This document shows positions 1 through 64,000 of a stretch of 64,000 nucleotides of DNA, piece after piece. Each line of letters starts with the position of its first letter. The first letter of the stretch is position 1. The translations under genes and the position numbers were made by a program. The DNA lies in contig JAJDVY010000017.1 of the NCBI GenBank assembly GCA_022825885.1, forward strand, positions 62,001-126,000, given 5' to 3'. The notes below the pieces were generated by a model. That model ran no database searches. It had not been told where the DNA came from and was given only the letters and a program-made list of their open reading frames with translations. The stretch comes from Nitrospirales bacterium. Lineage in GTDB: Bacteria; Nitrospirota; Nitrospiria; Nitrospirales; UBA8639.

Positions 1-6
1 ACTGCG

Positions 7-369
7 ATGCAAGAACTGGTACACATCGATCTCAGAGGGAATATGGTATCTGGTACCCCACCCCAACCAGACTACCGCAGAATGCCGAAGGGGAAAATAG
101 CGAGGAAGATCGAGCTTGATTCGGTTTGTATCGGATCGGTTTGTAGACTCAATGACGGACTCTATAGAGTGACGCTTCGTAAGAAGAAGACGTTTAAGCA
201 GCTTAAGGCTCTAAAGTTTCAAATCACTCTTGCTGAGTATAAAGGTGATTATGAAAAGATCCTCAGAATGAGATGCGATTCTCAAGAAGAAGCTGGCCAG
301 AATTTTGAAAAGTATTTGCGATCTTTTCCTGATTTTGATTTACAGACTTTGCACTTCAGTTCAGTTTAG
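7..369 (+). CDS. hypothetical protein, possibly cut by left edge
   Basis: I do not recognise this 120-residue protein. It is hydrophilic and basic in the middle (RKKKTFKQLK near residue 58), with no signal peptide, membrane segment or known motif. The frame stays open to the window's first base, so the ATG at 7 may be internal and the true start may lie outside. A poorly conserved 320-bp stretch follows before higBA on the same strand. It could be the end of a larger accessory gene; the HigBA neighbour suggests an accessory region. Existence of the frame is seen; function is unknown. Confidence 0.45.
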   Translation: MQELVHIDLRGNMVSGTPPQPDYRRMPKGKIARKIELDSVCIGSVCRLNDGLYRVTLRKKKTFKQLKALKFQITLAEYKGDYEKILRMRCDSQEEAGQNFEKYLRSFPDFDLQTLHFSSV

Positions 370-691
370 GACGCGCCGAAGAGATTATGCACGATGGTCG
401 CGAGACGCTACGGGCGCTCGCCAAGTGAGCGCCTCAGCTTCGACCCCTTGGATGCGAAGGTGTGAGACCAACGCGCCAAAGGGCGTCCCTATCGCGTTTC
501 CTGACCACTCAAACCATCGGGCGATAAAAGCTGTTGCGCAACCGGCAGTTAGCTCGAGCGGCAGCGTCCGCCGCGCACTTGCGGAGACAGTTCCCGAACC
601 GTATCGCATGGACGCACGGTGTACTCGTTACCGCTCCACAGCGGCGGTGGTGGACGCTTGCGGCGCGTAACGTTTCGCGCTACAGTAAATC
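370..691. other. gap before higBA, no gene recognised
   Basis: I see no convincing gene in these 322 bases, although stop-free stretches exist in two frames. A 7-bp hairpin (GGCGCTC at 413-419 with GAGCGCC at 427-433) lies about 45 bases after the preceding stop. It has no T-run, so it is at best a weak terminator. A poor promoter match (TTGCGG 658-663, 17-base spacer, TACAGT 681-686) sits just before higB, but it would leave almost no leader. Confidence 0.4.
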
Positions 692-964
692 ATGAGGATC
701 AGGCACAAGGGGCTCCGGGCGCTGCACGAGCGAGACGACGCTATGCGGCTGCCCACCGGTCTCGTGCCACGGCTTCGGCGTATCCTGTTCCGACTGCAAG
801 AGGCGACGCATCCGGGAAGCGCCGATGCGCCGGGTTTCCGGCTGCATCCCCTGAAGGGCGACCGCGCAGGTCAGTGGAGCGTCCGCGTCTCCGGCAACTG
901 GCGCGTGGTGTTCCGCTTCGAGGGCGACGAGGCCGTGGACGTGGACCTGATCGACTACCACTGA
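692..964 (+). CDS. higB: HigB-type toxin (RelE superfamily mRNA interferase)
   Basis: This 90-residue protein matches the HigB / plasmid-maintenance killer family: an N-terminal RHKGLRALHE block, then PGFRLHPLKGD near residue 47, WSVRVSGNWRVVFRF near 62 and the closing VDLIDYH. Family members are ribosome-associated mRNA endonucleases that stop translation when not bound by antitoxin. The start at 692 is set by an in-frame stop two codons upstream. An HTH antitoxin gene follows 19 bases later, in the toxin-first order typical of higBA. The key family motifs look intact, so the pair is probably functional (inferred). Confidence 0.9.
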   Translation: MRIRHKGLRALHERDDAMRLPTGLVPRLRRILFRLQEATHPGSADAPGFRLHPLKGDRAGQWSVRVSGNWRVVFRFEGDEAVDVDLIDYH

Positions 965-983
965 CCGCAGAGGAGTGCTGACC

Positions 984-1298
984 ATGAACGACATTGCAAA
1001 CGATCGCGTCGGCCCTATGGCCAACCCGCCGCACCTGGGCGAACTCATCCGCGAGAGCATGGACGATGTTGGCTGGAACGTGACCGAGACGGCTACGCGT
1101 CTCGGCTGCGAGCGCGGAACGCTGTCGCGCCTGCTGAATGGCAAGGCGGGTGTGTCGGCGAACATGGCGTTGGCGTTGGAGGATATCGGCTGGGGCACCG
1201 CCGAGCACTGGATGCGGATGCAGGCGAGCTACGAGCTTGCGCTGGCACGCCGGGACCGAACCGCAGCCGAACGGCGCGCTGGCGCGCTACACGTATGA
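984..1298 (+). CDS. higA: HigA-type HTH antitoxin
   Basis: The protein is about 104 residues with an XRE-type helix-turn-helix (TETATRLGCERGTLSRLLNG, roughly residues 35-54), followed by WGTAEHWMRMQASYELA, which is characteristic of HigA antitoxins. HigA binds and neutralises HigB and represses the operon. I chose ATG 984 because AGGAG at 971-975 sits eight bases upstream; an in-frame GTG at 975 overlaps that ribosome site. It lies directly behind the toxin on the same strand. It ends in a basic tail (RRDRTAAERRAG). Confidence 0.9.
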   Translation: MNDIANDRVGPMANPPHLGELIRESMDDVGWNVTETATRLGCERGTLSRLLNGKAGVSANMALALEDIGWGTAEHWMRMQASYELALARRDRTAAERRAGALHV

Positions 1299-1394
1299 CC
1301 GGGACTCACGCCAGCACTGGCGGGCGAGGCACTGTGCCACCTGCTGTCGTTCTTTCTTGAAAATACTGGGCGAAATAATAGAAATGGTGGATGA

Positions 1395-1558
1395 AGTCAG
1401 GACGCCTATGACGTATCCTACCTTATCGGCCGCTTCGACCAGATGCGCATCGGCAAGGTGAGCGTAGCTCACCGTGGGCGGGAAATGAGCTTGCTGGTGT
1501 CGCTGGCGGTCGGATCAGCGAAGACTCGCTCGCCGAATGGTTCCGCCAGGATCTGTAA
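1395..1558 (+). pseudogene. remnant of an unrecognised gene, frameshifted
   Basis: Two consecutive frames read as ordinary protein. The first, from about 1395, contains DAYDVSYLIGRFDQMRIGKV. It shifts near 1508-1511 into RISEDSLAEWFRQDL followed by TAA at 1556-1558. A stop at 1392 closes the first frame upstream, so only about 54 codons survive. I cannot name the parent family. The rest of the stretch from 1299 to rplT contains nothing else I recognise. The fragment sits between the HigBA pair and the ribosomal protein operon, which fits decay of an accessory gene. Confidence 0.4.
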
Positions 1559-1583
1559 ACTACGTTATGAAAGAATCGTTCCA

Positions 1584-1607
1584 GGTGACGAGGAAACCTT
1601 CGTCACC
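1584..1607 (-). terminator. hairpin downstream of rplT
   Basis: A perfect 8-bp inverted repeat (GGTGACGA 1584-1591, TCGTCACC 1600-1607) with an 8-base loop lies 12 bases past the rplT stop. The following leftward sequence is not T-rich, so if it terminates the thrS operon it is a weak or Rho-assisted site. Confidence 0.4.
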
Positions 1608-1619
1608 CGTCAGACACGT

Positions 1620-1973
1620 TTAGGCCGCGGCCTTTGCCAGGTCCGTCAGGGATTTAAACCCTTCAGGATCGTGAATGGCCATTTCCGACAGCATCTTCCG
1701 GTTCAAGGTGATGTTGGCTTTGGTCAACTCATGGATAAACCGGCTGTAGGATAACCCGTGCGCTTTGACCGCAGCCGAGATCCTGGCAATCCAGAGTCTC
1801 CGGAAATCTCTTTTCCGATGTCGCCGGCCGATGTACGCGTAGACTTGGCCCTTATCGACTGATTCCGTCGCCGCCCGAAACAGTTTGCTTCTGCCCCCAT
1901 ATTGCCCCTTGGCTAATTTCAGCCGTTTTTTTCTTCGGCGACGGGTTTGAGGGCCTCCTTTGACACGTGGCAT
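1620..1973 (-). CDS. rplT: 50S ribosomal protein L20
   Basis: This 117-residue basic protein begins MPRVKGG with an Arg/Lys-rich N-terminal extension and carries the L20 core WIARISAAVKAHGLSYSRFI near residues 61-80. L20 binds 23S rRNA early in 50S assembly and in many bacteria also autoregulates the infC-rpmI-rplT operon. Length is normal. A strong AAGGAG lies eight bases before the start. It is the last gene of thrS-infC-rpmI-rplT. The 146-base spacer behind rpmI contains a small hairpin (AACACCA with TGGTGTT) that might form part of an L20 regulatory site; that is inference. Confidence 0.97.
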   Translation of the reverse strand: MPRVKGGPQTRRRRKKRLKLAKGQYGGRSKLFRAATESVDKGQVYAYIGRRHRKRDFRRLWIARISAAVKAHGLSYSRFIHELTKANITLNRKMLSEMAIHDPEGFKSLTDLAKAAA

Positions 1974-2119
1974 GACTTAGAACTCCTTCGTTATCGTTAT
2001 ATTGAATCTGTCTGCTTCTCTCAGGTCCGGCTTCGCGATTGCGTTGCGCCACCCCGTCCAAGAGGATTGCCGTTTCGTCCGACCAAACACCAACTTGTGG
2101 TGTTCGCCCGCTCAACAAA

Positions 2120-2323
2120 TCAGGAATACGGTAAGAGTCGGGCCAGCGAGGCCTGATCCGGTTTTGCGACCACCACCGTATCGCCCAGACGGCTCTTCCG
2201 TTTGGCGTTTTTCGTAGTCAGGATATGTCGCAGTCCCGCCTTTCGCCTCAGGAATTTCCCGCTTCCCGTACGCTTAAATCGTTTGGCTGCTCCCGAATGA
2301 CTCTTTAACTTCATGCGTGCCAT
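2120..2323 (-). CDS. rpmI: 50S ribosomal protein L35
   Basis: This is a 67-residue, very basic protein with the L35 signature [20 protein letters not shown] at residues 4-23, followed by [14 protein letters not shown]. It is a structural protein of the large subunit. Length is typical (about 65). It sits 12 bases behind infC and 146 bases before rplT on the same strand, the standard operon order. No anomalies are seen. Confidence 0.97.
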
Positions 2324-2335
2324 GTGTTCGTCCCC

Positions 2336-2857
2336 TTAATTCTTGGGTGCCACAATCATGTACAAGTTGCGGCCTTCCATCCTGGGCTCCATTTCAATCG
2401 TGCCCGCGTCCTTGAGCTCTTCCCGCACTTTCCCCATGGCCTTCCGGCCCAACTCCTGGTTCGCCATTTCCCGGCCTCGAAACATGACCGTCACTTTGGT
2501 TTTGATCCCCTCTTCCAAGAACTCCACTATCCGGCGAACTTTGGTTTCGAGGTCATGATTGTCCGTTCGCGGACGTAGCTTGATTTCCTTGACCTGCGTC
2601 GATTTCTGATGCTGGCGTGTTTTATGTTCTTTCTTACTTTGTTCGTACTTGAATTTTCCATAATCCATGATCCGGCACACCGGCGGCGTGCTGGTGGGCG
2701 CGACTTCCACCAGATCAAACCCGCCCTCATGGGCCCGTTTGAGGGCCTCGGACGTTTTGAGGATCCCCAGTTGCTCACCTTCCGATCCAATCACCCGGAC
2801 TTCGGGGACCCGGATCAGGTGGTTCACGCGATGTTTGGCAGTGACCGTTCTACCCAT
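2336..2857 (-). CDS. infC: translation initiation factor IF-3
   Basis: The 173-residue protein has both IF-3 domains: the N-terminal part with VIGSEGEQLGILKTSEAL (about 22-39) and VCRIMDYGKFKYEQ (about 60-73), then a C-terminal domain with VKEIKLRPRTDNHDLETK (about 89-106). IF-3 keeps the 30S subunit free and checks start-codon pairing. The start is ATG here, not the rare AUU used by many enterobacteria. The thrS stop and infC start overlap by one base (TGATG), so translation of the two is probably coupled. Confidence 0.97.
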   Translation of the reverse strand: MGRTVTAKHRVNHLIRVPEVRVIGSEGEQLGILKTSEALKRAHEGGFDLVEVAPTSTPPVCRIMDYGKFKYEQSKKEHKTRQHQKSTQVKEIKLRPRTDNHDLETKVRRIVEFLEEGIKTKVTVMFRGREMANQELGRKAMGKVREELKDAGTIEMEPRMEGRNLYMIVAPKN

Positions 2858-4836
2858 CAGTGGACAGATGAACCGGTCAATGGTTCTGTTGGCATATCTT
2901 GTCGAATCAGATCTATCACCTCGCTGATTGGCAGTGTCCCCACGTTGGTCCCACTGCGTTTTCGCACGGAGACCGATTCGGCCTCCCGTTCCCGATCCCC
3001 CACGACAAGCATGTAGGGAATCTTGGCTTTTTCAGCTTCACGGATTTTGAGCCCAACCTTTTCTTTTCGCAAGTCCATCGAGGCGCGCAACCCGGTGCCC
3101 GCCAAGCGATCTTTGACGAGCGACGCATACTCCGCCTGTTTGTCCGTAATGGGCAGCACGATCGCCTGGACTGGGGCCAGCCACGTGGGAAACGCCCCGG
3201 CATAGTGTTCAATCAGAATGCCGAAGAACCGTTCGAGGGATCCCATCAGCGCCCGATGAATCATGATCGGTTGGTGCGCCGCGCCATCCTCCCCGATGTA
3301 GGATAACCCGAACCGTTCGGGATTATTGAAGTCGATTTGCACGGTCGAACATTGCCAGGCCCGTCCCAAGACGTCATGAATTTTCAGATCGATCTTCGGC
3401 CCGTAAAACACGCCTTCGCCGGGATCGATCTCATAGGGAAACCCGCTGTTTTTCAGCGCGGCTTCGAGGGCCTCCGTGGCCTGGTCCCACTTTTCCACGG
3501 CGCCGACGGCTTTTTCCGGCCGGGTGGACAGATACAACGCAAACTCCGTAAAGCCGAAGCGCCGGAGGACGAACATCGTGAAATCCAGAACTTTTCTGAC
3601 TTCGGATTCGATCTGGTCAGGCCGGCAGAAGATGTGCGCGTCATCCTGCGTGAATCCCCGCACGCGCATGAGGCCGTGCAACACCCCTGATCGCTCGTAG
3701 CGATAGACCGTTCCCAATTCTCCATAACGAATGGGAAGCTCCCGGTAGCTGCGCAAGTGCGACTTGTACACCATGATGTGGAATGGGCAATTCATGGGCT
3801 TTAATTGGTACTCCCCCGCCTCCACGGTCATGGGCGTGAACATGTTCTCCTTGTAATAGTCCACGTGCCCGCTGGTCTTCCACAGATCCAACCGCGCCAC
3901 GTGCGGGGAATAGATCAACTCGTAGCCGTTCTGCACGTGGCTCTCCCGCCAGAAATTTTCGATCAACAACCGAACCAGCGCTCCCTTGGGATGCCACAGG
4001 ATCAAGCCCGGCCCCGTGTCCTCGGGGCTGCTGAAGAGATCCAATTCCTTGCCGAGTTTCCGATGATCGCGGCGTTTGATTTCTTCGAGTTTCTCCAGAT
4101 GGGCATCCAGCTCCGCCTGGGTGGGAAACGAGGTCCCATAAATGCGCTGGAGCATGGGATTGCGTTCATCTCCCCGCCAATACGCGCCGGCGGCGCTCAA
4201 CAACTTGAACGCTTTCACCTGACCGGTTGCACCCACGTGCGGGCCCCGGCACAAATCAATGAAGTTGCCCTGCTGGTAAAGGGAGACGACGTCATCCTCG
4301 ATCTGCTCAATAATTTCGACCTTGAAGGCTTCTTCCTTTTCCCGAAACAGGTTGATCGCGTCTTCTTTCGACATTTCCAGACGGCGCACGGCATAATTTT
4401 CCTGAATAATCTCGTGTGCCCGGGCCTCGATTTTTTCGAGATCCTCCGGCGTGAACGGCCGCTCAAAGGAAAAGTCGTAATAAAAGCCCTCGTGAATGGC
4501 CGGACCGATCGTCAGGTTGGCCGACGGGAACACGTCTTTCACGGCCTGCGCCATGATGTGGGTACTGCTGTGGCGATAAATTTCCTTGCCGTCCTCCGAC
4601 GCAAAGGTCACGGGTTCCAGCGTGGCGTTCCTGTTCAGGGGCGCACTCAAGTCACCGGGTTGACCATCGATCCTCACAGCGAACACCTCCGGCGGAAGCG
4701 GCCCCGTCAACTCCGTCAATGCCTCGCGCGCCGTGATCCCCGGCCGAAAGGTTTTCGTACCGGTCCCCGGCAAGGCTATCTCGATCTGTTCGCTTTGGAC
4801 TTTTTCGGTTTCAATCGAAACTGACACGCGTCTCAT
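2857..4836 (-). CDS. thrS: threonyl-tRNA synthetase
   Basis: This 659-residue class II synthetase has the full domain order: TGS domain (about 10-75), editing domain with HSSTH (89-93) and CRGPH (196-200), catalytic core and C-terminal anticodon-binding domain. C350 (in KPMNC) and H401 match two zinc ligands that recognise threonine, and RYERSGVLHG (379-388) is class motif 2. It charges tRNA-Thr and removes mischarged serine. Length is close to the E. coli enzyme (642). It heads the infC-rpmI-rplT operon. tRNA-Val lies 46 bases upstream on the same strand and may share its transcript. Confidence 0.98.
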   Translation of the reverse strand: MRRVSVSIETEKVQSEQIEIALPGTGTKTFRPGITAREALTELTGPLPPEVFAVRIDGQPGDLSAPLNRNATLEPVTFASEDGKEIYRHSSTHIMAQAVKDVFPSANLTIGPAIHEGFYYDFSFERPFTPEDLEKIEARAHEIIQENYAVRRLEMSKEDAINLFREKEEAFKVEIIEQIEDDVVSLYQQGNFIDLCRGPHVGATGQVKAFKLLSAAGAYWRGDERNPMLQRIYGTSFPTQAELDAHLEKLEEIKRRDHRKLGKELDLFSSPEDTGPGLILWHPKGALVRLLIENFWRESHVQNGYELIYSPHVARLDLWKTSGHVDYYKENMFTPMTVEAGEYQLKPMNCPFHIMVYKSHLRSYRELPIRYGELGTVYRYERSGVLHGLMRVRGFTQDDAHIFCRPDQIESEVRKVLDFTMFVLRRFGFTEFALYLSTRPEKAVGAVEKWDQATEALEAALKNSGFPYEIDPGEGVFYGPKIDLKIHDVLGRAWQCSTVQIDFNNPERFGLSYIGEDGAAHQPIMIHRALMGSLERFFGILIEHYAGAFPTWLAPVQAIVLPITDKQAEYASLVKDRLAGTGLRASMDLRKEKVGLKIREAEKAKIPYMLVVGDREREAESVSVRKRSGTNVGTLPISEVIDLIRQDMPTEPLTGSSVH

Positions 4837-4882
4837 ACTCCCATCATCCCCAACAACCGGCGCTCTCCCAAAGGAAGAGGGG

Positions 4883-4957
4883 TGGTAGGCGCGGGCGGTA
4901 TTGAACCGCCGACCTCTACCGTGTCAAGGTAGCGCTCTCCCCCTGAGCTACGCGCCT
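4883..4957 (-). tRNA. tRNA-Val (anticodon GAC)
   Basis: A cloverleaf is visible on the minus strand. The acceptor stem is AGGCGCG (4957 inward) with CGCGCCT. The anticodon stem is CTACC/GGTAG around loop TTGACAC, giving anticodon GAC (Val). The T arm is GGCGG TTCAATA CCGCC, and CCA is encoded at the 3' end. Length is 75 bases with CCA. It lies immediately upstream of thrS in the same direction. Confidence 0.96.
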
Positions 4958-4971
4958 ATCAAAAACAAAAT

Positions 4972-5001
4972 ATGCTAGAGGAGCCTCTCGTCTTCTGTCA
5001 A
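4972..5001 (-). promoter_or_regulatory. sigma70-type promoter for tRNA-Val (and perhaps thrS)
   Basis: On the minus strand a perfect TTGACA (5001-4996), an 18-base spacer and TAGCAT (4977-4972) predict a start near 4965, eight bases before the tRNA 5' end. The spacing fits a tRNA promoter well. It ends only nine bases from the left direct repeat of the inserted segment (5010-5021), so the insertion left it intact. Confidence 0.65.
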
Positions 5002-5009
5002 GAAATCCA

Positions 5010-5034
5010 GGATTCCGGTAGTGTCCTAATTTGA
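5010..5034. repeat. left boundary repeats of the 5.0-7.85 kb segment
   Basis: GGATTCCGGTAG (5010-5021) is repeated exactly in direct orientation at 7830-7841. Next to it, GTCCTAATTTGA (5023-5034) occurs exactly as its reverse complement at 7811-7822. Direct repeats outside and inverted repeats inside is the layout of a mobile element with terminal inverted repeats and a target duplication, though 12 bp would be a long duplication. The 144 bases between 5034 and the dinD stop hold nothing I recognise. Confidence 0.6.
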
Positions 5035-5178
5035 AATCGAGTGGGCGGGTCTTGCGATTCGGCGCAATGTGTACGGGAATTATATACTTAACGGCGTCAC
5101 CGGCCTCGTCTCATATCCCATATTTCTACTACACCTAGATTGAATCGAAAAAGGGTAGTAGACAGGGAATGTGGAGGG

Positions 5179-6024
5179 TTAGACCGTGTCCAAAGCCTCT
5201 GGATTTCGTAAACTTTTCTTTTCATCTGACTGCAACTGCCTTTCCACCTTTTTCACATCGTCGGTGGGCGGCAATCGCTCTGGCTCTATACCCCTCTCAA
5301 GTAAAGTCTTTCTCACACTTTCGTTGTTGGTCATGTGCTCCTGAGAGATTGTCTGTTCCGTTTGGAGTTGATTGGCTTTGGTATTGAAAATCGTGATTTC
5401 AGTGGCGAAATCCTTGGCTTTCAACACGATGGTCGGTGCAAAATCTGCCAATGCCCTGTGTTTGGGCACATTCCATCTCTGCTTCATTTGTTCAGTGGTA
5501 TAGCCAAACAAGGCTTTATCGCCTTTGGACCGAATAATCCCAAAGTTTTTCTCGCTCCCTGTGTAGTCATAAATCACACCTGACAACTCTTTTTCCGTAT
5601 TCGTCAGTTTCCTCCTGGCGGAAATCCGTTCTGTTTCACGGATACGTTTTTCGATAAGTTCCAATTTACGTGTTTGTACGGCGAAGTAGGTTTGGGCAAA
5701 GGCGACTGGCCCCTTGCGGGGGTCGCCGTTTTGGGCGATCAGGTAGCAGGCATATCGAGTGAGCATCATGTCAGGCACCTCCCGCTGGCTCCCGGAACCG
5801 AGAGAGACCATTTTGCTGGCGTCGGCAAAATGGTCGAGAACAGGATGCCCAGCCATCTCACAGGCAGTTTTTGCCTTATCTATCACGGCTTTGAAGTTAT
5901 TCCATTTCCCATATCCAAGAAGGCTCTGAAGGTCACGGGCTAGCCAGAACTGAATCCCATTGTCGGTTTGTCTGGCATGGGATTCAAAATCATTGGTGAG
6001 TGCTTGGATAATTTCAGTTTCCAC
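5179..6024 (-). CDS. dinD: DNA damage-inducible protein D family
   Basis: This 281-residue protein matches the DinD family (E. coli DinD is 274 residues). Features are FWLARDLQSLLGYGKWNNF (about 27-45), MLTRYACYLIAQNGDPRK (about 87-104), the ISARRKLTNTEKELSGVIY segment and the C-terminal LERGIEPERLPP. In E. coli DinD is SOS-induced and inhibits RecA-DNA interactions; here the family is often found on mobile segments. The start is GTG 6024 with GGAG about ten bases upstream. I see no clear LexA box directly upstream. It is the last gene of a three-gene leftward group and overlaps the end of a broken gene by 11 bases. Confidence 0.9.
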   Translation of the reverse strand: METEIIQALTNDFESHARQTDNGIQFWLARDLQSLLGYGKWNNFKAVIDKAKTACEMAGHPVLDHFADASKMVSLGSGSQREVPDMMLTRYACYLIAQNGDPRKGPVAFAQTYFAVQTRKLELIEKRIRETERISARRKLTNTEKELSGVIYDYTGSEKNFGIIRSKGDKALFGYTTEQMKQRWNVPKHRALADFAPTIVLKAKDFATEITIFNTKANQLQTEQTISQEHMTNNESVRKTLLERGIEPERLPPTDDVKKVERQLQSDEKKSLRNPEALDTV

Positions 6025-6357
6025 GGTTCATGCTCCAAATATGAGAGATTAGTGCTGACCCGCCGAGCTTACAATCGCTCACAATCGAAGCCCGAACCAC
6101 ATCAATCGGCGATGTGACTGGCAGTGCATACAAAACTGCATAGAATTTCCGTTTTTTGATCCTTCTACTGTGGCGAAGCCCACACAATAACAGACAGAAG
6201 CCGTGGGGTGCCCCGTGAGGTCGAAGACATGGACCTCGCCTTCCTATACCGTTTTGCCTTCATATCGCTCGATGACCGGGACCACTTCTCGGAACGTGGC
6301 TCGACTCTGATGGAGGTGCTCGACAGCCTCCCGGAGGGCATCGAGGGAGGCCGTCAT
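6014..6357 (-). pseudogene. broken small gene between the winged-helix gene and dinD
   Basis: Starting at ATG 6357, which overlaps the upstream stop as ATGA, the frame encodes 37 residues (MTASLDALREAVEHLHQSR at the start) and hits TAG at 6244-6246. The same frame then continues with GEVHVFDLTGHPTASVCYCV. At an A6 run (T6 on the plus strand, 6152-6157) the sensible reading shifts by one base to KKRKFYAVLYALPVTSPIDV and ends at TGA 6016-6014. I recall a small uncharacterised family reading KTVWEGxVHVFDLTGHPTA followed by FYAVLHxPPVTSP, so the TAG probably replaces a Trp codon. Two independent lesions make this a pseudogene of about 114 codons. The parent family's function is unknown to me. Confidence 0.65.
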
Positions 6358-7319
6358 GCCTGCAATTCAGAGGTTGACTCTGGATGGGCCTTCGAAGTCA
6401 CCAAGGGTTTATATCGCTCAATGAGATCCTGTAAATTCTGATACATGTCTTCCGTGATGGGGTCTGGAAGAATCAGTACCGCCACGGCTCCACCGCCAAG
6501 CGGAATAGGATATTGTTGTTGCATAGTCGTCCCTCCTATAGGAGTGGGATTCATAGGGAATGCCGATGAAGGGACAGGCGACGGTGGGGTTGCAGTTGAA
6601 GAGGGCGGCGCACATTTTCTGAGTTGTTTGACTGGAACGCCTGTCGTCGTGACGACTGGATCAAACAACGCAAATGGTTCACCTTGTGGGGAAACCCCCA
6701 ACTTCTTGATCTGGGCCGCAGCATGAAATTGGTCCTGGTCGTTAATTGTGGCCTGCACATAATCACCCACCTGTAAGGTTTCCGTTTCAGACAAGCTACC
6801 TTCATCTTGCCCTGACAGATTATCATTCGCTCCCGCATGAATCAAGCCCGATTCGCTTTGGCCGGTCATACGAGCAAACTCCATGGTGGCTCGCCAGACG
6901 CGGAGACAATTTGTGGCTCCATCACCCGTAAATTTTTTCACGACAATCAGCGTATGCCGAATAGAATCATCCGAGGCCGACCGTTTCTCACGATACAATT
7001 CATCAAAAATCGGTGGGGCCAAGGCCGCCTTGTGGACAGCTTCTTGATGTTCAGGGTTAGTACTGTCCATAGTCAAAATGGTTAAGGCTCTGCCTGAGAG
7101 GCACACCTCTCCTTTTCCCTTTTGCTCAAGGAGACCATATTGTTTCATGGCCGCAAGCCGAACCCTGGCGGGGCCGCTGAAACTCTTGTATCCGAGGTGC
7201 GTCGAAGCAACACTCTCAGCAAAAGTCGTCTGTCCTTCCTTCTTAAACAACTTCTGGACATCTTGGATCGCGTCACCTAAATGGTGCCCCGGATAATTGG
7301 GGCTTCGCTGCTTACTCAT
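6354..7319 (-). CDS. winged-helix-like protein with Pro-rich linker, unknown function
   Basis: This is a 321-residue protein I cannot name. The N-terminal 75 residues look like a winged helix (DAIQDVQKLFKKEG, then LGYKSFSGPARVRLAAMKQY at 43-62, then LLEQKGKGEVCLSGRAL). A Pro/Ser/Thr-rich linker runs from about 237 to 265. The C-terminus has an IPLGGGAVAVLILPDPITED segment, reminiscent of a short beta-plus-helix tail in some mobile-element regulators. It is first in a leftward group with the broken gene and dinD, behind a strong promoter at 7377-7405. Role is inferred only: possibly a regulator carried by the segment. Confidence 0.6.
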   Translation of the reverse strand: MSKQRSPNYPGHHLGDAIQDVQKLFKKEGQTTFAESVASTHLGYKSFSGPARVRLAAMKQYGLLEQKGKGEVCLSGRALTILTMDSTNPEHQEAVHKAALAPPIFDELYREKRSASDDSIRHTLIVVKKFTGDGATNCLRVWRATMEFARMTGQSESGLIHAGANDNLSGQDEGSLSETETLQVGDYVQATINDQDQFHAAAQIKKLGVSPQGEPFALFDPVVTTTGVPVKQLRKCAPPSSTATPPSPVPSSAFPMNPTPIGGTTMQQQYPIPLGGGAVAVLILPDPITEDMYQNLQDLIERYKPLVTSKAHPESTSELQA

Positions 7320-7376
7320 ACGCTCCTCCTTTATGAGTAGAATAGGCTGAAAAGGCTAATGTCTGGGCATTTACTC

Positions 7377-7405
7377 AATATAGACTCAATTCAGATCTCT
7401 GTCAA
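7377..7405 (-). promoter_or_regulatory. strong promoter for the winged-helix/dinD group
   Basis: On the minus strand TTGACA (7405-7400), a 17-base spacer and TATATT (7382-7377) form a near-consensus sigma70 promoter. It sits about 50 bases before the 7319 start. The octamer AATAGGCT occurs at 7341-7348, between promoter and gene, and again at 7429-7436 inside the divergent promoter. That suggests one regulator for both directions (inference). Confidence 0.75.
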
Positions 7406-7419
7406 CGCTAATATTTAAC

Positions 7420-7448
7420 TTGACAAATAATAGGCTAGTATGTAGATT
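7420..7448 (+). promoter_or_regulatory. divergent promoter toward the tmRNA-like region
   Basis: TTGACA (7420-7425), a 17-base spacer and TAGATT (7443-7448, four of six consensus bases) point rightward. The predicted transcript would start near 7455 and run into the strong hairpin at 7479-7504 and the tRNA-like 3' structure. No protein-coding frame with a start follows closely, so the product, if any, would be RNA. Confidence 0.5.
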
Positions 7449-7472
7449 GAGGCTATGCTGAAGATTATGCAC

Positions 7473-7504
7473 AAAAAAGCCCCCAGGACGGCTATCCTGG
7501 GGGC
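7473..7504 (-). terminator. strong hairpin with T6 on the minus strand
   Basis: GCCCCCAGGA (7479-7488) pairs perfectly with TCCTGGGGGC (7495-7504) around a 6-base loop. Read leftward it is followed by six T residues (7478-7473), a classical intrinsic terminator. It would stop leftward transcription from the restriction operon before it enters the dinD segment. Confidence 0.75.
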
Positions 7505-7514
7505 TTCGACAAGC

Positions 7515-7586
7515 GGGGCGCGGGGTGGACCCCTCTCCGGGACTTTACACTCTAGGGACGGGGTTCAATTCCCCGGCGCTCCACCA
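7515..7586 (+). ncRNA. tmRNA 3'-end-like / tRNA-like remnant
   Basis: GGGGCGC (7515-7521) pairs, with one G-U, with GCGCTCC (7576-7582), followed by ACCA. A perfect T arm, CGGGG TTCAATT CCCCG, spans 7559-7575. The middle is only 37 bases, with no good anticodon arm, unlike a tRNA. The block ending TCTAGGGACGGGG before the T loop resembles the 3' end of tmRNA. tmRNA 3' ends are common integration sites, so this may be an attachment-site copy. I cannot show that it is functional, and no tmRNA body is present. Confidence 0.45.
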
Positions 7587-7620
7587 TTTAACGCTCGTAG
7601 TATATCATAAAAGGTGGACC

Positions 7621-7799
7621 ACGAACAAATTGAAACCGTACAAACAAACCGCCGTCATCGCGTCTTTGCTTGAGGGCTGCTCAATTCGCTCCACCGAAAG
7701 GCTGACCGGCGTTCACCGTGATACGATCAGGCGGCCCTGGTATTGCTTCATGGACTGGAGGCCTGTGTAGCAACTTGGCATCGTGGAGAAAAGATATGA
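7621..7799 (+). pseudogene. N-terminal stub of an IS1-type transposase
   Basis: From 7621 the frame reads TNKLKPYKQTAVIASLLEGC and then SIRSTERLTGVHRDTIRR, the HTH N-terminus of IS1/InsA-like transposases. The usual ATG is ACG here. After DTIRR the sensible frame shifts by one near 7731 and continues ALVLLHGLEACVATWHRGEK to TGA at 7797-7799. The catalytic part is absent. The stub ends 11 bases before the right inverted repeat (7811-7822), so it marks the right end of the inserted segment. It cannot make active transposase. Confidence 0.75.
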
Positions 7800-7810
7800 A
7801 AAAGTTAAAG

Positions 7811-7845
7811 TCAAATTAGGACCCTACCCGGATTCCGGTAGGGTC
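7811..7845. repeat. right boundary repeats and hairpin
   Basis: TCAAATTAGGAC (7811-7822) is the exact inverse of 5023-5034, and GGATTCCGGTAG (7830-7841) is an exact direct copy of 5010-5021. At this end they are fused into a perfect 9-bp hairpin, GACCCTACC (7820-7828) with GGTAGGGTC (7837-7845), loop 8 bases. The left end lacks this hairpin. It could be an att-type site, an insertion end or a recombination scar. Confidence 0.6.
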
Positions 7846-7895
7846 TCAGTTTAAATTTCGCTTCTTCACTTTCTTGACTCATGTGCTATTGGAAT

Positions 7896-8414
7896 TCAAG
7901 GCGACCAATCGTCTGCTATGTGCTCGACTATGACACCACGTTCTTCGAGAATTGTTGGAAAGCTCTTAACATGGTCGGCCCCGCAAATGAACAGAATAGG
8001 CCATTCTGATTCGGGTACCGTTCGTAGGCGGTCAAGCCAATACAGCTCACGTCTCATCAATGATTCGCGTTTTCGTCGTGCAACTTCATCCTGGGAGATG
8101 GTGGGATCACAGAACCGATCAACCTCAATTTGGTTATCCGTCTGTATTCCAAGGTGCGCACGCTGAGCCCTGTTAGGGTCACAGAAACGATGCTTGAGAG
8201 ATAAATCATTTGCGACTTGCTGTGGAATTGACTCCTTGCGCGCCACCTCTTCTAAGGCTTGTTCGTTCATTTCCTCGGCCACCGTTTGGATTCCGTATTG
8301 AAAACACGCCTCTGCAAGAAAACGCTGAAAGGCTTGTGCACCTCCAGGGGGACACTGTTTATCTGCTCTCTGGTATGTGTGGCTGGTGCCAATGAGGACT
8401 ATCGTTTTCATCAT
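7896..8414 (-). CDS. TIKI/ChaN-like superfamily candidate
   Basis: The protein is about 172 residues. After MMKTIVLIGTSH come AEEMNE (near 46), RFCDPNRAQR (near 76) and a C-terminal ICGADHVKSF. The spacing of GxxH, E and later GxxH recalls the TIKI/TraB/ChaN/EreA superfamily, which includes putative metal-dependent hydrolases; this is pattern inference only. I prefer the start at 8414 over 8435, because the beta strand begins at MKTIVLIG. Its first 56 bases overlap the end of a small membrane-protein gene, and it is the last gene of the restriction operon. No signal peptide is apparent. Confidence 0.55.
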   Translation of the reverse strand: MMKTIVLIGTSHTYQRADKQCPPGGAQAFQRFLAEACFQYGIQTVAEEMNEQALEEVARKESIPQQVANDLSLKHRFCDPNRAQRAHLGIQTDNQIEVDRFCDPTISQDEVARRKRESLMRRELYWLDRLRTVPESEWPILFICGADHVKSFPTILEERGVIVEHIADDWSP

Positions 8415-8544
8415 TAATATAATACCCAAGTCCAAACTGAGACACTACCGCTATGATGGTAGCGATGATTCCGAAAAGAGCAGAAGCCATCACGAGGATG
8501 AGCTTGTCATTTAAGAAGTCTGCTACAGTTGCATACTCAGCCAT
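8359..8544 (-). CDS. 61-residue single-pass membrane protein
   Basis: This small frame encodes one clear hydrophobic helix (LILVMASALFGIIATIIAVV, about residues 15-34) between a short acidic N-terminus and a polar tail rich in His, Asp and Pro. It starts 11 bases after the specificity subunit stop and overlaps the next gene by 56 bases in another frame, as in a tightly packed operon. Family is unknown. Small membrane proteins are frequent partners in defence loci, but no function can be claimed. The long overlap leaves some doubt that it is translated. Confidence 0.5.
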   Translation of the reverse strand: MAEYATVADFLNDKLILVMASALFGIIATIIAVVSQFGLGYYINDENDSPHWHQPHIPESR

Positions 8545-8555
8545 TTTGTTTCCTC

Positions 8556-9887
8556 TCAGACTTTCTTAACCCCAAGAATCATGGCTTCAATGTCCTTGCG
8601 GGCTTGGGCCAAGTAGTTTTTGGCAGCGTCGAGCTCGGCGAGGGCTTTCTCTCGGGCTTGGGCATATGTCCGTTGCTCGGATTTGGGAAGGTAGGGAATT
8701 CGGAGTTGGCAAAGGTTCTCCGTGTACATGCGCTGCTTGACAGCTCCGACACGGTTGAACTGAATCAAGTCAATGAAGAAGGGCGTCTGAATGAGAACCG
8801 CGACGAAACCGTAAAGCATTGGGGTGCGCGCACTCTCCTTCACGCGCCAGACTTGATACTCAGGGCTTGTAATCGCGTCTTCAGGAACGTCCGGAACAAT
8901 CCCCAGCGAACCGACATTGCAGCGCGTCGGATTGTGGAAAAACCAGTCTTTGCGGATGCGCTTGTAGGCAGCATTGAAGTTCTCGCCTTTCTGATAGCCG
9001 TTCAAGAAGACGCCTTCTTTGTTGTTCACGCCATAGACAGGCCACTCCTTTTCCGGCGCGACAGAGGGATGGACAAGCTCGGTTGTCTCTTCAATGAAGT
9101 CCCCCATCGGGTGGAAAGATGGACACGCCAGACGAAACGCAGAAGCACGGCCTGATTTCACATCCCATGCTGCTAAGTCCTTGAAGTCAAGGGCCAAGAA
9201 ACGGGAATGAATCACGTCTCGAGAAGGCTCTCTGCGATAGAGTTCAAGTAAGCGCATGTTCAAGGCGTTGACAGGCTGGGCGAGCTTTTGCTGTGCGGAT
9301 TCAACGGCGGTTGCGGCTTCGCGCCAGAAGTCCACAATTGTGCGTTGAATGTCAGTGTGCGGAAGCGGGACTTCAACTTCTTCCAAATCGGAAGGCTGTA
9401 CCCGCTTTCTCCCGCTTGTACCACTGATTAGGGCATTAATCTGGCGGCGAAAAGCGTCCGTCTGAAACAGGAGCTTCACGTAACGCGGAAGCGCAACCTC
9501 GGACCGTACGCGGTAAACAGGAAACTCACTACTGACAGCGATACGAGGAAGCGTGTCCGGGACAATGCCGATCGCTCCGTGTCGAACGTCAATCTTGGAG
9601 TAAATGACGTCGCTTGGTTCCGCAAGGAATAGGCGACCCTTGAAACCAGTAATGCTGTCCTCCCGTGGTTCCATCTCTCCGTCGAAATGGAGCGAAACAA
9701 GAGTAATGTCATTAGGATCAGTCCTCGTCTTTTCGATGGCCACTGACTTCCGTTCGAGCCCAGAAGTAAGGGGTTTGATCAAGCCTGAGGGCCACTTCCA
9801 CTGAGTGGTGAAGAAAGAATTGACACTCCACCTTTTGAGATTTTCAAACAGAACGGCGAAAGCTTTTCCTGTTGTCGGTGCAATCAT
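8556..9887 (-). CDS. specificity subunit (HsdS/BcgI-B-like)
   Basis: This 443-residue protein has two target-recognition-type halves. Both contain the typical GxIGIVPD element (GAIGIVPDTLPRIAVSSEF near 103; GSLGIVPDVPEDAITSPEY near 333), and each half ends in a helical spacer (VDFWREAATAVESAQQKLAQ near 184; ALAELDAAKNYLAQARKDI near 416). HsdS proteins choose the DNA sequence for type I and type IIB enzymes. It starts four bases before the end of the fused methylase-nuclease gene (ATGA overlap), so the two are made together. Length fits HsdS (400-460) and is longer than BcgI-B. Recognition sequence cannot be read from this. Confidence 0.88.
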   Translation of the reverse strand: MIAPTTGKAFAVLFENLKRWSVNSFFTTQWKWPSGLIKPLTSGLERKSVAIEKTRTDPNDITLVSLHFDGEMEPREDSITGFKGRLFLAEPSDVIYSKIDVRHGAIGIVPDTLPRIAVSSEFPVYRVRSEVALPRYVKLLFQTDAFRRQINALISGTSGRKRVQPSDLEEVEVPLPHTDIQRTIVDFWREAATAVESAQQKLAQPVNALNMRLLELYRREPSRDVIHSRFLALDFKDLAAWDVKSGRASAFRLACPSFHPMGDFIEETTELVHPSVAPEKEWPVYGVNNKEGVFLNGYQKGENFNAAYKRIRKDWFFHNPTRCNVGSLGIVPDVPEDAITSPEYQVWRVKESARTPMLYGFVAVLIQTPFFIDLIQFNRVGAVKQRMYTENLCQLRIPYLPKSEQRTYAQAREKALAELDAAKNYLAQARKDIEAMILGVKKV

Positions 9888-12169
9888 GCAGGCGGCGCCA
9901 CTGCTAGAAAGAATTTGGGGGTTATCCGAAACTCCCGATAAAGCTCCAAGGTAGTCTTCTTGACACCTTCCGGCGTGTGGTCGCCGGGAACAAGCTCGTT
10001 TGGTACGCGGTCGGTTTCGCCGGTGGCGGTGATGCCGACATGCTCGGCTTCGTAGAGAAAGACCGGATAGAGGAAGCGGGATTTGAGCAGGGAGCGAGCA
10101 TCCGTTTGTATCTTTGCTTCAATATCGCGCTGATACTGCTTCAATTCGGTTTCCAGGACTTTGCGCCGGTCTGCGTTCTTGTCTTTCTTGGCTTGGGCAA
10201 TGGCCGCTTCGAGTTCTTCGGTTCTCTTGGCTATCTCGGGGGCGTACTTATCGCGGGTCTCCTGTTCGGCAGCAACTTTCTTTGCGTCGAAGTCGGCTTG
10301 TTCTTCCTCGGTAAACTTCTGCATGAAGAGAAGTGACGCCTTTACTGACGCGCCAGACGAAACGAAGGTCTCGGGCGGCAAGGAGACGACAGCTCGGATG
10401 AAGGCTCTGTCTTCACAGAACTCTCGAACATAGGCCAGAGAAGGATTGTTGAAGACCCCTTCGGGGAGCACGATGCCGAGCCGCCCGCCAGGCTTCAACA
10501 AGGCGAGGCAACGTTCGATGAAAAGAAGTTCGGTTTTGATCTTACCGACCTTGCGTTTCCCTTTTACGGCCGGCAATTCGAAAAGGCTGGCGATGGGTTT
10601 CCCTTGGGCAGCACGAACACGGCTCAGAGCGTCACGGTAGTGGTCACCGTAGATGCCAACATAGTGGCGTTCGAGTTCACTGGGGAGCATGACCTGCTCT
10701 TCAATGATAGTATCAGAAGGCTCGACGCTCGAGCCAAATGGCGGATTGGTCAAAATGATGTCGAAACGGCCCTCGAAGATGCCATTGATATTCAGAAAGC
10801 CGTCATGGTGATGCACCCCACCGTGACCATCACCATGCATGATCATGTTCATCTTGCTGGTACGGGCCATGCGGTCATTCGCGTCCGTGCCGTAGATGCA
10901 GCGATTCGCCAAGTTCCAGAGCCGGGAGCCGATAACGTCCTTGTCGAGGCTTGTTTGCAATTCCTCGTACTTGGTACGGAGAGCTTCGGCCTTCTTCTCT
11001 TGAGCCATGCGCTTTCTGCTTTCGATCTTTTTGCGGAACTCTCGATATTGCCGGTCCACATCGGCAAGAATCTTTTCCCGGACGATCTCGAAGAAACGGA
11101 TCAAGAAGCCTCCAGAACCGCTGGCCGGGTCGCAAATGCCTTCCCCTTCTTTGGGATCAACCATGCGTACCATGAACTCGACAATTGGACGCGGCGTAAA
11201 GAACTGGCCGATATCTCCCCGGAAGGTCTTACCGAGAAAGCGTTCGAAGGCAATTCCCTTGATGTCTTCACTTGTGTCGGAGAGGTTGTAACGTTCGAGA
11301 AGTCGGACGATTTCGATGCCAGTTGCAGGCTTCAGATTCAGACGTTCTTCTTCCGCGAAGATGCGATCCGCTCGATAATGAGCCTTCGTCTTTTGGAACA
11401 GATCTTCAAGCGGATTATCCCCAATCTGATCCTCAAGATACTCGACGGTAAACAGGTTTTTGCGCCGCTGGCGGCTTTTTAACTCACGTTCAACAAAAAC
11501 CTTGACGAACAAAATTTTGGCGGTTTCGTCAAAGGCCGCCACGGGGTCTTTCTTCTCCCGATTTCGGATGACGTTGTGGCATTGATGAAGAAGATTGGCG
11601 AACTCGTCTTCTTTGAAGGTCTTTAATCGAGTGAGAAGCTCTTCAACCTGCTTATCGGTGGCGTCTGCGTGAGGGATATCCTCTATCTCTTCCAAGTAGC
11701 CTGGCATCCGGTCTTTGCGGACATGCCAGAACTTCGTTTCCGTGTTGTTGTGGGTGACAAAGAAAGGCGCATTGGTCAACCGGGCGTATCGGTCTCCCTG
11801 AGCGTAATCTTCTGACTGGATCGTTACGTTGTCGGCTTTGCATTCAACAATGATGATTGGAGATTTGCGCTCAGCTTTGTCCTGTGTGGAACGCCAGATA
11901 ACGAAATCGGCTCGGGCTTTGGCAGAACCCCGTCCGGTGATTTCCACTTCTTCGGCGATCTGCTCCAAGCAATAACCGTATTCGTGAAACAGGACGAGAA
12001 GGTACTCTTGTCGGACGTACTCTTCTGGAGTTTCGATGAGCCATTTCCCGCGAACGCTGCTCCATATCTTGCCGTCCTCCCGTTTCAGTTTCACGCCGTT
12101 CTGCGCAAAGTAGGTGGGCCGTGGGTGGTGTATAGATTGGGGGAGTTTCCGGTTCACACGTCCTGCCAC
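9884..12169 (-). CDS. fused nuclease-adenine methyltransferase, BcgI-A-like
   Basis: This 761-residue protein combines an N-terminal PD-(D/E)XK nuclease-like region (ADFVIW with D88, then VECK with E109 and K111) with a HsdM-like methylase: GQFFTPRPIVEFMV (321-334), SAM motif DPASGSGGF (347-355) and NPPF (475-478), typical of N6-adenine methylation. A coiled, charged segment lies at about 660-710. No helicase (HsdR) gene is nearby. One chain carrying cutting and methylation with a separate specificity subunit is the type IIB layout known from BcgI. Alternatively it is a type I methylase with a HsdR-N-like domain. The start is GTG. The downstream specificity gene overlaps by four bases. Confidence 0.82.
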   Translation of the reverse strand: MAGRVNRKLPQSIHHPRPTYFAQNGVKLKREDGKIWSSVRGKWLIETPEEYVRQEYLLVLFHEYGYCLEQIAEEVEITGRGSAKARADFVIWRSTQDKAERKSPIIIVECKADNVTIQSEDYAQGDRYARLTNAPFFVTHNNTETKFWHVRKDRMPGYLEEIEDIPHADATDKQVEELLTRLKTFKEDEFANLLHQCHNVIRNREKKDPVAAFDETAKILFVKVFVERELKSRQRRKNLFTVEYLEDQIGDNPLEDLFQKTKAHYRADRIFAEEERLNLKPATGIEIVRLLERYNLSDTSEDIKGIAFERFLGKTFRGDIGQFFTPRPIVEFMVRMVDPKEGEGICDPASGSGGFLIRFFEIVREKILADVDRQYREFRKKIESRKRMAQEKKAEALRTKYEELQTSLDKDVIGSRLWNLANRCIYGTDANDRMARTSKMNMIMHGDGHGGVHHHDGFLNINGIFEGRFDIILTNPPFGSSVEPSDTIIEEQVMLPSELERHYVGIYGDHYRDALSRVRAAQGKPIASLFELPAVKGKRKVGKIKTELLFIERCLALLKPGGRLGIVLPEGVFNNPSLAYVREFCEDRAFIRAVVSLPPETFVSSGASVKASLLFMQKFTEEEQADFDAKKVAAEQETRDKYAPEIAKRTEELEAAIAQAKKDKNADRRKVLETELKQYQRDIEAKIQTDARSLLKSRFLYPVFLYEAEHVGITATGETDRVPNELVPGDHTPEGVKKTTLELYREFRITPKFFLAVAPPA

Positions 12170-12206
12170 TTTTTATACCTGTTCCAAGCTGGGCTTTCTT
12201 TAGGCC

Positions 12207-12673
12207 TCATGCCAAGCATTGAGAATTATGATAATGGCTCCTGCGCTCAGCCAGTTCTCTCCGCCAAGGAAAGACACGCACCATAAGCCGGTATCTGTCA
12301 ATAAGAGGCACCTGTGAGTTGAGGTTCCGACTCTTAAATTCGACGAACCGATCCAACTTGTTAATCAGGAATTTGGCAATATACAAGTGTTCCGTTTCCT
12401 TGTTGCCATCGAATCCCGTAAAGACAACTTGCCTCCCAAAGTGCCCTGCTTTTTTCTGAACGGAATTTTTGTCCTTCTTGGATAACCTTGTGTATGATTC
12501 TTCCAGGAAGGACCACATATCAAGTATGTCGACAACTTCATCAACCGTTGCCTTATTGTCTTCGTCTCCATGAAAGATACCTGGAAATTGCCACTCCAAT
12601 CCCCAAAGTCGTTCGACTTATTCGCACACAGGCGAGATAACTCAAGACGCTCGGAGTTCAACCGCGGTTTCAT
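12207..12673 (-). pseudogene. YfbU-like gene with one frameshift
   Basis: The body from about 12599 reads LEWQFPGIFHGDEDNK, then VDEVVDILDMWSFLEES, VVFTGFDGNKETEHLYIAKF and VPLIDRYRLMVRVFP. This matches the YfbU family (E. coli 164 residues) at the conserved DIxEMY, FxGFD and xMWEKYxRML positions. The natural N-terminus is in another frame from ATG 12673 (MKPRLNSERLELSRLCANK), which overlaps the methylase stop by 32 bases. Joining them needs a one-base shift near 12597-12605. Either the gene is broken, the shift is a sequence error, or translation restarts at TTG 12599. Family function is unclear. Confidence 0.7.
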
Positions 12674-14207
12674 ATAGTCGCGTTCGCTGGGTCACTGTCC
12701 CGTTCCTGACTGACGAATTCACGATACTGTTGCCCGTGCGCTTCTTGCGCACCTCGTGTAGAGCGACGATCTCAAAACCCTCTTGTTCCGCAATCTCGGC
12801 AAACAGCTTGTCCGTCTGAAACTCTATGCCTTGCAGAATGTTGTTCCCAATGACAGCCACGACTTTCCCTCCAGGCCGCATACGGGTTCGCGTGAGAGCA
12901 CAAAAGCTCTGACAATCGTTAAAGTAGGTCGCGGCGTAGTTCGCCCACCCGCGGCCGCCATAGACACCTTTCTCCGTGTGGCGTGTCCTGAGGTCTTGGA
13001 GTTGTTCGGCTAAATGGGGCAGGTGTGGCCGTAACGCAACTTCCGGTCCGGACCGAACCGTCTGCCAAAATTGACCGAAGCTCTTGTGTTCGATTGTCTT
13101 CAGATCTGATGAGGTCTGTACCATTCCGAGCCAGAACAGGTGCGGCCTCGTGTTGCGAATATAATGGTAGTTGTTGAGATACGGAGGCGAGGTAATGAGC
13201 ACGTCGATACTGTTCGGTCTGACCCGCCGGGCATGTTCCAAATACGACAAAGGATACACCGTTGCATGCGGAGTCCGCTTGTGTTTGCGCATCCACCCTT
13301 GGAACGTGACGATATCCTCGTGCATTTCGCGCAACTTGCGTTTCACAATGCTGAACACATCGGCATGATCGATGTTAGGCTTTCCGGCACCAGCCCGCGT
13401 TCCAAGGCTTGGTTCGTACGAGTAGTTCGAGAAACTCACCATGACGGCTCCAAAGGCCACCCGAAACAATTCCGCGACCCAATCCGTCGTTTCTTGCGCA
13501 ATAAAATCCTGACACACCAGAACTTGCCGCTCTACCTCCGGGCTGAAAAACGGGACACGGCTCGAAAACCCCTTGGGAGGAAGAGAGGCAACTCTTTCGT
13601 CAAACGACAATTTTTCTTCACCGTATTCTTCGAACCGGTCGAGCGTCGCTGCCAGGATGTCCGTATCGTAGTGAGCAGCCTGGGCCTTTGCCTTACATGC
13701 CAACGCCGCGTATGGATTGATCTCAAATCCGGTCGCATCACAATCATATTTGAGGGCTTCGATCAACGTCGTGCCGACGCCGGCAAACGGATCCAAAACC
13801 CGCAACCGATGGCGCTCACGTCTCACGCCTTCGAGCACCCCAGCGACAAACGATCCTGAAAATCCAGCGATCCAAGGGGTCCAACGATGCAGGGTCCGGT
13901 CGTGATTTTCGGAAAAGGCTGTATCGCGAAAGTCCGAGATCGGCAGTTGGTATTGCACCACCGCTTCGGCAACGGCCGGTTGTTCGTGGGCGGTAGCTTC
14001 CATCAGTCTATTCTCATCACGAACGCCTTTTCCAACCAGCCAACTTTCAAGTGCGCTACGCAAAAAGCGCCACTCCCTCCCTACCTTCTGTGATGGAATC
14101 CGTCGGGTCCGAGCCATCTCCCCAAGCGTCTTTTCACTCACGCGAATAAATGCCGCAGCCTCGGCTCGTGTAAGGATATCAGAAGTTCCTTTATCTTCCT
14201 TTATCAT
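12642..14207 (-). CDS. DNA methyltransferase with N-terminal excisionase-type HTH
   Basis: This 521-residue protein begins with a MerR/excisionase-like HTH (LTRAEAAAFIRVSEKTLGEM, 12-31, then RRIPSQKVGREWRF). A SAM-binding motif DPFAGVGTTLIEA (139-151) with GFEINP (160-165) follows, and ITSPPYLNNYHY (338-349) is the amino-methylation motif. SPPY is common in N4-cytosine enzymes, but N6-adenine cannot be excluded. Motif I precedes motif IV. It opens the leftward operon containing the YfbU-like gene and the BcgI-like enzyme. An AAGGAA ribosome site precedes ATG 14207. A 10-bp tandem repeat (TTCCTTTATC twice, 14186-14205) covers the first codons. Confidence 0.85.
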   Translation of the reverse strand: MIKEDKGTSDILTRAEAAAFIRVSEKTLGEMARTRRIPSQKVGREWRFLRSALESWLVGKGVRDENRLMEATAHEQPAVAEAVVQYQLPISDFRDTAFSENHDRTLHRWTPWIAGFSGSFVAGVLEGVRRERHRLRVLDPFAGVGTTLIEALKYDCDATGFEINPYAALACKAKAQAAHYDTDILAATLDRFEEYGEEKLSFDERVASLPPKGFSSRVPFFSPEVERQVLVCQDFIAQETTDWVAELFRVAFGAVMVSFSNYSYEPSLGTRAGAGKPNIDHADVFSIVKRKLREMHEDIVTFQGWMRKHKRTPHATVYPLSYLEHARRVRPNSIDVLITSPPYLNNYHYIRNTRPHLFWLGMVQTSSDLKTIEHKSFGQFWQTVRSGPEVALRPHLPHLAEQLQDLRTRHTEKGVYGGRGWANYAATYFNDCQSFCALTRTRMRPGGKVVAVIGNNILQGIEFQTDKLFAEIAEQEGFEIVALHEVRKKRTGNSIVNSSVRNGTVTQRTRLYETAVELRAS

Positions 14208-14380
14208 CTCTTAAATTCCTTTTATTTGGTAGAAACGCAACTCTAGCATGAAAGTAATGATTGTCAAGTGAATAGGTCGAACTGGCACTATTGACGGCGG
14301 ATAGTCATACACATACGCGGGGAGTTGATACAGACACAGGGGATTCTCGACATCTGCTGTGAGAGCCCAAGCAAGGGCCG
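14208..14380. other. spacer between defence operon and Fis-type gene
   Basis: These 173 bases contain the upstream region of the methylase operon and the downstream end of the Fis-type gene. I see no gene, no convincing terminator and no clear promoter match. It marks the right limit of the 5-14.2 kb accessory block. Confidence 0.4.
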
Positions 14381-14971
14381 TCAGGAGGATGCAGCCTGTT
14401 GACGGGAGCGACGCGTGACGGGGATGTGGTATTCCGCGATTTTTTTACGCAGGGTATTGCGATTCATGCCCAGGAGCTGCGCGGCTTGAACCTGATTCCC
14501 ATTCGTTTCACGGAGCGCATGTTGGATCAAGGGCCGTTCCACCGCTTGGATCAGTGTTTCGTGCAAACTTCTGGCCGAACCGGCCTTCATGGCCCGGACA
14601 AACTCACCGAACTTCAGCTCGACGTAATCTTCGAGCGTTAAATCGCGTAATTCCCGCAGTCCGTGATTGACATCCTCCTCATCGCCCTTGCTGAGGAGCC
14701 ATTTCATGGTGTCCAACGACGACTGTACGGAAGCGGGACCTGAGATAATCAAGGTTCTCGACACGTCGATGACGTGAGTCAGATCCTTGAAACCCTCTTT
14801 CGACGTCTTTTCGGAAAGCACCAATCCGTCGACCGGCGCCTTTTGCGTTTCCTGTTCGACCTGCTGAAGGTTATCCACGACCACCACGCGAACGCCCACC
14901 TCATCCGGCAGCGTCTGCAAGGATTCCCCCTCCGGGTCGGCTACCACGACGATATGCTTCACTTGCGACAC
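14381..14971 (-). CDS. Fis-type DNA-binding regulator with receiver-like N-terminus
   Basis: The C-terminal 50 residues of this 196-residue protein are a Fis/NtrC-type HTH (LIQHALRETNGNQVQAAQLL, 148-167, then GMNRNTLRKKIAEY). The N-terminal 110 residues alternate strands and helices like a degenerate receiver (HIVVVADPEG at 6-15, VDGLVLSEKTS near 48), without an obvious phosphorylation site in the usual place. A sigma54-activator AAA domain is absent, so it is not a full NtrC. It probably binds DNA as a dimer. Targets are unknown. It lies 40 bases downstream of the SLC13 transporter gene on the same strand and could be co-transcribed with it. Confidence 0.75.
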   Translation of the reverse strand: MSQVKHIVVVADPEGESLQTLPDEVGVRVVVVDNLQQVEQETQKAPVDGLVLSEKTSKEGFKDLTHVIDVSRTLIISGPASVQSSLDTMKWLLSKGDEEDVNHGLRELRDLTLEDYVELKFGEFVRAMKAGSARSLHETLIQAVERPLIQHALRETNGNQVQAAQLLGMNRNTLRKKIAEYHIPVTRRSRQQAASS

Positions 14972-15011
14972 GATCCTTCTCCTTCGAAACCGCTGTGTGC
15001 CGTCTTCTTGT

Positions 15012-16493
15012 TCATACGAACCCCATCAACGGACAGAGGAGGCGCAAGGTCAGCCAGACGAGCACGGCGCCGATGATATTCAAGAACACCCCGGCTCGCA
15101 GCATATTCGGAAGCGGGACGAAGCCGGTGCCGTAGACGATCGCATTCGGCGCGGTCGCAACCGGCATCATAAACGCAAGGCTGGCCCCCAAACAAATTCC
15201 CAGGGTCGGGGGAACCGGGGAAACCCCCGCCGCGGTGGCAATGGAGATCACCACGGGAACGAGCATGCTCGTCGATGCGGTATTCGAGGCAATCTCCGTG
15301 ATCATCAACGCCATGCCAATGGCGACAGCCGTCAAGGTCCACAATGTATTGCTCCCAAACAGCGCCACCAGACTTTCTCCGATAATCTCGGCCAAGTGGG
15401 TTTGGACCATCAGATGGCCAAACGTCAAGCCTCCGCCGAACAATAAGATCGTGCCCCAGTTAATGTTCGCGGCCTGGGTCCATTTCAACGTAAACTCGCC
15501 GGCCTTGAAGTCGATGGGCAACACAAACAGCAGCCCCGACGCGAAAATCGGCACCATTTCCTTGGGAAGACGGGCATTGATGAACGTCACCAGATCGGCA
15601 TCCCGTCCCAACACGATCCCCAACACCCCCGGTCCGAGCCAACACGCGATGGCCAACAGCAAGGCAATACAGGTATTCTTTTGGCCTCGCGTCCAACTTT
15701 CCCGTTGCCGGCGCAGATGCTGAAGCTGCCCGTCCGGATCCGGTAACGTTTTGGGCAGCGGGTGAAACCAAAACAGCACGGTGGCAATACCCAACCAGAG
15801 CACAACGGTCAGCGGAAGGCCGATGGCCATCCAATCGAAAAACGAGATGGCAATACCGGCTTGCTGCGAAAGCAACCCCACGCCAATGAGATTGGGCGGC
15901 GTGCCGATCATCGTGGCAATCCCCCCGGCCGCCGAGCCATAGGCTAATAAAAGAAGCACTCCGGGCTCATGAGTTCCAGGTTCGTCCCGTGCCCCACGAA
16001 TCGTCGAGAGAAGGCCCAGCGCAATCGGCACCATAATCGCCACGGCCGCCGTGTTACTGATCCACATGGACAGGAAGGCGGTCGACAATCCCATGGCTCC
16101 GAATATCCTCATCGGGCTGGCCGTGATTTTCTTGCGGGATAACAGCCAGACGGCAAACCGCCGGTCCAGCCCGTGCACCACGAAGGCTTCGGCTAAAAAG
16201 AAGGTGCCGATGAAGAGAAAAACGATCGGGTGGGCAAACGTCGCCAGGACTTCCCTGGCCGACCCCAACCCCATGGCAATACACAACGCCGCGCCGACCA
16301 ATGAGGTCATGGCCAGGGGAAGGGCTTCCGTGGCCCAACTCACCACGACCCATACCAAAATGGCCGACAGGGTATGCGCCGAGGGCGGCAGACTGGAAAA
16401 CGGGTTGAGATACACCAGGAGCGCCAGCACGGGCGCCGCATACAAGCCGACTCGTTGCCTCATCCCCCAAGCCTGCCGGTCTGCGGTTTTCAT
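15012..16493 (-). CDS. SLC13/DASS-family anion symporter
   Basis: This 493-residue membrane protein has about a dozen hydrophobic segments. It carries both SNT-type signatures of the divalent-anion:sodium symporter family, MWISNTAAVAIMVPIALGLL (143-162) and TEIASNTASTSMLVPVVIS (about 398-416), plus the IGTPPNLIGVGL hairpin near 197. Members import dicarboxylates, citrate or sulfate with sodium; the substrate cannot be told from sequence. ATG 16493 and an internal ATG ten codons later are both possible starts. It sits between a decayed toxin-antitoxin locus and the Fis-type gene. Confidence 0.88.
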   Translation of the reverse strand: MKTADRQAWGMRQRVGLYAAPVLALLVYLNPFSSLPPSAHTLSAILVWVVVSWATEALPLAMTSLVGAALCIAMGLGSAREVLATFAHPIVFLFIGTFFLAEAFVVHGLDRRFAVWLLSRKKITASPMRIFGAMGLSTAFLSMWISNTAAVAIMVPIALGLLSTIRGARDEPGTHEPGVLLLLAYGSAAGGIATMIGTPPNLIGVGLLSQQAGIAISFFDWMAIGLPLTVVLWLGIATVLFWFHPLPKTLPDPDGQLQHLRRQRESWTRGQKNTCIALLLAIACWLGPGVLGIVLGRDADLVTFINARLPKEMVPIFASGLLFVLPIDFKAGEFTLKWTQAANINWGTILLFGGGLTFGHLMVQTHLAEIIGESLVALFGSNTLWTLTAVAIGMALMITEIASNTASTSMLVPVVISIATAAGVSPVPPTLGICLGASLAFMMPVATAPNAIVYGTGFVPLPNMLRAGVFLNIIGAVLVWLTLRLLCPLMGFV

Positions 16494-16501
16494 GCCGATA
16501 C

Positions 16502-16573
16502 TTATGGGACGACTTCAAAGCGCATTTGCCGGAAGTGGGAATCCAGCGTCAATGCCCGACGAATCCATGTGCC
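16502..16573 (-). pseudogene. VapC (PIN toxin) remnant
   Basis: Directly after the antitoxin TGA, in the same frame, 23 codons read GTWIRR followed by ALTLDSHFRQMRFEVVP and TAA at 16504-16502. ALTLDxHF is the C-terminal part of PIN-domain toxins, and TWI resembles their N-terminal xDTSTWI. The simplest reading is an internal deletion that removed most of vapC and left the antitoxin alone. Confidence 0.6.
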
Positions 16574-16819
16574 TCACCGGTACAGCACCTCGTCATGCCG
16601 CGCAGCAGCGTCTCCCGATTCGGAGGCACCAACAGCCGGGGCCCGGCACAGTGTATCCGATTCCAGCGGGATACTGTCGAGCGGCGGATTGTCAACCGGG
16701 ACAATGTCAAAAGCCGGACGACCTCTATACAGAACGGTAAACCGTTCCCCATGCCGCACTTTTTCCACGACATCATGCAACCGCTCTCGGAGTTGTTTCG
16801 CACTGATCATCTCTGACAT
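16574..16819 (-). CDS. Phd/YefM-type antitoxin, now without toxin
   Basis: This 81-residue protein starts MSEMISAKQLRERLHDVVEK and continues HGERFTVLYRGRPAFDIVPV, the fold signature of Phd/YefM antitoxins. Its C-terminus HDEVLYR resembles the toxin-binding tail of VapB-like partners. Such proteins neutralise a toxin and repress their own promoter. The toxin next door is reduced to 23 codons. A perfect inverted repeat (TTAACT CA AGTTAA) lies 19 bases upstream as a likely operator. The antitoxin may persist because it still regulates or protects against a related toxin elsewhere (inference). Confidence 0.8.
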   Translation of the reverse strand: MSEMISAKQLRERLHDVVEKVRHGERFTVLYRGRPAFDIVPVDNPPLDSIPLESDTLCRAPAVGASESGDAAARHDEVLYR

Positions 16820-16837
16820 CAGGCCACCCCCTGAAGT

Positions 16838-16851
16838 TTAACTCAAGTTAA
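16838..16851 (-). promoter_or_regulatory. operator-like palindrome upstream of the Phd antitoxin
   Basis: TTAACT CA AGTTAA (16838-16851) is a perfect 6-bp inverted repeat just upstream of the antitoxin start at 16819. Size and position fit an autoregulatory operator of a Phd-type antitoxin. It is also upstream of the rightward gene at 16921. Confidence 0.5.
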
Positions 16852-16920
16852 TGCTTTTTGATACCGGGTCAAGCATCCAAGCTGCAAACTTCACATCCCG
16901 CGCTATTCATCCGTCATCAA

Positions 16921-17202
16921 ATGGATTTCGGCAAAACGCTCTATGCGCACAGCGGGAAACCGCAGCCGTTATCGGGGGGGGCCAAACAGGAAGTGAGAGA
17001 GTATATCCAATTCGTTCAGGGCATCCGCGGCGCCACTTATGCGGAATTTCAGAAAGGAACGAACTGGATGATGATCCCGAATGCCGTGAAGCTGCCTCAA
17101 TATAAAGACTGGTGGATGTATGAAGAATGGTTGCCCATGAACGTGTGGCGCATTCTCCTGGATGACTCGATGGGCCCGTTCCCCTGGTGCCCAAACCCGT
17201 AG
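16921..17202 (+). CDS. small hypothetical protein
   Basis: This protein has 93 residues if started at ATG 16921; an upstream in-frame ATG at 16858 would add 21 poor-looking residues. The body (MDFGKTLYAHSGKPQPLSGG, then REYIQFVQGIRG, then a Trp-rich YKDWWMYEEWLPMNVWRILL) looks like real coding sequence but I do not recognise it. It has no signal peptide or membrane span. It lies between two decayed toxin-antitoxin loci and reads away from the antitoxin at 16819. Confidence 0.45.
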   Translation: MDFGKTLYAHSGKPQPLSGGAKQEVREYIQFVQGIRGATYAEFQKGTNWMMIPNAVKLPQYKDWWMYEEWLPMNVWRILLDDSMGPFPWCPNP

Positions 17203-17231
17203 CCAGAGTGGCAGCGCCGTAGCCTGCTGTT

Positions 17232-17290
17232 TCCTCTTTCCGTCATCCCCGAAAAAAAGAACTGGATCCCCGGTCGGGTCGGGGATGACA
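17232..17290. repeat. REP-like palindromic element, copy 1
   Basis: GTCATCCCCG (17242-17251) and CGGGGATGAC (17280-17289) bracket AAAAAAAGAACTGGATCCCCG. The same element occurs in opposite orientation at 18091-18155, and related elements at 42782, 43463, 43868 and 62419. No gene is inside. Confidence 0.75.
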
Positions 17291-17334
17291 GCAGGAGATT
17301 CCTCGCTACACCCGGAATAACAATGCTGGTACGG

Positions 17335-17454
17335 TCAGTTCATCATTCTGTCAATAACATGGGTGGCTGTCGCCGCTTCGATCAATTCATTGAAACGGCG
17401 GCGTTCCGGTTCGTTTTGCATGATGGCGATGAGTGTCGATGTGTCGACCACCAT
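17335..17454 (-). pseudogene. VapC toxin, N-terminal 39 codons only
   Basis: The reading starts with ATG overlapping the vapB stop (ATGA) and gives MVVDTSTLIAIMQNEPERRR and then FNELIEAATATHVI. This is the PIN-domain N-terminus with its first catalytic Asp (D4). It then stops at TGA 17337-17335 after 39 codons, where about 130 are expected. The rest of the PIN domain, with the other acidic residues, is absent, and a REP-like repeat follows 45 bases away. It cannot be an active nuclease. Confidence 0.8.
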
Positions 17455-17708
17455 CAGACCGGAAGGCCTCGTTTGTCATAACCGACGATCTCGTCCGCGC
17501 TTCGCCTGTCGCGGCGAGGCAGATTCGTGCAATTCAGAGCAATGTGGTCCAGTTCATCGGCAAGCCGGAGGGCACGCCGGATTTTTTCTACCTGTGCCAG
17601 TCTTTCCCGGACAGCTTGTTTGACGGCTTGGGTCAACGATTCTCCAGTCAGGCTTGCGAGCCGTTTTGTCAAGGCTTCCGTGTCGGCGTCTTTGATAGTC
17701 AGTGGCAT
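17454..17708 (-). CDS. vapB: VapB-type antitoxin (Rv0623-like)
   Basis: This 84-residue protein begins MPLTIKDADTEALTKRLASL and continues TGESLTQAVKQAVRERLAQV, the ribbon-helix-like DNA-binding region of Rv0623-type VapB. The C-terminal RRSADEIVGYDKRGLPV is the usual toxin-binding end with the DEIxGYDExGLP motif. GGAGGATTGATCG precedes ATG 17708. The partner vapC is truncated, so this is another orphan antitoxin. A 7-bp inverted repeat overlaps its ribosome-binding site. Confidence 0.88.
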   Translation of the reverse strand: MPLTIKDADTEALTKRLASLTGESLTQAVKQAVRERLAQVEKIRRALRLADELDHIALNCTNLPRRDRRSADEIVGYDKRGLPV

Positions 17709-17716
17709 CGATCAAT

Positions 17717-17740
17717 CCTCCATGGTTTAAGATATGGAGG
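17717..17740 (-). promoter_or_regulatory. operator-like inverted repeat before vapB
   Basis: CCTCCAT (17717-17723) and ATGGAGG (17734-17740) are perfect inverse copies ten bases apart. The GGAGG ribosome site of vapB is inside the near arm, so binding or RNA folding here could block expression (inference). Confidence 0.45.
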
Positions 17741-17923
17741 AATGAAAGAAAAAATCAATCGGAGCGTCTCGTTGGCATAGGTGCCGATCAATGGGGAACG
17801 CTTGTGACCTTCTGGCCCCGGCCATCCCTTGAGACGAAAAATTTCTTGGTAAAATTCCCGTTGGATTCAGCTTGTACAATGCGCTGTAGAGGGCCTCCTC
17901 TTCTCAATGAGGTCATGTTTATC

Positions 17924-17958
17924 GACAATTTGACATGGCGAATTGTCTAACTAGACAA
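17924..17958 (+). promoter_or_regulatory. promoter and overlapping palindromes before a Phd stub
   Basis: TTGACA (17930-17935) is followed after 18 bases by GACAAT (17954-17959). Two inverted repeats overlap it: GACAATT (17924-17930) with AATTGTC (17941-17947), and TTGTCT AACT AGACAA (17943-17958). This is the expected shape of an autoregulated antitoxin promoter, and the reading frame that follows begins like a Phd antitoxin. Confidence 0.55.
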
Positions 17959-17982
17959 TAAACCGGCTTTTATGGAGAAATG

Positions 17983-18048
17983 ATGAGAGAAATCGGCATG
18001 TTTGAGGCGAAAACCCGTCTTTCCGTTGAAGACTCCAGTCTTATATAG
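17983..18048 (+). pseudogene. Phd-type antitoxin stub
   Basis: ATG 17983 opens MREIGMFEAKTRLS, the conserved start of Phd antitoxins, then runs into unrelated VEDSSLI and TAG at 18046-18048. Only 21 codons remain, and a REP-like element begins 43 bases later. The promoter and operator upstream are still intact, so a very short peptide might be made. Confidence 0.65.
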
Positions 18049-18090
18049 CCCTGCTGCCGGGTGACGCTTTGCTCACCGGACCTCTGTCCC

Positions 18091-18155
18091 CCGTCATCCC
18101 CGACATCCTTAATCGGGGATCCAGTTCTTTTTTTTGGGGATGACGGAAAGAGAAG
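18091..18155. repeat. REP-like palindromic element, copy 2 (inverted)
   Basis: CCGTCATCCCC (18091-18101) pairs with GGGGATGACGG (18136-18146). Its right half is the reverse complement of copy 1 at 17232-17266, including the A-run and the GAACTGGATCC core. The two copies face each other about 850 bp apart and flank vapB, the vapC stub and the Phd stub. Confidence 0.75.
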
Positions 18156-18195
18156 GACGCAGGCTAACGACCTGTTCTCATAAGCGCTGCACAGC

Positions 18196-21100
18196 ATGAA
18201 CAAGCCGTTCCAGGCATCCTGTGACCAACTTTTGGCACCCGTGTTTGAGGCCTTGACCACGCCGGGGGCGCAACCCTTGGTGCTCGGGCCACATGGCCCC
18301 GGCCTCGCGTTCATCCTGAGTCTGCTGCGGACGACGGGCAACGAGGCTTCGGCCTCCGGCCGGCCGCGTGAAGGCATCATCCCCCCTCATTGGCTTATTC
18401 TGACGGCGACCCAGGACGAGGCGGAATCGTTATGCCGGGACATGCAGTTTTTCTTTGACTGCTTCAACCTGCCCGCCGAATCGCTGGTGTTTTTCCCGGA
18501 TCGCGGTCAAGCCCCGTATGAAGCCGATGCGCCGTCCATCGATCTCGTGACGCAACGGATGCGGACCTTGTTTCAGCTACAAACCCATCGTCCCACGGTG
18601 GTCATCACGACGCCGCCCGCCGCCTTGCAATACCTGGTCCCTCAATCCCTTTTCGCGCAATCGTGTTTAACCCTCAAGGCGGGCAGCGTGATTGAGCGGG
18701 AATCGCTGCTGCGCCATTTGCTGCGGACCGGCTATCGACGCGTGTCCGTGGTGGAGATTCCCGGAGAATTCAGCGTTCGCGGGGGTATCGTCGACGTTTT
18801 TTCCACCGGGGCGACCGAGCCCTACCGGATCGAGTTTTTGGGCGATACCGTGGAGTCCACCCGGCAGTTCGATCCGGGCACGCAGGAATCCACCGAACCT
18901 GTTCTCTCTGCGGCGCTCCTTCCCGCCAGGGAATACCTGCTCCCGGCTGACGATTCCGACTACTCGCTGGCCGAGATCCCGCCGGATGCCGAATGGCGGT
19001 TGCCGGACGTCCACCCGTCGATGGCCACCCTGTTGGATTACTTTCCTGCTTCGCCTTTCGTGGTCATGGATCGTCCTATCACCCTGGCGCAGCACGCACG
19101 CGAATGGGAAGAACACCTGCACGCGGCATGGGAGGAACACGACGCGACGGGAACCGGAGTCCCGTATCCCGGCCCCGCTCAACAGTCCGGCGTCTGGGAT
19201 GAGTTCCTGCCGTTCCTTACCGATGGGCCGGTTCTGGCATTCGACGTGGTCGCGCCCTCCGACGGGGCTTGGAGCCCGGTCATCGACCTCCCACTCCAAT
19301 CGGCCAAAAGCGTGGGCCTGGGGCTTCGCGGAACGTCCTTTACCGAGACCCTGACGATCCTGGAACGGCTTCGCCGTGATGGTCCGGTGATGGTCGTGGT
19401 GAGATCCTCTGGACAGGTCGGACGTGTATCGGGGTTGTTTGCCGAGCACCACGCTCCCGTGACGGAACAGAATCTCTTCCCCCACGCTCTCGATTCTTCG
19501 GAACGCTTGCCGTTCTCTATTGTGCAAGGATTTCTTTCCTCGGGGTTTGTGGCGCCGTCCTTCCCGTTCGCAGTGGTGACTGAAGACGATCTGTTCGCCA
19601 AAATTTCCCGGCATCGTCCCCAAGCCAAAAGCAAGACCGCGACCTTTCTCTCCTCATTGGAGGATTTGAACGCCGGCGACTACGTGGTCCACGTACAACA
19701 TGGAATCAGCCGGTACAAGGGGCTTCGGCGTCTCTCCGTACAGGGCTTCGAAAGTGACTATCTGATTCTGGAATTCGCCGGACGGGACACCCTCTACGTG
19801 CCGCTGGACCGGTTGAACCAAGTCCAAAAATTCCGGGGCAGCGATCACCTGGCTCCGACGCTCGACAAATTGGGAGGCACCGCGTGGGCCAAGACCAAGG
19901 CGCGCGTCAAGAAAGCCATTGAGGACATGACCGACGAACTCGTCGATTTGTATGCCAACCGGGAAATCGTCACTCGCCAACCGTATCAGCAGGACGGCTC
20001 TTTGGCCCATGAATTCGATGCGGCGTTCGATTATGAGGAAACCCCGGACCAGCTCAAGGCCATCGACGACATTCAGCGGGACCTCCGGCTGCCCAAACCC
20101 ATGGACCGGCTGGTGTGCGGGGACGTGGGGTACGGCAAAACCGAAGTGGCGATGCGCGCGGCGTTCCAGGCCGTCCAGGATAACCGGCAAGTGGCGGTGC
20201 TCGTGCCCACCACCCTGTTGGCGCAACAACATTCGGAAACGTTTACGCGCCGCTTCGCGCCGTTTCCCATCCACGTGGGGACGCTCTCGCGGTTTCAAAC
20301 TCCCAAAGAGGCCAAGGCGGCGTTGTCCGACCTCGCCTCGGGCGTCGTGGATATCGTCATCGGCACCCACCGGCTCCTTCACAAGAACGTGCGCTTCAAA
20401 AACCTGGGACTGGTCATTATCGACGAAGAGCAATGGTTCGGCGTTCGTCATAAGGAACGCCTGAAACAACTGCGCACGCAGGTGGACGTGTTGACGCTCA
20501 CGGCGACCCCCATCCCTCGCACGCTGCAAATGGCCTTCTCCGGGGTCCGGGACCTGTCGGTTATCGACACGCCTCCGCCCGGGCGCTTGGCCATCCGCAC
20601 CCAAATCGTTCGATTCAATCCCAACCTGATCCGCGAGGCGATCCGCCGGGAGCTGGCGAGACAGGGACAGGTGTTCTACGTACACAACCGGGTCGAGACC
20701 ATCGAGCGGACGGCTGGCTGGCTTCAGGAACTCGTCCCCGAAGCCCGGCTGGTCATGGCGCACGGACAGATGAACGAACACGTGCTCGAAGGCGTCATGC
20801 TCAAGTTCTTTCACGGCGAGGCGGATATCCTGGTTGCGACCTCGATCATTCAATCGGGGCTGGACGTGCCGCGTGCCAATACCATCCTCGTGGATCGCGC
20901 GGATACGTTCGGGCTGGCGCAACTCTATCAATTGCGAGGGCGAGTGGGGCGCGCCGGCGACCAGGCCTATGCCTATTTCTTTTTCCCCAATGAAGAGATC
21001 CTGGGCACCGATGCCCAACGACGGCTCCTGGCGATTCAGGAATTTGCGGACTTGGGTTCGGGGTTTCGCATTGCCGCTGCTGACCTGGAAATTCGCGGCG

Positions 21101-21690
21101 CCGGCAACCTCCTGGGCAAACAGCAGTCCGGCAACATTGCCGCGGTGGGCTTTGATCTGTATATGCAAATGGTGGAACAGGCCGTGCAACAACGACAAGG
21201 CGAACCCGTGGAAGAGGAGATCGAGCCGACGTTGCACGTTCCCGTGTCGGCCTTCATCCCCGACGACTACGTGGAGGACGGTCATCAACGTTTGTCCTTG
21301 TATAAACGGCTCTCCGCCAGCCAGAAGGTCGGCGATCTGGCGTTGCTGCACGGGGAGACGCAGGATCGGTATGGAACGCCGCCCGAACCCGTGGAGCAGT
21401 TGTTTGAGGTCATGCAAATTCGCTTGCTCGCCAAGAAACTGAAAGTGGCGTCGCTGGACGTTGCGAACGGCACTGTGACTGTGACCTTCGCGCCCAGCGC
21501 CACGATTGTGCAGGAGAGTCTCGATTGGCTCATGCAGTATTCGGAAGGCCGGCTCCAATTCCTCTCGCCGGCTTCCTTTGCCCTACCCATGGACCTTGAT
21601 GACTGGCCCGCGGTGATCTCAGTCCTGACTACGTTGTTGAACGGCTTGTTGGATGCTTCCCCGGAACCCATGACCCCCTCGCTCTCATGA
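18196..21690 (+). CDS. mfd: transcription-repair coupling factor
   Basis: This 1164-residue protein has the full Mfd architecture. A UvrB-like N-terminus comes first, then the RNA-polymerase-interacting region (DLNAGDYVVHVQHGISRYKG, about 490-509), then a RecG-type translocase with Walker A DVGYGKTE (about 642-649), DEEQ (about 742-745) and TATPIPRTLQ (about 769-778), and a C-terminal domain that normally masks UvrA binding. Mfd removes RNA polymerase stalled at DNA damage and recruits UvrA. Length equals E. coli Mfd (1148) within 2 percent. The peptidyl-prolyl isomerase gene behind it overlaps by four bases. Confidence 0.98.
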   Translation: MNKPFQASCDQLLAPVFEALTTPGAQPLVLGPHGPGLAFILSLLRTTGNEASASGRPREGIIPPHWLILTATQDEAESLCRDMQFFFDCFNLPAESLVFFPDRGQAPYEADAPSIDLVTQRMRTLFQLQTHRPTVVITTPPAALQYLVPQSLFAQSCLTLKAGSVIERESLLRHLLRTGYRRVSVVEIPGEFSVRGGIVDVFSTGATEPYRIEFLGDTVESTRQFDPGTQESTEPVLSAALLPAREYLLPADDSDYSLAEIPPDAEWRLPDVHPSMATLLDYFPASPFVVMDRPITLAQHAREWEEHLHAAWEEHDATGTGVPYPGPAQQSGVWDEFLPFLTDGPVLAFDVVAPSDGAWSPVIDLPLQSAKSVGLGLRGTSFTETLTILERLRRDGPVMVVVRSSGQVGRVSGLFAEHHAPVTEQNLFPHALDSSERLPFSIVQGFLSSGFVAPSFPFAVVTEDDLFAKISRHRPQAKSKTATFLSSLEDLNAGDYVVHVQHGISRYKGLRRLSVQGFESDYLILEFAGRDTLYVPLDRLNQVQKFRGSDHLAPTLDKLGGTAWAKTKARVKKAIEDMTDELVDLYANREIVTRQPYQQDGSLAHEFDAAFDYEETPDQLKAIDDIQRDLRLPKPMDRLVCGDVGYGKTEVAMRAAFQAVQDNRQVAVLVPTTLLAQQHSETFTRRFAPFPIHVGTLSRFQTPKEAKAALSDLASGVVDIVIGTHRLLHKNVRFKNLGLVIIDEEQWFGVRHKERLKQLRTQVDVLTLTATPIPRTLQMAFSGVRDLSVIDTPPPGRLAIRTQIVRFNPNLIREAIRRELARQGQVFYVHNRVETIERTAGWLQELVPEARLVMAHGQMNEHVLEGVMLKFFHGEADILVATSIIQSGLDVPRANTILVDRADTFGLAQLYQLRGRVGRAGDQAYAYFFFPNEEILGTDAQRRLLAIQEFADLGSGFRIAAADLEIRGAGNLLGKQQSGNIAAVGFDLYMQMVEQAVQQRQGEPVEEEIEPTLHVPVSAFIPDDYVEDGHQRLSLYKRLSASQKVGDLALLHGETQDRYGTPPEPVEQLFEVMQIRLLAKKLKVASLDVANGTVTVTFAPSATIVQESLDWLMQYSEGRLQFLSPASFALPMDLDDWPAVISVLTTLLNGLLDASPEPMTPSLS

Positions 21691-22733
21691 TGCACGCTCA
21701 TCTCTCATCTCGTGTGTTATCCCGGGACCGGCGAGGCTGGCGCACGACCAGGATGCCGGCCGTCCCGGCTATGGTCCTGTGCGTGATCGTCTGTCTTGTT
21801 TCCGTTGTGTCCGCCCAATCCCCGGCAACACCGGATCCCCGATTAACAACATCGGGGACAAGCGGTGAAGGTCAAGCGTTAACGGATGGGATTGCCGCCG
21901 TCGTCAATACCGAGATCATTACGGTTTCAGAACTTCAAACGGAAATAGGAGATGAATTCTTTCGCTTGAAAGCGCGCTATGAAGGCGACGAACTCGCGGA
22001 GCATCTCTCTCGGAAACGCCATGAAGTCTTGAATCGGATGATCGAACGGAAGCTTCTCGTCCAGGAGGCCAAGGCCAAGAACATTTTAGTCAGCGATGAA
22101 GAAGTGGAACAGGTATGGGAACAAACGCGCAGTAACCCTGCCGGGTTCCCACCAACGGCCACTCAATCAAAGGCCGTCCTTCGTGAAGAATTGATGGCCC
22201 GTCGAGTCAGGGATATCGAGGTTCGCCGAGGGATCGTCGTCGTGCCGAAAGAAGTCCGCGCCTACTTCCAAGAGCAACAACAGCGTTTTACGTCTCCCGG
22301 CACACACCACATCCGGCAGATTCTCCTGCTCCCGAAGCTGGATGAAACCCGGGAAACGCTGAAAACACGGGCTGAAGTTCTCATGAGTCAACTCGAAGAG
22401 GGCACGAGTTTCGAGAAATTGGCTGAACTGTTTTCCGATGGGTCCGAGAGTGTGATGGGGGGTGATCTGGGGTTCGTGACGAAAGATGAACTCCTGGCGC
22501 CGCTGGCCGACGCCTTGGACAAGCTCAGCCCTGGGGAGGTCAGCCCTTTGATTGAAACGGAAATCGGGATCCATATTCTCCGGCTTGAAGAGAACCGGCC
22601 GGGAATCACGGAACCGTTTGAGAACGTGAAAGACGCGATTGGGAACCAGTTGTTTCAGGAGAAAATCCAAGAATCCCATGACACGTGGATATCATCGCTG
22701 AAAGACAAGGCCTACATCGAAATCCGGTTTTAG
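21687..22733 (+). CDS. SurA-like peptidyl-prolyl isomerase
   Basis: The 348-residue protein has an N-terminal export signal (basic start, then VPAMVLCVIVCLVSVVSAQS about residues 27-46). An N-terminal SurA-type chaperone region follows (ALTDGIAAVVNTEIITVSEL near 64), then a parvulin domain (HHIRQILLLPKLDETR near 208, FSDGSESVMGGDLGFV near 248, LSPGEVSPLIETEIGIHIL near 277). SurA-like proteins help outer-membrane proteins fold in the periplasm, supporting a Gram-negative envelope. ATG 21687 overlaps the mfd stop as ATGA; a second ATG at 21690 is possible. Coupling to mfd is therefore likely. Confidence 0.9.
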   Translation: MMHAHLSSRVLSRDRRGWRTTRMPAVPAMVLCVIVCLVSVVSAQSPATPDPRLTTSGTSGEGQALTDGIAAVVNTEIITVSELQTEIGDEFFRLKARYEGDELAEHLSRKRHEVLNRMIERKLLVQEAKAKNILVSDEEVEQVWEQTRSNPAGFPPTATQSKAVLREELMARRVRDIEVRRGIVVVPKEVRAYFQEQQQRFTSPGTHHIRQILLLPKLDETRETLKTRAEVLMSQLEEGTSFEKLAELFSDGSESVMGGDLGFVTKDELLAPLADALDKLSPGEVSPLIETEIGIHILRLEENRPGITEPFENVKDAIGNQLFQEKIQESHDTWISSLKDKAYIEIRF

Positions 22734-22820
22734 GGCCCTCCGACGCTTCGCACTCTCGTCACTTGAGCTATATCGAACGTCTGCTTTTAATACTATTGCG
22801 TCATTTTTGCTCCGCAAAAT

Positions 22821-23438
22821 TCAGCCGGAATCGTTCCACGATTCATATCGCGCTCTCAACGCGCTCCAGAGTTCCTGGCGGCCTTCGTTCGTCTTTGAGG
22901 AGTACCCCACCACCGCCTCCTGATTGTCCAAGCCCAGGGTTTGGCACACTTGCAAGAGGGCCGGCCGGCGCCGGCCGCGGGACAGTTTGTCGATCTTCGT
23001 CACCACCACGATGGGGCGATACCCGAGATGGGTCAGCCATTCCAGCGTGGTCACGTCATGGGCTTCGACCCCCCGCACGTCGACCAACTGCACGACCGCG
23101 CACAACTGAGCCCGCTGCGTCAGATAGCGCTCGATCATCGGGCCCCATTGTTCGCGCACCGACCGCGCCGCTTTGGCATAGCCGTAGCCCGGCAAATCTA
23201 CGAAGAAGAGCGGGGACCACGTCTTGTCACTTGTGAGGATACGGAAGAAATTAAGCGTTTGCGTCTTGCCCGGAGTCGTGCTGACCTTCGCGATGGCCTT
23301 GCGATGCAACAACGAATTGATCGCCGACGATTTGCCCACGTTGGAGCGCCCCACAAAGGCGACCTCGGGCAGATGCTCGCGAGGATAGTGCGCCGGCTTC
23401 AGGCAACTCTTCACAAAGTCCGCTGACAGAATCTTCAT
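22821..23438 (-). CDS. engB: EngB/YihA ribosome-associated GTPase
   Basis: This 205-residue GTPase has G1 GRSNVGKSS (30-38), G2-region TTPGKTQT (about 54-61), G3 DLPGYGYAK (about 80-88), where the PGYGYA signature identifies EngB, and G4 TKIDK (about 146-150). EngB is an essential factor in large-subunit assembly. Length matches E. coli YihA (210). It faces the mfd-surA pair tail to tail across an 87-base gap. smpB lies 28 bases upstream on the same strand, so the two form a short operon. Confidence 0.97.
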   Translation of the reverse strand: MKILSADFVKSCLKPAHYPREHLPEVAFVGRSNVGKSSAINSLLHRKAIAKVSTTPGKTQTLNFFRILTSDKTWSPLFFVDLPGYGYAKAARSVREQWGPMIERYLTQRAQLCAVVQLVDVRGVEAHDVTTLEWLTHLGYRPIVVVTKIDKLSRGRRRPALLQVCQTLGLDNQEAVVGYSSKTNEGRQELWSALRARYESWNDSG

Positions 23439-23466
23439 GCTCAGATCACAGACGGCTGCGCCGGCC

Positions 23467-23943
23467 TCAGGGTTTCCCGGATCTCCGTTTCATGGCTCGT
23501 TCCATTTCACGAGTGGCTTCGCGTTGTTTCACGGTCTCCCGCCGGTCGTGCTGTTTTTTTCCGCGCGCGAGCCCCAATTCGACCTTGGCGACCCCGCGTT
23601 GATTGAAATACATGCGGAGGGGCACCAACGTCAGGCCCTTCTGCTGAACTTTTCCGGTTAGTCTCCGGATCTCTTTCTTGTGCAACAACAGCCCGCGGGC
23701 GCGCAAGGGGTCATGGTTCATGATATTCCCATGACTGTATTCGCCGATGTGACAGTTATGGAGAATCGCTTTTCCTTCAGCCACCGTGGCATAGGCCTCG
23801 CGCAGATTGACCCGGCCTTGCCGGAGCGACTTGACCTCGGTGCCTTTCAGGATCAGTCCGGCTTCGACCTTTTCCTCAATCGCATAGTCGTGAAACGCCT
23901 TGCGATTGCTCCCGATCAATTTTGTCGTCGTATCTTGAGACAT
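23467..23943 (-). CDS. smpB: SsrA-binding protein SmpB
   Basis: The protein has 158 residues from ATG 23943; an upstream in-frame ATG at 23976 would add 11 basic residues not typical of the family. SmpB motifs are clear: NRKAFHDYAIEEKVEAGLIL, GTEVKSLRQGRVNLREAYA, HNCHIGEYSHGN and the basic tail with KRRSGKP. SmpB binds tmRNA and brings it to stalled ribosomes. The intact tmRNA gene is not in the window; only a tmRNA-3'-end-like piece occurs at 7515-7586. It is followed by engB. Confidence 0.97.
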   Translation of the reverse strand: MSQDTTTKLIGSNRKAFHDYAIEEKVEAGLILKGTEVKSLRQGRVNLREAYATVAEGKAILHNCHIGEYSHGNIMNHDPLRARGLLLHKKEIRRLTGKVQQKGLTLVPLRMYFNQRGVAKVELGLARGKKQHDRRETVKQREATREMERAMKRRSGKP

Positions 23944-24038
23944 GCCGTTTTGCCGGCTCCTTCGAGAGAGGGACACAGCCCGGTGTTGGCCCGGTCATCA
24001 ATTGACCCTACCCGATTGACAGCCTAGAATACCATTCC

Positions 24039-24503
24039 ATGCACGCCTTTTCCTCTTCCCGGTCAGTCATCAGGGAAATTTCTCACAGCCATGGGTTTGC
24101 GACGCGCCTCTGGGAGTATCGTCTCCAAAAACAATGGAAAGCACTCGTGGGCGAGGTCGTGGCGGCTCATACCCGGCCGACCCGGATCAAGTTTCGAAAG
24201 CTGCACGTGGCCGTGGACAATTCCGTGTGGCTCCACCAACTCCTCTATCTCAAGGCCACGTTGATGGAGAACATTCAAGCGCAGATGGGAGAACTCCAGC
24301 TAGAGGATATTATCTTTCGGATCGGCGAACTCCCGGAATCCCGCGAAGATGACGCCGACGGACCCGCTGAGCAGGTTGCCGTCTCTCCCGCCGCGCGGAA
24401 GACGGCCCATGAATATACTCGATCCGTCAATGACGACGAACTACGGGATTCGCTCACCCGAGTCATTGCCCGGGCACTGTCGTCTGGGCAAGATTCCAAA
24501 TAG
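24039..24503 (+). CDS. DUF721/DciA-like protein
   Basis: The first 95 residues fit the DUF721 family: LWEYRLQKQWKALVGEVVAA, then THxRPTRIKFRKLHVAVDNS and VWLHQLLYLKATLMENI. In many bacteria DUF721 proteins (DciA) help load the replicative helicase DnaB, so a role in replication initiation is plausible, and the origin lies 12 kb away. The C-terminal 55 residues are acidic and low in conservation. It reads divergently from smpB across a 63-base gap. A DciA role is inferred from family and size (154 residues). Confidence 0.75.
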   Translation: MHAFSSSRSVIREISHSHGFATRLWEYRLQKQWKALVGEVVAAHTRPTRIKFRKLHVAVDNSVWLHQLLYLKATLMENIQAQMGELQLEDIIFRIGELPESREDDADGPAEQVAVSPAARKTAHEYTRSVNDDELRDSLTRVIARALSSGQDSK

Positions 24504-24560
24504 CTTGCGATGGCAGGACGCAACGAAATATCAAGGATCGTTAACTTACAAGGTGGCCCT

Positions 24561-25328
24561 ATGCGACACTTGCAACCAGTCTTTTGCAGCTTGGCCGTTC
24601 TGGTGCTGGTAGGCATCGGGGCGTCGGTATACTCTGCCGATACCCTTCCCGATGCCACAGCCGATGCCTGGGATGAGACAAGAAAACTTTGCTTGCAGAA
24701 TGGCAGTCGTAGCTTGTGTGATGCCTTAATCGAAGCGTTGAGTGGAAAAGGGAAACTCTCTCTCCCTAGCTCTGGCGATACGCTCACGGATGCCATAAGC
24801 GAAGCGTTGGCCCAAGGCCAAGTCGATGACCTGATAAGGTCTAACAGTCGCGACCCCGATGTCGTGCAAAGTAAGGGATCGACAATGGGGCTGATTTTTG
24901 CCTGCTCGGAAAAGGGCAATGTCGACAACTGCGAGAAGATCAAAGCCAAAATCAACGTCGTATCCGCCCGCATTAAAGCCAGAGCCATGGCGGTTATCGG
25001 TGAGAAGAAACGGTTCCGGCATTGCAAGGAATCCTTAGCCCCAGTCGATGATCCCAAGGGGATAGTCAAGTGCTTGGAAGAGCTAGAGGCGATTCGGGCA
25101 TCGTGTGGAAAGAAAAAGGCCTGCGTGACTGACCATTTTACCGCCTATTCCGCGTTGTTGGTATACACGATGAAATCGGACGACAAAGATCGCTATGAGG
25201 CGTTTGTGTCTCGATGCCAAGAACAATACCGGAAATTAAGCGGCTTGGGGTATCGTGAAATCTGGGCATGCGTGCGGGATTATTTGGGCGTGTCCGATGA
25301 GGTGCCTGAACAAACATTAGAAAACTGA
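24561..25328 (+). CDS. secreted cysteine-containing protein, unknown
   Basis: With ATG 24561 the protein has 255 residues and a clean signal peptide (MRHLQPVFCSLAVLVLVGIG followed by ASVYSA). An earlier ATG at 24510 would add 17 residues before it. The mature part is helical and carries about eleven cysteines spread in pairs (KLCLQNGSRSLC, FACSEKGNVDNC, CGKKKAC), suggesting disulphide-linked helical hairpins in the periplasm. I do not recognise the family. It follows the DUF721 gene closely, but a functional link is not evident. Confidence 0.65.
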   Translation: MRHLQPVFCSLAVLVLVGIGASVYSADTLPDATADAWDETRKLCLQNGSRSLCDALIEALSGKGKLSLPSSGDTLTDAISEALAQGQVDDLIRSNSRDPDVVQSKGSTMGLIFACSEKGNVDNCEKIKAKINVVSARIKARAMAVIGEKKRFRHCKESLAPVDDPKGIVKCLEELEAIRASCGKKKACVTDHFTAYSALLVYTMKSDDKDRYEAFVSRCQEQYRKLSGLGYREIWACVRDYLGVSDEVPEQTLEN

Positions 25329-25410
25329 AGATACCCCACAAGATACGGTGCGGTAGGGGCTGGCCGATCTCAGGCTGAAACGGGTGACCCGTCAAACGCA
25401 TCTGACCTTT

Positions 25411-26037
25411 TCATTTTGGATGTTGAGGAGAATCTTTCCTGGGATATGGAATTTTACCCCAATCAGATTTTTGGCCATGAGCTTTGAAAATTTCCCAGAA
25501 CTGGGGAACGAGTGCTTCAAGTATTTCCAAAGCAGGTCGAAGCGAGTTTTTATTCAGGCTCTTTCTATCCGTTGAACAGCCATGAAGGATCTGGTTCCGG
25601 AGCACTCGAAGGCGATCAAATAGGATCGTTAGGTACCCGCGTAATTTTCCTCGATCATATGCTGTTTGTGCTTTCTCAAAATCCTCCTTTTGTTTTTCTT
25701 TGAAACGAGACGAAGAACCTTCTTCCCAATAAGTTCTTGAAAGAAATTGGTCTTTTAGCAGCCGATCTGTTTTTCGTTTAATGCCAGACAACGTTTGGGA
25801 CAAACTCCCGTCATCCAGTTCACAAATCCGGCTTAAAAACCATTTGATGTCATCAATGTCGTTTTTACCTCGTAATTCATCATGCCGCCCATACAGGGCA
25901 TTGAACGCTATCCAATAAGCCATAAAGGGACCATGGTAATCATCCCATTCTTGAAAGGTCTCAACCCGGCTAATCCAAGACTGCGCCCGATGCAGTCTAT
26001 CCCAGTAACCCTGATTTTCGTAGGTTAGTTTGAGCAT
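25411..26037 (-). CDS. HEPN-like protein with RNxxxH motif
   Basis: This 208-residue, mostly helical protein has an LRVLRNQILHG segment (R147-N148-x3-H152), the RX4-6H motif of HEPN ribonucleases. AYWIAFNALYGR (40-51) is the early helix common in apea-like HEPN proteins. HEPN domains act as RNases in toxin-antitoxin, Abi and CRISPR systems, so a defence or toxin role is plausible. No obvious antitoxin is adjacent; the nearest candidate modules are the BrnT/HTH pair 400 bp away. The family call comes from motif and fold pattern only. Confidence 0.6.
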   Translation of the reverse strand: MLKLTYENQGYWDRLHRAQSWISRVETFQEWDDYHGPFMAYWIAFNALYGRHDELRGKNDIDDIKWFLSRICELDDGSLSQTLSGIKRKTDRLLKDQFLSRTYWEEGSSSRFKEKQKEDFEKAQTAYDRGKLRGYLTILFDRLRVLRNQILHGCSTDRKSLNKNSLRPALEILEALVPQFWEIFKAHGQKSDWGKIPYPRKDSPQHPK

Positions 26038-26400
26038 AGGAGATTTTGGGAACGGAGTTAATGCGACCGGAGAAAATTCCGAAGATGATCAAGGGCTATG
26101 CCCCTTGCTGGCTTACGACACCCGGTTCCATAAATCAGCACCGGGCTTCGTTGCGGGAAGCATGTATAAAGAAGGGGCCAAGGGATTCCACTATTTTTTC
26201 TCCCCTCCACCCTTACTTTGTAATTCATGCCGTATCCGCTGTCAATGACGCCTTCAAAACCCAGCATCAAATAAGGGGTGGATATTCCGGTGGGGCTCGG
26301 GTCTTGCCGTATGTAGAATGAGGCCACGGCTCGGCCCCGTCGCGCGGCTTCCGGTTGTCAGTAAAGGAAGCGCACGCATCGGTTGGCGTCCCGGTCCATG
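26038..26400. other. gap with a decayed duplicate sequence
   Basis: There is no convincing gene in 363 bases. About 55 bases (26221-26275) are roughly four-fifths identical to 27925-27979, which spans the 3' end of the gene at 27958-28515 and the sequence after it (shared core CCGCTGTCAATGA and TTCAAAACCC). This is probably a relic of an old duplication. Confidence 0.4.
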
Positions 26401-26429
26401 TTGACTGAGGTAGGCCATTGGCCTATATT
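26401..26429 (+). promoter_or_regulatory. brnT promoter with internal palindrome
   Basis: TTGACT (26401-26406), a 17-base spacer and TATATT (26424-26429) form a strong promoter. TAGGCCA T TGGCCTA (26411-26425) is a perfect palindrome filling the spacer, an ideal operator for antitoxin repression. The predicted start (about 26435-26437) coincides with ATG 26436, so the mRNA may be leaderless. Confidence 0.75.
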
Positions 26430-26435
26430 CTTGTC

Positions 26436-26717
26436 ATGGAGTTCGAATGGGATGATGCCAAAAGCGACGAATGCTTTGCGCATCGCGGTTTCGACTTCGA
26501 ATATGCCGCCCGTGCGTTTCTCGATCCGAACCGGATTGTCGGCCGAGACCAGCGCTGGGATTATGGCGAGGATCGTTATCGGCTGCTTGGCGAGATAGAG
26601 GGGCGCGTGTTCGTCCTGATTTACACGATGCGGGATTCCGTTATTCGCCTCATCTCGACCCGCAAGGCCAACAAGAAGGAGGTCCAGGAATATGAGCAGA
26701 ACGCGCGTCAGGGTTGA
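26436..26717 (+). CDS. brnT: BrnT-family toxin
   Basis: From ATG 26436 (MEFEWDDAKSDECFAHRGFD) the 93-residue protein matches BrnT: FEWDxxKxxxNxxKHGxxF, then an AARAFLD segment, the RYRLLGEIEGRVFVLIYTMR strand pair and IRLISTRKANKKEVQEYE. BrnT is a RelE-like ribonuclease. An upstream in-frame ATG at 26418 would place the start inside the promoter, so I reject it. The HTH antitoxin gene overlaps its end by 26 bases, the usual coupled arrangement. Catalytic-type residues look intact. Confidence 0.9.
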   Translation: MEFEWDDAKSDECFAHRGFDFEYAARAFLDPNRIVGRDQRWDYGEDRYRLLGEIEGRVFVLIYTMRDSVIRLISTRKANKKEVQEYEQNARQG

Positions 26718-27027
26718 CCCCGATGACTCACGGAACCTGACCATGGGACGGGTTGATTACAAGGTTTTGGACGGAACGACCGAACGGGACCTTGCCTTGC
26801 AGCAACAGCACGACGACAGTGAAGCGATGAAGGACATGGCGAGATACGCCCGGCGGGTTCGCAAGCGTCTTGGCCTCACGCAACTGGAGTTCGCGCGCCG
26901 CATCGATGTGCCGCAAGAAACGATCCGCAACTGGGAACAGGGGAAACGCTACCCTACTGGCGCTGCCAGAACCTTGCTCAGAGTTCTCGACAAAGCTCCC
27001 GAAACGGCTTTACGGGTGTTGACCTGA
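26692..27027 (+). CDS. HTH (XRE-like) antitoxin partner of BrnT
   Basis: The N-terminal half of this 111-residue protein is polar. The C-terminal half is an XRE-type HTH (RKRLGLTQLEFARRIDVPQE at about 57-76, then TIRNWEQGKRYPTGAARTLL). Antitoxins of this shape pair with some BrnT toxins in place of classic BrnA. It starts 26 bases inside brnT, so the two are co-translated. It probably binds the toxin through its N-terminus and the palindromic operator at 26411-26425 through the HTH. The pair appears intact. Confidence 0.85.
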   Translation: MSRTRVRVDPDDSRNLTMGRVDYKVLDGTTERDLALQQQHDDSEAMKDMARYARRVRKRLGLTQLEFARRIDVPQETIRNWEQGKRYPTGAARTLLRVLDKAPETALRVLT

Positions 27028-27029
27028 GC

Positions 27030-27131
27030 TTCTCTTGTCTTGTCCTGACAATTCACGCCGGGGATCTCTTCGATCCAGCCAATCCACCAATCCTTTCGTT
27101 GTTGGATAAGTGCCGTGTACGTTTGGGCCAT
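27030..27131 (-). pseudogene. HicB-like antitoxin stub
   Basis: The first 34 codons read MAQTYTALIQQRKDWWIGWI and then EEIPGVNCQDKTRE, the start of HicB-type antitoxins. Beyond this the frame turns into the complement of the neighbouring HTH gene and no longer resembles HicB. It seems cut at the point where the BrnT module ends (27027), suggesting that module's arrival truncated it. No HicA toxin is present. Confidence 0.65.
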
Positions 27132-27211
27132 GTTTTTGTCCTCCCTTATGGGCTCTTAGCGTTTGAGTATCCCGGTACTTCCCTAGCCCTCTTTGTCGCC
27201 GAGGCGATTCC

Positions 27212-27628
27212 TCAATGTGGCATCAGAACCGGAATGACGTGACGGCTGTGTTTTCGATAGATACGAAAATCCTGATCCAGGGTTAACACTTTACTCTTGG
27301 CATGTTGTTCCGCCATCCGAACCAAACACGCATCGGCTAGGGACATGGGAACATCCGCATAGCGCTTAACCAGCTCTATGAGTGGCTGGACTTCCTGTTC
27401 CAAGTTGAAGATGGGATGAATGACTCCCCGGTTCACCAGTTCGAGGACGGCCTGGCTTCCTCCCGGCATGCGACGCATCAGAAAACAGGCTTCAGCCAGA
27501 ACCGCCTCACACGTGAGAAGCGGCGGGTTAATTCGCTCCCATTGCTGTTTTGTCCAATTGTGGAAGCGGTCGCTCCGGTTAAGAAACGCGACCAGGGGTC
27601 CCGTATCCACAATGACGGACTTGTCCAC
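27212..27628 (-). CDS. PIN-domain toxin (VapC-like)
   Basis: This 138-residue PIN protein has VIVDTGPLVAFLNRSDR (5-21, first Asp D8), EAVLAEACFLM (about 41-51, conserved Glu), MSLADACLVRMAE (about 95-107, Asp) and VLTLDQDFRIYRK (about 113-125, Asp). These are the four acidic positions of PIN ribonucleases. It lies five bases behind a ribbon-helix-helix antitoxin gene on the same strand. The pair seems complete and likely functional, in contrast to the two vapC remnants near 17 kb. Confidence 0.9.
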   Translation of the reverse strand: MDKSVIVDTGPLVAFLNRSDRFHNWTKQQWERINPPLLTCEAVLAEACFLMRRMPGGSQAVLELVNRGVIHPIFNLEQEVQPLIELVKRYADVPMSLADACLVRMAEQHAKSKVLTLDQDFRIYRKHSRHVIPVLMPH

Positions 27629-27633
27629 GTGGA

Positions 27634-27873
27634 TTATCGGCCAAAGCCTTTGAGATGGATTTTGTTGATTGACAGGTCTGCAGGGCCAGCCACGGTCCCT
27701 GCCAGATCATTGGCTAACTCAAACGCCGACCCTTTTGAGAATCCGTTGCCTTTTTCAAAGCAGACGTGAAGTGCTTCCCGGACGACTTCCGACCGGGTCG
27801 TTTTTCGTCGTTTGGACATAGATAAGACTTTGGCATAGAGGGCTTCATCGAGTCTAAGCGTTAAGGTTTTCAT
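27634..27873 (-). CDS. ribbon-helix-helix antitoxin
   Basis: From ATG 27873 the 79-residue protein starts MKTLTLRLDEALYAKVLSMS and continues KRRKTTRSEVVREAL, a textbook RHH DNA-binding domain (CopG/Arc type). An upstream ATG at 27906 would add 11 residues overlapping the operator, so the shorter form is preferred. The C-terminal half should wrap the PIN toxin encoded just downstream. A perfect palindrome lies 28 bases upstream. The pair forms a standard type II module. Confidence 0.87.
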   Translation of the reverse strand: MKTLTLRLDEALYAKVLSMSKRRKTTRSEVVREALHVCFEKGNGFSKGSAFELANDLAGTVAGPADLSINKIHLKGFGR

Positions 27874-27901
27874 GTTCCCGCCTTTTATCTTGTTTTTATA
27901 T

Positions 27902-27917
27902 GTCATACAAATATGAC
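27902..27917 (-). promoter_or_regulatory. operator-like palindrome before the RHH/PIN pair
   Basis: GTCATA CAAA TATGAC (27902-27917) is a perfect 6-bp inverted repeat upstream of the antitoxin start. RHH antitoxins usually bind such short palindromes to repress their own operon. Confidence 0.6.
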
Positions 27918-27957
27918 GATACTGTAATTCAGGTCGTGCCCGCTGTCAATGATGCTT

Positions 27958-28515
27958 TCAAAACCCGTCATCGAACAGGATCTGAATGTTCTGGCGTTGT
28001 TCGGGGATTGACGGGTCGGGAATGGGGCCGAGCCAGCCTTTGGTCCGGCCTTGATTATAGATGAAGCCGGCGCGGGCGGAGCGTTGGAATTCCCGGCGAA
28101 AGGCGGCGTCTTCGACGCTTATCTGCTGCCCCGCATCCGCAGGGGCACGCGTTTCCAGATAGCGGTGGAGGGTTGCCGGTTCGGTCCACTGGGGGTCGGA
28201 AAAGACGTAGAGAACGACTTCCCGATAGAGCGTACCCGGATCGTCCGGCGTGGTGGGGCGCACTTTCATGGACCGGAAATCATGGTCGGTCAGGCCGACT
28301 TTTCGGAACCGCCGGATGAGGGTTGTAATCTCCGGATCGCTGGTCCATGCCGGGACGTGGACGGCCACCACCGCGCCCTCCTGTCCTCCAATGCTGAAAG
28401 GCGGAATGGTGCGGTCGGGTCTGGACAGGAACATGCCCCCTGCAATCAGTGTCAGACCGCCCAGTAATACCGTGAGTCCTATCTTGACGACGGGGTCGAA
28501 CGGTTTTTTGGGCAT
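27958..28515 (-). CDS. membrane-anchored hypothetical protein
   Basis: This 185-residue protein has one N-terminal membrane span (IGLTVLLGGLTLIAGGMFLS, about 12-31) and a mixed alpha/beta exterior domain with DPQWTEPATLHRYL near 107 and YNQGRTKGWLGPIPD near 153. It is probably anchored facing the periplasm. I know no family for it. Its last bases and downstream flank are duplicated in degraded form at 26221-26275. It is 115 bases from gyrA, with REP-like sequence between, so co-transcription with gyrA is doubtful. Confidence 0.6.
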   Translation of the reverse strand: MPKKPFDPVVKIGLTVLLGGLTLIAGGMFLSRPDRTIPPFSIGGQEGAVVAVHVPAWTSDPEITTLIRRFRKVGLTDHDFRSMKVRPTTPDDPGTLYREVVLYVFSDPQWTEPATLHRYLETRAPADAGQQISVEDAAFRREFQRSARAGFIYNQGRTKGWLGPIPDPSIPEQRQNIQILFDDGF

Positions 28516-28630
28516 GGGAAAGACACAACTGCGAGATTCCTCGCTCCGCTCGGAATGACAGAAGGAAAGAAAGGGTTGACAGAGAGGTACAGCATGAGTG
28601 ACCCGTTACAAGCCGGCACGGCAGATTCCG

Positions 28631-31126
28631 TTATGCAGACCCGGCTGTCTCTGCCGCTTGGCCTGTGCCGTTGTTCCCATCGCTCCCTTCGTCCTCGCCG
28701 CTCTCGGCGAGTTTCGCCACGTCTACGACCCGGTCGGTCTCTTCCATGTCGATGAGACGAACCCCTTGCGCATTGCGCCCGATGTCCCGGAGATCTTCGA
28801 TTTTCGTCCTGAGGATTTTGCCTTCGGACGTCATGATCATAATTTCATCAGATTCCTTGACTTGATGAAAGGAAACGGCCGGTCCGTTTTTCTCGGTGAT
28901 CCTGAGACTGATCAGCCCGCGGCCCGCCCGGCCTTGCGTCCGGTATTCGGTGGCGATCGTTCGCTTCCCGAACCCCTTTTCGGTCACGGTCAGGATTGAC
29001 GCCTCGACCTGCGGCTGGATAATGACCATCCCAATAACGTGATTGGTATCATCCAAGCGAATGCCCTTGACCCCTCGAGCGGTCCGGCCCACCGGCCGGA
29101 CGGCCCGTTCTCCAAACCGGATGACCAGTCCTTCCCTGGTGCCCAGCATGATGTCGCTCCGGCCGTCCGTGATTTCCACGCCGATGAGCTTGTCCCCTTC
29201 CTCCAAGGTCAGAGCAATGATCCCACCCTGCCGGGGGTTCCCGTAGGCGGATAACTTCGTCTTCTTGATATACCCCATGCGGGTCGCCATCACGACGTAC
29301 AAGTCGTCGGGGAATTCCCGAACCGGCAGCGTGGTGGTCACCCGTTCGTCCGGACCCAGGGCCAGCAGGTTGACCATGGCCTTGCCTTTGCTGGTCCGGC
29401 CGGCTTCGGGCAGTTCATGCAGTTTGAGCCAATACACTTTTCCCGCATTGGTAAAGAACAGGATGAAATCATGCGTCGAGGCGGTAAAGATCTTTTCGAC
29501 GAAATCCTCTTCCTTGACCCCCATGCCGATCTTGCCTTTTCCGCCGCGACGCTGCGCCCGGTATTCGGACACGGGATGGCGTTTGATGTAGCCTTCGTGG
29601 GAGATGCTGACGGCCATGGGTTCATCCGCGATCAGGTCTTCCACGTTAATCTCCGCTTCTTGCGGAACGATCCGGGTGCGGCGTTCATCCTGATAGGCGT
29701 TCTGCAGTTCAATCAGCTCGTCCTTGATGACCTGTTTGACCAAATCTTCCGAACCCAGGATCGCCTGCAACGAGGCGATCCTGGCCTTCAGTTCTTCATA
29801 CTCTTCGGAGAGTTTGCGTTGTTCGAGTTGCGTCAAGCGTTGGAGCCGCATGTCCAAAATAGCCTGAGCCTGAATCGCCGAGAGCGGGAATTCTCGCGTG
29901 AGGCCCGTCTTGGCTTCGTCGGGCGACGCCGCCCCGCGGATCAACGCAATCACGGCATCCAAGTGCGCCAACGCCACCGTGAGGCCTTCGAGAATATGAG
30001 CGCGCTCCTGGGCTTTCCGTAACTCGTAGGCGGTTCGTCGAACGACCACTTCGCGGCGATGCTCGAGAAACGCCACCAGGATCCGTTTCAGGTTCAAAAT
30101 CTCCGGGCGGTTATTCACGAGCGCGAGCATGATGACGCCGAACGTATTCTGGAGTTGAGTGTGTTTGTACAACTGGTTCAGGATGACGGGCGGGAGCTCG
30201 CCCTTTTTGAGTTCGATCACCACGCGAATACCGTCCCGGTCCGATTCATCACGAATGTCGGAAATGCCTTCCACGCGCTTCTCCTGCACCAACTCGGCAA
30301 TTTTCTCCAGCAGCTTGGCCTTGTTCACCTGATACGGGATTTCGGTCACGATGATGCTCGACCGGTCCCGCTTCTCATCGGTTTCCACGTGCGTCCTGGC
30401 GCGGATGGTCAACAGGCCTCGCCCGTGTTCATAGGCGTCTTTGATGCCTTGCGTTCCATAGATGAATCCGGCCGTGGGAAAATCCGGTCCCGGGATCATG
30501 CCCATCAAGTCCGCAATTGACGTCCCTGGATTCTCAAGGAGGTGGATCAGGGCGGTCAGGACTTCTCCGAGATTATGCGTGGGAATGTTGGTGGCGTAGC
30601 CCACGGCGATCCCGCCGGCGCCGTTGATCAACAGGTTGGGCGCCTTGGCCGGCAGGACCAGCGGTTCGACGTCCGATTCATCATACGTGGGGCCGAAATC
30701 CACCGTTTCCCGATCGATGTCCGCCAGCATTTCGCCGGCCAACCTCGTGAGCCGCGCTTCGGTGTAGCGCATGGCTGCCGGCGGGTCACCGTCCACCGAT
30801 CCGTAATTCCCCTGGCCGTCCACCAGGGTATAACGCATGTTGAAGTCCTGAGCCATGCGCACCTGCGTATCGTAAATGGCGGAATCGCCATGGGGATGAT
30901 AGTTCCCCATGATTTCCCCCACGATCTTGGCCGACTTGCGGTAGGCTCTGTTGTGCGCCAAGCCCATTTGGTTCATGCCGTACAGGATACGCCGGTGTAC
31001 GGGCTTTAGCCCGTCACGGACGTCCGGCAGGGCGCGGCCGACGATGACGCTCATGGCGTAATCCATGTACGACAAGCGCATCTCGTCTTCGATGGCGACT
31101 TGAGTGAAACGTTCTTCGGTGGGCAT
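28631..31126 (-). CDS. gyrA: DNA gyrase subunit A
   Basis: The protein has 831 residues from ATG 31126 (MPTEERFTQVAIEDEMRLSY). The frame extends 34 codons further up, but that part overlaps gyrB and is not GyrA-like. The catalytic Tyr is Y121 (AAMRYTEARL). The GyrA box QRRGGKG is present near residue 530, which separates gyrase from topoisomerase IV. The quinolone-resistance region reads GDSAIYD with S82 and D86, the susceptible-type residues. Gyrase introduces negative supercoils. gyrB ends 31 bases upstream in the same direction. The C-terminal tail is acidic and Gly-rich. Confidence 0.98.
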   Translation of the reverse strand: MPTEERFTQVAIEDEMRLSYMDYAMSVIVGRALPDVRDGLKPVHRRILYGMNQMGLAHNRAYRKSAKIVGEIMGNYHPHGDSAIYDTQVRMAQDFNMRYTLVDGQGNYGSVDGDPPAAMRYTEARLTRLAGEMLADIDRETVDFGPTYDESDVEPLVLPAKAPNLLINGAGGIAVGYATNIPTHNLGEVLTALIHLLENPGTSIADLMGMIPGPDFPTAGFIYGTQGIKDAYEHGRGLLTIRARTHVETDEKRDRSSIIVTEIPYQVNKAKLLEKIAELVQEKRVEGISDIRDESDRDGIRVVIELKKGELPPVILNQLYKHTQLQNTFGVIMLALVNNRPEILNLKRILVAFLEHRREVVVRRTAYELRKAQERAHILEGLTVALAHLDAVIALIRGAASPDEAKTGLTREFPLSAIQAQAILDMRLQRLTQLEQRKLSEEYEELKARIASLQAILGSEDLVKQVIKDELIELQNAYQDERRTRIVPQEAEINVEDLIADEPMAVSISHEGYIKRHPVSEYRAQRRGGKGKIGMGVKEEDFVEKIFTASTHDFILFFTNAGKVYWLKLHELPEAGRTSKGKAMVNLLALGPDERVTTTLPVREFPDDLYVVMATRMGYIKKTKLSAYGNPRQGGIIALTLEEGDKLIGVEITDGRSDIMLGTREGLVIRFGERAVRPVGRTARGVKGIRLDDTNHVIGMVIIQPQVEASILTVTEKGFGKRTIATEYRTQGRAGRGLISLRITEKNGPAVSFHQVKESDEIMIMTSEGKILRTKIEDLRDIGRNAQGVRLIDMEETDRVVDVAKLAESGEDEGSDGNNGTGQAAETAGSA

Positions 31127-31157
31127 CGTGGGTGGAGGGGATGGGGGTTCCTGGCGA

Positions 31158-34833
<3,676 letters not shown>

Positions 34834-34849
34834 GAGAGGCTCCCTTCTG

Positions 34850-36220
34850 TTACGCCTTACCGATTTCGTCTTTGAGGTTGTCCAGCGTCGCCCGCAAGGC
34901 GTTGTCATTCTCAAGGGCTTTTTCTATCTGGCGACACGCATGGATAATGGTGGTGTGGTCTTTTCCTCCGAACTCGCGTCCGATTTCCGGGAACGAGGCG
35001 TCCGTGAGTTCCCGGCAGAGATACATCGCAATTTGCCGGGGATGAACCACGGTTTTGGTTCGACGCTTAGATTTGAGTTCGGCGACTTTCACGTGAAATC
35101 TCCTCGCCACCACGTCTTGCACGTCTTCTAGGGTGATCACCTTTTTTTTGCTCCCCAAAAGATCGCGAAGCACGGTTTTCACCATATCCATGGTAATGAG
35201 TTGGCCGGTCAGCGTACTGTAGGCTCCGAGACGGATCAACGCGCCTTCCAATTCGCGAATGTTGCTCTTTAACCCTTCGGCCAAATGGTGAATAACGTCG
35301 TCGCCAATAGCGATGCCTTCTTCATCCGATTTTTTTCGCAGGATCGCAATCCGGGTTTCAACGTCCGGCGGTTGCAGGTCGGCGATCAACCCCCACTCGA
35401 ATCGTGAGCGTAACCGTTCTTCCATTGAGGGCATCTCTTTGGGAAAGCGGTCGCTGGACAGAACGATCTGTTTTCTGGCCTCATAGAGCGCGTTAAAGGT
35501 ATGAAAAAATTCCTCCTGCGTCCGCTCTTTGCCCGCGAGGAATTGAATATCGTCGATCAGGAGCATATCGATGTTTCGATAGCGCCGTCGCAGGTCGATC
35601 ATCTTATCGTAGCGAATCGAGTTGATCACTTCATTGGTGAATTGCTCCGTCGTGACGTACGCGATCCGCAGGTCGCCTTTTTGCATGACGAAATTACCGA
35701 TGGAATTGAGGAGATGCGTTTTGCCCAAACCAACGCCCCCATAGATAAAGAACGGGTTATAGGAGCGGGCCGGCGCCTCGGCAACAGCCAGGCTTGCCGC
35801 ATGAGCAAATTGGTTACTGGCACCGACCACAAAATTTTCAAAGGTATATTTCGGATTCGGCACTTGCCGATGTACCCGCGTTTGCTGGGGAGCAGCCGGG
35901 AATTTGTCGGGTCTCTCACCAACCACGGGCGACGAAGGCTCCCCGACGATGAACTCGACGTCGACTCTTCCTTCTTCACCGGGCCGAACCGCTTGTAAGG
36001 CTTCACCAATCATCTCTCGATAATTGCGGCCCAACCATTCCCCAAAAAACTTATTGGGAACCACAATCGTCGCTTTCGTTCCATTCAGTTCACCCAATGT
36101 TGTGGGCTGAAACCAGGTTTCTATGACTTCATCCCCCATTTTTGATTGGATGAAGCCCAAAGCCTCTTTCCAAATTCCCAATGTTATTTGTTCACTCGTT
36201 ATTTGTTCACTCTTTTCCAT
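34850..36220 (-). CDS. dnaA: replication initiator DnaA
   Basis: This 456-residue protein has all four domains: N-terminal helicase-interaction part, short linker (about 92-120), AAA+ core with Walker A GGVGLGKTH (161-169) and Walker B LLIDD (220-224), and the C-terminal DNA-binding domain with GGKDHTTIIHAC (418-429). It opens the origin by binding the boxes immediately upstream. Two tandem 15-bp units (36183-36212) encode the repeated SEQIT near the N-terminus. No ribosome-binding site precedes ATG 36220, and TATAAT overlaps it, so the start may differ. It heads the leftward dnaA-dnaN-gyrB-gyrA group. Confidence 0.97.
   Translation of the reverse strand: MEKSEQITSEQITLGIWKEALGFIQSKMGDEVIETWFQPTTLGELNGTKATIVVPNKFFGEWLGRNYREMIGEALQAVRPGEEGRVDVEFIVGEPSSPVVGERPDKFPAAPQQTRVHRQVPNPKYTFENFVVGASNQFAHAASLAVAEAPARSYNPFFIYGGVGLGKTHLLNSIGNFVMQKGDLRIAYVTTEQFTNEVINSIRYDKMIDLRRRYRNIDMLLIDDIQFLAGKERTQEEFFHTFNALYEARKQIVLSSDRFPKEMPSMEERLRSRFEWGLIADLQPPDVETRIAILRKKSDEEGIAIGDDVIHHLAEGLKSNIRELEGALIRLGAYSTLTGQLITMDMVKTVLRDLLGSKKKVITLEDVQDVVARRFHVKVAELKSKRRTKTVVHPRQIAMYLCRELTDASFPEIGREFGGKDHTTIIHACRQIEKALENDNALRATLDNLKDEIGKA
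36183..36212. repeat. tandem 15-bp duplication inside dnaA
   Basis: GTTATTTGTTCACTC occurs twice back to back (36183-36197 and 36198-36212). Being 15 bp it keeps frame and repeats SEQIT near the DnaA N-terminus. It lies next to the origin and is a candidate for copy-number variation between strains. Confidence 0.85.
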
Positions 36221-36475
36221 TATAATTATTCACAGGCTTATTAACACATGTTGATAACATGCGATTCCTTAAAAGTATCCATCTCTTTACCCTATTTCAC
36301 CAGAACAACCAACCATTTTTTTCAAGATTCCCCACACGTTTTTTACCTCTTATCCTTCCACTTTTCCATATATTATCATTATTATTCATCAGTAAAATCA
36401 ATAACATACAAATAAATATCCTTATTCACAGCCACTATTTCTTCTCCTATCACTACGAATTTTCTTCTCTGCTAA
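36221..36475. other. oriC: probable chromosomal origin (oriC)
   Basis: This 255-bp AT-rich intergenic region is upstream of dnaA. Exact DnaA boxes TTATTCACA occur at 36226-36234 and 36422-36430, with near-matches TTATTAACA (36238-36246) and TTATCAACA on the minus strand (36249-36257). The right part is extremely G-poor on the plus strand and includes a TATTATCATTATTATT stretch (about 36370-36385) that could be the unwinding element. Flanking genes mostly point away: dnaA-dnaN-gyrB-gyrA left, rpmH-rnpA-yidC right. Confidence 0.85.
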
Positions 36476-36727
36476 TCAGGAAATAATCGTATCAGCCTCG
36501 AAAATCATTTTCAGAACGTCAGAGTAATGAATCGACGGATATGCCGATTCCTGAATTTTTTCGACGGAGTCAAGCATATAACACGGGAAAGGAGGAGCTT
36601 TTGCAAATCCGGCGCTCTCTTTCAAAATGACTGCCTGCGCTGAGCAATCTGAAAAATCAGACGCTGCAACGAGTTCTTCCATGGATGATTCTGACCCGGC
36701 GGAAAATAGAAAGAGAACTTGCCTCAT
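36476..36727 (-). CDS. DsrH/TusB-like small protein
   Basis: The protein has 83 residues with an N-terminal strand MRQVLFLFSAG, a middle helix AQAVILKESAGFA and the ending IHYSDVLKMIFEADTIIS. Size, order and partner gene suggest a DsrH/TusB-like subunit of a sulfur-relay complex, though the active cysteine pattern cannot be confirmed. It begins three bases after its DsrE-like neighbour and ends at the origin. Alternatively it is a DsrE-fold protein of unrelated role. Moderate-to-low certainty. Confidence 0.5.
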   Translation of the reverse strand: MRQVLFLFSAGSESSMEELVAASDFSDCSAQAVILKESAGFAKAPPFPCYMLDSVEKIQESAYPSIHYSDVLKMIFEADTIIS

Positions 36728-36730
36728 GGC

Positions 36731-37072
36731 TCAAAACACCAGTACCCGGTCGGCTTGGCAAAGCAAGGACGTGATACCTGATTGAGAGACTTCACGAACG
36801 GCAAAATCCGGATCGATGGAAAAAGCTTGATTGCTTCCCTCAGGAAGTACAATAGGAAGTTCCAGTTCCTGGATCACGGGAAGATGTCTTTCGAGAATTT
36901 CCGCGTCGACAACGTCACTTGTCTCTTCAGTCACGAGCATTCTGGCTTGTCCGAGCAGGATCACCGTGACAGAGGCCGGTCCGGTTGACAAGCCGAGCGC
37001 GATACGAAGACCTTCAGTCGGACGATGGGTCTCCAGAGGGTTGCTCTGAATCAACACGAGTATGGAAAGTCC
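36731..37072 (-). CDS. DsrE/DsrF-like protein
   Basis: From ATG 37072 this 113-residue protein reads MGLSILVLIQSNPLETHRPT, then EGLRIALGLSTGPASVTVIL and LLCQADRVLVF at the end, the DsrE-fold pattern of alternating strands and helices. DsrE/F/H and TusBCD proteins pass persulfide sulfur to tRNA thiolation or sulfur oxidation. The usual single conserved cysteine of TusD is not obvious; one Cys lies in LLCQ. An upstream ATG (37105) is possible but adds a hydrophobic stretch without clear signal character. It is paired with the 36727 gene. mnmA, a tRNA thiolase, lies 12 kb away. Confidence 0.6.
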   Translation of the reverse strand, partial: GLSILVLIQSNPLETHRPTEGLRIALGLSTGPASVTVILLGQARMLVTEETSDVVDAEILERHLPVIQELELPIVLPEGSNQAFSIDPDFAVREVSQSGITSLLCQADRVLVF

Positions 37073-37298
37073 CATGATCAAAAAGACAAGAGGACTCTCA
37101 TTCAAGAGCGAACGGAATCCCGTATTTTGTTGATGAAAACAGTTGAAGACCGCCTCATTGTTTATGAGGCACGAACCCCGACGATGAAGATAGAAAAGCT
37201 ACGAAAAGAGACGATATTCTAAGCATGATTACGTATAAAGAAATAAAGAAAAATCGTATGCGCAACACGAAAGAAAGTCAATCATTGTTTCTACGTGT

Positions 37299-38555
37299 TT
37301 ACCGGAATCCGAGGCGCTTCCGGATAACTGAAGAGGCGGAATCCAGGGGGTAAATTTCCTGCTCTTTCGTCTTCATATTTCTCAGGATGACCTGATTCCG
37401 GTCGACTTCATCATCGCCCAGGATGACGACATAAGGCGCGTTGAGCCGGTCTGCGGAGCGAAGGAGAGTCTTCAGCGTTGACGTATTGTAATCCGTATCG
37501 GCCTTCACGTGATCTGAGCGAAGGGAATCCAAAAGGGTTCCACCGGCTTGCCTCCCTTTTTCTCCGAATGACGCGACAAACACCCACGGCACCGGCGGCG
37601 GCAGGGTTGATTCAGGAAGAGCGAGAATGACCCGCTCGAGGCCGATTGCGAAACCGACCGCCGGGGTGGACGAGCCGCCCAACGTTTCAAACAATCCATC
37701 GTATCGGCCGCCGGCCCCAATCGCATTTTGAGCTCCGAGCGCGGAGCAGGAAACCTCGAAGGTCGTCATGGAATAATAATCCAGCCCCCTGACAAGCCGG
37801 TGGTTGATGGAATAGGGAACGGCTACGGCTTGTAACCCCTGCAAGACCTGTTCGAAATGTTCTTTGGAAGAAGCAGAGAGAAAATCCGTCAGAAAAGGAG
37901 CATCATTCGTGGCTTCACGACAGCCGGGGATCTTGCAATCCAACGCTCGAAGAGGATTGGCCTCCAGTCGCCTCCGGCAATTTTCGCACAGCCCGTCCGC
38001 TTTTGTTTTCAGAAAGGAAACCAGTTCCTCTTTATAGGCTCGGCGATCCGCAAGTTGGCCCAATGAATTGAGTTCCAGCGAGAGCCCGGGTAATTGGAGC
38101 GCTGAAAAATATCGCCACAGCAACGTGATGGCCTCCACGTCGGCGGAGGGGTCGGAACTCCCCACGTATTCCACCCCGAACTGGTGAAATTGCCGTAGCC
38201 GCCCGGCCTGAGGCCGTTCGTGTCGAAACATCGGCCCGATGTAATACAATTTCCGCGAGGATTCGTACGTCTTCAGCCCCCGTTCGATAAACGCACGAAC
38301 GACACCAGCGGTTCCTTCGGGACGCAGCGTTAACGAAGTTCCATCCTTGTCCGGGAACGTATACATCTCCTTTTCGACGATATCGGTCGTGCCCCCGATG
38401 CTGTGAACAAAGAGTTCCGTTTTTTCAAATACCGGGATCCGAATTTCCTGAAAGCCGAACGTTTGCGCCAGCGCATGCGCGGTTCGTTCGACCACGCCCC
38501 ACTTGGGCATTTCGTCGGGGGTAATATCCTTGATGCCTTTAATGCCCCGGATCAC
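37299..38555 (-). CDS. hisS: histidyl-tRNA synthetase
   Basis: This 418-residue class II synthetase starts at GTG 38555 (xIRGIKGIKDITPDEMPKW), with AAGGA close upstream; the frame extends 44 codons further but that part is not HisRS-like. Motifs include TLRPEGTAGVVRA (motif 2 region), YYIGPMFRHERPQAGRLRQF, histidine-A-type LVRGLDYYSMTTFEV and GAGGRYDGLFETLGG. Length fits the family (about 424). It charges tRNA-His. It is transcribed toward the origin, opposite to its right-hand neighbours, and shares the 187-bp upstream region with rpmH. Confidence 0.96.
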   Translation of the reverse strand: MIRGIKGIKDITPDEMPKWGVVERTAHALAQTFGFQEIRIPVFEKTELFVHSIGGTTDIVEKEMYTFPDKDGTSLTLRPEGTAGVVRAFIERGLKTYESSRKLYYIGPMFRHERPQAGRLRQFHQFGVEYVGSSDPSADVEAITLLWRYFSALQLPGLSLELNSLGQLADRRAYKEELVSFLKTKADGLCENCRRRLEANPLRALDCKIPGCREATNDAPFLTDFLSASSKEHFEQVLQGLQAVAVPYSINHRLVRGLDYYSMTTFEVSCSALGAQNAIGAGGRYDGLFETLGGSSTPAVGFAIGLERVILALPESTLPPPVPWVFVASFGEKGRQAGGTLLDSLRSDHVKADTDYNTSTLKTLLRSADRLNAPYVVILGDDEVDRNQVILRNMKTKEQEIYPLDSASSVIRKRLGFR

Positions 38556-38675
38556 CGTGATGGTCCTTGTCTCATGAGAAAGATGGAGAGAAACACACCT
38601 TCCGACTATAGAAGGGGGACTTCGGGGAGTCAACGGAGTGAAGGGACGGCGCGCAGACGGCAGCACAAACCTCAT

Positions 38676-38704
38676 TTGACAGTACATACGTGGGAAATTA
38701 CAAT
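38676..38704 (+). promoter_or_regulatory. rpmH promoter
   Basis: A perfect TTGACA (38676-38681), a 17-base spacer and TACAAT (38699-38704, five of six) predict a start near 38711, about 32 bases before rpmH. This is one of the best sigma70 matches in the window and should drive rpmH-rnpA-yidD-yidC. Confidence 0.85.
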
Positions 38705-38742
38705 CCCTTTATTATTCTTGTTTTGGAAAGAGGGTTCTGATC

Positions 38743-38889
38743 ATGTCCATGACGTATCGACAACCGTCGAATCTCAAAAGAAAACGTGACCACGGGTTTC
38801 GCAAGCGAATGAGCACGAAAAACGGGCGAAAAGTACTTGCCCGCCGCCGCCGTAAAGGCCGCTACCGCCTGACCGTATCCGATGAGTGA
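38743..38889 (+). CDS. rpmH: 50S ribosomal protein L34
   Basis: This 48-residue basic protein reads [20 protein letters not shown] and ends [15 protein letters not shown]. [37 protein letters not shown] is the L34 signature. GGAAAGAGGG lies before ATG 38743; ATG 38749 is an alternative. It is slightly longer than usual (44-47) at the C-terminus, where its last eight bases overlap rnpA. This rpmH-rnpA overlap next to the origin is widely conserved. Confidence 0.96.
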
Positions 38890-39271
38890 CGTTCCCTCAC
38901 GGTGCCCGCCGGTATTCTTGAAAAAAACAGAGGACTTCGAGCGAGTCAAACGGGAAGGAAAGCGCATCACGACGCGATTCTTTAACGTAGTTTCCTGCCG
39001 TTCCGGTCTTGGCAATGCCCGGATCGGAATCGTGGTGGGACGACGGCTGGGCAATGCGGTGGTGCGGAACAGAGGGAAACGTATTTTTCGGGAATTGGTG
39101 AGACACACGTACCAGTGCCTTGTGAAGGGGCATGACATCGTCGTCTTCCCCAAACGGCCGGCACTGGAACTTAATCACCAACGCCTCCGCGAAGTTTGGC
39201 TAACGACCCTGATCAGCCAGGAGCTGATGTTTTCCCCTAACCCCCCTGCCCCCCTTGTCAGGGGGTTGTGA
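38882..39271 (+). CDS. rnpA: ribonuclease P protein component
   Basis: This 129-residue protein has [17 protein letters not shown] at the start and the RNP motif region [20 protein letters not shown] (about 50-69), where RNR-type residues bind P RNA. It assists removal of 5' leaders from pre-tRNA. Its start overlaps rpmH by eight bases. The last 12 residues ([12 protein letters not shown]) look added and come from a GC-rich repeat-like stretch (CCCCTAACCCCCCTGCC), so the original stop may have been lost. yidD follows with a GTGA overlap. Confidence 0.95.
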
Positions 39272-39486
39272 GAGAGATGCGCAAAATCGCGTTGTGGCTT
39301 ATCGTCGTGTACCAGAAAATCGTGTCTCCGTATTTGGGACCGCAGTGCCGCTTTGAACCAACCTGCTCACGCTATACCAGCGAAGCAATCACCCGTCATG
39401 GCCTGCTGCGAGGAGTGCGATTAGGGGTTTGCCGGCTTCTCAAGTGCCATCCCTTCCATCCGGGCGGGATTGATCCCGTTCCCTGA
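39268..39486 (+). CDS. yidD: YidD membrane-insertion efficiency factor
   Basis: This small protein (72 residues from GTG 39268, or 69 from ATG 39277) has the YidD signature: [20 protein letters not shown], then [19 protein letters not shown] and [17 protein letters not shown]. YidD aids Sec/YidC-dependent insertion of membrane proteins and sits between rnpA and yidC in most bacteria, as here. An amphipathic N-terminal helix is visible. No anomaly is seen. Confidence 0.95.
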
Positions 39487-39519
39487 TCGGCTACAAGAAG
39501 GTTCTTCGGTCTTCGTTAA

Positions 39520-41265
39520 ATGGAAAAACGGATTCTCATCTTCCTGCTCCTGTCGTTCGCTATCATTTTCAGCTTCGACTTTATTCTGAAAGAGCTGGGA
39601 TTGATGCCGGAACCCCCGCCCGTTGAGGAGGGACGAGAGGCCGCGCCTTCCGGGGATCAACCTCTCTCGCCCGGGGTCCGTGACGCCACGTCCGAGATTC
39701 GCGCAGACGGCGATGAAACGGCAGGCCCGAGCCCTCTCCGGTCAAGGGAGGGAGAACTGGTGGAAGAAGTCGAGACTCCGCTGTACCGGGTCGCGTTCAC
39801 GAACCGTGGAGCGCAGATTCAAAGCTGGAAACTGAAAGAATATCTGACCCAGGGCGACGACGACCCTCAACCCATCGAGTTCGTGTACCCGGAAGGACAT
39901 TTTGCGGGCCCGGTGTCCATGCAGGTTGAAGATCCGGAAGTCAATGCCCTGCTCAACACCGGCCTGTTTGAGGTGAGCCGGGATTTTGAAACGCTCGACG
40001 ACGCCCATCCCACGGGCCATCTGACCTTTTCCTATCGGAACGAGGAACGGAACCTGCTGGTGGAAAAGGAATTTACCTTTACCCACGACTCTTACCTGGT
40101 CGATGCATCCATTCGCGTCGAGGGCTTGGACGATACCGTGGCGGTATTGTTAGGCACAAACTTCGGGGTGGTGGAATGGGGACAAGGGTTCATCGGCGCA
40201 CTGGGGCCGGCCTGGATGATTGACGGCGCGTTGGAAAAGGAAACCCCGGACCCTGAGATCCGGCGGACCGGGGACCTGCGCTGGGCGGCCCTCCAGGATA
40301 AATATTTTATCAGCGTCATGATTCCCCAGGGGGCCCAAGGCGTCTTCGCGAAAACCGAAACGGAACACGTGGTGACTTCGGGTGTTGAGTTTCCGGTTGA
40401 CGCGGAAGGCAGCCGGATCGCGTTTCAACTCTATGCCGGGCCCAAGCAGTTCGATCTCATGCGATCATTGGGTCACGAGCTGGAGGATACGATCGATTTC
40501 GGCTGGTTCATTTACGGGAGTTGGGCAGTGGTGAAAGCGGTGGCCAAGCCGCTGTTCTACGTGCTGCGATTCGTCCATGACTACACCCAGAACTACGGCG
40601 TGGCGATCATTCTCTTGACCTGCGGCATCAAGCTGTTGTTCGTGCCCCTGCAATACAAGAGCTACAAATCCATGCAGGGCATGCAGAAAATTCAACCCAA
40701 GATCCAGGCCGTGCAGGCCAAGTTCAAAGACGATAAGGAACGCCTCAACCGGGAACTGATCAAGCTGTACAAAGAGCACAAGGTCAATCCGGTCGGCGGG
40801 TGTGCGCCGATGCTGTTACAGATGCCCGTCTTCATCTCACTGTTCAACATTTTGTACATGACCGTGGATCTGCGGCAGGCCCCGTTCATGCTATGGATTA
40901 CGGATTTGTCGATCCCGGATCCCTATTACGTGTTTCCGATCCTGATGGGCGCGTCGATGGTGCTCCAGCAGAAAATCATGCCCACCACCATGGATCCCAC
41001 ACAAGCCAAGATGATGTTGTTGCTGCCGGTGTTTCTGACGTTTCTCTTTTTGAACTTTCCCGCGGGCCTGGTGATTTATTGGCTGACCAATAACGTATTG
41101 ACGATCCTGCAACAGGTGGTCACGGATCGGTTTATTTTAAAACCCGCGCCTGCGGGCACCCCGGCACCGCCCGATGACGATTCCTCGACGAAATCCAATA
41201 ACGGAGAGCCCTCCAGGAAGAAAAAGGGCAAAGCCAAGGAGTCGCAACAGCGCACGAGCGAATAA
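39520..41265 (+). CDS. yidC: membrane protein insertase YidC
   Basis: This 581-residue Gram-negative-type YidC starts with a membrane span (ILIFLLLSFAIIFSFDFIL, 5-23) and a large periplasmic domain (about 60-340). The insertase core follows (VLRFVHDYTQNYGVAIILLT near 348, NPVGGCAPMLLQMPVFISLF near 423) and a Lys-rich tail (KKKGKAKESQQ). It inserts and folds inner-membrane proteins with or without SecYEG. The linker SPLRSREGELVEE (from about 39729) resembles the dispersed CCCTCTCC...GGGAGGG repeat seen in mnmE. mnmE follows in the same direction. Confidence 0.97.
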   Translation: MEKRILIFLLLSFAIIFSFDFILKELGLMPEPPPVEEGREAAPSGDQPLSPGVRDATSEIRADGDETAGPSPLRSREGELVEEVETPLYRVAFTNRGAQIQSWKLKEYLTQGDDDPQPIEFVYPEGHFAGPVSMQVEDPEVNALLNTGLFEVSRDFETLDDAHPTGHLTFSYRNEERNLLVEKEFTFTHDSYLVDASIRVEGLDDTVAVLLGTNFGVVEWGQGFIGALGPAWMIDGALEKETPDPEIRRTGDLRWAALQDKYFISVMIPQGAQGVFAKTETEHVVTSGVEFPVDAEGSRIAFQLYAGPKQFDLMRSLGHELEDTIDFGWFIYGSWAVVKAVAKPLFYVLRFVHDYTQNYGVAIILLTCGIKLLFVPLQYKSYKSMQGMQKIQPKIQAVQAKFKDDKERLNRELIKLYKEHKVNPVGGCAPMLLQMPVFISLFNILYMTVDLRQAPFMLWITDLSIPDPYYVFPILMGASMVLQQKIMPTTMDPTQAKMMLLLPVFLTFLFLNFPAGLVIYWLTNNVLTILQQVVTDRFILKPAPAGTPAPPDDDSSTKSNNGEPSRKKKGKAKESQQRTSE

Positions 41266-41307
41266 GCCCACGACCCTTCGACTACGCTCAGGGCAGGGGT
41301 TTCTTCC

Positions 41308-42759
41308 ATGGAACACTCGGTTGACGATACCATTTGTGCCATCGCCACTCCCGTTGGAGAAGGCGGAATCGGTATCGTTCGGATCAGCGGTGCCGACGCC
41401 GTTGAAATCGCCGCGCACGTCGTTCGTCCCCGCAACCAACGGCCCCTGCAACAACTGGAAAGTCACCGCCTGTATTTGAGCGACGTGCTCTATCCGGAAT
41501 CCCCTCTTCCCTTGAGAGAGGGCCAAGGAGAGGGGCACATAGACGAAGCCCTGGTCGTCATTATGCGCAAGCCCCGTTCGTACACGGGTGAAGACGTGGT
41601 GGAAATCCAGACGCACGGCGGAGCGTGGATCCTGCAAGCCACCTGCCACGGCCTGATCCGGCATGGCGCCAGAATGGCGCAACCCGGAGAGTTTACCAAA
41701 CGGGCCTTCTTGAACGGCCGCCTGGATCTCACCCAGGCCGAGGCCGTGCTGGATACGATTCAAGCCACGACCGCGCGGAGCCTGCAAGCGGCCCAATCCT
41801 TGCTGCGCGGATCCCTCTCACAAGAAATCGATACTCTGCGCGAAGGATTGATTCACGTGCTGGCGCACGTGGAAGCCGGGATGGATTTTGCCGAAGAGGA
41901 TATTACGTTCATTCAAGCGGCTGAAGTGCAGCAAGCCCTGACGGACACACAACGGGTCGTGGAGCAGTTGATCGCGTCCTATGAAGAAGGCCGCCTGATT
42001 CGGGAAGGCATTAAAGTCGCCATTATCGGCCGGCCCAACGTGGGTAAATCAAGCCTGCTCAACGCGCTGTTGAAACTGGATCGTGCGATCGTCTCGGATC
42101 AGCCAGGGACGACGCGCGACGTCATCGACGAGTCAATGAACGTCCGCGGAGTCCCGCTACGCCTCCTGGATACGGCAGGCCTTCGACAAACACAGGATAC
42201 GGTCGAAGGCGAAGGCATTCGTCGAACCGAGGACGCGATAGCCGAAGCCGACGTGTTGTTGCTCGTGCTCGACGGCGCCGACGGCGTGACCGACGAAGAC
42301 CGCGCCGTGTTTGAAACGTACGGCTCCCGAAGACACCTGCTCGTGATGAACAAAATGGACCTCCCCGAATCCGGCACATTTTCCCCTCTCCCCCTGGGAG
42401 AGGGTCAGGGTGAGGGTCCGAGCCAAGGTAAAGGAGAAGGTCCAGAGCTCGTCAAGGTCTCAGCCAGAACAGGCGAAGGCCTTGATCGTTTGACGTCAGT
42501 CATTCACAGTATCTGCCTGAAAGAAGGCTTGGAAGCGGCTCCGTCCGTTCTCGTGACGCGGCTGCGCCACAAGGCCAGCCTGGGGCAGGCGCATCGCTCC
42601 CTGGAAGAGGCCATGCGGTCCCTTGAACGAAAAGAATCCGGAGAATGCGTGGCCTTGGACATCCGAGCTGCACTCGATGCATTAGGCGAAATCACCGGCG
42701 CAGTGAGCACCGAGGACATTCTGGATCGTATATTCCAGTATTTCTGTATTGGGAAGTAA
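41308..42759 (+). CDS. mnmE: tRNA modification GTPase MnmE
   Basis: This 483-residue GTPase has the N-terminal THF-binding domain (IATPVGEGGIGIVRISG), a helical domain, and a G domain with G1 GRPNVGKSS (241-249), GTTRD (267-271), DTAG (288-291) and NKMD (348-351). It ends in the functional CIGK motif. With MnmG it makes the cmnm5 modification at tRNA wobble uridine. It is about 30 residues longer than E. coli MnmE (454). The excess sits at about 63-77 and 355-380, both encoded by GC-rich palindromic repeats inserted in frame. mnmG lies 1.8 kb downstream, with three small genes between. Confidence 0.97.
   Translation: MEHSVDDTICAIATPVGEGGIGIVRISGADAVEIAAHVVRPRNQRPLQQLESHRLYLSDVLYPESPLPLREGQGEGHIDEALVVIMRKPRSYTGEDVVEIQTHGGAWILQATCHGLIRHGARMAQPGEFTKRAFLNGRLDLTQAEAVLDTIQATTARSLQAAQSLLRGSLSQEIDTLREGLIHVLAHVEAGMDFAEEDITFIQAAEVQQALTDTQRVVEQLIASYEEGRLIREGIKVAIIGRPNVGKSSLLNALLKLDRAIVSDQPGTTRDVIDESMNVRGVPLRLLDTAGLRQTQDTVEGEGIRRTEDAIAEADVLLLVLDGADGVTDEDRAVFETYGSRRHLLVMNKMDLPESGTFSPLPLGEGQGEGPSQGKGEGPELVKVSARTGEGLDRLTSVIHSICLKEGLEAAPSVLVTRLRHKASLGQAHRSLEEAMRSLERKESGECVALDIRAALDALGEITGAVSTEDILDRIFQYFCIGK
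42382..42440. repeat. palindromic repeat inside mnmE (second insertion)
   Basis: CCCCTCTCCCCCTGGGAGAG and following GGGTCAGGGTGAGGGTCC form a palindrome-plus-GGGTGAGGG repeat of a type known to be dispersed in bacterial genomes. It encodes SPLPLGEGQGEGPSQGKGEG without breaking the frame. A related copy at about 41498-41538 encodes SPLPLREGQGEG in the same gene. Confidence 0.75.
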
Positions 42760-42781
42760 TAATAGGCAAGTCTCCCTCGGT

Positions 42782-42815
42782 CATTCCCGACATTTTTAAT
42801 CGGGAATCCAGTGTC
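42782..42815. repeat. REP-like palindrome after mnmE
   Basis: CATTCCCGACATTTTTAATC is followed by GGGAATCCAG. The arms TTCCCGA and TCGGGAA pair around CATTTTTAA. It is the AT-centred variant of the 17.2/18.1 kb element and may serve as mnmE terminator. Confidence 0.65.
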
Positions 42816-42868
42816 TTTTATCAACGAACAAGAAGCGTGTATAGAAAAGCAACAATAATGGTGGAACG

Positions 42869-43423
42869 ATGAAACAGACGGCAATCATACTGATCGTGCT
42901 CGGAACCTTCATCACGGGAAACCCTAGCGTTCAGGCAGAGAGCGAGAATCCGTTCGGATTCGAAACGCAGACCCACCCTTTAAAATATGAGTATTGTCAA
43001 AAAGACAAAGATCCCCAAAATTCTGCTCTAAGAAGTCATGGATATAAATGCAGTTCTGCTCCAAGACCACACCCAGACTTTCAAGAGTACTTTCTAATTT
43101 TTGTCGAAGATGTAGGTCTATGCTCTATTGTGGCCACCAGCAACCATTTTTTTCGCCCAGAGAGGTTACGAAACTTTGAGAGATTCAAAGATCAAATCGC
43201 CCAAAAATATGGACCCCCCACGTCTAAAACAGAGAGGGGTGAACCTCAATATAATTGGTGGCCACAGGGAGGCTTTAATGGATTAGGTGATGTTGAAGGG
43301 ATAGAACGATTCGGAGACATCTTTTCTGAAGGAAGAAAAATGAGGGTGTCGGTCAGTTTCACATTTGCAACTTCAGATGCGTGCCAGAAAAAAATTGAAG
43401 AAAAAGCGGAGCGCGCATTTTGA
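42869..43423 (+). CDS. secreted hypothetical protein
   Basis: This 184-residue protein has a signal peptide (MKQTAIILIVLGTFITGNPS, cleavage near VQAES). The mature part has four cysteines (YCQKDKD, YKCSSAP, GLCSIV, DACQKK) and a YGPPTSKTERGEPQYNWWP segment. Likely periplasmic. I recognise no family. The base composition is AT-richer than mnmE and mnmG, suggesting recent acquisition together with the GIY-YIG gene behind it, which overlaps by four bases only if its longer form is used. Confidence 0.6.
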   Translation: MKQTAIILIVLGTFITGNPSVQAESENPFGFETQTHPLKYEYCQKDKDPQNSALRSHGYKCSSAPRPHPDFQEYFLIFVEDVGLCSIVATSNHFFRPERLRNFERFKDQIAQKYGPPTSKTERGEPQYNWWPQGGFNGLGDVEGIERFGDIFSEGRKMRVSVSFTFATSDACQKKIEEKAERAF

Positions 43424-43462
43424 GAGGTCGAGGCACCCAACTATACCGACCTTTCCCTTGCG

Positions 43463-43491
43463 TCATTCCTGCGAAAGCAGGAATCCAGAAA
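43463..43491. repeat. REP-like palindrome before GIY-YIG gene
   Basis: GTCATTCCTGCGAAAGCAGG is followed by AATCCAG. TTCCTGC pairs with GCAGGAA around GAAA. A second copy in reverse orientation lies at 43868-43900, so the two bracket the GIY-YIG gene. Confidence 0.75.
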
Positions 43492-43497
43492 ATTAAA

Positions 43498-43791
43498 ATG
43501 ATAAGAAAACAACCTGCAGTCTATATATTGGCAAGTAAGCGTAACGGCACTCTCTATACAGGCGTTACCGGCGATTTACTTGCTCGCGTGTGGCAACATA
43601 AAAACGACGCCATAGAGGGATTCACCGCAAAATACAGCGTGCATAGATTGGTCTATTTTGAGCAGCATGAGAATATGCCATCGGCCATCGAACGAGAAAA
43701 ACAGATCAAAAAATGGAAACGAAAATGGAAGCAGGAGCTTATAGAGGAGCAGAATCCTGCCTGGAAGGATTTGTATGAAAACGTTATTTGA
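43498..43791 (+). CDS. GIY-YIG domain nuclease-like protein
   Basis: From ATG 43498 the 97-residue protein reads MIRKQPAVYILASKRNGTLY, then TGVTGDLLARVWQHK, FEQHENMPSAIEREKQIKKW and ending LYENVI. This is the UPF0213/YhbQ-type GIY-YIG fold with its two motifs (VYIL and YTGVT), the conserved Arg and the Glu in AIEREK. Function of these single-domain proteins is uncertain; they may act on DNA ends. A longer frame reaches back to 43420 but translates a REP palindrome (VIPAKAGIQ), so I reject it. REP copies flank the gene on both sides. Confidence 0.85.
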   Translation: MIRKQPAVYILASKRNGTLYTGVTGDLLARVWQHKNDAIEGFTAKYSVHRLVYFEQHENMPSAIEREKQIKKWKRKWKQELIEEQNPAWKDLYENVI

Positions 43792-43867
43792 CGGAAGGCA
43801 CTGCTATTGCAAGGATCTCCCGTGCTGGTTATCGTCTGCACACCAATAGATAGAACGGAAAAGAAAA

Positions 43868-43900
43868 CCCCTGGATTCCTGCTTGCGCAGGAATGACGGA
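43868..43900. repeat. REP-like palindrome after GIY-YIG gene
   Basis: CTGGATTCCTGCTTGCGCAG is followed by GAATGACGG. It is the reverse complement of the 43463 copy apart from the loop (TTGC). With it, it forms an inverted pair around the GIY-YIG gene, a layout seen when such genes travel with REP elements. Confidence 0.7.
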
Positions 43901-43968
43901 TTCGGGGTATTTGGGCTATTTTCATGTGTTGAAGCAGTGTGTAGGTCGGTAAACGTGGAGGATCTGAC

Positions 43969-44478
43969 ATGGCTAACCTGGATAGTTTCTTTAAGTTGCA
44001 GGAGGAAGAAGGCGGATTGACCGGCTTGAGAGGTGTTGTGGTGAAGCAGTTTGTGGAATTACTCATAGAGGCTGGCGTTAGCATTCCGTCGCCGCCTCCT
44101 TGGATTGAGGAAAATAGCAATACACGCATTCTGAAAAAGGAAGCAAAAAGCGTGGGCGTCTTGATGCGCGGATATACGCCAGCCGACCACAAAGGGCCTC
44201 CAGTCTGGGGAATACTTAAAAGCCAAGTCGATCTAATGCGTACAGAGTGTCCGAGCAATTGGGGGATTGTTTTGCTTCGTGGCGAACAAACCTTTGAATT
44301 TGGCTTTTGGGTAGACGGTGCACACTTTGAACGCTTAGCCGAAGGGCCACATGGTATGAAGGACAAAAACGGACAAGTCATTGAGTCTTATAGGATCCAT
44401 CAACGCAATTTAGAGGAGACCAGCTATGCCAAGCGGTTCCGAACGGTTGAAGAATTTCGTCAATATGCTCATATCTGA
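43969..44478 (+). CDS. hypothetical protein (169 residues)
   Basis: I do not recognise the family. The sequence has KQFVELLIEAGVSIPSPPPW near 24, then GPPVWGILKSQVDLMRTECP and a two-strand element GIVLLRGEQTFEFGFWVDGA near 100, ending in a helical tail. The middle has the rhythm of an alpha/beta domain with conserved Lys and Trp, but no clear catalytic pattern. It is soluble, with no signal peptide. It sits between the GIY-YIG gene and mnmG in an insertion between mnmE and mnmG. Composition is AT-richer than mnmG, so it is probably accessory. Confidence 0.55.
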   Translation: MANLDSFFKLQEEEGGLTGLRGVVVKQFVELLIEAGVSIPSPPPWIEENSNTRILKKEAKSVGVLMRGYTPADHKGPPVWGILKSQVDLMRTECPSNWGIVLLRGEQTFEFGFWVDGAHFERLAEGPHGMKDKNGQVIESYRIHQRNLEETSYAKRFRTVEEFRQYAHI

Positions 44479-44514
44479 CAAAGAGAGCAGCAGCTTACAT
44501 AGGTAATTATATCT

Positions 44515-46392
44515 ATGCCAATTCAACGCGACATCATCGTCATCGGCGGCGGGCATGCGGGGTGTGAGGCTGCGCTGGCTGCGGCCAGGATGGGGTGCCG
44601 GGTCCTGCTGCTGACCATTGATCAGGACATGATCGCGCACATGCCGTGCAATCCCGCGGTGGGTGGGATCGGCAAGGGGCATCTGGTCAAGGAAATCGAT
44701 GCGCTGGGCGGGGAGATTGGCCGCAACACGGATAAGGCGGGCATTCAATTCCGTATGCTGAATACGCGAAAAGGCCCGGCAGTCAGGGCCACGCGCGTCC
44801 AGTGCGACAAGGCCCTGTATCGCAAGGCCATGCAGGACACGCTGGCGCACCAGCCCAACCTTGAAATCGTGTCGGGGACGGCTAATCGCCTGTTGACCAA
44901 GGGCGGCGCAATCTGCGGGGTGGTGACGGATGCCGGAAAAACGGTCCATGCGAAGGCAGTCATTATCACCTCAGGCACGTTCTTGAAAGGGTTAATCCAT
45001 GTCGGTATGAGCCACATGCCGGGCGGACGGGCCGGGGAGGCCCCCGCGGAGCATCTTTCGGATTGCATGCGGGATTTCGGTTTTGAAGTCGGGCGTCTGA
45101 AAACCGGCACGCCTCCGCGCTTGCATCGGGATACGATTGATTTCAGCGTCATGGGCGAACAGCCCGGGGACGTGCCGCCGCGTCCGTTTTCAGTCCGGAC
45201 GTCGCGCATCACGAATCCGCAAATCTCCTGTCACCTCACGTATACCACTGAACAAACGCACGACATCATCCGCAACAATCTGGACCGGTCCCCGATGTAC
45301 ATGGGGGTGATCGATTCCACCGGACCCCGCTATTGCCCGTCGATCGAGGACAAGGTTGTCCGGTTTCAGGATAAGACCCAACACCAGATTTTCGTGGAGC
45401 CCGAAGAACTGGATTCACCGTCCTTTTACCCCAACGGGATCTCAACCAGCCTGCCGGTGGACGTGCAGGCGGCTATTTTGAAGACCATCCCCGGCCTTGA
45501 ACAAGCCACCATGCTGAAGCCCGGGTATGCCATCGAATACGATTACTTTCCGCCGTACCAGCTCCACCAGACGCTCGAAACCAAAAATGTGAAGGGGTTG
45601 TACCATGCAGGCCAGATCAACGGGACCTCCGGCTATGAAGAAGCTGCGGCCCAAGGCCTCATGGCCGGGATCAATGCAGCCCTGCAGGTCAAGGGGGACC
45701 CGCCGCTGATCCTGGATCGGTCTCAGGCCTATATCGGCGTGCTGATCGACGATCTGATCACGAAGGACACCCGCGAACCGTACAGGATGTTTACCTCGCG
45801 CGCGGAGTACCGTCTCCTGTTGCGCGAGGACAATGCGGATCAGCGGCTGATGGACACAGGGTACCGGTTGGGTTTGGTGTGTGATGATATTCATGAAAAA
45901 TTTCAAGAAAAACAACGTGTTGTGGATATAGAAACTCGTCGACTGTCCAAGACGAGGCTCCCATGGACGTCTGAACAGGCAGACCGGTGGACCAGAATAG
46001 AGCCAAAATTACCAGATCCCGGTGCTACGCTGGCGCAATTGCTCAAACGCCCTGAACTGACCTACGCCAGATTGATGGACATAGCAGGCGAAGCAGATAC
46101 GGCAAGCGCGGAAATCGGCGAAGCCGTTGAAATTTCAATAAAATACGATGGTTACATCAAACGGCAACTCGAACAGATTGAGAAATTTCACAAACTTGAA
46201 GGGAAAAGCATTCCCGAGAACTTCCGGTATGACCGGGTGACGGGGTTTTCAAACGAGGTTGCCGAAAAGCTGTCAAAAGTCAGACCTGCCACCGTAGGGC
46301 AGGCTTCAAGAATTTCCGGTATTACCCCAGCAGCCATTTCGTTGTTACTTGTGGCCCTGGAACGATTCCAGCGGTCGGCGAACGTCGCCTAG
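44515..46392 (+). CDS. mnmG: tRNA uridine modification protein MnmG (GidA)
   Basis: This 625-residue FAD protein begins with the dinucleotide motif [20 protein letters not shown] (about 7-26). It carries the family blocks [20 protein letters not shown] (43-62), [15 protein letters not shown] (near 195), [13 protein letters not shown] and [20 protein letters not shown]. With MnmE it modifies the wobble uridine of several tRNAs. Length matches E. coli (629). rsmG follows after 60 bases that contain parS site 1. This gidA-gidB-parA-parB order next to the origin is common. Confidence 0.98.
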
Positions 46393-46433
46393 ATTAACCA
46401 TTCGTCTCCGCTGTTTTCCATCTCCATCCTGAA

Positions 46434-46449
46434 TGTTCCACGTGGAACA
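46434..46449. promoter_or_regulatory. parS: parS site 1
   Basis: TGTTCCACGTGGAACA is a perfect 16-bp palindrome and a variant of the parS consensus TGTTTCACGTGAAACA. It lies just before rsmG, 1.5 kb upstream of parB. An identical copy occurs at 47146-47161. ParB loads here to organise and segregate the origin region. Confidence 0.93.
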
Positions 46450-46452
46450 ATC

Positions 46453-47130
46453 ATGCAAAGGAAGAATGATGAAAACGGCATAGTAGAGAACAACGATCGT
46501 TGTTCTCTACTGTTTCGGAAGGGACTTGCGGCCATTAGGATGGCTTGTGACCAGGAGACGATCAATAAATTTGTGTTTTATTTACAGGAAGTTATGAAGT
46601 GGAATGAGAAAACGAATCTCACCGGCCATAAGAAGGAAGAGGAGATGGTCGGGAACCTTTTTATCGATTCCCTGGCATGCACCAGGGTGTTATCGCCGGA
46701 CACGGCCTTTTCGATTCTGGATATCGGAACCGGGGCCGGGTTTCCGGGGATTCCCATCGGCATCGTGTCTCCGCAACAGGAAGTCACCCTGCTCGAACCG
46801 AATTTGAAGAAAGTAGCGTTTCTTCATCATATGATCGGTTCACTCGGGTTGAAAAACATTCGTGTGGAATCGTGCCGCATCGAACGGTTTTCAAAGAAAC
46901 CGGAATATCATGGAAAATTTGATTGGGTGTTCATGAAGGCGTTGAGTTTCGACGTTGGTTTGGCCTATGTTACCCCTTTACTGTCCGAATTCGGGAAATG
47001 CGTGGTTTGCCGGGCCGAACCCTTGCCCCAGGACCGCCTGACGAAAGGGTTTTCCGTTGTTGAGGAAAGGCCTTACAACTTGCCGTTCGGGCTGGGAGGC
47101 AGGCTCCTCAGCATTGTAGGCCCTGCATAG
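46453..47130 (+). CDS. rsmG: 16S rRNA m7G methyltransferase RsmG (GidB)
   Basis: This 225-residue methyltransferase has the N-terminal LQEVMKWNEKTNLTG region (about 43-57) and the SAM motif LDIGTGAGFPGIPIGI (about 92-107), followed by LLEPNLKKVAFLHH and a WVFMKALSFD segment. It methylates G527-equivalent in 16S rRNA. The first 29 residues before MACDQETINK are unlike typical RsmG, so ATG 46540 is an alternative start. It is flanked by two parS sites and precedes parA. Confidence 0.93.
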   Translation: MQRKNDENGIVENNDRCSLLFRKGLAAIRMACDQETINKFVFYLQEVMKWNEKTNLTGHKKEEEMVGNLFIDSLACTRVLSPDTAFSILDIGTGAGFPGIPIGIVSPQQEVTLLEPNLKKVAFLHHMIGSLGLKNIRVESCRIERFSKKPEYHGKFDWVFMKALSFDVGLAYVTPLLSEFGKCVVCRAEPLPQDRLTKGFSVVEERPYNLPFGLGGRLLSIVGPA

Positions 47131-47145
47131 GCTGTCTCCGGAAAA

Positions 47146-47161
47146 TGTTCCACGTGGAACA
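47146..47161. promoter_or_regulatory. parS: parS site 2
   Basis: This is an exact second copy of TGTTCCACGTGGAACA, 22 bases upstream of the parA start. If translated in frame it reads MFHVEH, which creates a false upstream start for parA. Being in the parA leader, ParB binding here could also regulate the operon. Confidence 0.93.
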
Positions 47162-47183
47162 TCGTGACGGGAGAGCACCGCCA

Positions 47184-47954
47184 ATGGATAAAATTGTCGC
47201 CGTAGCAAATCAGAAAGGCGGGGTTGGAAAAACGACGACTTCCGTCAATTTGGCGGCCGCACTGGCACTCTGCGAACGGAGGGTCCTGCTGGTCGATATT
47301 GACCCACAGGCCAATGCCACAAGCGGGGTGGGCGTCGAACAGCCGGAACGCACATTGTATGATTGTTTGTTCAAAGACGTTCCGGCCGCCGATTCGATTG
47401 TGCCCACGGCGGTTTCGCAATTGGACGCTTTGGCGTCAGGGCCTGATCTCGCCGGAGCGGAGGTTGAATTGGCCGGGGTCGCGCAGCGGGAGGAACGCTT
47501 GAAACGTATCTTCTCGACTATTCCCAATCAGTACGATTTCATCATCCTGGATTGTCCGCCAGCCCTGGGGCTCCTGACGGTAAATGCGCTGACCGTGGCA
47601 AACTCAGTCCTGATCCCGGTTCAATGTGAATATTATGCCATGGAAGGGTTGGGACGGCTGATGTCGACGATCGAACGGGTGCGTGGCAGCTTCAACCAAG
47701 CCTTGTCCATCGAAGGGATCCTCTTGACAATGTGTGACACCAGGCTCACCCTTTCCAGGCAAGTCTCCGAGGAGGTCAGAAAATTTTTCCCTGATAAAGT
47801 CTATCGATCGATTATCCCGAGAAACGTGGCCTTGGCCGAGGCCCCTAGTTATGGACGTCCAGGATTGCTCTACAATTCGGCGTCAATCGGCGCCAAGGCC
47901 TATATGGATTTTGCAAAGGAGTTTTTGGCGAATGGAAAAGAAAGCGCTGGGTAA
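47184..47954 (+). CDS. parA: chromosome partitioning ATPase ParA (Soj)
   Basis: The protein has 256 residues from ATG 47184 (MDKIVAVANQKGGVGKTTTS), with GGGAG upstream. The deviant Walker A motif KGGVGKTT (11-18), DIDPQANATSG (near 41) and DFIILDCPPALGLLTVNAL (near 115) are all present. ParA binds DNA nonspecifically and, driven by ParB, moves origins apart. The upstream ATG at 47145 is in parS and is not the start. parB begins 23 bases before the parA stop. Confidence 0.97.
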   Translation: MDKIVAVANQKGGVGKTTTSVNLAAALALCERRVLLVDIDPQANATSGVGVEQPERTLYDCLFKDVPAADSIVPTAVSQLDALASGPDLAGAEVELAGVAQREERLKRIFSTIPNQYDFIILDCPPALGLLTVNALTVANSVLIPVQCEYYAMEGLGRLMSTIERVRGSFNQALSIEGILLTMCDTRLTLSRQVSEEVRKFFPDKVYRSIIPRNVALAEAPSYGRPGLLYNSASIGAKAYMDFAKEFLANGKESAG

Positions 47955-48771
47955 AGGCTTGGCGGCCCTTTTGCCGGAAAGCGAGGCAAAAGAGACCGGG
48001 CAGACGATTCACATGATTCCCGTGGCGCAAATCGTGCCGAACCGGTATCAGCCCAGAAAAACGTTTGTCGAAGAAGAGCTCCGGGAATTGGTGGAATCCG
48101 TCAGACAACACGGGATACTTCAACCTGTCCTTGTCCGGCGGAAAGGTGAGGACCTTTATGAACTTATTGCGGGGGAAAGGCGGTTCCGCGCGGCCAAATC
48201 GGCGCAACTGCCAGCCGTGCCCGCGGTGATCCGAAAATCCGGCGACGATGAATCTACGATATTATCACTAATTGAAAATATCCAAAGAAGTAATCTGAAC
48301 CCTATGGAAGAAGCCAAGGCCTATCACCAACTGATCGATGAATTGGGGATGACCCAGGAGACAGTGGCCGAACGGGTGGGTCGTGACCGGGCGTCAGTTG
48401 CCAATATCTGCCGAATGCTCTCCTTACCCCATGAAGTGCAGGGCATGGTGGCATCCGGTCGATTGACAATGGGTCACGCAAAGGTCATTCTGGGGGTAAA
48501 AAAATCGGAAGACCAATTGACTCTGGCGAAGCGAATCCTTCGTGACCAGCTTTCCGTGAGACAGGTTGAGCAATTGGTTAAAAAAAGGTCAGGGCGGGCG
48601 AAGTCTCGCCCAACGGCCGGGAATCCCGTCCCTGCCGACGTGGAAGATCGTCTCCGTAAACATTTGGGGACAAAAGTGGTGATTCGCTCAAAACGGTCCG
48701 GAGGTGAATTGGTTCTCACCTATTATTCCCAGGAGGATTTGACGAGAATTGTGGACGTGATTTTATCATAA
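47932..48771 (+). CDS. parB: chromosome partitioning protein ParB (Spo0J)
   Basis: This protein has 279 residues from ATG 47932 (MEKKALGKGLAALLPESEAK), preceded by AAGGAG. It has the ParB N-terminal CTPase motifs (ELIAGERRFRAAKSA, about 77-91, and ENIQRSNLNPMEEAKAYHQL, about 114-133), the HTH (TVAERVGRDRASVANICRML) that reads parS, and a C-terminal dimerisation domain. It loads at the two parS palindromes upstream and spreads as a sliding clamp. It overlaps parA by 23 bases and is followed by bactofilin. Confidence 0.97.
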   Translation: MEKKALGKGLAALLPESEAKETGQTIHMIPVAQIVPNRYQPRKTFVEEELRELVESVRQHGILQPVLVRRKGEDLYELIAGERRFRAAKSAQLPAVPAVIRKSGDDESTILSLIENIQRSNLNPMEEAKAYHQLIDELGMTQETVAERVGRDRASVANICRMLSLPHEVQGMVASGRLTMGHAKVILGVKKSEDQLTLAKRILRDQLSVRQVEQLVKKRSGRAKSRPTAGNPVPADVEDRLRKHLGTKVVIRSKRSGGELVLTYYSQEDLTRIVDVILS

Positions 48772-48831
48772 CAATCCAACGGGGCCGCAGAGGTCATCGA
48801 ACCGTGGCCTTGGTATAGAGAGGGTCGTCTC

Positions 48832-49296
48832 ATGTGGGGTACAGCAGCCGAAAAAAAAGAAAAAAATTGGGGACCGGTTCTTGAAGAAGGCGCCTACACG
48901 TTTCTCGGAAAAGGTGTGGATTTCAAAGGAAAAGCCAAATTCGACAGTAGCGTCCGAATCGACGGACTTTATGACGGTCAAATTGTTTCCCAAGATACCC
49001 TCATTATCGGTGAAAGTGGGATAGTGAAGGGCGAAATCACCTGTGAAAACCTCATTTGCAGCGGCAAGATCGAGGGGAATATTGTTGCCTCCCATAAGGT
49101 CCAGTTGCTGAAACCAGCCGTGCTGATCGGCAGTGTGCGTGCCTCCTCTTTTTCCGTGGAAGAGGGAGTCGTGTTCCATGGCACGTGCGATATGGGTGTG
49201 AGCGGGCTGGATGACGTTTCCTCGCAAGCCGGGGAGCGGGCGGCCATGTCAAAAAGGTCAACGGTAAGCTCTCTGAATGCTGAGGCCGAGATTTAA
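48832..49296 (+). CDS. bactofilin
   Basis: This 154-residue protein has the bactofilin core of short beta repeats: TFLGKGVDFKGKAKFDSSVR, IDGLYDGQIVSQDTLIIGES, GIVKGEITCENLICSGKIEG and NIVASHKVQLLKPAVLIGSV (about 23-105), flanked by charged, disordered ends. Bactofilins polymerise into filaments without nucleotide and organise cell poles or wall synthesis. In Myxococcus, bactofilins scaffold the ParABS machinery, so position directly behind parB is suggestive. It precedes mnmA by 15 bases. Confidence 0.92.
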   Translation: MWGTAAEKKEKNWGPVLEEGAYTFLGKGVDFKGKAKFDSSVRIDGLYDGQIVSQDTLIIGESGIVKGEITCENLICSGKIEGNIVASHKVQLLKPAVLIGSVRASSFSVEEGVVFHGTCDMGVSGLDDVSSQAGERAAMSKRSTVSSLNAEAEI

Positions 49297-49311
49297 GAAA
49301 CTGAGCACCGT

Positions 49312-50439
49312 ATGTCCAAACCAACGGTCCTTCTCGGAATGAGCGGCGGCGTCGATAGCTCGGTCGCAGCATTACTGCTGACGGAACAGGGCTATGACGT
49401 GAAAGGGGTGACGCTACAAGTCTGGGAGCCTGAAGATGAACAGGCGGCGGTGTCGAAAAAGTGGGAAGAACGCGGTTGTTGCAAGGTCGGCCTGGCCAGG
49501 CACGTCGCCCGGCGGTTAGGCCTTTCCCATGAAGTGGTCGATACCCGGGAGATCTTTCGCACAAATGTCATGGATGATTTTATCGCAGGGTATTTGAATG
49601 GGACCACCCCCAATCCGTGCGTGCGATGCAACGAACGGGTGAAGTTCGGGCAATTATATCAACTGGCACAAGACCGGGGGGTCGACTTCGTGGCCACCGG
49701 GCACTATGCCCGAGTCTTACCTGTCGATCAGGGAGTCGGCCTGTTTCGAGGGACTGATGCCAGGAAAGAGCAGTCCTATTTTTTGTACAGACTTCCGGCC
49801 GCCTGGCTTCCCCATATCCTGTTTCCGGTGGGGCATCTGCAAAAAGCGGAAGTGTGGGAACGTGCGGAAGAGTTGGACCTGCCGGCCGATGAAATGAAGG
49901 AAAGCCAGGAAATTTGTTTTGTCACCCAAGGTGACTATCGCACGTTCTTGATCGAGGAAGCACCACAGGCTCTCCGTCCGGGCCCGTTTCTCGACCCGGA
50001 AGGCCGCAAAATCGGAGAGCATCGCGGCATTGCCTTTTATACGCCAGGCCAACGAAAAGGGTTGGGCATTGCACTTGGCGAACGCCTCTACGTCAAGGAA
50101 GTGAACCCCGAAACCAACGCGGTCGTCTTGGGACGCGCGGAAGATCTGTCCAGACGAACGTGCATGGTACATGATCTGAATTGGTTGACCGACACCGTGC
50201 CCGCCATGGAGCAAGTAGACATCAAATACCGATATGCCTCGCCGGCCGTTTCCGGCCGCGTTCGGCAGCAGACCGCGGGGACCCTCTCCGTTGAATTCCA
50301 GGAACCGCAACAAGCCCTGAGTCCCGGCCAGTCGCTGGTCCTCTATCAAGCCGACCGCGTGCTCGGCGGCGGAATCATCCAGCCATTCGAGCGTCAGCAA
50401 AGTTCGACGGTATTTAGCGAAACGACAAGCCATCGCTAA
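49312..50439 (+). CDS. mnmA: tRNA 2-thiouridylase MnmA
   Basis: This 375-residue PP-loop enzyme has GMSGGVDSSVAALLL (8-22), NPCVRCNERVKFG (about 101-113) with the catalytic Cys, the second Cys in QEICFVTQGDY (near 202), and YTPGQRKGLGIALGERLYVK. It puts sulfur on C2 of wobble uridine 34. Together with MnmE and MnmG in this window, most of the xm5s2U34 pathway is encoded near the origin. DsrE/H-like proteins at 36.5-37.1 kb might be sulfur carriers, but that link is speculative. Confidence 0.97.
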   Translation: MSKPTVLLGMSGGVDSSVAALLLTEQGYDVKGVTLQVWEPEDEQAAVSKKWEERGCCKVGLARHVARRLGLSHEVVDTREIFRTNVMDDFIAGYLNGTTPNPCVRCNERVKFGQLYQLAQDRGVDFVATGHYARVLPVDQGVGLFRGTDARKEQSYFLYRLPAAWLPHILFPVGHLQKAEVWERAEELDLPADEMKESQEICFVTQGDYRTFLIEEAPQALRPGPFLDPEGRKIGEHRGIAFYTPGQRKGLGIALGERLYVKEVNPETNAVVLGRAEDLSRRTCMVHDLNWLTDTVPAMEQVDIKYRYASPAVSGRVRQQTAGTLSVEFQEPQQALSPGQSLVLYQADRVLGGGIIQPFERQQSSTVFSETTSHR

Positions 50440-50642
50440 TGTAGGATGTCCCCGAGCCAAGGCGTGCGAATGTCGGCGCTGGTTCACGGCGACTACTTAT
50501 ACAAAATGCTAAGCAAACAAAGAGCGGAGAAGCTACTTGCTGAGACTAACCTGTTCGTGAAGTAGAAGAGGATGTAATGGAGGGATGAATCCACGAATCA
50601 AACCACTTGGAGTGGTGCTTTGTGCGTATGCGGGAGTAAAAA
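50440..50642. other. gap before SIR2 gene with a 31-codon frame
   Basis: A short frame (50470-50565, MSALVHGDYLYKMLSKQRAE and on to NLFVK) is present without a ribosome-binding site, so I do not call it a gene. No promoter match stands out. The composition changes here from the GC-richer mnmA to the AT-richer accessory region. Confidence 0.35.
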
Positions 50643-53600
50643 ATGATTGACATTCCTCCAACTCTGAAAGATGCAGTCAAAGAACAACGTGCAGTACTCT
50701 TTCTAGGCGCGGGCGCAAGCTACAACGCTAAACATCCCAAGGGAGATGAGATTCCACAGGGTGATAACCTTCGCAAGCTAATCTGCCAGAAATTTTTGGG
50801 CGGTAAGCTGATGCAGAAGCCCCTCAACGCCATAGCGGCTATGGCAGCCAACGAAGCGGGCCGCACCGAATTTCAAAGCTATATCTCTGAACTGTTCAAA
50901 CCGTTTGAGCCAGCAGACTTCCATTTTTTGATCCCTACATTCCGGTGGCGCGCCATTGTCACCACAAATTTCGACCTAATTGTCGAAAGGGCCTACGCGA
51001 ACACCCCAAATAGGCGGCAAAACCTAATCAAGATAGTGAAGGATGGTGACAGAATTGATGCAAGATTAAATCAAGAATCCAATCCCGTCGGATTCTACAA
51101 GTTGCACGGATGTATCGAATCGTATTCTGATTTGGAAATTCCACTTATCCTCAGCAATGAGCAATACGCAAGTTATAGGAAGAATAGAACTCGTCTTTAC
51201 GATCGGGTTCGCGATCTGGGATACGAATATCCGATCATTTTTTCAGGTTATTCGATTTCCGACCCACATATTCAAGAGCTGTTGTTCGACCTGACTGACG
51301 ACAGCATCGATCGACCGCCTTTCTACTATTTATCTCCAGAGATTCCCCACCCTGAGAAACGATATTGGGAAAAATTTCGTGTCTTCACTGTCGAAACTAC
51401 ATTCGAAAATTTCCTCAAAACAATTGACCAAGCGATACCAAATATGGTGAGGGTGCTGCCTACCGACATCGGTGGTGGCGAACTATCTATCCGTAAACAC
51501 TACCGAATTGCACAACCAACAGAGTCGCAGTCTCTAAAAAGTTATATCGCCACTGATACCACGCACATTCACTCTGCGCTCACTGCCCCGCGGCAAGATC
51601 CTAGACAGTTCTATCGCGGATATGACGATGGGTGGGGTTGCATACTTCAAAATCTAGATGTCGACCGGTCATTTTCTGACTCAGTCCTTGTTGACACCAT
51701 TCTTCTTGCTGAAGAAAACCGCAGCACGACAGAACTTTTTATGCTTAAAGGGCCAGGAGGTAACGGCAAAAGTGTCTCCCTAAAGCGCATCGCTTGGGAA
51801 GCGGGCGTTACTTACGACAACCTTGTCCTATACAATGAAATTCCGGCTGGTCTTCGCATAGAGCCACTTACCGAAATTCACCGCTTAACTGGCAAGCGCA
51901 TCTTCCTATTTGTCGACCGAGTGGCACTCGTCCGTGATGAGTTAAGAAAACTGCTAGAAAACTCAAGATCTCAATCGATCCCACTTAGCGTAGTCGGTGC
52001 CGAGAGAGACAATGAATGGAACATTTATTGCGAACAACTCGAGCCATTTTTGCGTCAGGAATTTCCCGTTCGTTATCTGAACGAGAGGGAGATAAGAAAA
52101 CTTCTTAATCTATTGGAACAACACAATGCTCTCGGGCTGCTTCAGAACCTTGCTCCAGAAGATCGGGTGAGAAAATTCGTCGAAGGAGCCGAACGTCAGT
52201 TATTAGTCGCTCTCCATGAAGCGACGCTAGGAATTCCTTTCGAGGAAATTGTCGTTGATGAATTCCGACGCATCGAACCAGCGGTTGCCCGCAACCTATA
52301 TCTCGACATCTGCGCCCTCCACCAATTTGACGCACGAGTGCGCGTCGGTCTCATTTCACGCGCCTCCGGGATCCGGTTTGAGAAATTTCAAGCTGAATTC
52401 GTCCAACCTCTTGAAAATGTCGTCCGCGTCGTCCGGGATGGACACAACCGTGATGTCTATTACCGCAGTCGTCACCAGCATATCGCCGAGATCGTCTTCA
52501 ACAAAATGTTGCCCAGTCCAGAAGACAAGTTTGATCTTCTTGTGAGGCTGATCACAGCCATGAACATCGATTACTCGTCGGACTTTGATACTTTCTCTCG
52601 TTTGATTAAGGGAAGGCGCATTGCCGACATATTTCCGAGCGTCGAACTCGGGCGACTGTTCTATGAACGTGTTCAAGAGACGCTTCCCAAAGACTCATTC
52701 AGTTGGCATCAAAGAGCAGTTTTCGAGATGAAGCATACCGGAGGGGCACTTGCCCGAGCCGAAGAGGCGGCTGCACAAGCATTCAAATTGAATCCAAACA
52801 ACCATAGTATCCAACATACCCAAGCAGAGATTGCCCGCCAAATGGCCAATAATACGGACGACCCACTACGCAAGCAAAGCCTGAGGCGGACCACTCGAGA
52901 AAAACTCAGTGGCAACAACCAGCGGTCTAGCGAATATGACCTATACACACACGCGCAACTCGCTATCGACGAGTTCAAAGAGTTTGCAGCTTCGCTTAAT
53001 ATATCCGACGATAAAAAGCCTCCCACCACTTTCCTAGAGGCTGCGAAGGAAACCGAAACTGTGATCCAACGTGGCCTTCAAACCTTCCCAGAAAACACTG
53101 AATTGCTCGCTACCGAGGCAACTTTCAGAGAATTTCTCGCTCAAACCGCCCGGGCACGACAAGCCCTTGAGCGTGCCTTTAACTTGAATCCCCGGCAAGA
53201 CTGGCTCGCTGTTCGGTTGGCTCGCATGTATCAAGCATCAAATGAGACGATGAAAAGCATACGAGTATTGAAAGATTGCCTTCAGGATAATCCTTCCAGC
53301 AAGTTGGCACATCTCGAAATGGGCCGTATGCTCATCGAGTCTGGCGAAAACGAAGCAGCAATTGATCATCTAAGGCGAAGTTTCACGACAGGCGACAACA
53401 ATTTCGAAGGACAATTCTGGTATGCTCGCGAGTTGTTTCTTCTATCTCAGTGCGACAAAGCAGTCGAATTATTCGCTGCCCTTAACAACAAAGCACCTGG
53501 CCGATTCAGAACACGAGCGGCTGCCGTTGCTGAACGAGATGGTATCACAATCATGTATGATTGCCGCGTTGAACGCAAAGAAGAGGGCTATGCGTTTCTG

Positions 53601-53753
53601 AAGTTGTACGAATTTCCGAAAGATATCTTTGCATCCCGTGCCGACAGTGACCCCAGAGAGTGGGACAAATTGTATGCCAGAGCAGAAGCAAAATGCTCGC
53701 TTGCTTTCAATCGCCGAGGTGCCCGCGCAGTTTCCATTACCTTAGTTTCCTAA
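50643..53753 (+). CDS. SIR2-STAND-TPR protein with cold-shock-like C-terminus, defence candidate
   Basis: This 1036-residue multidomain protein has an N-terminal SIR2-like NADase domain with LGAGAS (21-26), TTNFD (107-111), YKLHG with catalytic-type H155, and SGYSISDPHI (201-210). A STAND-type NTPase follows with Walker A GPGGNGKS (370-377) and Walker B IFLFVD (420-425), then helical and TPR-type repeats (about 680-960). The last 70 residues (RVERKEEGYAFLKL, DIFASRAD, NRRGARAVSI) resemble a cold-shock OB fold. SIR2-STAND proteins such as Avs5 sense phage and deplete NAD+. Here the C-terminus could sense nucleic acid (inference). All key SIR2 residues appear intact. No partner gene is adjacent. 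Confidence 0.85.
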   Translation: MIDIPPTLKDAVKEQRAVLFLGAGASYNAKHPKGDEIPQGDNLRKLICQKFLGGKLMQKPLNAIAAMAANEAGRTEFQSYISELFKPFEPADFHFLIPTFRWRAIVTTNFDLIVERAYANTPNRRQNLIKIVKDGDRIDARLNQESNPVGFYKLHGCIESYSDLEIPLILSNEQYASYRKNRTRLYDRVRDLGYEYPIIFSGYSISDPHIQELLFDLTDDSIDRPPFYYLSPEIPHPEKRYWEKFRVFTVETTFENFLKTIDQAIPNMVRVLPTDIGGGELSIRKHYRIAQPTESQSLKSYIATDTTHIHSALTAPRQDPRQFYRGYDDGWGCILQNLDVDRSFSDSVLVDTILLAEENRSTTELFMLKGPGGNGKSVSLKRIAWEAGVTYDNLVLYNEIPAGLRIEPLTEIHRLTGKRIFLFVDRVALVRDELRKLLENSRSQSIPLSVVGAERDNEWNIYCEQLEPFLRQEFPVRYLNEREIRKLLNLLEQHNALGLLQNLAPEDRVRKFVEGAERQLLVALHEATLGIPFEEIVVDEFRRIEPAVARNLYLDICALHQFDARVRVGLISRASGIRFEKFQAEFVQPLENVVRVVRDGHNRDVYYRSRHQHIAEIVFNKMLPSPEDKFDLLVRLITAMNIDYSSDFDTFSRLIKGRRIADIFPSVELGRLFYERVQETLPKDSFSWHQRAVFEMKHTGGALARAEEAAAQAFKLNPNNHSIQHTQAEIARQMANNTDDPLRKQSLRRTTREKLSGNNQRSSEYDLYTHAQLAIDEFKEFAASLNISDDKKPPTTFLEAAKETETVIQRGLQTFPENTELLATEATFREFLAQTARARQALERAFNLNPRQDWLAVRLARMYQASNETMKSIRVLKDCLQDNPSSKLAHLEMGRMLIESGENEAAIDHLRRSFTTGDNNFEGQFWYARELFLLSQCDKAVELFAALNNKAPGRFRTRAAAVAERDGITIMYDCRVERKEEGYAFLKLYEFPKDIFASRADSDPREWDKLYARAEAKCSLAFNRRGARAVSITLVS

Positions 53754-53865
53754 TATGAGCACATTTCCCAACTCAGGGCTGAAAAGAGTTTCTGTGGAAC
53801 TTAAATGCAAGCCAGTGAAGTAAAGCCGTATCCGGGCGACTTATATCGAATAGTCACATTACGAA

Positions 53866-54062
53866 TTAGCATCGTTTCTTTGCCATCTTCTTCACCGGCC
53901 GAGGAAACACCTCTCGCAACGTTTTCAGACTCACTCCGGACGTCTCGACCTCTGCCTCGTGTAGCTTTAGACGGCTGGCTAATCCCGTGGCGGTATGGTG
54001 ATCGCAATAGGAATGATCTGAGATTTGGGAATTTTGGATTTGGAGGATTTAGAGGGCTTCAT
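53866..54062 (-). pseudogene. possible small gene remnant
   Basis: ATG 54062 opens MKPSKSSKSKIPKSQIIPIA, which stops after 27 codons. A frame shifted near 53995 reads LASRLKLHEAEVETSGVSLK and TLREVFPRPVKKMAKKRC to TAA 53868-53866. Both halves look coding-like, but I cannot identify a family. The rest of the 320-base gap behind the SIR2 gene contains nothing else I recognise. Confidence 0.3.
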
Positions 54063-54074
54063 GTCTTCGTTGTC

Positions 54075-54596
54075 TTACGATGGGCACACGGCCTCGTTCA
54101 CACGCAAATACTCTAGGATGAATCCGTCGAGAAGCTCTGACACGCCTTGCAGGATAAAGGACGCCGCACCTCTGCCATAGGTTCCAGTGGCACGCTGACT
54201 CCAAGTGATGGCAGGAGCTGACCGCCCGGACAGGGAATCGAACAAAATCTTACTGTATAACACCCTGATATGGAATGCATGTTTGATCACATGAACAGAG
54301 ACGATGAGCCCGCCACTGGTAAGATTCAACGTCGTAGTGTATAACCGCGCACTTCGCAGTCGGCTTTCGGCCGCTATCTGGATACGCTCCTTAGTCAGAC
54401 CGGTGTCTTCCGAATCATCTAGAGTAATAAACAGGTTCGTTGGCCGACACTCGTTGAAGAGCTGAAATCGCTCCAAGGAAGAATCGCTGTCTGAGGCGAC
54501 ACCCGAAGCAGGAAACATCGTCGTCAATACCGCTACCAATAGTGCAATCTGTGATAGGCGTAGACAATCCTTGGCAAAGAGGGTCGAAACAGTCAT
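54075..54596 (-). CDS. exported hypothetical protein
   Basis: From ATG 54596 (MTVSTLFAKDCLRLSQIALL, then VAVLTTMFPASGVAS) the 173-residue protein has a clear signal peptide; a longer start at 54677 is possible. The mature part alternates strands and turns (TTTLNLTSGGLIVSVHVIKH near 90) and has two cysteines (NECRP near 50 and the C-terminal EAVCPS). Likely periplasmic or outer-membrane associated. Family not recognised. It lies between the SIR2 gene and the second BrnTA pair, on the opposite strand to SIR2. Confidence 0.5.
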   Translation of the reverse strand: MTVSTLFAKDCLRLSQIALLVAVLTTMFPASGVASDSDSSLERFQLFNECRPTNLFITLDDSEDTGLTKERIQIAAESRLRSARLYTTTLNLTSGGLIVSVHVIKHAFHIRVLYSKILFDSLSGRSAPAITWSQRATGTYGRGAASFILQGVSELLDGFILEYLRVNEAVCPS

Positions 54597-54695
54597 TCCA
54601 CTAACTCTTTGCGAAAGACGAGAAAGCTGCTTAAGGGATGATAGTGGGTGGGCCTTCGGGGTAAGCGCTATAGGCACCGGCCGTCCACCAAATTG

Positions 54696-54908
54696 TCAGC
54701 CATGTTTTGACGCGTGTTCCCGGGCAATGTTGACCAGGGTTCGTAGGGCAGAGTTGACGGTGGCGGAATCCTTGAACACTGCGGCGACATCAGGTTCCAA
54801 CAGGACTAAATTCGTACCGTGGCGATAGGCTTCGTGGTGCTTGCCACGAACGCCACTCGAAAAATCGTATTCGGCACGCATCACATCCTGTTCACCGTCC
54901 TGATTCAT
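54696..54908 (-). CDS. BrnT-associated antitoxin
   Basis: From ATG 54908 the 70-residue protein reads MNQDGEQDVMRAEYDFSSGV, then RGKHHEAYRHGTNLVLLEPD and VAAVFKDSATVNSALRTLV. This is the small antitoxin family (MRAEYDFSxGVRGKHxxAYxxGTN) that commonly follows BrnT-like toxins, with DSxxVNxALRxL at the end. It lacks the HTH seen in the 26.7 kb antitoxin, so the two modules are of different subtype. It starts 17 bases inside the toxin gene. Confidence 0.82.
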   Translation of the reverse strand: MNQDGEQDVMRAEYDFSSGVRGKHHEAYRHGTNLVLLEPDVAAVFKDSATVNSALRTLVNIAREHASKHG

Positions 54909-55167
54909 AGTGCCTCCGCTCCTTTGGTGCCGCGACCCGAGCACTGACAATACGGATGCGCTCCTCACGCTCGGTATATGATACAACAAGAATGCGATTA
55001 CGTGCGGAGCAACCCATGCTCAGAAAGCGGAATTCTCCCACAGAATGATCCGGGTCCGCAATGGTCAACTCCAGCGGTTCGCCGAAGACGGTCGCGGCTT
55101 CTGTAAAATCGACACCATGCTTCTCGACATTCGATTGCTCTTTCTCGGGATTCCACTCGAATTCCAT
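54892..55167 (-). CDS. brnT: BrnT-family toxin (second copy)
   Basis: This 91-residue protein starts at ATG 55167 (MEFEWNPEKEQSNVEKHGVD); a GTG just before it is also in frame. BrnT features are FEWNPEKExxNxEKHGVDF, EAATVFGEPLELTIADPDHS, FRFLSMGCSARNRILVVSYT and IRIVSARVAAPKERRHYE. It is a ribonuclease-type toxin paired with the overlapping antitoxin. It shares the general plan of the 26.4 kb toxin, but sequence similarity is modest, so recent duplication is unlikely. Confidence 0.9.
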   Translation of the reverse strand: MEFEWNPEKEQSNVEKHGVDFTEAATVFGEPLELTIADPDHSVGEFRFLSMGCSARNRILVVSYTEREERIRIVSARVAAPKERRHYESGR

Positions 55168-55313
55168 CACGACGTCAACGTACCTGGTTTAAGGTCTCGT
55201 GTTATTAACAGCAAAAAGCGAGAAGAAAATGTGTTGTACGGCTTTTGCTCATAGCGTGCGCTAGTAGCTCCGTTGGCCATAGCGGGGAGATAACGGCGTA
55301 AAGGTACCTGCTT

Positions 55314-55343
55314 ACAAGAATAACAACAAGTTGTTATTCTTGT
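55314..55343. promoter_or_regulatory. perfect 30-bp palindrome upstream of ATPase stub
   Basis: ACAAGAATAACAAC (55314-55327) and GTTGTTATTCTTGT (55330-55343) are perfect 14-bp inverse arms around AA. It ends four bases before the ATG at 55348. It could be an operator covering the start, or an RNA hairpin hiding it. No run of T follows, so a terminator is unlikely. Confidence 0.7.
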
Positions 55344-55347
55344 CTGG

Positions 55348-55548
55348 ATGGAGCTAACTCACCATTATCAAAGGGAAATTGAAGTTCCTCGAAATGGCAC
55401 GGTTCTTCTCCTCGGTCCTCGGATGGTAGGTAAGACCACACTCTTGGCGGACCGGTACAAACCGGGCACGTGGTTTACACGGGGAGACTGCACGGCAGAA
55501 GCGGGGAACCATGTCTGCGCTGTCGGTTTAGGCCTTCGGCTCAACTGA
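55348..55548 (+). pseudogene. N-terminal stub of an AAA+ ATPase (DUF4143-type)
   Basis: The first 43 codons read MELTHHYQREIEVPRNGTVL and then LLGPRMVGKTTLLADRYKPG, the N-terminal region and P-loop (GPRMVGKTT) of the AAA_14/DUF4143 ATPase group. After GTWF the reading becomes unrelated and stops at 55546-55548 with 66 codons; full proteins have about 380-450. Truncated and surely inactive as an ATPase. The striking palindrome before it is still intact. Confidence 0.7.
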
Positions 55549-55708
55549 CCTGCGGCTCTCATCACTCGCCACTGACCACTAATAGCAGGAAGTTGTGGAC
55601 CCGGTCACTTGGTTGACACCCGGATTTTTCACGTGATAGCGTGACGTGTTTTTTGCGCAACCAGCGCAAACACTGGGGTTTTGCCTTTTTCTTCACAACT
55701 GATTCATC

Positions 55709-56245
55709 ATGAAAAATGCCATAGCACGGCGGTATGCCCAGGCGTTTTTTCGCTTGGTGCGCCAGGAAGACCGGACGGCTGCGCAGGACGGGCTGCACGC
55801 CCTGTCTTCTGCGTTGAAGGACTCTCCGGCGTTTAAGCACGTGCTGGCCTCGCCGGTGTTTACCCTGGACGAAAAATTCCAGGTTCTCACTTCATTATGT
55901 GAACGAACGAACGGCCCACCGATCATGGTCCGGTTCTGCGAACAGTTGCTGAAGAAAAACCGGATCGGGTTCCTGCCGGAAATTGCCGAGGCTTTCAAAG
56001 CGTTGATGATCCGGCAGAGCGGCAAGCGACAGATCGTCGTGGTCTCGGCGAGACCGGTTGACGATACGATGAAACAGGATATTCTTGCTCAGTTAGGTGC
56101 CACGGCCAAGGGGGAGGTGGAGGTTGATTTTCAATCCGACCCGTCCTTGCTGGCGGGCGTCCAAATCAAAATCGGGAGTAAAGTCTATGACGGGACGGTC
56201 AGAGGCCGACTCCACAAGATGCGGGCTCAATTGGTAAAGGGGTAA
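55709..56245 (+). CDS. atpH: ATP synthase F1 subunit delta
   Basis: This 178-residue protein starts MKNAIARRYAQAFFRLVRQE, the AxRYAxALFxxA pattern of delta. It has a C-terminal VEVDFQSDPSLLAGVQIKIG followed by VYDGTVRGRLHKMRAQL (about 140-176), which is diagnostic. Delta ties the F1 head to the peripheral stalk. It is the first gene of atpH-A-G-D-C. The b subunit gene that normally precedes it is not here. A TTGACA at 55613-55618 lies upstream without a good -10 partner. Two small hairpins occupy the leader. Confidence 0.95.
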   Translation: MKNAIARRYAQAFFRLVRQEDRTAAQDGLHALSSALKDSPAFKHVLASPVFTLDEKFQVLTSLCERTNGPPIMVRFCEQLLKKNRIGFLPEIAEAFKALMIRQSGKRQIVVVSARPVDDTMKQDILAQLGATAKGEVEVDFQSDPSLLAGVQIKIGSKVYDGTVRGRLHKMRAQLVKG

Positions 56246-56248
56246 GGC

Positions 56249-57757
56249 ATGCAGATCAAGGCGGAAGAAATCAGTTCAATCATTCAGGATAAAATCAAGG
56301 GCTTCGATCAGCGTGTCGATGTGACGGAGACCGGCTACGTGATTCAGGTGGGTGACGGCATTGCGAAAGTCTATGGTCTCGAAGGCGCCATGGCCGGGGA
56401 ACTGCTGGAATTTCCCGGGGACGTGTTCGGGGTGGCGCTGAATCTGGAAGAAGACAGCGTCGGGGCCGTGCTGATGGGGTCCGATACCGGCATTAAAGAA
56501 GGCGACTCGGTCAAACGCACGGGGCGGATTGCCGAAGTGCCGGTGGGCGATGCGCTCATCGGGCGCGTGGTCGATGCGATGGGGCAACCAATCGACGGCA
56601 AGGGTCCGGTGCAGACCTCGGAGACCCGGTTGATTGAAGTGCGCGCCCCTGGCGTGGTGGAACGGCAGTCTGTCAGCGAGCCGTTGCAGACGGGCTTGAA
56701 GGCGATTGACGCCATGATTCCCATCGGCCGCGGGCAACGGGAGTTGATCATCGGCGACCGGCAAACCGGCAAGACGGCGATTGCCGTGGATACGATTATC
56801 AACCAGAAAGGACTCGACGTCTTTTGCATCTATGTCGCGATCGGCCAGAAGCGGTCAACGGTGGCGCGTGTCGTCAAGACGCTGGAGGACCATGGGGCCA
56901 TGGCCTACACCACCGTGGTCTCGGCCACGGCCAGTGACGCCGCGCCGCTCCAGTTCTTTTCGCCCTACGCCGGGGTGGCGATGGGTGAATATTTCCGCGA
57001 CAATGGGAAGCATGCGCTCATCATCTATGACGACCTGTCCAAACACGCCGTGGCCTATCGACAATTGTCTTTGTTGCTCCGCCGGCCGCCGGGCCGCGAG
57101 GCGTTTCCCGGTGACGTGTTCTTCCTGCACTCCCGGTTATTGGAGCGTGCGGCCAAATTGAGTGATGAGAATGGAGCTGGGAGTCTGACCGCGCTGCCCA
57201 TTATCGAAACGCAGGCCGGCGACGTGTCGGCCTATATTCCCACCAACGTAATTTCCATTACCGACGGGCAAATTTATCTGGCCGGTGACCTGTTCTATTC
57301 GGGCATTCGCCCGGCCATCAACGTGGGGTTGTCGGTTTCCCGCGTGGGTGGGGCCGCCCAGATCAAAACCATGAAACAAGTCGCCGGTACCCTGCGGCTC
57401 GATTTGGCCCAATATCGGGAAATGGCCGCGTTTGCGCAATTCGGCAGTGAACTGGACAAAGCGACGCAGGCCCAGTTGGCGCGAGGCGCGCGGATGGTGG
57501 AGCTGCTCAAACAGGAACAGTACAAACCCATGCCGGTGGCGGATCAGGTGCTGTCGATTTTTGCCGGGGTCAACGGGTTTGTCGATGACGTGCCCGTGAA
57601 CAAGGTGCGCGAATTTGAAGAAGGCCTGTTGGCGTTCATCAAGGAAAAGCATCCGCAACTACGGGAAGGCGTCGTGACCAAAAAGAAGATCGACGACGAG
57701 TTGGGCGGACAGCTCAAACAGGCCATTGCCGAATACAAACAGACGAAACAATTCTGA
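56249..57757 (+). CDS. atpA: ATP synthase F1 subunit alpha
   Basis: This 502-residue protein carries the alpha P-loop region [19 protein letters not shown] (about 169-187), [19 protein letters not shown], the [20 protein letters not shown] block with [20 protein letters not shown], and [17 protein letters not shown] with the catalytic-site Arg. Alpha forms the noncatalytic half of the F1 hexamer. Length matches the family (about 500-513). It lies three bases behind atpH and 15 before atpG. Confidence 0.98.
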
Positions 57758-57772
57758 TCGAACCCACGCTCC

Positions 57773-58648
57773 ATGCCAAGTTTACAGAGCCTCAGACGGA
57801 AGATCGCTTCCGTCAAAAATACCCAGAAAATCACGAAGGCGATGAAAATGGTCGCGGCGGCCAAGCTGAAGCGGGCCCAGGACCGTATTCTCTCGGCCCG
57901 GCCATACGCGCATCAGCTTCGGGACGTGGTGCGACACCTGGCGGAACGGGCGAGCCCCATCTCGCATCCCCTGTTGCGCAAACGCGAGGGAAACAAAACC
58001 GAACTGCTCGTGATCACGAGTGACCGCGGGCTGTGCGGGGCATTCAACGCCAATATTCTCCGGCAGGCCACGGAGTTTCTGAATCAGCATTCGGAGCGGG
58101 GTGAACAGGTGAGCGTGTCTCCGGCCGGGAGAAAAGGCTGCGATTTTTTCCGTCGGCGCTCGTGGACGATCCGGCAGGAATGGCCGGGCATCTTCGATCG
58201 CTTGAGTTTCGAACATGCTCTGGACATGGGACAGGATATCGTTCAGCACTATCACGAAGGCACGTTCGATCAACTGTACGTCGTCTACAACGAATTCAAA
58301 TCCGTGATGCAGCAACGCGTGGTGGTCGAAAAGCTGCTGCCCATCGAATCCCTGGATGAAGAAGCCGGCGAGACGTCATCCAAGGCCGTGGGCGCCTATC
58401 TGTTCGAACCGGATGAGGACGAGTTGCTCCAAACCCTGCTTCCGAAACATTTTCAGGTCCAGGCGTTTCGCGTGTTGTTGGAATCCGCGGCCGCGGAACA
58501 GGCCGCGAGGATGACGGCGATGGATGGAGCAACCCGGAACGCGGGAGAACTGATTCAGAAAGTCACGTTGTTTTACAATAAAACCCGGCAGGCCGCGATT
58601 ACGAAAGAATTAATGGATATCGTCGGCGGAGCGGAAGCCTTGAAGTGA
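57773..58648 (+). CDS. atpG: ATP synthase F1 subunit gamma
   Basis: This 291-residue protein begins MPSLQSLRRKIASVKNTQKI followed by TKAMKMVAAAKLKRAQDRI, the N-terminal helix of gamma. LLVITSDRGLCGAFNANILR lies in the middle, and the C-terminal helix has ATRNAGELIQKVTLFYNKTR followed by QAAITKELMDIVGGAEAL. Gamma is the rotating central shaft. Length is normal. A 194-base gap with a degenerate repeat separates it from atpD, unusual inside this operon. Confidence 0.97.
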   Translation: MPSLQSLRRKIASVKNTQKITKAMKMVAAAKLKRAQDRILSARPYAHQLRDVVRHLAERASPISHPLLRKREGNKTELLVITSDRGLCGAFNANILRQATEFLNQHSERGEQVSVSPAGRKGCDFFRRRSWTIRQEWPGIFDRLSFEHALDMGQDIVQHYHEGTFDQLYVVYNEFKSVMQQRVVVEKLLPIESLDEEAGETSSKAVGAYLFEPDEDELLQTLLPKHFQVQAFRVLLESAAAEQAARMTAMDGATRNAGELIQKVTLFYNKTRQAAITKELMDIVGGAEALK

Positions 58649-58689
58649 CCGGCGAGAAAGAACCGAATAACAACGAGAGCCTTCACGTC

Positions 58690-60278
<1,589 letters not shown>

Positions 60279-60279
<1 letters not shown>

Positions 60280-60725
60280 TGGCTGAACCAGACAACACCG
60301 TGCCTGCGGGCAAACTGCTGTTGGAAGTGGTGACACCGGACAAGCTCCTGGTGAGTGAATACGTGGACCAAGTCTCCGCGCCAGGCGAGGAAGGCGACTT
60401 CGGCGTGTTGCCGGGCCATTGTCATTTTCTGACGACGCTTCGGATCGGCGAACTGCACTACCGGATCGGCGAAGCCGAGCATTACATGTCGGTGTTGTGG
60501 GGATTCGTGGACGTGACGCCCAAAAAAGTCACCGTCCTGGCGGAGATCGCCGAGAAAGCCGAAGATATCGACGTCGACCGGGCCCACGCCGCCGTGGCCA
60601 AGGCCGAAGAACGGCTCGAGCGCGGCGGGCTGCCGTCGGAAGTCGAAGAGGCCCGGGTGAGTCTGGAAAAAGCGCGCCTCCGGCAAAAAGTGGCCGAGCG
60701 CCGCAAGCAGCAAAGGCACGCGTAA
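60279..60725 (+). CDS. atpC: ATP synthase F1 subunit epsilon
   Basis: This 148-residue protein has the epsilon beta-sandwich: LLLEVVTPDKLLVSEYVDQV, SAPGEEGDFGVLPGHCHFLT and LHYRIGEAEHYMSVLWGFVD, then a C-terminal helical hairpin (about 90-148) rich in Glu, Ala and Arg. Epsilon couples gamma to the c ring and can inhibit hydrolysis. It is slightly longer than the E. coli protein (139). It ends the F1 operon; the pseudouridine synthase gene follows after 22 bases. Confidence 0.95.
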
Positions 60726-60747
60726 CCGGTTCGCCACGGATGCGGCC

Positions 60748-61743
60748 ATGCCGTATGTTGACACGCGGACCGAGATTGTTGTTTCGCCTGGCGAAGGCCC
60801 CAAGCGCCTCGACCATTTCCTGGCGAACCGCGACCCTGATTTCTCCCGAACCATTCTCCAGAGATTGATCCTCGACGGACACGTCACCGTCGACGGGCAG
60901 CCCACCAAGCCCAGTCACAAAATCAAGCCCGGCGACGTCATCGTGCTCAGGGTCCCCAGGGCGGAACCGCTCGACATTCAGCCCGAGCCCATTCCCCTTG
61001 AAATTCTCTTTGAAGATGACGCACTGTTGGTGTTGAATAAACAGGCCGGCTTGGTGGTCCATCCGGCTCCCGGCAATTGGTCAGGCACCCTGGTGAATGC
61101 GTTGTTGCACCATTTCAAAACCGGGGCGGGCTCGTTCTCCACCATCGGCGGCAAGGAACGGCCGGGGATGGTGCACCGGTTGGACAAGAACACCACGGGC
61201 ATCATGGTCGTGGCCAAACAGGATCGGGCCCATGCGGGATTGGTCAACCAGTTCAAGCGGCATACCATAGACCGGGTGTACGAAGCCTTGATCTGGGGAG
61301 TCCCGAAGAAAGGCCAGGGGATGATCGACGTCGCCATCGGGCGGGATACCAAGGATCGGAAAAAATTCTCCGCGCGCACGACCAGGCCCAAGGCGTCGGC
61401 CACGCAATACCGGGTGACGGAGCGGTTTGACAAACTCGCGGCTCACGTGGAGCTGTTTCCGCAAACCGGCCGGACCCATCAACTGCGCGTGCATTTATCG
61501 GCGATCGGGTGTCCGATCCTGGGGGATCCCACCTATGGGGGAAAGAAAGTGGGCGCCATCCGCGACGTGGTCATTCCTCGGGTCATGTTGCATGCAAAGG
61601 TCCTCGGCTTCATCCATCCGATCTCGCAAGAGGCCATGCACTTTGTCGCTCCGCTGCCGGCTGACATGGCGGGCGTGGTGCATCAATTACGCGGTCAGCG
61701 CGCGCGCGACACCATGGACGTGGAAAAGGAACAAGAGCCATGA
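60748..61743 (+). CDS. RluD-type 23S rRNA pseudouridine synthase
   Basis: This 331-residue protein has an N-terminal S4 RNA-binding domain (RLDHFLANRDPDFSRTILQR, about 21-40). The RluA/RluD catalytic domain follows with KQAGLVVHPAPGNWSGTLVN and the active-site block GMVHRLDKNTTGIMVVAK, where the Asp after RL is catalytic. QTGRTHQLRVHLSAIGCPIL is the usual third block. RluD targets helix 69 of 23S rRNA; specificity here could also be RluC-like. Its stop overlaps the next start as ATGA. Confidence 0.93.
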   Translation: MPYVDTRTEIVVSPGEGPKRLDHFLANRDPDFSRTILQRLILDGHVTVDGQPTKPSHKIKPGDVIVLRVPRAEPLDIQPEPIPLEILFEDDALLVLNKQAGLVVHPAPGNWSGTLVNALLHHFKTGAGSFSTIGGKERPGMVHRLDKNTTGIMVVAKQDRAHAGLVNQFKRHTIDRVYEALIWGVPKKGQGMIDVAIGRDTKDRKKFSARTTRPKASATQYRVTERFDKLAAHVELFPQTGRTHQLRVHLSAIGCPILGDPTYGGKKVGAIRDVVIPRVMLHAKVLGFIHPISQEAMHFVAPLPADMAGVVHQLRGQRARDTMDVEKEQEP

Positions 61744-62180
61744 GTTCCAAAAAAGAAATGGAGACAGCCCAAGTGCTGGACGCCTTCGGCGAACTCATCG
61801 CCGCGTTGGCCGCGTTGGCCGCACAGGTACCGGCCGCGTCGTTCAGCGCGATTCCCGGAGGGATTCGTCCGACCGAAGAAGCCATTGAGAAATATGAAAC
61901 GGTCGTCTACCGATTCCGGGATCAGGCAGGGCCGCCGTATCGGGTCCTTTACGCCTTTTACGTGGATTCGCTCGAGGCCTTTGAAGCCGGCCGGGTCTTC
62001 GATGCCGTCCCGCCCCTGCTCCAGGTAATCGAGCGGTTGGTGGACCTGCACAAAGAAGAAAAAGTCTGTTTCAATTCCGCGGAGCAGAACCGCATTCGCG
62101 AGTTTCAACAACGCCTGGAAAAAATTCTCCCGGAAGCCAATAAGCCCGAAGTGGATCTTCCCACGCCGGAGAGCTACTGA
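61740..62180 (+). CDS. hypothetical helical protein
   Basis: This 146-residue protein begins MSSKKEMETAQVLDAFGELI, then an Ala-rich helix (AALAALAAQVPAASF, about 21-35), and ends in a long charged helix (QNRIREFQQRLEKILPEANK). The middle, YRVLYAFYVDSLEAFEAGRV, is also helical. I recognise no family. It overlaps the pseudouridine synthase gene by four bases (ATGA), so both are probably produced together. Soluble, with no catalytic motif visible. Confidence 0.6.
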   Translation: MSSKKEMETAQVLDAFGELIAALAALAAQVPAASFSAIPGGIRPTEEAIEKYETVVYRFRDQAGPPYRVLYAFYVDSLEAFEAGRVFDAVPPLLQVIERLVDLHKEEKVCFNSAEQNRIREFQQRLEKILPEANKPEVDLPTPESY

Positions 62181-62208
62181 CCTGCCCAACGAAGGAGACA
62201 AAAGGCCG

Positions 62209-62300
62209 TTGCTATGACCTTGCTATATTTTTGCTATGCTTGCTATGATTCTGCTATGTTTTGTTGTGCTCATGCTATGATTGTGCTATGACTTGCTATG
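62209..62300. repeat. degenerate tandem repeat of TGCTATG
   Basis: At least eight copies of TGCTAT(G/A) occur in 92 bases, separated by two to about eleven irregular bases (for example TTGCTATGACCTTGCTAT at the left end and GTGCTATGACTTGCTATG at the right). No gene is inside. The remaining sequence to 62418 holds a CCCTGAGCCTGTCGAAGGG palindrome at about 62382-62400 and nothing else I recognise. Confidence 0.8.
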
Positions 62301-62418
62301 TTCCGCAAGGCGGGCGGCTAACGGGGAGAAACAGGACACGGTCGCGCCCGACGCAGGCTGGCTATTCTGTCAACGCCTGCCCTGAGCCTGTCGAAGGGAA
62401 TAACTGAACGCATACAAT

Positions 62419-62475
62419 TCCCGACAAAAAGAACTGGATCCCCGATTAAGGATGTCGGGGACGAATCCAGTGTCT
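62419..62475. repeat. REP-like element after the DyP gene
   Basis: AAAAAGAACTGGATCCCCGA followed by TTAAGGATGTCGGGGACGAATCC is another copy of the 17.2/18.1 kb element, with arms ATCCCCGA and TCGGGGAC. It lies 13 bases past the peroxidase stop and may help end its transcript. Confidence 0.75.
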
Positions 62476-62487
62476 TGCTCTTTCTTT

Positions 62488-63405
62488 TCATCTTTCGGTA
62501 TCCAGGCTACACACCTGCAAAAGGGTTTCCCGTGCTGGCGCAAACCAATACGAACTCGTGACCGGTTTGGAATAGCGGATGAGGTGGTCGGACACCCCGT
62601 CTCCCGACACGCCGAACATGCGTTCCAGCAGGACCTGAAATCGATACAGCTCGCAGGAGAAGGCCAGGAAATACAGGCCGTGCTCTCCGACCGTTCCGTA
62701 GGGAGCACTCCGACGGACGATCTTCAAGGCCTTGCCGTTTTCCTTATAATCGGTCCGGCTCACGTGTGAAGTCGCGGGCATGGCGTCGCCTTCGAGCTCG
62801 ATGCTGTCAGGCTTGGTCCGGCCCACGACCCGTTCCTGTTCGGATTGGGAAAGGCTATTGAACGCGGGGAGGTTGTGCACCCATTGCTGGGACAACACAA
62901 AACTTCCTCCCGCGCCCGTCTCCCCTTCGGGAATCAGCGCCGCCTCCCGAGCCTTCTCCTCTTTGGGGTTCGCGGTCCCGTCGATGAATCCGATCAGGTC
63001 CCGGGAATCCAGGTACTGAAACCCGGCCAGGTCCAGCTTGAGGGTTCCCACTGTTCGCATGAACGAATGGATGCCCAGCGCTACCTGCATGTTCACGTCC
63101 CGCCGATGGCTTTGAATCCAGAACAGCAGATCCCGTTGTGTCGAAGGAACGGAACAGCCATCGACTCCTGCAAGAGCCGAAAAGGGGCACAGACCTTCAG
63201 GATGCCACGCGGGGTTCACCCGGTCCCAGGCGTCTTTGCCGAAGGCGACGACCGTCTCGGAAAGTTCCCCTCCTTCGACAGCCAATGCCGACTGGATAGC
63301 CTGTCGTATATCCGGTGTTGCGGCATCTGGTTGAAGCCGATACTCCACGTAATAAAAATGCGTGCTACCTTCAGTAAAAATCCCTGTCTGTGGCGAAGAC
63401 GACAT
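62488..63405 (-). CDS. DyP-type haem peroxidase
   Basis: This 305-residue protein (from ATG 63405, MSSSPQTGIFTEGSTHFYYV) has the family motif GFIDG (139-143), where Asp acts in peroxide cleavage. Haem-ligand-type H214 lies in ATSHVSRTDY, and RRSAPYG (231-237) provides the distal Arg. C-terminal VSDHLIRYSKPVTSSYWFAP matches the family. DyP enzymes use hydrogen peroxide to oxidise varied substrates; no signal peptide is seen, so this one is cytosolic or carried in encapsulin-type shells (no shell gene here). An upstream in-frame ATG at 63432 is less likely. Confidence 0.92.
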   Translation of the reverse strand: MSSSPQTGIFTEGSTHFYYVEYRLQPDAATPDIRQAIQSALAVEGGELSETVVAFGKDAWDRVNPAWHPEGLCPFSALAGVDGCSVPSTQRDLLFWIQSHRRDVNMQVALGIHSFMRTVGTLKLDLAGFQYLDSRDLIGFIDGTANPKEEKAREAALIPEGETGAGGSFVLSQQWVHNLPAFNSLSQSEQERVVGRTKPDSIELEGDAMPATSHVSRTDYKENGKALKIVRRSAPYGTVGEHGLYFLAFSCELYRFQVLLERMFGVSGDGVSDHLIRYSKPVTSSYWFAPARETLLQVCSLDTER

Positions 63406-63526
63406 GTCAGGTTCCTTCCTCTCTAAGCCCATGCAGCCTTCATTTTACCAGTTTTATCCGGGAAACGTCGTCGCAGGCGTCACGGGTTGACAGGCTATCG
63501 AAAATAGGTGAAAAGGACGGTCGGAC

Positions 63527-63602
63527 GCGCCCGTAGCTCAATGGATAGAGCATCAGACTTCGGATCTGAGGGTTGGGGGTTCGACTCCCTCCGGGCGCGC
63601 CA
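63527..63602 (+). tRNA. tRNA-Arg (anticodon TCG)
   Basis: This is a complete cloverleaf. Acceptor GCGCCCG (63527-63533) pairs with CGGGCGC (63592-63598), the D arm has AGCTCAATGGATAGAGC, and the anticodon stem TCAGA/TCTGA encloses CTTCGGA with anticodon TCG. The T arm is GGGGG TTCGACT CCCTC, and the end GCCA is encoded. A TTGACA lies 34 bases upstream (63487-63492) without a clear -10 partner. Confidence 0.97.
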
Positions 63603-63616
63603 ATCAGAAATTACGT

Positions 63617-64000
63617 TTACGAAGCTCTTCTCGTTCTTCTTTGACCAGATCGAATGGTAATTGTGGCTAAGGCTTTAGGCCCAGATGCTTGGAATTCGGC
63701 CGCGATATCCCTACGGGCAGTTAAGGTTTCGGCTTCGACGATAGCTGCTTTGAATGCAGCTTCGCCTTCTTTCAAGGCTACCCTAAGTTTGGCTTCAGCT
63801 TTGCCTATAGCGGCTGTATATACGGCGTCTGCTTCGCCTATGACAGCCTCGACTGCGTCCAGAGTGTCGGTTCCGGCTACGTCACTCGCTGCTTTCCATG
63901 TGGTTACAGCTTTGTCCTTGGCTGCCGCCCATGCGGCTCCAGCCTCTGCTAAGGCGGCCTTGGATGTGACGTCTGCAGCCTTATATGCAAGGGAGGCTTC
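63617..64000 (-). CDS. Ala-rich helical repeat protein, C-terminal part, cut by right edge
   Basis: On the minus strand the frame is open from base 64000 to TAA 63619-63617, giving 127 residues. The composition is dominated by Ala, Lys, Glu and Val: YKAADVTSKAALAEAGAAWA, then AKDKAVTTWKAASDVAG, EAVIGEADAVYTAAIGKAEA and KEGEAAFKAAIVEAETLTAR, ending in a basic RSGQRRTRRAS tail. Spacing of Ala and charged residues (about 11 per turn group) suggests long amphipathic helices like LEA or apolipoprotein-type repeats. The start lies outside the window. A low-complexity protein of unknown role; stress protection is only a guess. Confidence 0.65.
   Translation of the reverse strand, partial: EASLAYKAADVTSKAALAEAGAAWAAAKDKAVTTWKAASDVAGTDTLDAVEAVIGEADAVYTAAIGKAEAKLRVALKEGEAAFKAAIVEAETLTARRDIAAEFQASGPKALATITIRSGQRRTRRAS

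Follow-up and report, generated by a model that had tools for sequence, protein, structure and literature searches.

Locus and domain architecture

The window, which is the whole 64,000-nucleotide stretch of Nitrospirales bacterium DNA that was analysed, carries on its forward strand a gene for a 1036-residue protein with the domain order SIR2, STAND NTPase, helical/TPR array and cold-shock-type OB. The gene lies in a slot flanked by mnmA and atpH. The features of the locus are listed below, with conservation counted over a family alignment of 66 rows that drew on the 65 of 80 loci with ORFs of 1000-1110 aa.

50429..55610, no strand: cargo slot between mnmA and atpH, differing from sister species (comparison of related genomes)
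50643..53753, + strand: whole gene of the SIR2-STAND-TPR-cold-shock protein, 1036 aa (ORF, Pfam, AlphaFold model with a mean pLDDT of 86.1)
50643..51452, + strand: SIR2 (NADase-type) effector domain, residues 1-270 (Pfam SIR2_2; VIA-align to ThsA)
50967..50975, + strand: N109-x-D111 of the SIR2 motif TTNFD (both residues invariant, 66/66 rows)
51105..51107, + strand: H155, the SIR2 catalytic histidine (kept in 64/66 rows)
51603..52040, + strand: STAND NTPase core, residues 321-466 (Pfam nSTAND_NTPase5)
51609..51620, + strand: FYRG motif before the P-loop, residues 323-326 (G326 in 66/66; human SAMD9 has DFYRGG)
51750..51773, + strand: Walker A, GPGGNGKS, residues 370-377 (K376 kept in 64/66)
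51900..51917, + strand: Walker B, IFLFVD, residues 420-425 (D425 kept in 66/66)
52083..52622, + strand: helical STAND extension, residues 481-660 (the family's best conserved region; aligned to EfAvs5)
52623..53492, + strand: TPR-type helical array, residues 661-950 (Pfam TPR; all-helical in the model)
53538..53750, + strand: cold-shock/OB domain, residues 966-1036 (family Pfam, PDB profile search, AlphaFold, Foldseek)
53586..53603, + strand: RNP1-like strand GYAFLK, residues 982-987 (residue 983 is aromatic in 60/66 rows, residue 985 in 61/66)
53622..53636, + strand: RNP2-like strand DIFAS, residues 994-998 (residue 996 is F/Y in 63/66 and aromatic in 64/66)

The reading frame begins with ATG and contains no internal stop, and the reverse strand of 50643-53753 is closed by many stops. 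A decayed pseudogene was ruled out by the intact ORF, the kept catalytic residues and the confident full-length model. In its own genome the protein is the sole full-length copy and the sole nSTAND_NTPase5 match over the cut-off.

The SIR2 domain begins at about residue 5, and neither Pfam nor the model places any domain ahead of it, an AlbA_2 or kinase-type N-terminal domain being absent. Pfam SIR2_2 was matched at residues 104-247 (6e-22, 78.7 bits against a gathering score of 24.5). VIA-align superposed the domain on ThsA (8btp; Z 25.6, rmsd 2.4, 249 residues aligned), and also on KomC (Z 24.7) and DSR2 (Z about 24), both with an rmsd of about 2.5. The SIR2 fold and the catalytic residues are common to the window protein and these antiphage SIR2 NADases, whereas the regulatory parts differ, and the NADases lack the nSTAND5-TPR-CSD combination. 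The middle of the chain matched nSTAND_NTPase5 far above the cut-off (1e-26, 94 bits against a gathering score of 34) with both Walker motifs kept, and Pfam TPR models were matched at residues 833-910. The initial annotation, made from the letters of the sequence, had described an intact-looking SIR2 site, a STAND NTPase, TPR-type repeats and a cold-shock OB ending; all the motifs that it listed are present, and every part of that reading was borne out by Pfam, the alignment, AlphaFold and Foldseek.

It had also placed the gene between mnmA and a BrnTA pair. The upstream mnmA and a downstream BrnT toxin were confirmed; of the pair, Pfam matched BrnT alone, which leaves the call of BrnA unconfirmed. 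No Rfam family was found within the locus. Across ten related congeneric genomes, the mnmA and atpH flanks are conserved wherever a contig spans both, and the SIR2-STAND gene is present at this slot in none of the ten. The interval measures about 160 bp in one relative (G298) and 455 bp in another (G227), while in other relatives of the genus it extends to 5.5-6 kb and holds an unrelated DEAD+UvrD double helicase, which adjoins mnmA in six of the ten genomes.

Distribution and mobility of the family

An alignment-based scan of GTDB species recovered 80 loci, the nearest of them in a Poribacteria MAG (61% identity). The architecture is common to about 65 full-length relatives with about 20-61% identity, distributed over about 12 phyla and including plasmids. 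In plasmid records, 14 copies covered at least 80% of the query, with Klebsiella, Methylobacterium, Vibrio, Acinetobacter and Psychrobacter represented; the closest Klebsiella copy had no close DNA match among complete E. coli genomes. In surveys with the STAND profile, one actinobacterial class yielded 5 matching genomes out of 297 and Pseudomonadota 8 out of 398 (1-2%), and none of 14 control genomes scored above the family cut-off. The family is sporadic and mobile in its distribution.

In the gene tree, the window protein groups with the Poribacteria sequence (support 100) within a mostly proteobacterial branch, and a sequence from the window's own phylum (L003) is placed far from it. This disagreement with taxonomy fits horizontal transfer, short of proof, as far as a tree of sequences can indicate. 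The gene has a GC content of 48.1%, lower than the mean of 54.5% for the window. No copy was found in phage records, and a single-protein search of GTDB contigs and viral contigs gave no match; since the alignment-based scan later gave 80 loci, the blank in GTDB reflects a limit of the pattern method. The lack of phage or viral copies neither helps nor hurts a reading of the family as defence genes.

The surroundings of the relatives were compared as well, an enrichment in defence islands having been proposed as a check. Within 2.5 kb of the relatives lie type I R-M, MmeI-type and MvaI/BcnI-type R-M, MrcB_N, AbiEi and MADS proteins, together with eight integrase or resolvase matches, and such defence and integrase/resolvase matches are fewer among genes 6.5 kb or more distant. 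More defence genes were found near the relatives, but the difference is weak and suggestive only: of 148 genes, about 10 near against about 4 far (p about 0.08, one-sided). The PADLOC neighbour test reports families and not proteins, so the counts of distinct proteins are estimates, and the one-sided p values for neighbour enrichment (about 0.08 and 0.05) are to be read as resting on estimated counts.

Both the cold-shock fold and the SIR2 fold would also suit a housekeeping or stress regulator of the cold-shock type with sirtuin deacetylase activity and no role in defence. This explanation was rejected on the sporadic distribution of the family, with matches in so few of the surveyed genomes and none among the controls, and we regard it as highly improbable; the carriage on plasmids, the apparent transfer across phyla, a SIR2 domain that is closest to NADases and its coupling to a STAND module also argue against it. 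The window protein is predicted to be an NAD-depleting defence protein, which we consider likely.

The C-terminal cold-shock domain

Taken alone, the last 71 residues of the window copy matched no Pfam family, and PF00313 was absent at E 0.1. In the relatives, PF00313 was matched by the C-termini of 42 of 54 (best 1.7e-8), and S1-like or RNase B OB models were matched by fewer of the same 54. When the family's C-terminal profile was searched against all PDB chains, almost only cold-shock domains were retrieved (Unr at 2e-10, CspA at 7e-10). AlphaFold, supplied with the family alignment, predicted the window C-terminus as a five-stranded barrel (pLDDT 93.5, pTM 0.79) whose strands 3 and 4 are separated by a short helix, and the barrel is present in the full-length model too. 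In a Foldseek search with this model the cold-shock folds lead, with Unr (5e-5, TM 0.83), CspC, YB-1 and CspA. A chance likeness to the cold-shock fold was ruled out by the Pfam matches in relatives, the PDB profile search and Foldseek. The suggestion that the final 70 residues form a cold-shock OB fold was upheld by the confident barrel, and the models indicate that the C-terminus of the window protein is a true cold-shock-type OB fold.

In CspA, residues F18, F20 and F31 stack on RNA bases. The corresponding positions of the window copy are Y983, F985 and F996, and these three positions are aromatic in more than 90% of rows, compared to 15% for the average column of the domain. The five-stranded OB barrel and the three aromatic positions are common to the window domain and to CspA/CspB, Unr and YB-1. 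The window domain differs from these proteins in that its barrel terminates a STAND receptor, forming the final 70 residues, and in that the RNP2 histidine is lost, being replaced by serine. Conservation by domain is lowest in the family for the cold-shock domain (0.37, against 0.47-0.53 in the SIR2, STAND and helical-extension regions).

The initial annotation had considered such an ending unusual, and this did not hold. The C-terminal cold-shock domain is visible in nearly every full-length relative, and the SAMD9 family ends in the same way (PMC5445408). Five relatives of 800-840 aa (L004, L167, L170, L171 and L172) have the SIR2 and nSTAND5 regions and no cold-shock domain; their existence means that the core can work without it.

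We predict that the cold-shock domain takes part in sensing or gating by binding nucleic acid, and put the chances of this at about even. The window protein could alternatively be an ordinary protein-sensing SIR2-STAND receptor, in which the TPRs recognise a phage protein and the barrel is a structural cap or an autoinhibitory clamp that binds no nucleic acid. Consistent with this, clades of Avs5 sense the phage protein JADA (PMC12931631), relatives without the domain exist, and the domain is the least conserved of all and in the window copy too diverged for Pfam. On the other hand, almost all full-length members, spread over about 12 phyla, have retained the domain, and the aromatic residues at the three RNA-stacking positions stand far above the column mean, although part of this excess may belong to the hydrophobic core. 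We consider a purely protein-sensing receptor possible but less likely than not.

Relationship to Avs5 and SAMD9 and the proposed mechanism

When the full model was searched against the PDB with Foldseek, EfAvs5 ranked first (1.9e-24) and human SAMD9 next (1.2e-19), with DSR2 behind. VIA-align gave a Z of 22.4 with EfAvs5 (9jap), with 736 residues aligned over model residues 1-841 only, without the OB, and a Z of 20.9 with the human SAMD9 monomer (9zjr), with 837 residues aligned and model residues 1-1035 laid on SAMD9 389-1589. Domain positions differ, so the overall rmsd exceeds 20 in both whole-chain superpositions; on the model, what they represent is collinear domains and not one rigid fold.

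The kinship to Avs5 that had been suggested for the protein is supported by the fold, and at the level of sequence the profile of the family could be aligned to EfAvs5 in two regions, SIR2 and the STAND together with its helical extension. The PADLOC profile for Avs5 (PDLC02170), however, gave no match to the window protein at E 1 or to two relatives (L040 and L033) at 0.01, and it matched one of the relatives lacking a cold-shock domain (L004) in the SIR2 part only. An N-terminus of the SIR2 NADase type, a STAND NTPase and helical repeats are common to the window protein and to Avs5 (EfAvs5, PaAvs5). According to PMC12931631 (2026), a jumbo-phage protein triggers NAD+ hydrolysis by Avs5, the PaAvs5 model is noted as SAMD9-like, and the C-terminus is described as helical repeats; relative to the Avs5 C-terminus as described there, which is without an OB, the window protein adds the cold-shock OB. 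The family may overlap with the fourth Avs5 clade of that source.

The core of SAMD9 was described by Mekhedov, Makarova and Koonin in 2017 as AlbA_2, SIR2-like, STAND-like P-loop, TPR and OB, the last being most similar to cold-shock proteins; in that family AlbA_2 is lost in some members, many bacterial members bear a kinase, and the Walker A lysine is changed to glycine (PMC5445408). The order SIR2, STAND P-loop, TPR and C-terminal OB and the collinear fold of the whole chain are common to SAMD9/SAMD9L and the window protein. The FYRG before the P-loop is present in both as well, and the C-terminal motif F-x-L-G-F-x-x-x-G-P-x-A of SAMD9 is shared in part. The two differ in Walker A, which is GGT/S in SAMD9, with Gly for Lys, and GGNGKS in the window protein, with Lys in nearly all rows of the family. 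Unlike SAMD9, the family has kept the SIR2 catalytic residues, and the window protein is without an AlbA/tRNase, SAM, DEATH-type or kinase N-terminal domain.

SAMD9 was absent from the best 60 PDB matches of the whole-family alignment profile, and the profile of the STAND part gave a weak match when compared with SAMD9 directly (0.006, among other NTPases). The STAND profile also finds two bacterial proteins with SAMD9-type P-loops (L177, 1614 aa, and L178, 1492 aa). Both have a TCAD9/APH-like N-terminus, an nSTAND_NTPase5 match above the cut-off, a His closely preceding the P-loop GAGGTT, and a C-terminus with the same barrel motif as the family, which in L178 reads FHLGFTYEGPRA. A joint profile of the two matched human SAMD9 in the PDB at 4e-13, with no other match below 0.05. 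The last residues of human SAMD9 are FYLGFSIGGPLA, and on this stretch, which was chosen post hoc, the family's cold-shock profile scored 14.9 bits (E 0.16 at PDB scale). As judged from sequence comparison, the link between the family and SAMD9 appears to run indirectly through the two bacterial SAMD9-type proteins and, as an indirect link, is strong.

Given that the SAMD9 core and its bacterial relatives were described in 2017 (PMC5445408), the architecture is not unprecedented. The family is a distinct variant, with a complete SAMD9 core, the SIR2 and NTPase site residues kept, and no tRNase. A SIR2-nSTAND5-TPR-cold-shock family as such was not found in the literature searched, most subscription journals lying outside that search. 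Because two SAMD9 features are not found in it and the Avs5 profile is unmatched, the family is filed under neither SAMD9 nor Avs5. In build it is closest to SAMD9, whereas its predicted mode of action is closest to that of Avs5.

We propose that the window protein is, with good probability, an abortive-infection receptor that depletes NAD in the manner of Avs5 and is built on a SAMD9 chassis, in which the TPR array and the cold-shock domain act as sensor or gate. NADase activity, an antiphage role, oligomerisation and a ligand are what we infer for it. At rest, the TPR array and the cold-shock domain would keep the STAND module closed. A phage-derived ligand would open the STAND module; it may be a protein bound by the TPRs and/or a single-stranded nucleic acid (probably RNA) bound by the cold-shock domain. 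Binding of ATP by the STAND module would then lead to oligomerisation, perhaps into a filament like that of EfAvs5. As a result the SIR2 domains would switch on, NAD+ would be destroyed, and the infected cell would stop before phage maturation.

The fold and motif kinship to SAMD9 also suggests a different arrangement, in which the cold-shock domain would act as a guard over host RNA or translation, bound by a normal cellular RNA or ribosome state and released upon takeover by the phage. SAMD9/9L act on tRNA and translation (PMC13245274). Such a logic could persist in SAMD9, which has an effector directed at tRNA, and Unr, to which the domain is structurally most similar, regulates translation. 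However, the function of the OB domain in SAMD9 is itself only predicted (PMC13245274), and the RNA partner here is hypothetical. We regard such a guard as unlikely.

With regard to the Avs5-like receptor on a SAMD9 chassis, one evolutionary extension may be considered, which we hold to be speculative and somewhat doubtful. The family would be the present-day bacterial equivalent of the protein ancestral to animal SAMD9, one in which phage or host RNA on the cold-shock domain triggers the destruction of NAD+. In animals the chassis would have been retained together with its OB sensor, the SIR2 site and the P-loop lysine would have degenerated, and a tRNase would have been added in front.

SAMD9 and SAMD9L are human antiviral and disease proteins, and the family ties the antiphage NADases of the Avs5 type to SAMD9. 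If it is true that the C-terminal domain senses RNA, this would be a mode of phage detection that is new for bacterial STAND receptors, per the literature searched. The family may offer a simple bacterial system for studying the role of the cold-shock/OB ending of SAMD9.

The mnmA-atpH interval across the genus

The interval between mnmA and atpH (50429-55610 in the window) is a variable cargo slot across the window's genus, as observed in loci from ten related genomes (L150-L159).

The mnmA-atpH interval in related genomes
L153: about 160 bp
L155: 455 bp
L158: DUF218 gene
L150, L151, L152, L154, L156, L157: DEAD+UvrD double-helicase gene (1710-1734 aa)

The BrnT toxin gene of the window (54895-55170, minus strand) was matched by Pfam at 1.4e-25, and the neighboring ORF taken as BrnA (54696-54989) had no Pfam match. 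A truncated AAA_14 ATPase remnant is located at 55348-55548 (plus strand); in a sister species, the corresponding stretch carries an intact AAA_14-DUF4143 copy of 379 aa (L151:250-1386).

Other SIR2 and SIR2-STAND genes

Elsewhere in the window's genome, a second SIR2-domain ORF, 1276 aa long (L002, G000:C45:41156-41515) is possibly a Dsr-like protein. On several Klebsiella plasmids, the annotation gives the homologue of the SIR2-STAND protein as two ORFs, adjoined by an IS110-type transposase (L034:8995-12015), whereas it is intact on pKPC2_090249 (L033).

Bacterial SAMD9-type proteins

L177:2862-7703, minus strand: bacterial SAMD9-type giant protein
L178:3410-7885, minus strand: bacterial SAMD9-type giant protein

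Both proteins have an N-terminal kinase fold (TCAD9/APH-like), a P-loop of the GGT type and a cold-shock-like C-terminus. The only PDB match below 0.05 for the L177/L178 profile was human SAMD9, at 4e-13.

Follow-up and report, generated by a model that had tools for sequence, protein, structure and literature searches.

The window analysed here, a 64,000-nucleotide stretch of a Nitrospirales genome, contains a perfect palindrome, ACAAGAATAACAAC-AA-GTTGTTATTCTTGT, with inner half-sites ATAACA and TGTTAT, close to the start codon of a short open reading frame (Table 1). Direct reading of the letters bears out the initial annotation, which had described a perfect 30-bp palindrome with 14-base arms, an AA spacer and four bases to the ATG. 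The frame opens like an AAA_14 ATPase, with the Walker A sequence GPRMVGKTT, and then breaks off; 29 residues align to residues 6–34 of an intact orthologue (L156; 83% identity), and beyond position 55449 there is no further alignment to L156 as a continuation. The AAA_14 profile gives the stub 18.2 bits against a cut-off of 27, the Walker A part alone being left, and neither profile search nor alignment finds a DUF4143 or nuclease domain. The gene had been called a truncated DUF4143-type ATPase, which is correct; judged from its sequence, the stub is a remnant and not a working member of the PDC-S01 family described below. L156 itself is located in another species of the genus (genome G012, contig 43), at a different genomic place; it has 379 residues from the chosen ATG, upstream of which stands CAAGAATAACGACAAGTTGTTATTCTTG. 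Elsewhere in this part of the window are two small minus-strand ORFs next to one another, 54892–55170, which we take to be a BrnT-type toxin, and 54696–54989, as well as an ORF of 1036 residues (50643–53753), presumably a defence-like protein with a SIR2-type domain and TPR-like repeats.

Table 1. Features at the palindrome and the truncated ATPase gene (positions in the window)
Feature	Position	Strand	Remarks
Putative -35 box, TTACAA	55312–55317	+	Overlaps left arm; corresponds to TTGACA-like peak of the family
Perfect palindrome, 30 bp	55314–55343	.	14-bp arms and AA spacer, read directly
Putative -10 box, TATTCT	55335–55340	+	In right arm; corresponds to TATAAT-like peak of the family
Truncated ORF of AAA_14-DUF4143 (PDC-S01) ATPase, 66 aa	55348–55548	+	Start assigned by homology to intact L156
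Part of stub aligning to intact ATPase (residues 6–34, Walker A)	55363–55449	+	tblastn, 83% identity, E 3.7e-12

Perfect palindromes with arms of at least 10 bases and a spacer of up to 4 occur twice in the window (55314–55343 and 46482–46511), whilst six dinucleotide shuffles of the whole window gave 0, 0, 0, 1, 1 and 0, with arms never longer than 10. In the genome, an assembly of 50 contigs totalling 2.38 Mb at 95.5% completeness, the exact matches of the 14-mer arm are the two arms of the palindrome alone; of 20 matches in total, the 18 others all have two mismatches, and a reversed control pattern gave similar counts (8 + 8 versus 11 + 9). The arm, which the initial annotation had proposed to look for elsewhere in the genome, is hence single-copy and no common genome repeat. 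Among 14 genomes of the genus, a site of the window type (up to two mismatches) is present once each in four, three of them with stubs (G000, G001, G006) and one with the intact gene (G012). Chance, or membership of a genome repeat, is refuted by the unique arm, the short arms in shuffles and the single occurrence in each of four genomes, and we regard it as vanishingly unlikely; a REP-like element was rejected on the same single-copy behaviour. An intrinsic terminator was also rejected, since the arms are A+T-rich and are followed by CTGGATGG, with neither a G+C-rich stem nor a run of T. The two central bases of the palindrome (55328–55329) read AA in G000 and G012 but TT in G006 and G001, which looks like a flip, whilst the arms hardly differ between AA- and TT-centred copies (the window, L079, L076 and L156); similar flips of the centre are seen in a few other orthologue pairs. 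Cruciform processing was considered as a source of such flips and set aside, as 15 of 85 changed mismatch cells are flips, no clear excess in cells that are non-independent.

The window locus lies upstream of atpH and was compared in the 14 genomes. G000, G006 and G001 carry the site with stubs that are each cut differently, and in G013 the last codons alone remain and the site is gone. The locus is incomplete in G012, G009 and G008 owing to contig ends; in the remaining seven, a look for the palindrome alone found no such element upstream of atpH. Across 32 codons, 8 synonymous and 7 non-synonymous changes separate the stub of G000 from that of G006, as expected for a gene under selection until lately. 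Together, the sequences suggest that the ATPase gene was lost from the atpH locus recently and more than once. The atp operon itself seems to have no need of the site, its own TTGACA box being present in relatives lacking the ATPase. The initial annotation took the unmutated palindrome to be either recent or still in use: differently cut stubs in two relatives and the codon changes agree with the first, whereas the second finds no support among the intact family genes of the same genome, none of which (0 of 10) groups with the clade of the stub. In the window genome the site would thus be a leftover from a gene that was lost recently.

The intact protein L156 matches the AAA_14 (69 bits) and DUF4143 (89.4 bits) profiles, as do all ten DUF4143 genes of the window genome for AAA_14. 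Five residues (E283, E312, D314, E328 and K330) are invariant in 26 of 26 family members; the invariant positions comprise AAA+ motifs together with an E..ExD..ExK set resembling that of PD-(D/E)XK nucleases. In a predicted model of another member (L256; pLDDT 93.9) the helices 192–204, 212–219 and 223–235 and the strands 239–242 and 258–261 form a winged-helix-like run (192–261); a few members show Pfam matches to MarR or to further HTH families, which are weak and lie below curated cut-offs where shown. Sequence and model therefore point to a predicted AAA+ / winged helix / PD-(D/E)XK nuclease architecture.

A fold search with residues 1–304 of the L256 model, which barely includes the nuclease domain, placed two archaeal ATPases as the best structural neighbours in VIA-align, namely PABY2304 (2qen; Z 15.8, rmsd 3.2, 252 aligned residues) and SSO1545 (2fna; Z 15.6, rmsd 3.5, 254 aligned), both of which we assume to be of the STAND-like class. 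The match to them stops near model residue 272 and leaves the C-terminal nuclease domain of the family uncovered. The top Foldseek match is Orc1/Cdc6 on origin DNA (2qby; E 7.5e-6), with a low TM-score of 0.27–0.28. Orc1/Cdc6 is an AAA+ protein that contacts DNA through a winged helix; unlike the family considered here, it is an initiator and, to our knowledge, has no nuclease domain.

PADLOC assigns L156 and three paralogues from the window genome to PDC-S01, with E-values from 4.2e-48 (L156) to 1.8e-167. PDC-S01, a PADLOC candidate defence family, is described as an ATPase fused to PD-(D/E)XK that ranks fourth by frequency among the defences of prokaryotes, whilst most PDCs await validation (PMC12988326); a rumen survey gives it as the most frequent individual locus (PMC13356809). 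The passages of PMC12988326 consulted mention no operator, palindrome or regulation for PDC-S01, of which the window copy is a stub.

Conservation near intact relatives was the other check proposed for the palindrome in the initial annotation, and such sites do recur there. For nine of the ten family genes of the window genome, the best inverted repeat between -130 and +30 has a net score of at least 7, and the repeat sequences differ from gene to gene among these paralogues. A near sample was drawn from 126 matches in this genome and 58 relatives; seven were left out (fragments, one at a contig edge), and of the 119 loci used 113 contain an anchor motif, with a start that could be used in 110. 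Between -90 and +15, 48 of the 110 starts have a palindrome scoring at least 9, where dinucleotide shuffles would give 1.6; this score is reached in 9 of 215 cases by the remaining gene starts of these loci, a set that was defined by crude ORF calls and includes at least one family member (L134). A wide sample comprised the best 80 of 539 relatives (GTDB species genomes, one subclade as query) and 28 from IMG/VR, 3 of these 108 being dropped; its shares describe that subclade sample rather than the whole family, archaeal members lying outside it. Nineteen of the 78 distinct genomic start regions (from the best 80 of 539) reach a score of 9 (1.35 expected), as do 7 of 23 viral ones (0.4 expected). 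By their record titles, the 19 come from Omnitrophota/Omnitrophica, Bdellovibrionales/Bdellovibrio, Oligoflexia, Deltaproteobacteria, Desulfobacterales, Alphaproteobacteria, Pseudomonadales, Chlamydiae, Nitrospinota, Nitrospira, Spirochaetia and Prevotella.

Pooling gave 215 start regions, which were thinned below 70% identity to 171 non-redundant starts. At a score of at least 8 these contain 78 palindromes (6.9 expected from dinucleotide shuffles) and at a score of at least 9, 54 (1.9 expected), leaving 93 starts below 8. The 78 palindromes span a median of 32 bp, and in 51 of them the right end falls within -20 to +10. Predictions were written down before 54 further stretches were fetched and before 30 other loci were read; from these 84 loci, 7 were dropped and 16 were already seen or duplicates, leaving 61; in the search that gave the 30 loci, 16 of 100 matches had been left out. 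Here too, 33 of 61 starts score at least 8, with 3.2 expected. For plasmid genes with annotated starts, 3 of 7 reach a score of 7; an eighth locus (L392) was left out as its start lies inside the match. Palindromes are thus a recurrent property of starts in the AAA_14-DUF4143 family in several bacterial phyla. Symmetric changes in the arms (241 double changes versus 98.6 expected, 159 of them keeping the pairing) carry no weight in this respect because they come from related pairs and from palindromes that had been selected as such.

Of the 93 starts whose palindrome score stays below 8, 14 carry a strong direct repeat instead (2.2 expected). Over all 171 starts, the best direct repeat scores at least 9 in 25; its offset is 22, 23, 31, 32 or 46 in 22 of these, compared with 41 of 213 in shuffles, for a set of offsets that was chosen post hoc from an earlier look at the data. 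Offsets of 22–23, 31–32 and 46 bp correspond to roughly two, three and four helical turns, and such phasing suggests that copies of a protein line up along one face of the helix.

The dyad of the window overlaps the core promoter of the gene, judged by consensus. Its putative boxes are 17 bp apart and the -10 box starts 13 bases before the ATG; the counterpart of the -35 box is TTGCAA in G012 and G006. The 171 starts of the family show the same arrangement: TATAAT-like hexamers (up to one mismatch) peak at -14, -13 and -12 (13.5, 7.6 and 8.2%; about 1% each in controls), so that 50 of 171 have one at these three positions versus about 3% of 386 control starts, likewise taken from crude ORF calls, and TTGACA-like hexamers peak at -37 to -35. 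Paired -35 and -10 boxes with up to two mismatches are found at 55 of 171 starts and at 15 of 386 controls. In the held-out set, 14 of 61 starts have a -10 box at -14 to -12, compared with a mean of 3.0 at five other offsets. Shine-Dalgarno 5-mers are depleted (12 of 171 family starts versus 91 of 386 controls), and the motif is present in 6 of the 61 held-out starts. The family promoter would accordingly be sigma-70-like with 17-bp spacing, placing the transcription start at the ATG or directly beside it. The -10 peak 12–14 bases before the ATG, taken with the Shine-Dalgarno depletion, indicates that the transcripts are probably leaderless and that the palindrome probably acts as DNA, not RNA.

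An inverted repeat immediately 5′ of an ATG would also fold as RNA, and a hairpin in a 5′ leader could hide the start codon or bind a regulator. We consider this improbable: with the -10 box inside the site the hairpin would be left untranscribed, mismatches in the arms of palindromes scoring at least 8 (15 G.T versus 12 A.C) show no clear wobble bias, and some clades carry phased direct repeats in place of the palindrome.

The sequence of the site goes with the protein. For the nine starts nearest the protein of the stub (L156 and L200–L207, the best eight of 539 relatives), ATAAC[AG]..TGTTAT is present at seven, compared with 0 of 267 other starts; the motif was derived from the clade of the window, and four of the seven carriers (L203, L204, L206 and L207) look mutually close. 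These relatives come from Bacteroidetes, Omnitrophota/Omnitrophica (by record titles) and the genus of the window, i.e. three phyla-level groups, and their DNA from -160 to -61 is unrelated to that of L156 (22–33% identity). The arm sequence thus appears to track the protein clade of the stub across phyla. Within the predicted recognition helix, K224 occurs together with TCC..GGA arms in the discovery set (11/26 versus 2/40) and, weakly, in a held-out set of 28 genes closer to L256 (3/10 versus 0/18, p 0.037; p 0.098 for a looser form), in which the other two classes of the helix-based prediction have no clear member. Residues outside this helix (A50 and T273) associate with the arms as well, and sliding-window correlations between protein and site peak also in the nuclease region and vary with the identity band; the link between recognition helix and site is suggestive and non-specific.

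Binding by the ATPase is our inference and the helix–site link is weak, so that the site might instead belong to another regulator, either a host factor or a phage-coded protein. This is unlikely in our view, as paralogues within one genome have different sites, the site of the stub clade is single-copy and goes with the gene or its stub, and the arm motif stays with the protein clade from phylum to phylum.

Alternatively, the site might be a DNA end or target for a moving gene, through transposition or homing by the ATPase-nuclease, with the promoter overlap being secondary. In 88 pairs of orthologues (15 clusters) whose flanks are unrelated, similarity is confined to a stretch from about -70 upstream to +40 downstream and is near background past -70; the upstream homology between the window and the intact G012 copy, located in a different place, begins a few bases before the palindrome; and the family reaches 12 copies per genome in the near sample and 22 matches, fragments included, in another search. 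The conserved promoter boxes, however, account equally well for the left limit of the orthologue homology, and neither a target duplication nor a clean empty site was found. At one locus compared in eight genomes the right flanks fail to match, and four gene-less genomes keep the outer of two sites. Mobility thus seems to us an unlikely primary role. Three close copies of one family member (G010:C1:841884, 847277 and 854456; L097, L098 and L101) lie within 13 kb, and their upstream sequences are identical in the alignment.

The locus just mentioned belongs to a second clade with the pattern TTGAGTNAATTTACTCAA (up to one mismatch), for which G000 and G006 have two sites 81–82 bp apart together with the gene. 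Lone TTGAGT..ACTCA sites without an ATPase were observed at the same locus in G004, G011, G009 and G001 (L382, L383, L384 and L385); since the right flanks are unmatched, it does not provide a clean empty site. For the stub clade the site is specific to the gene and co-occurs with it, whereas in the second clade 4 of 14 genomes keep the site without the gene. Sites outlive genes in the second clade as in the window, and the lone ones may persist by chance, because they serve in trans, or as what was once a lost gene's outer operator. In viral sequences the site pattern AATAACAACNNGTTGTTATT occurs in one viral contig and a letter-permuted control in none; tblastn finds no family gene in the available stretch of this contig, and no ORF of 80 residues is listed near the site. 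A single viral contig is too little to support a phage target site as an explanation.

We think it likely that the ATPase gene has its promoter-operator in the palindrome and that this operator is bound by the winged helix of the encoded ATPase, i.e. that the gene is autoregulated. An oligomer of the ATPase would bind the site specific to its own clade, either a palindrome or, in other clades, phased direct repeats. The bound site would span the promoter boxes and end at the start codon of the leaderless transcript, and the bound ATPase would control, most likely repress, its own gene; in the window genome the gene has been cut to a stub, with the putative operator left behind. Of the roles suggested in the initial annotation, an operator fits best, given the sites at intact relatives and the promoter overlap, and nothing was seen in support of a replication or transfer site.

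Toxin-antitoxin systems and lambda CI are autoregulated through a palindromic operator over their own promoter, and the lambda CI mRNA from PRM is leaderless. The proposed arrangement is analogous in that the palindromic site lies over the promoter of the gene itself; it differs in that the family consists of one gene, with ATPase and nuclease in one chain, and in its direct-repeat versions with two-, three- and four-turn spacing. For Thermus thermophilus TT_P0211, which has AAA_14 and DUF4143 motifs, one study reports a 6.6-fold increase with a plasmid present in the Argonaute-coding strain, indicating that RNA of such genes can change with conditions (PMC4406477).

An operator before a gene will not surprise a specialist; what seems new is the occurrence of operator-like sites, either palindromic or phased with the helix, over a probably leaderless promoter at about two fifths of the sampled starts, across phyla, in a large, little-characterised family of single-gene defence candidates. 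The literature searched, with preprints and most subscription papers outside its scope, gives no description of such sites at DUF4143 or PDC-S01 starts. Their presence makes the DNA binding of the family directly testable: a predicted site for each clade is a biochemical handle on DNA binding, oligomerisation and switching-on, and also a means to find family members and remnants. One can further speculate, at rather long odds, that PDC-S01 is a promoter-tethered sensor, in which an AAA+/STAND ring with its nuclease, seated on its own clade-specific operator, silences the leaderless promoter, and infection-triggered release or rearrangement lifts the repression of the gene and at the same time arms the nuclease. 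If so, one DNA site would combine regulation, self-marking and sensing for a very common single-gene defence candidate.

The second perfect palindrome of the window (46482–46511; AGTAGAGAACAACGATCGTTGTTCTCTACT) has 15-bp arms. Its core, GAACAACGATCGTTGTTC, has 13 exact copies in the genome and 36 places within three mismatches, compared with one for a reversed control, and in its variants the two sides change in concert (GACC..GGTC, GATC..GATC); the 12-mer CAACGATCGTTG has no match in the literature searched. Close by, at 46434–46449, TGTTCCACGTGGAACA, which we take to be parS-like, lies between two ORFs that are presumably GidA-like and RsmG-like. An ORF at 47145, by our assumption ParA-like, starts with MFHVEH, the residues that a further parS spanning its ATG would specify, as inferred at the protein level.
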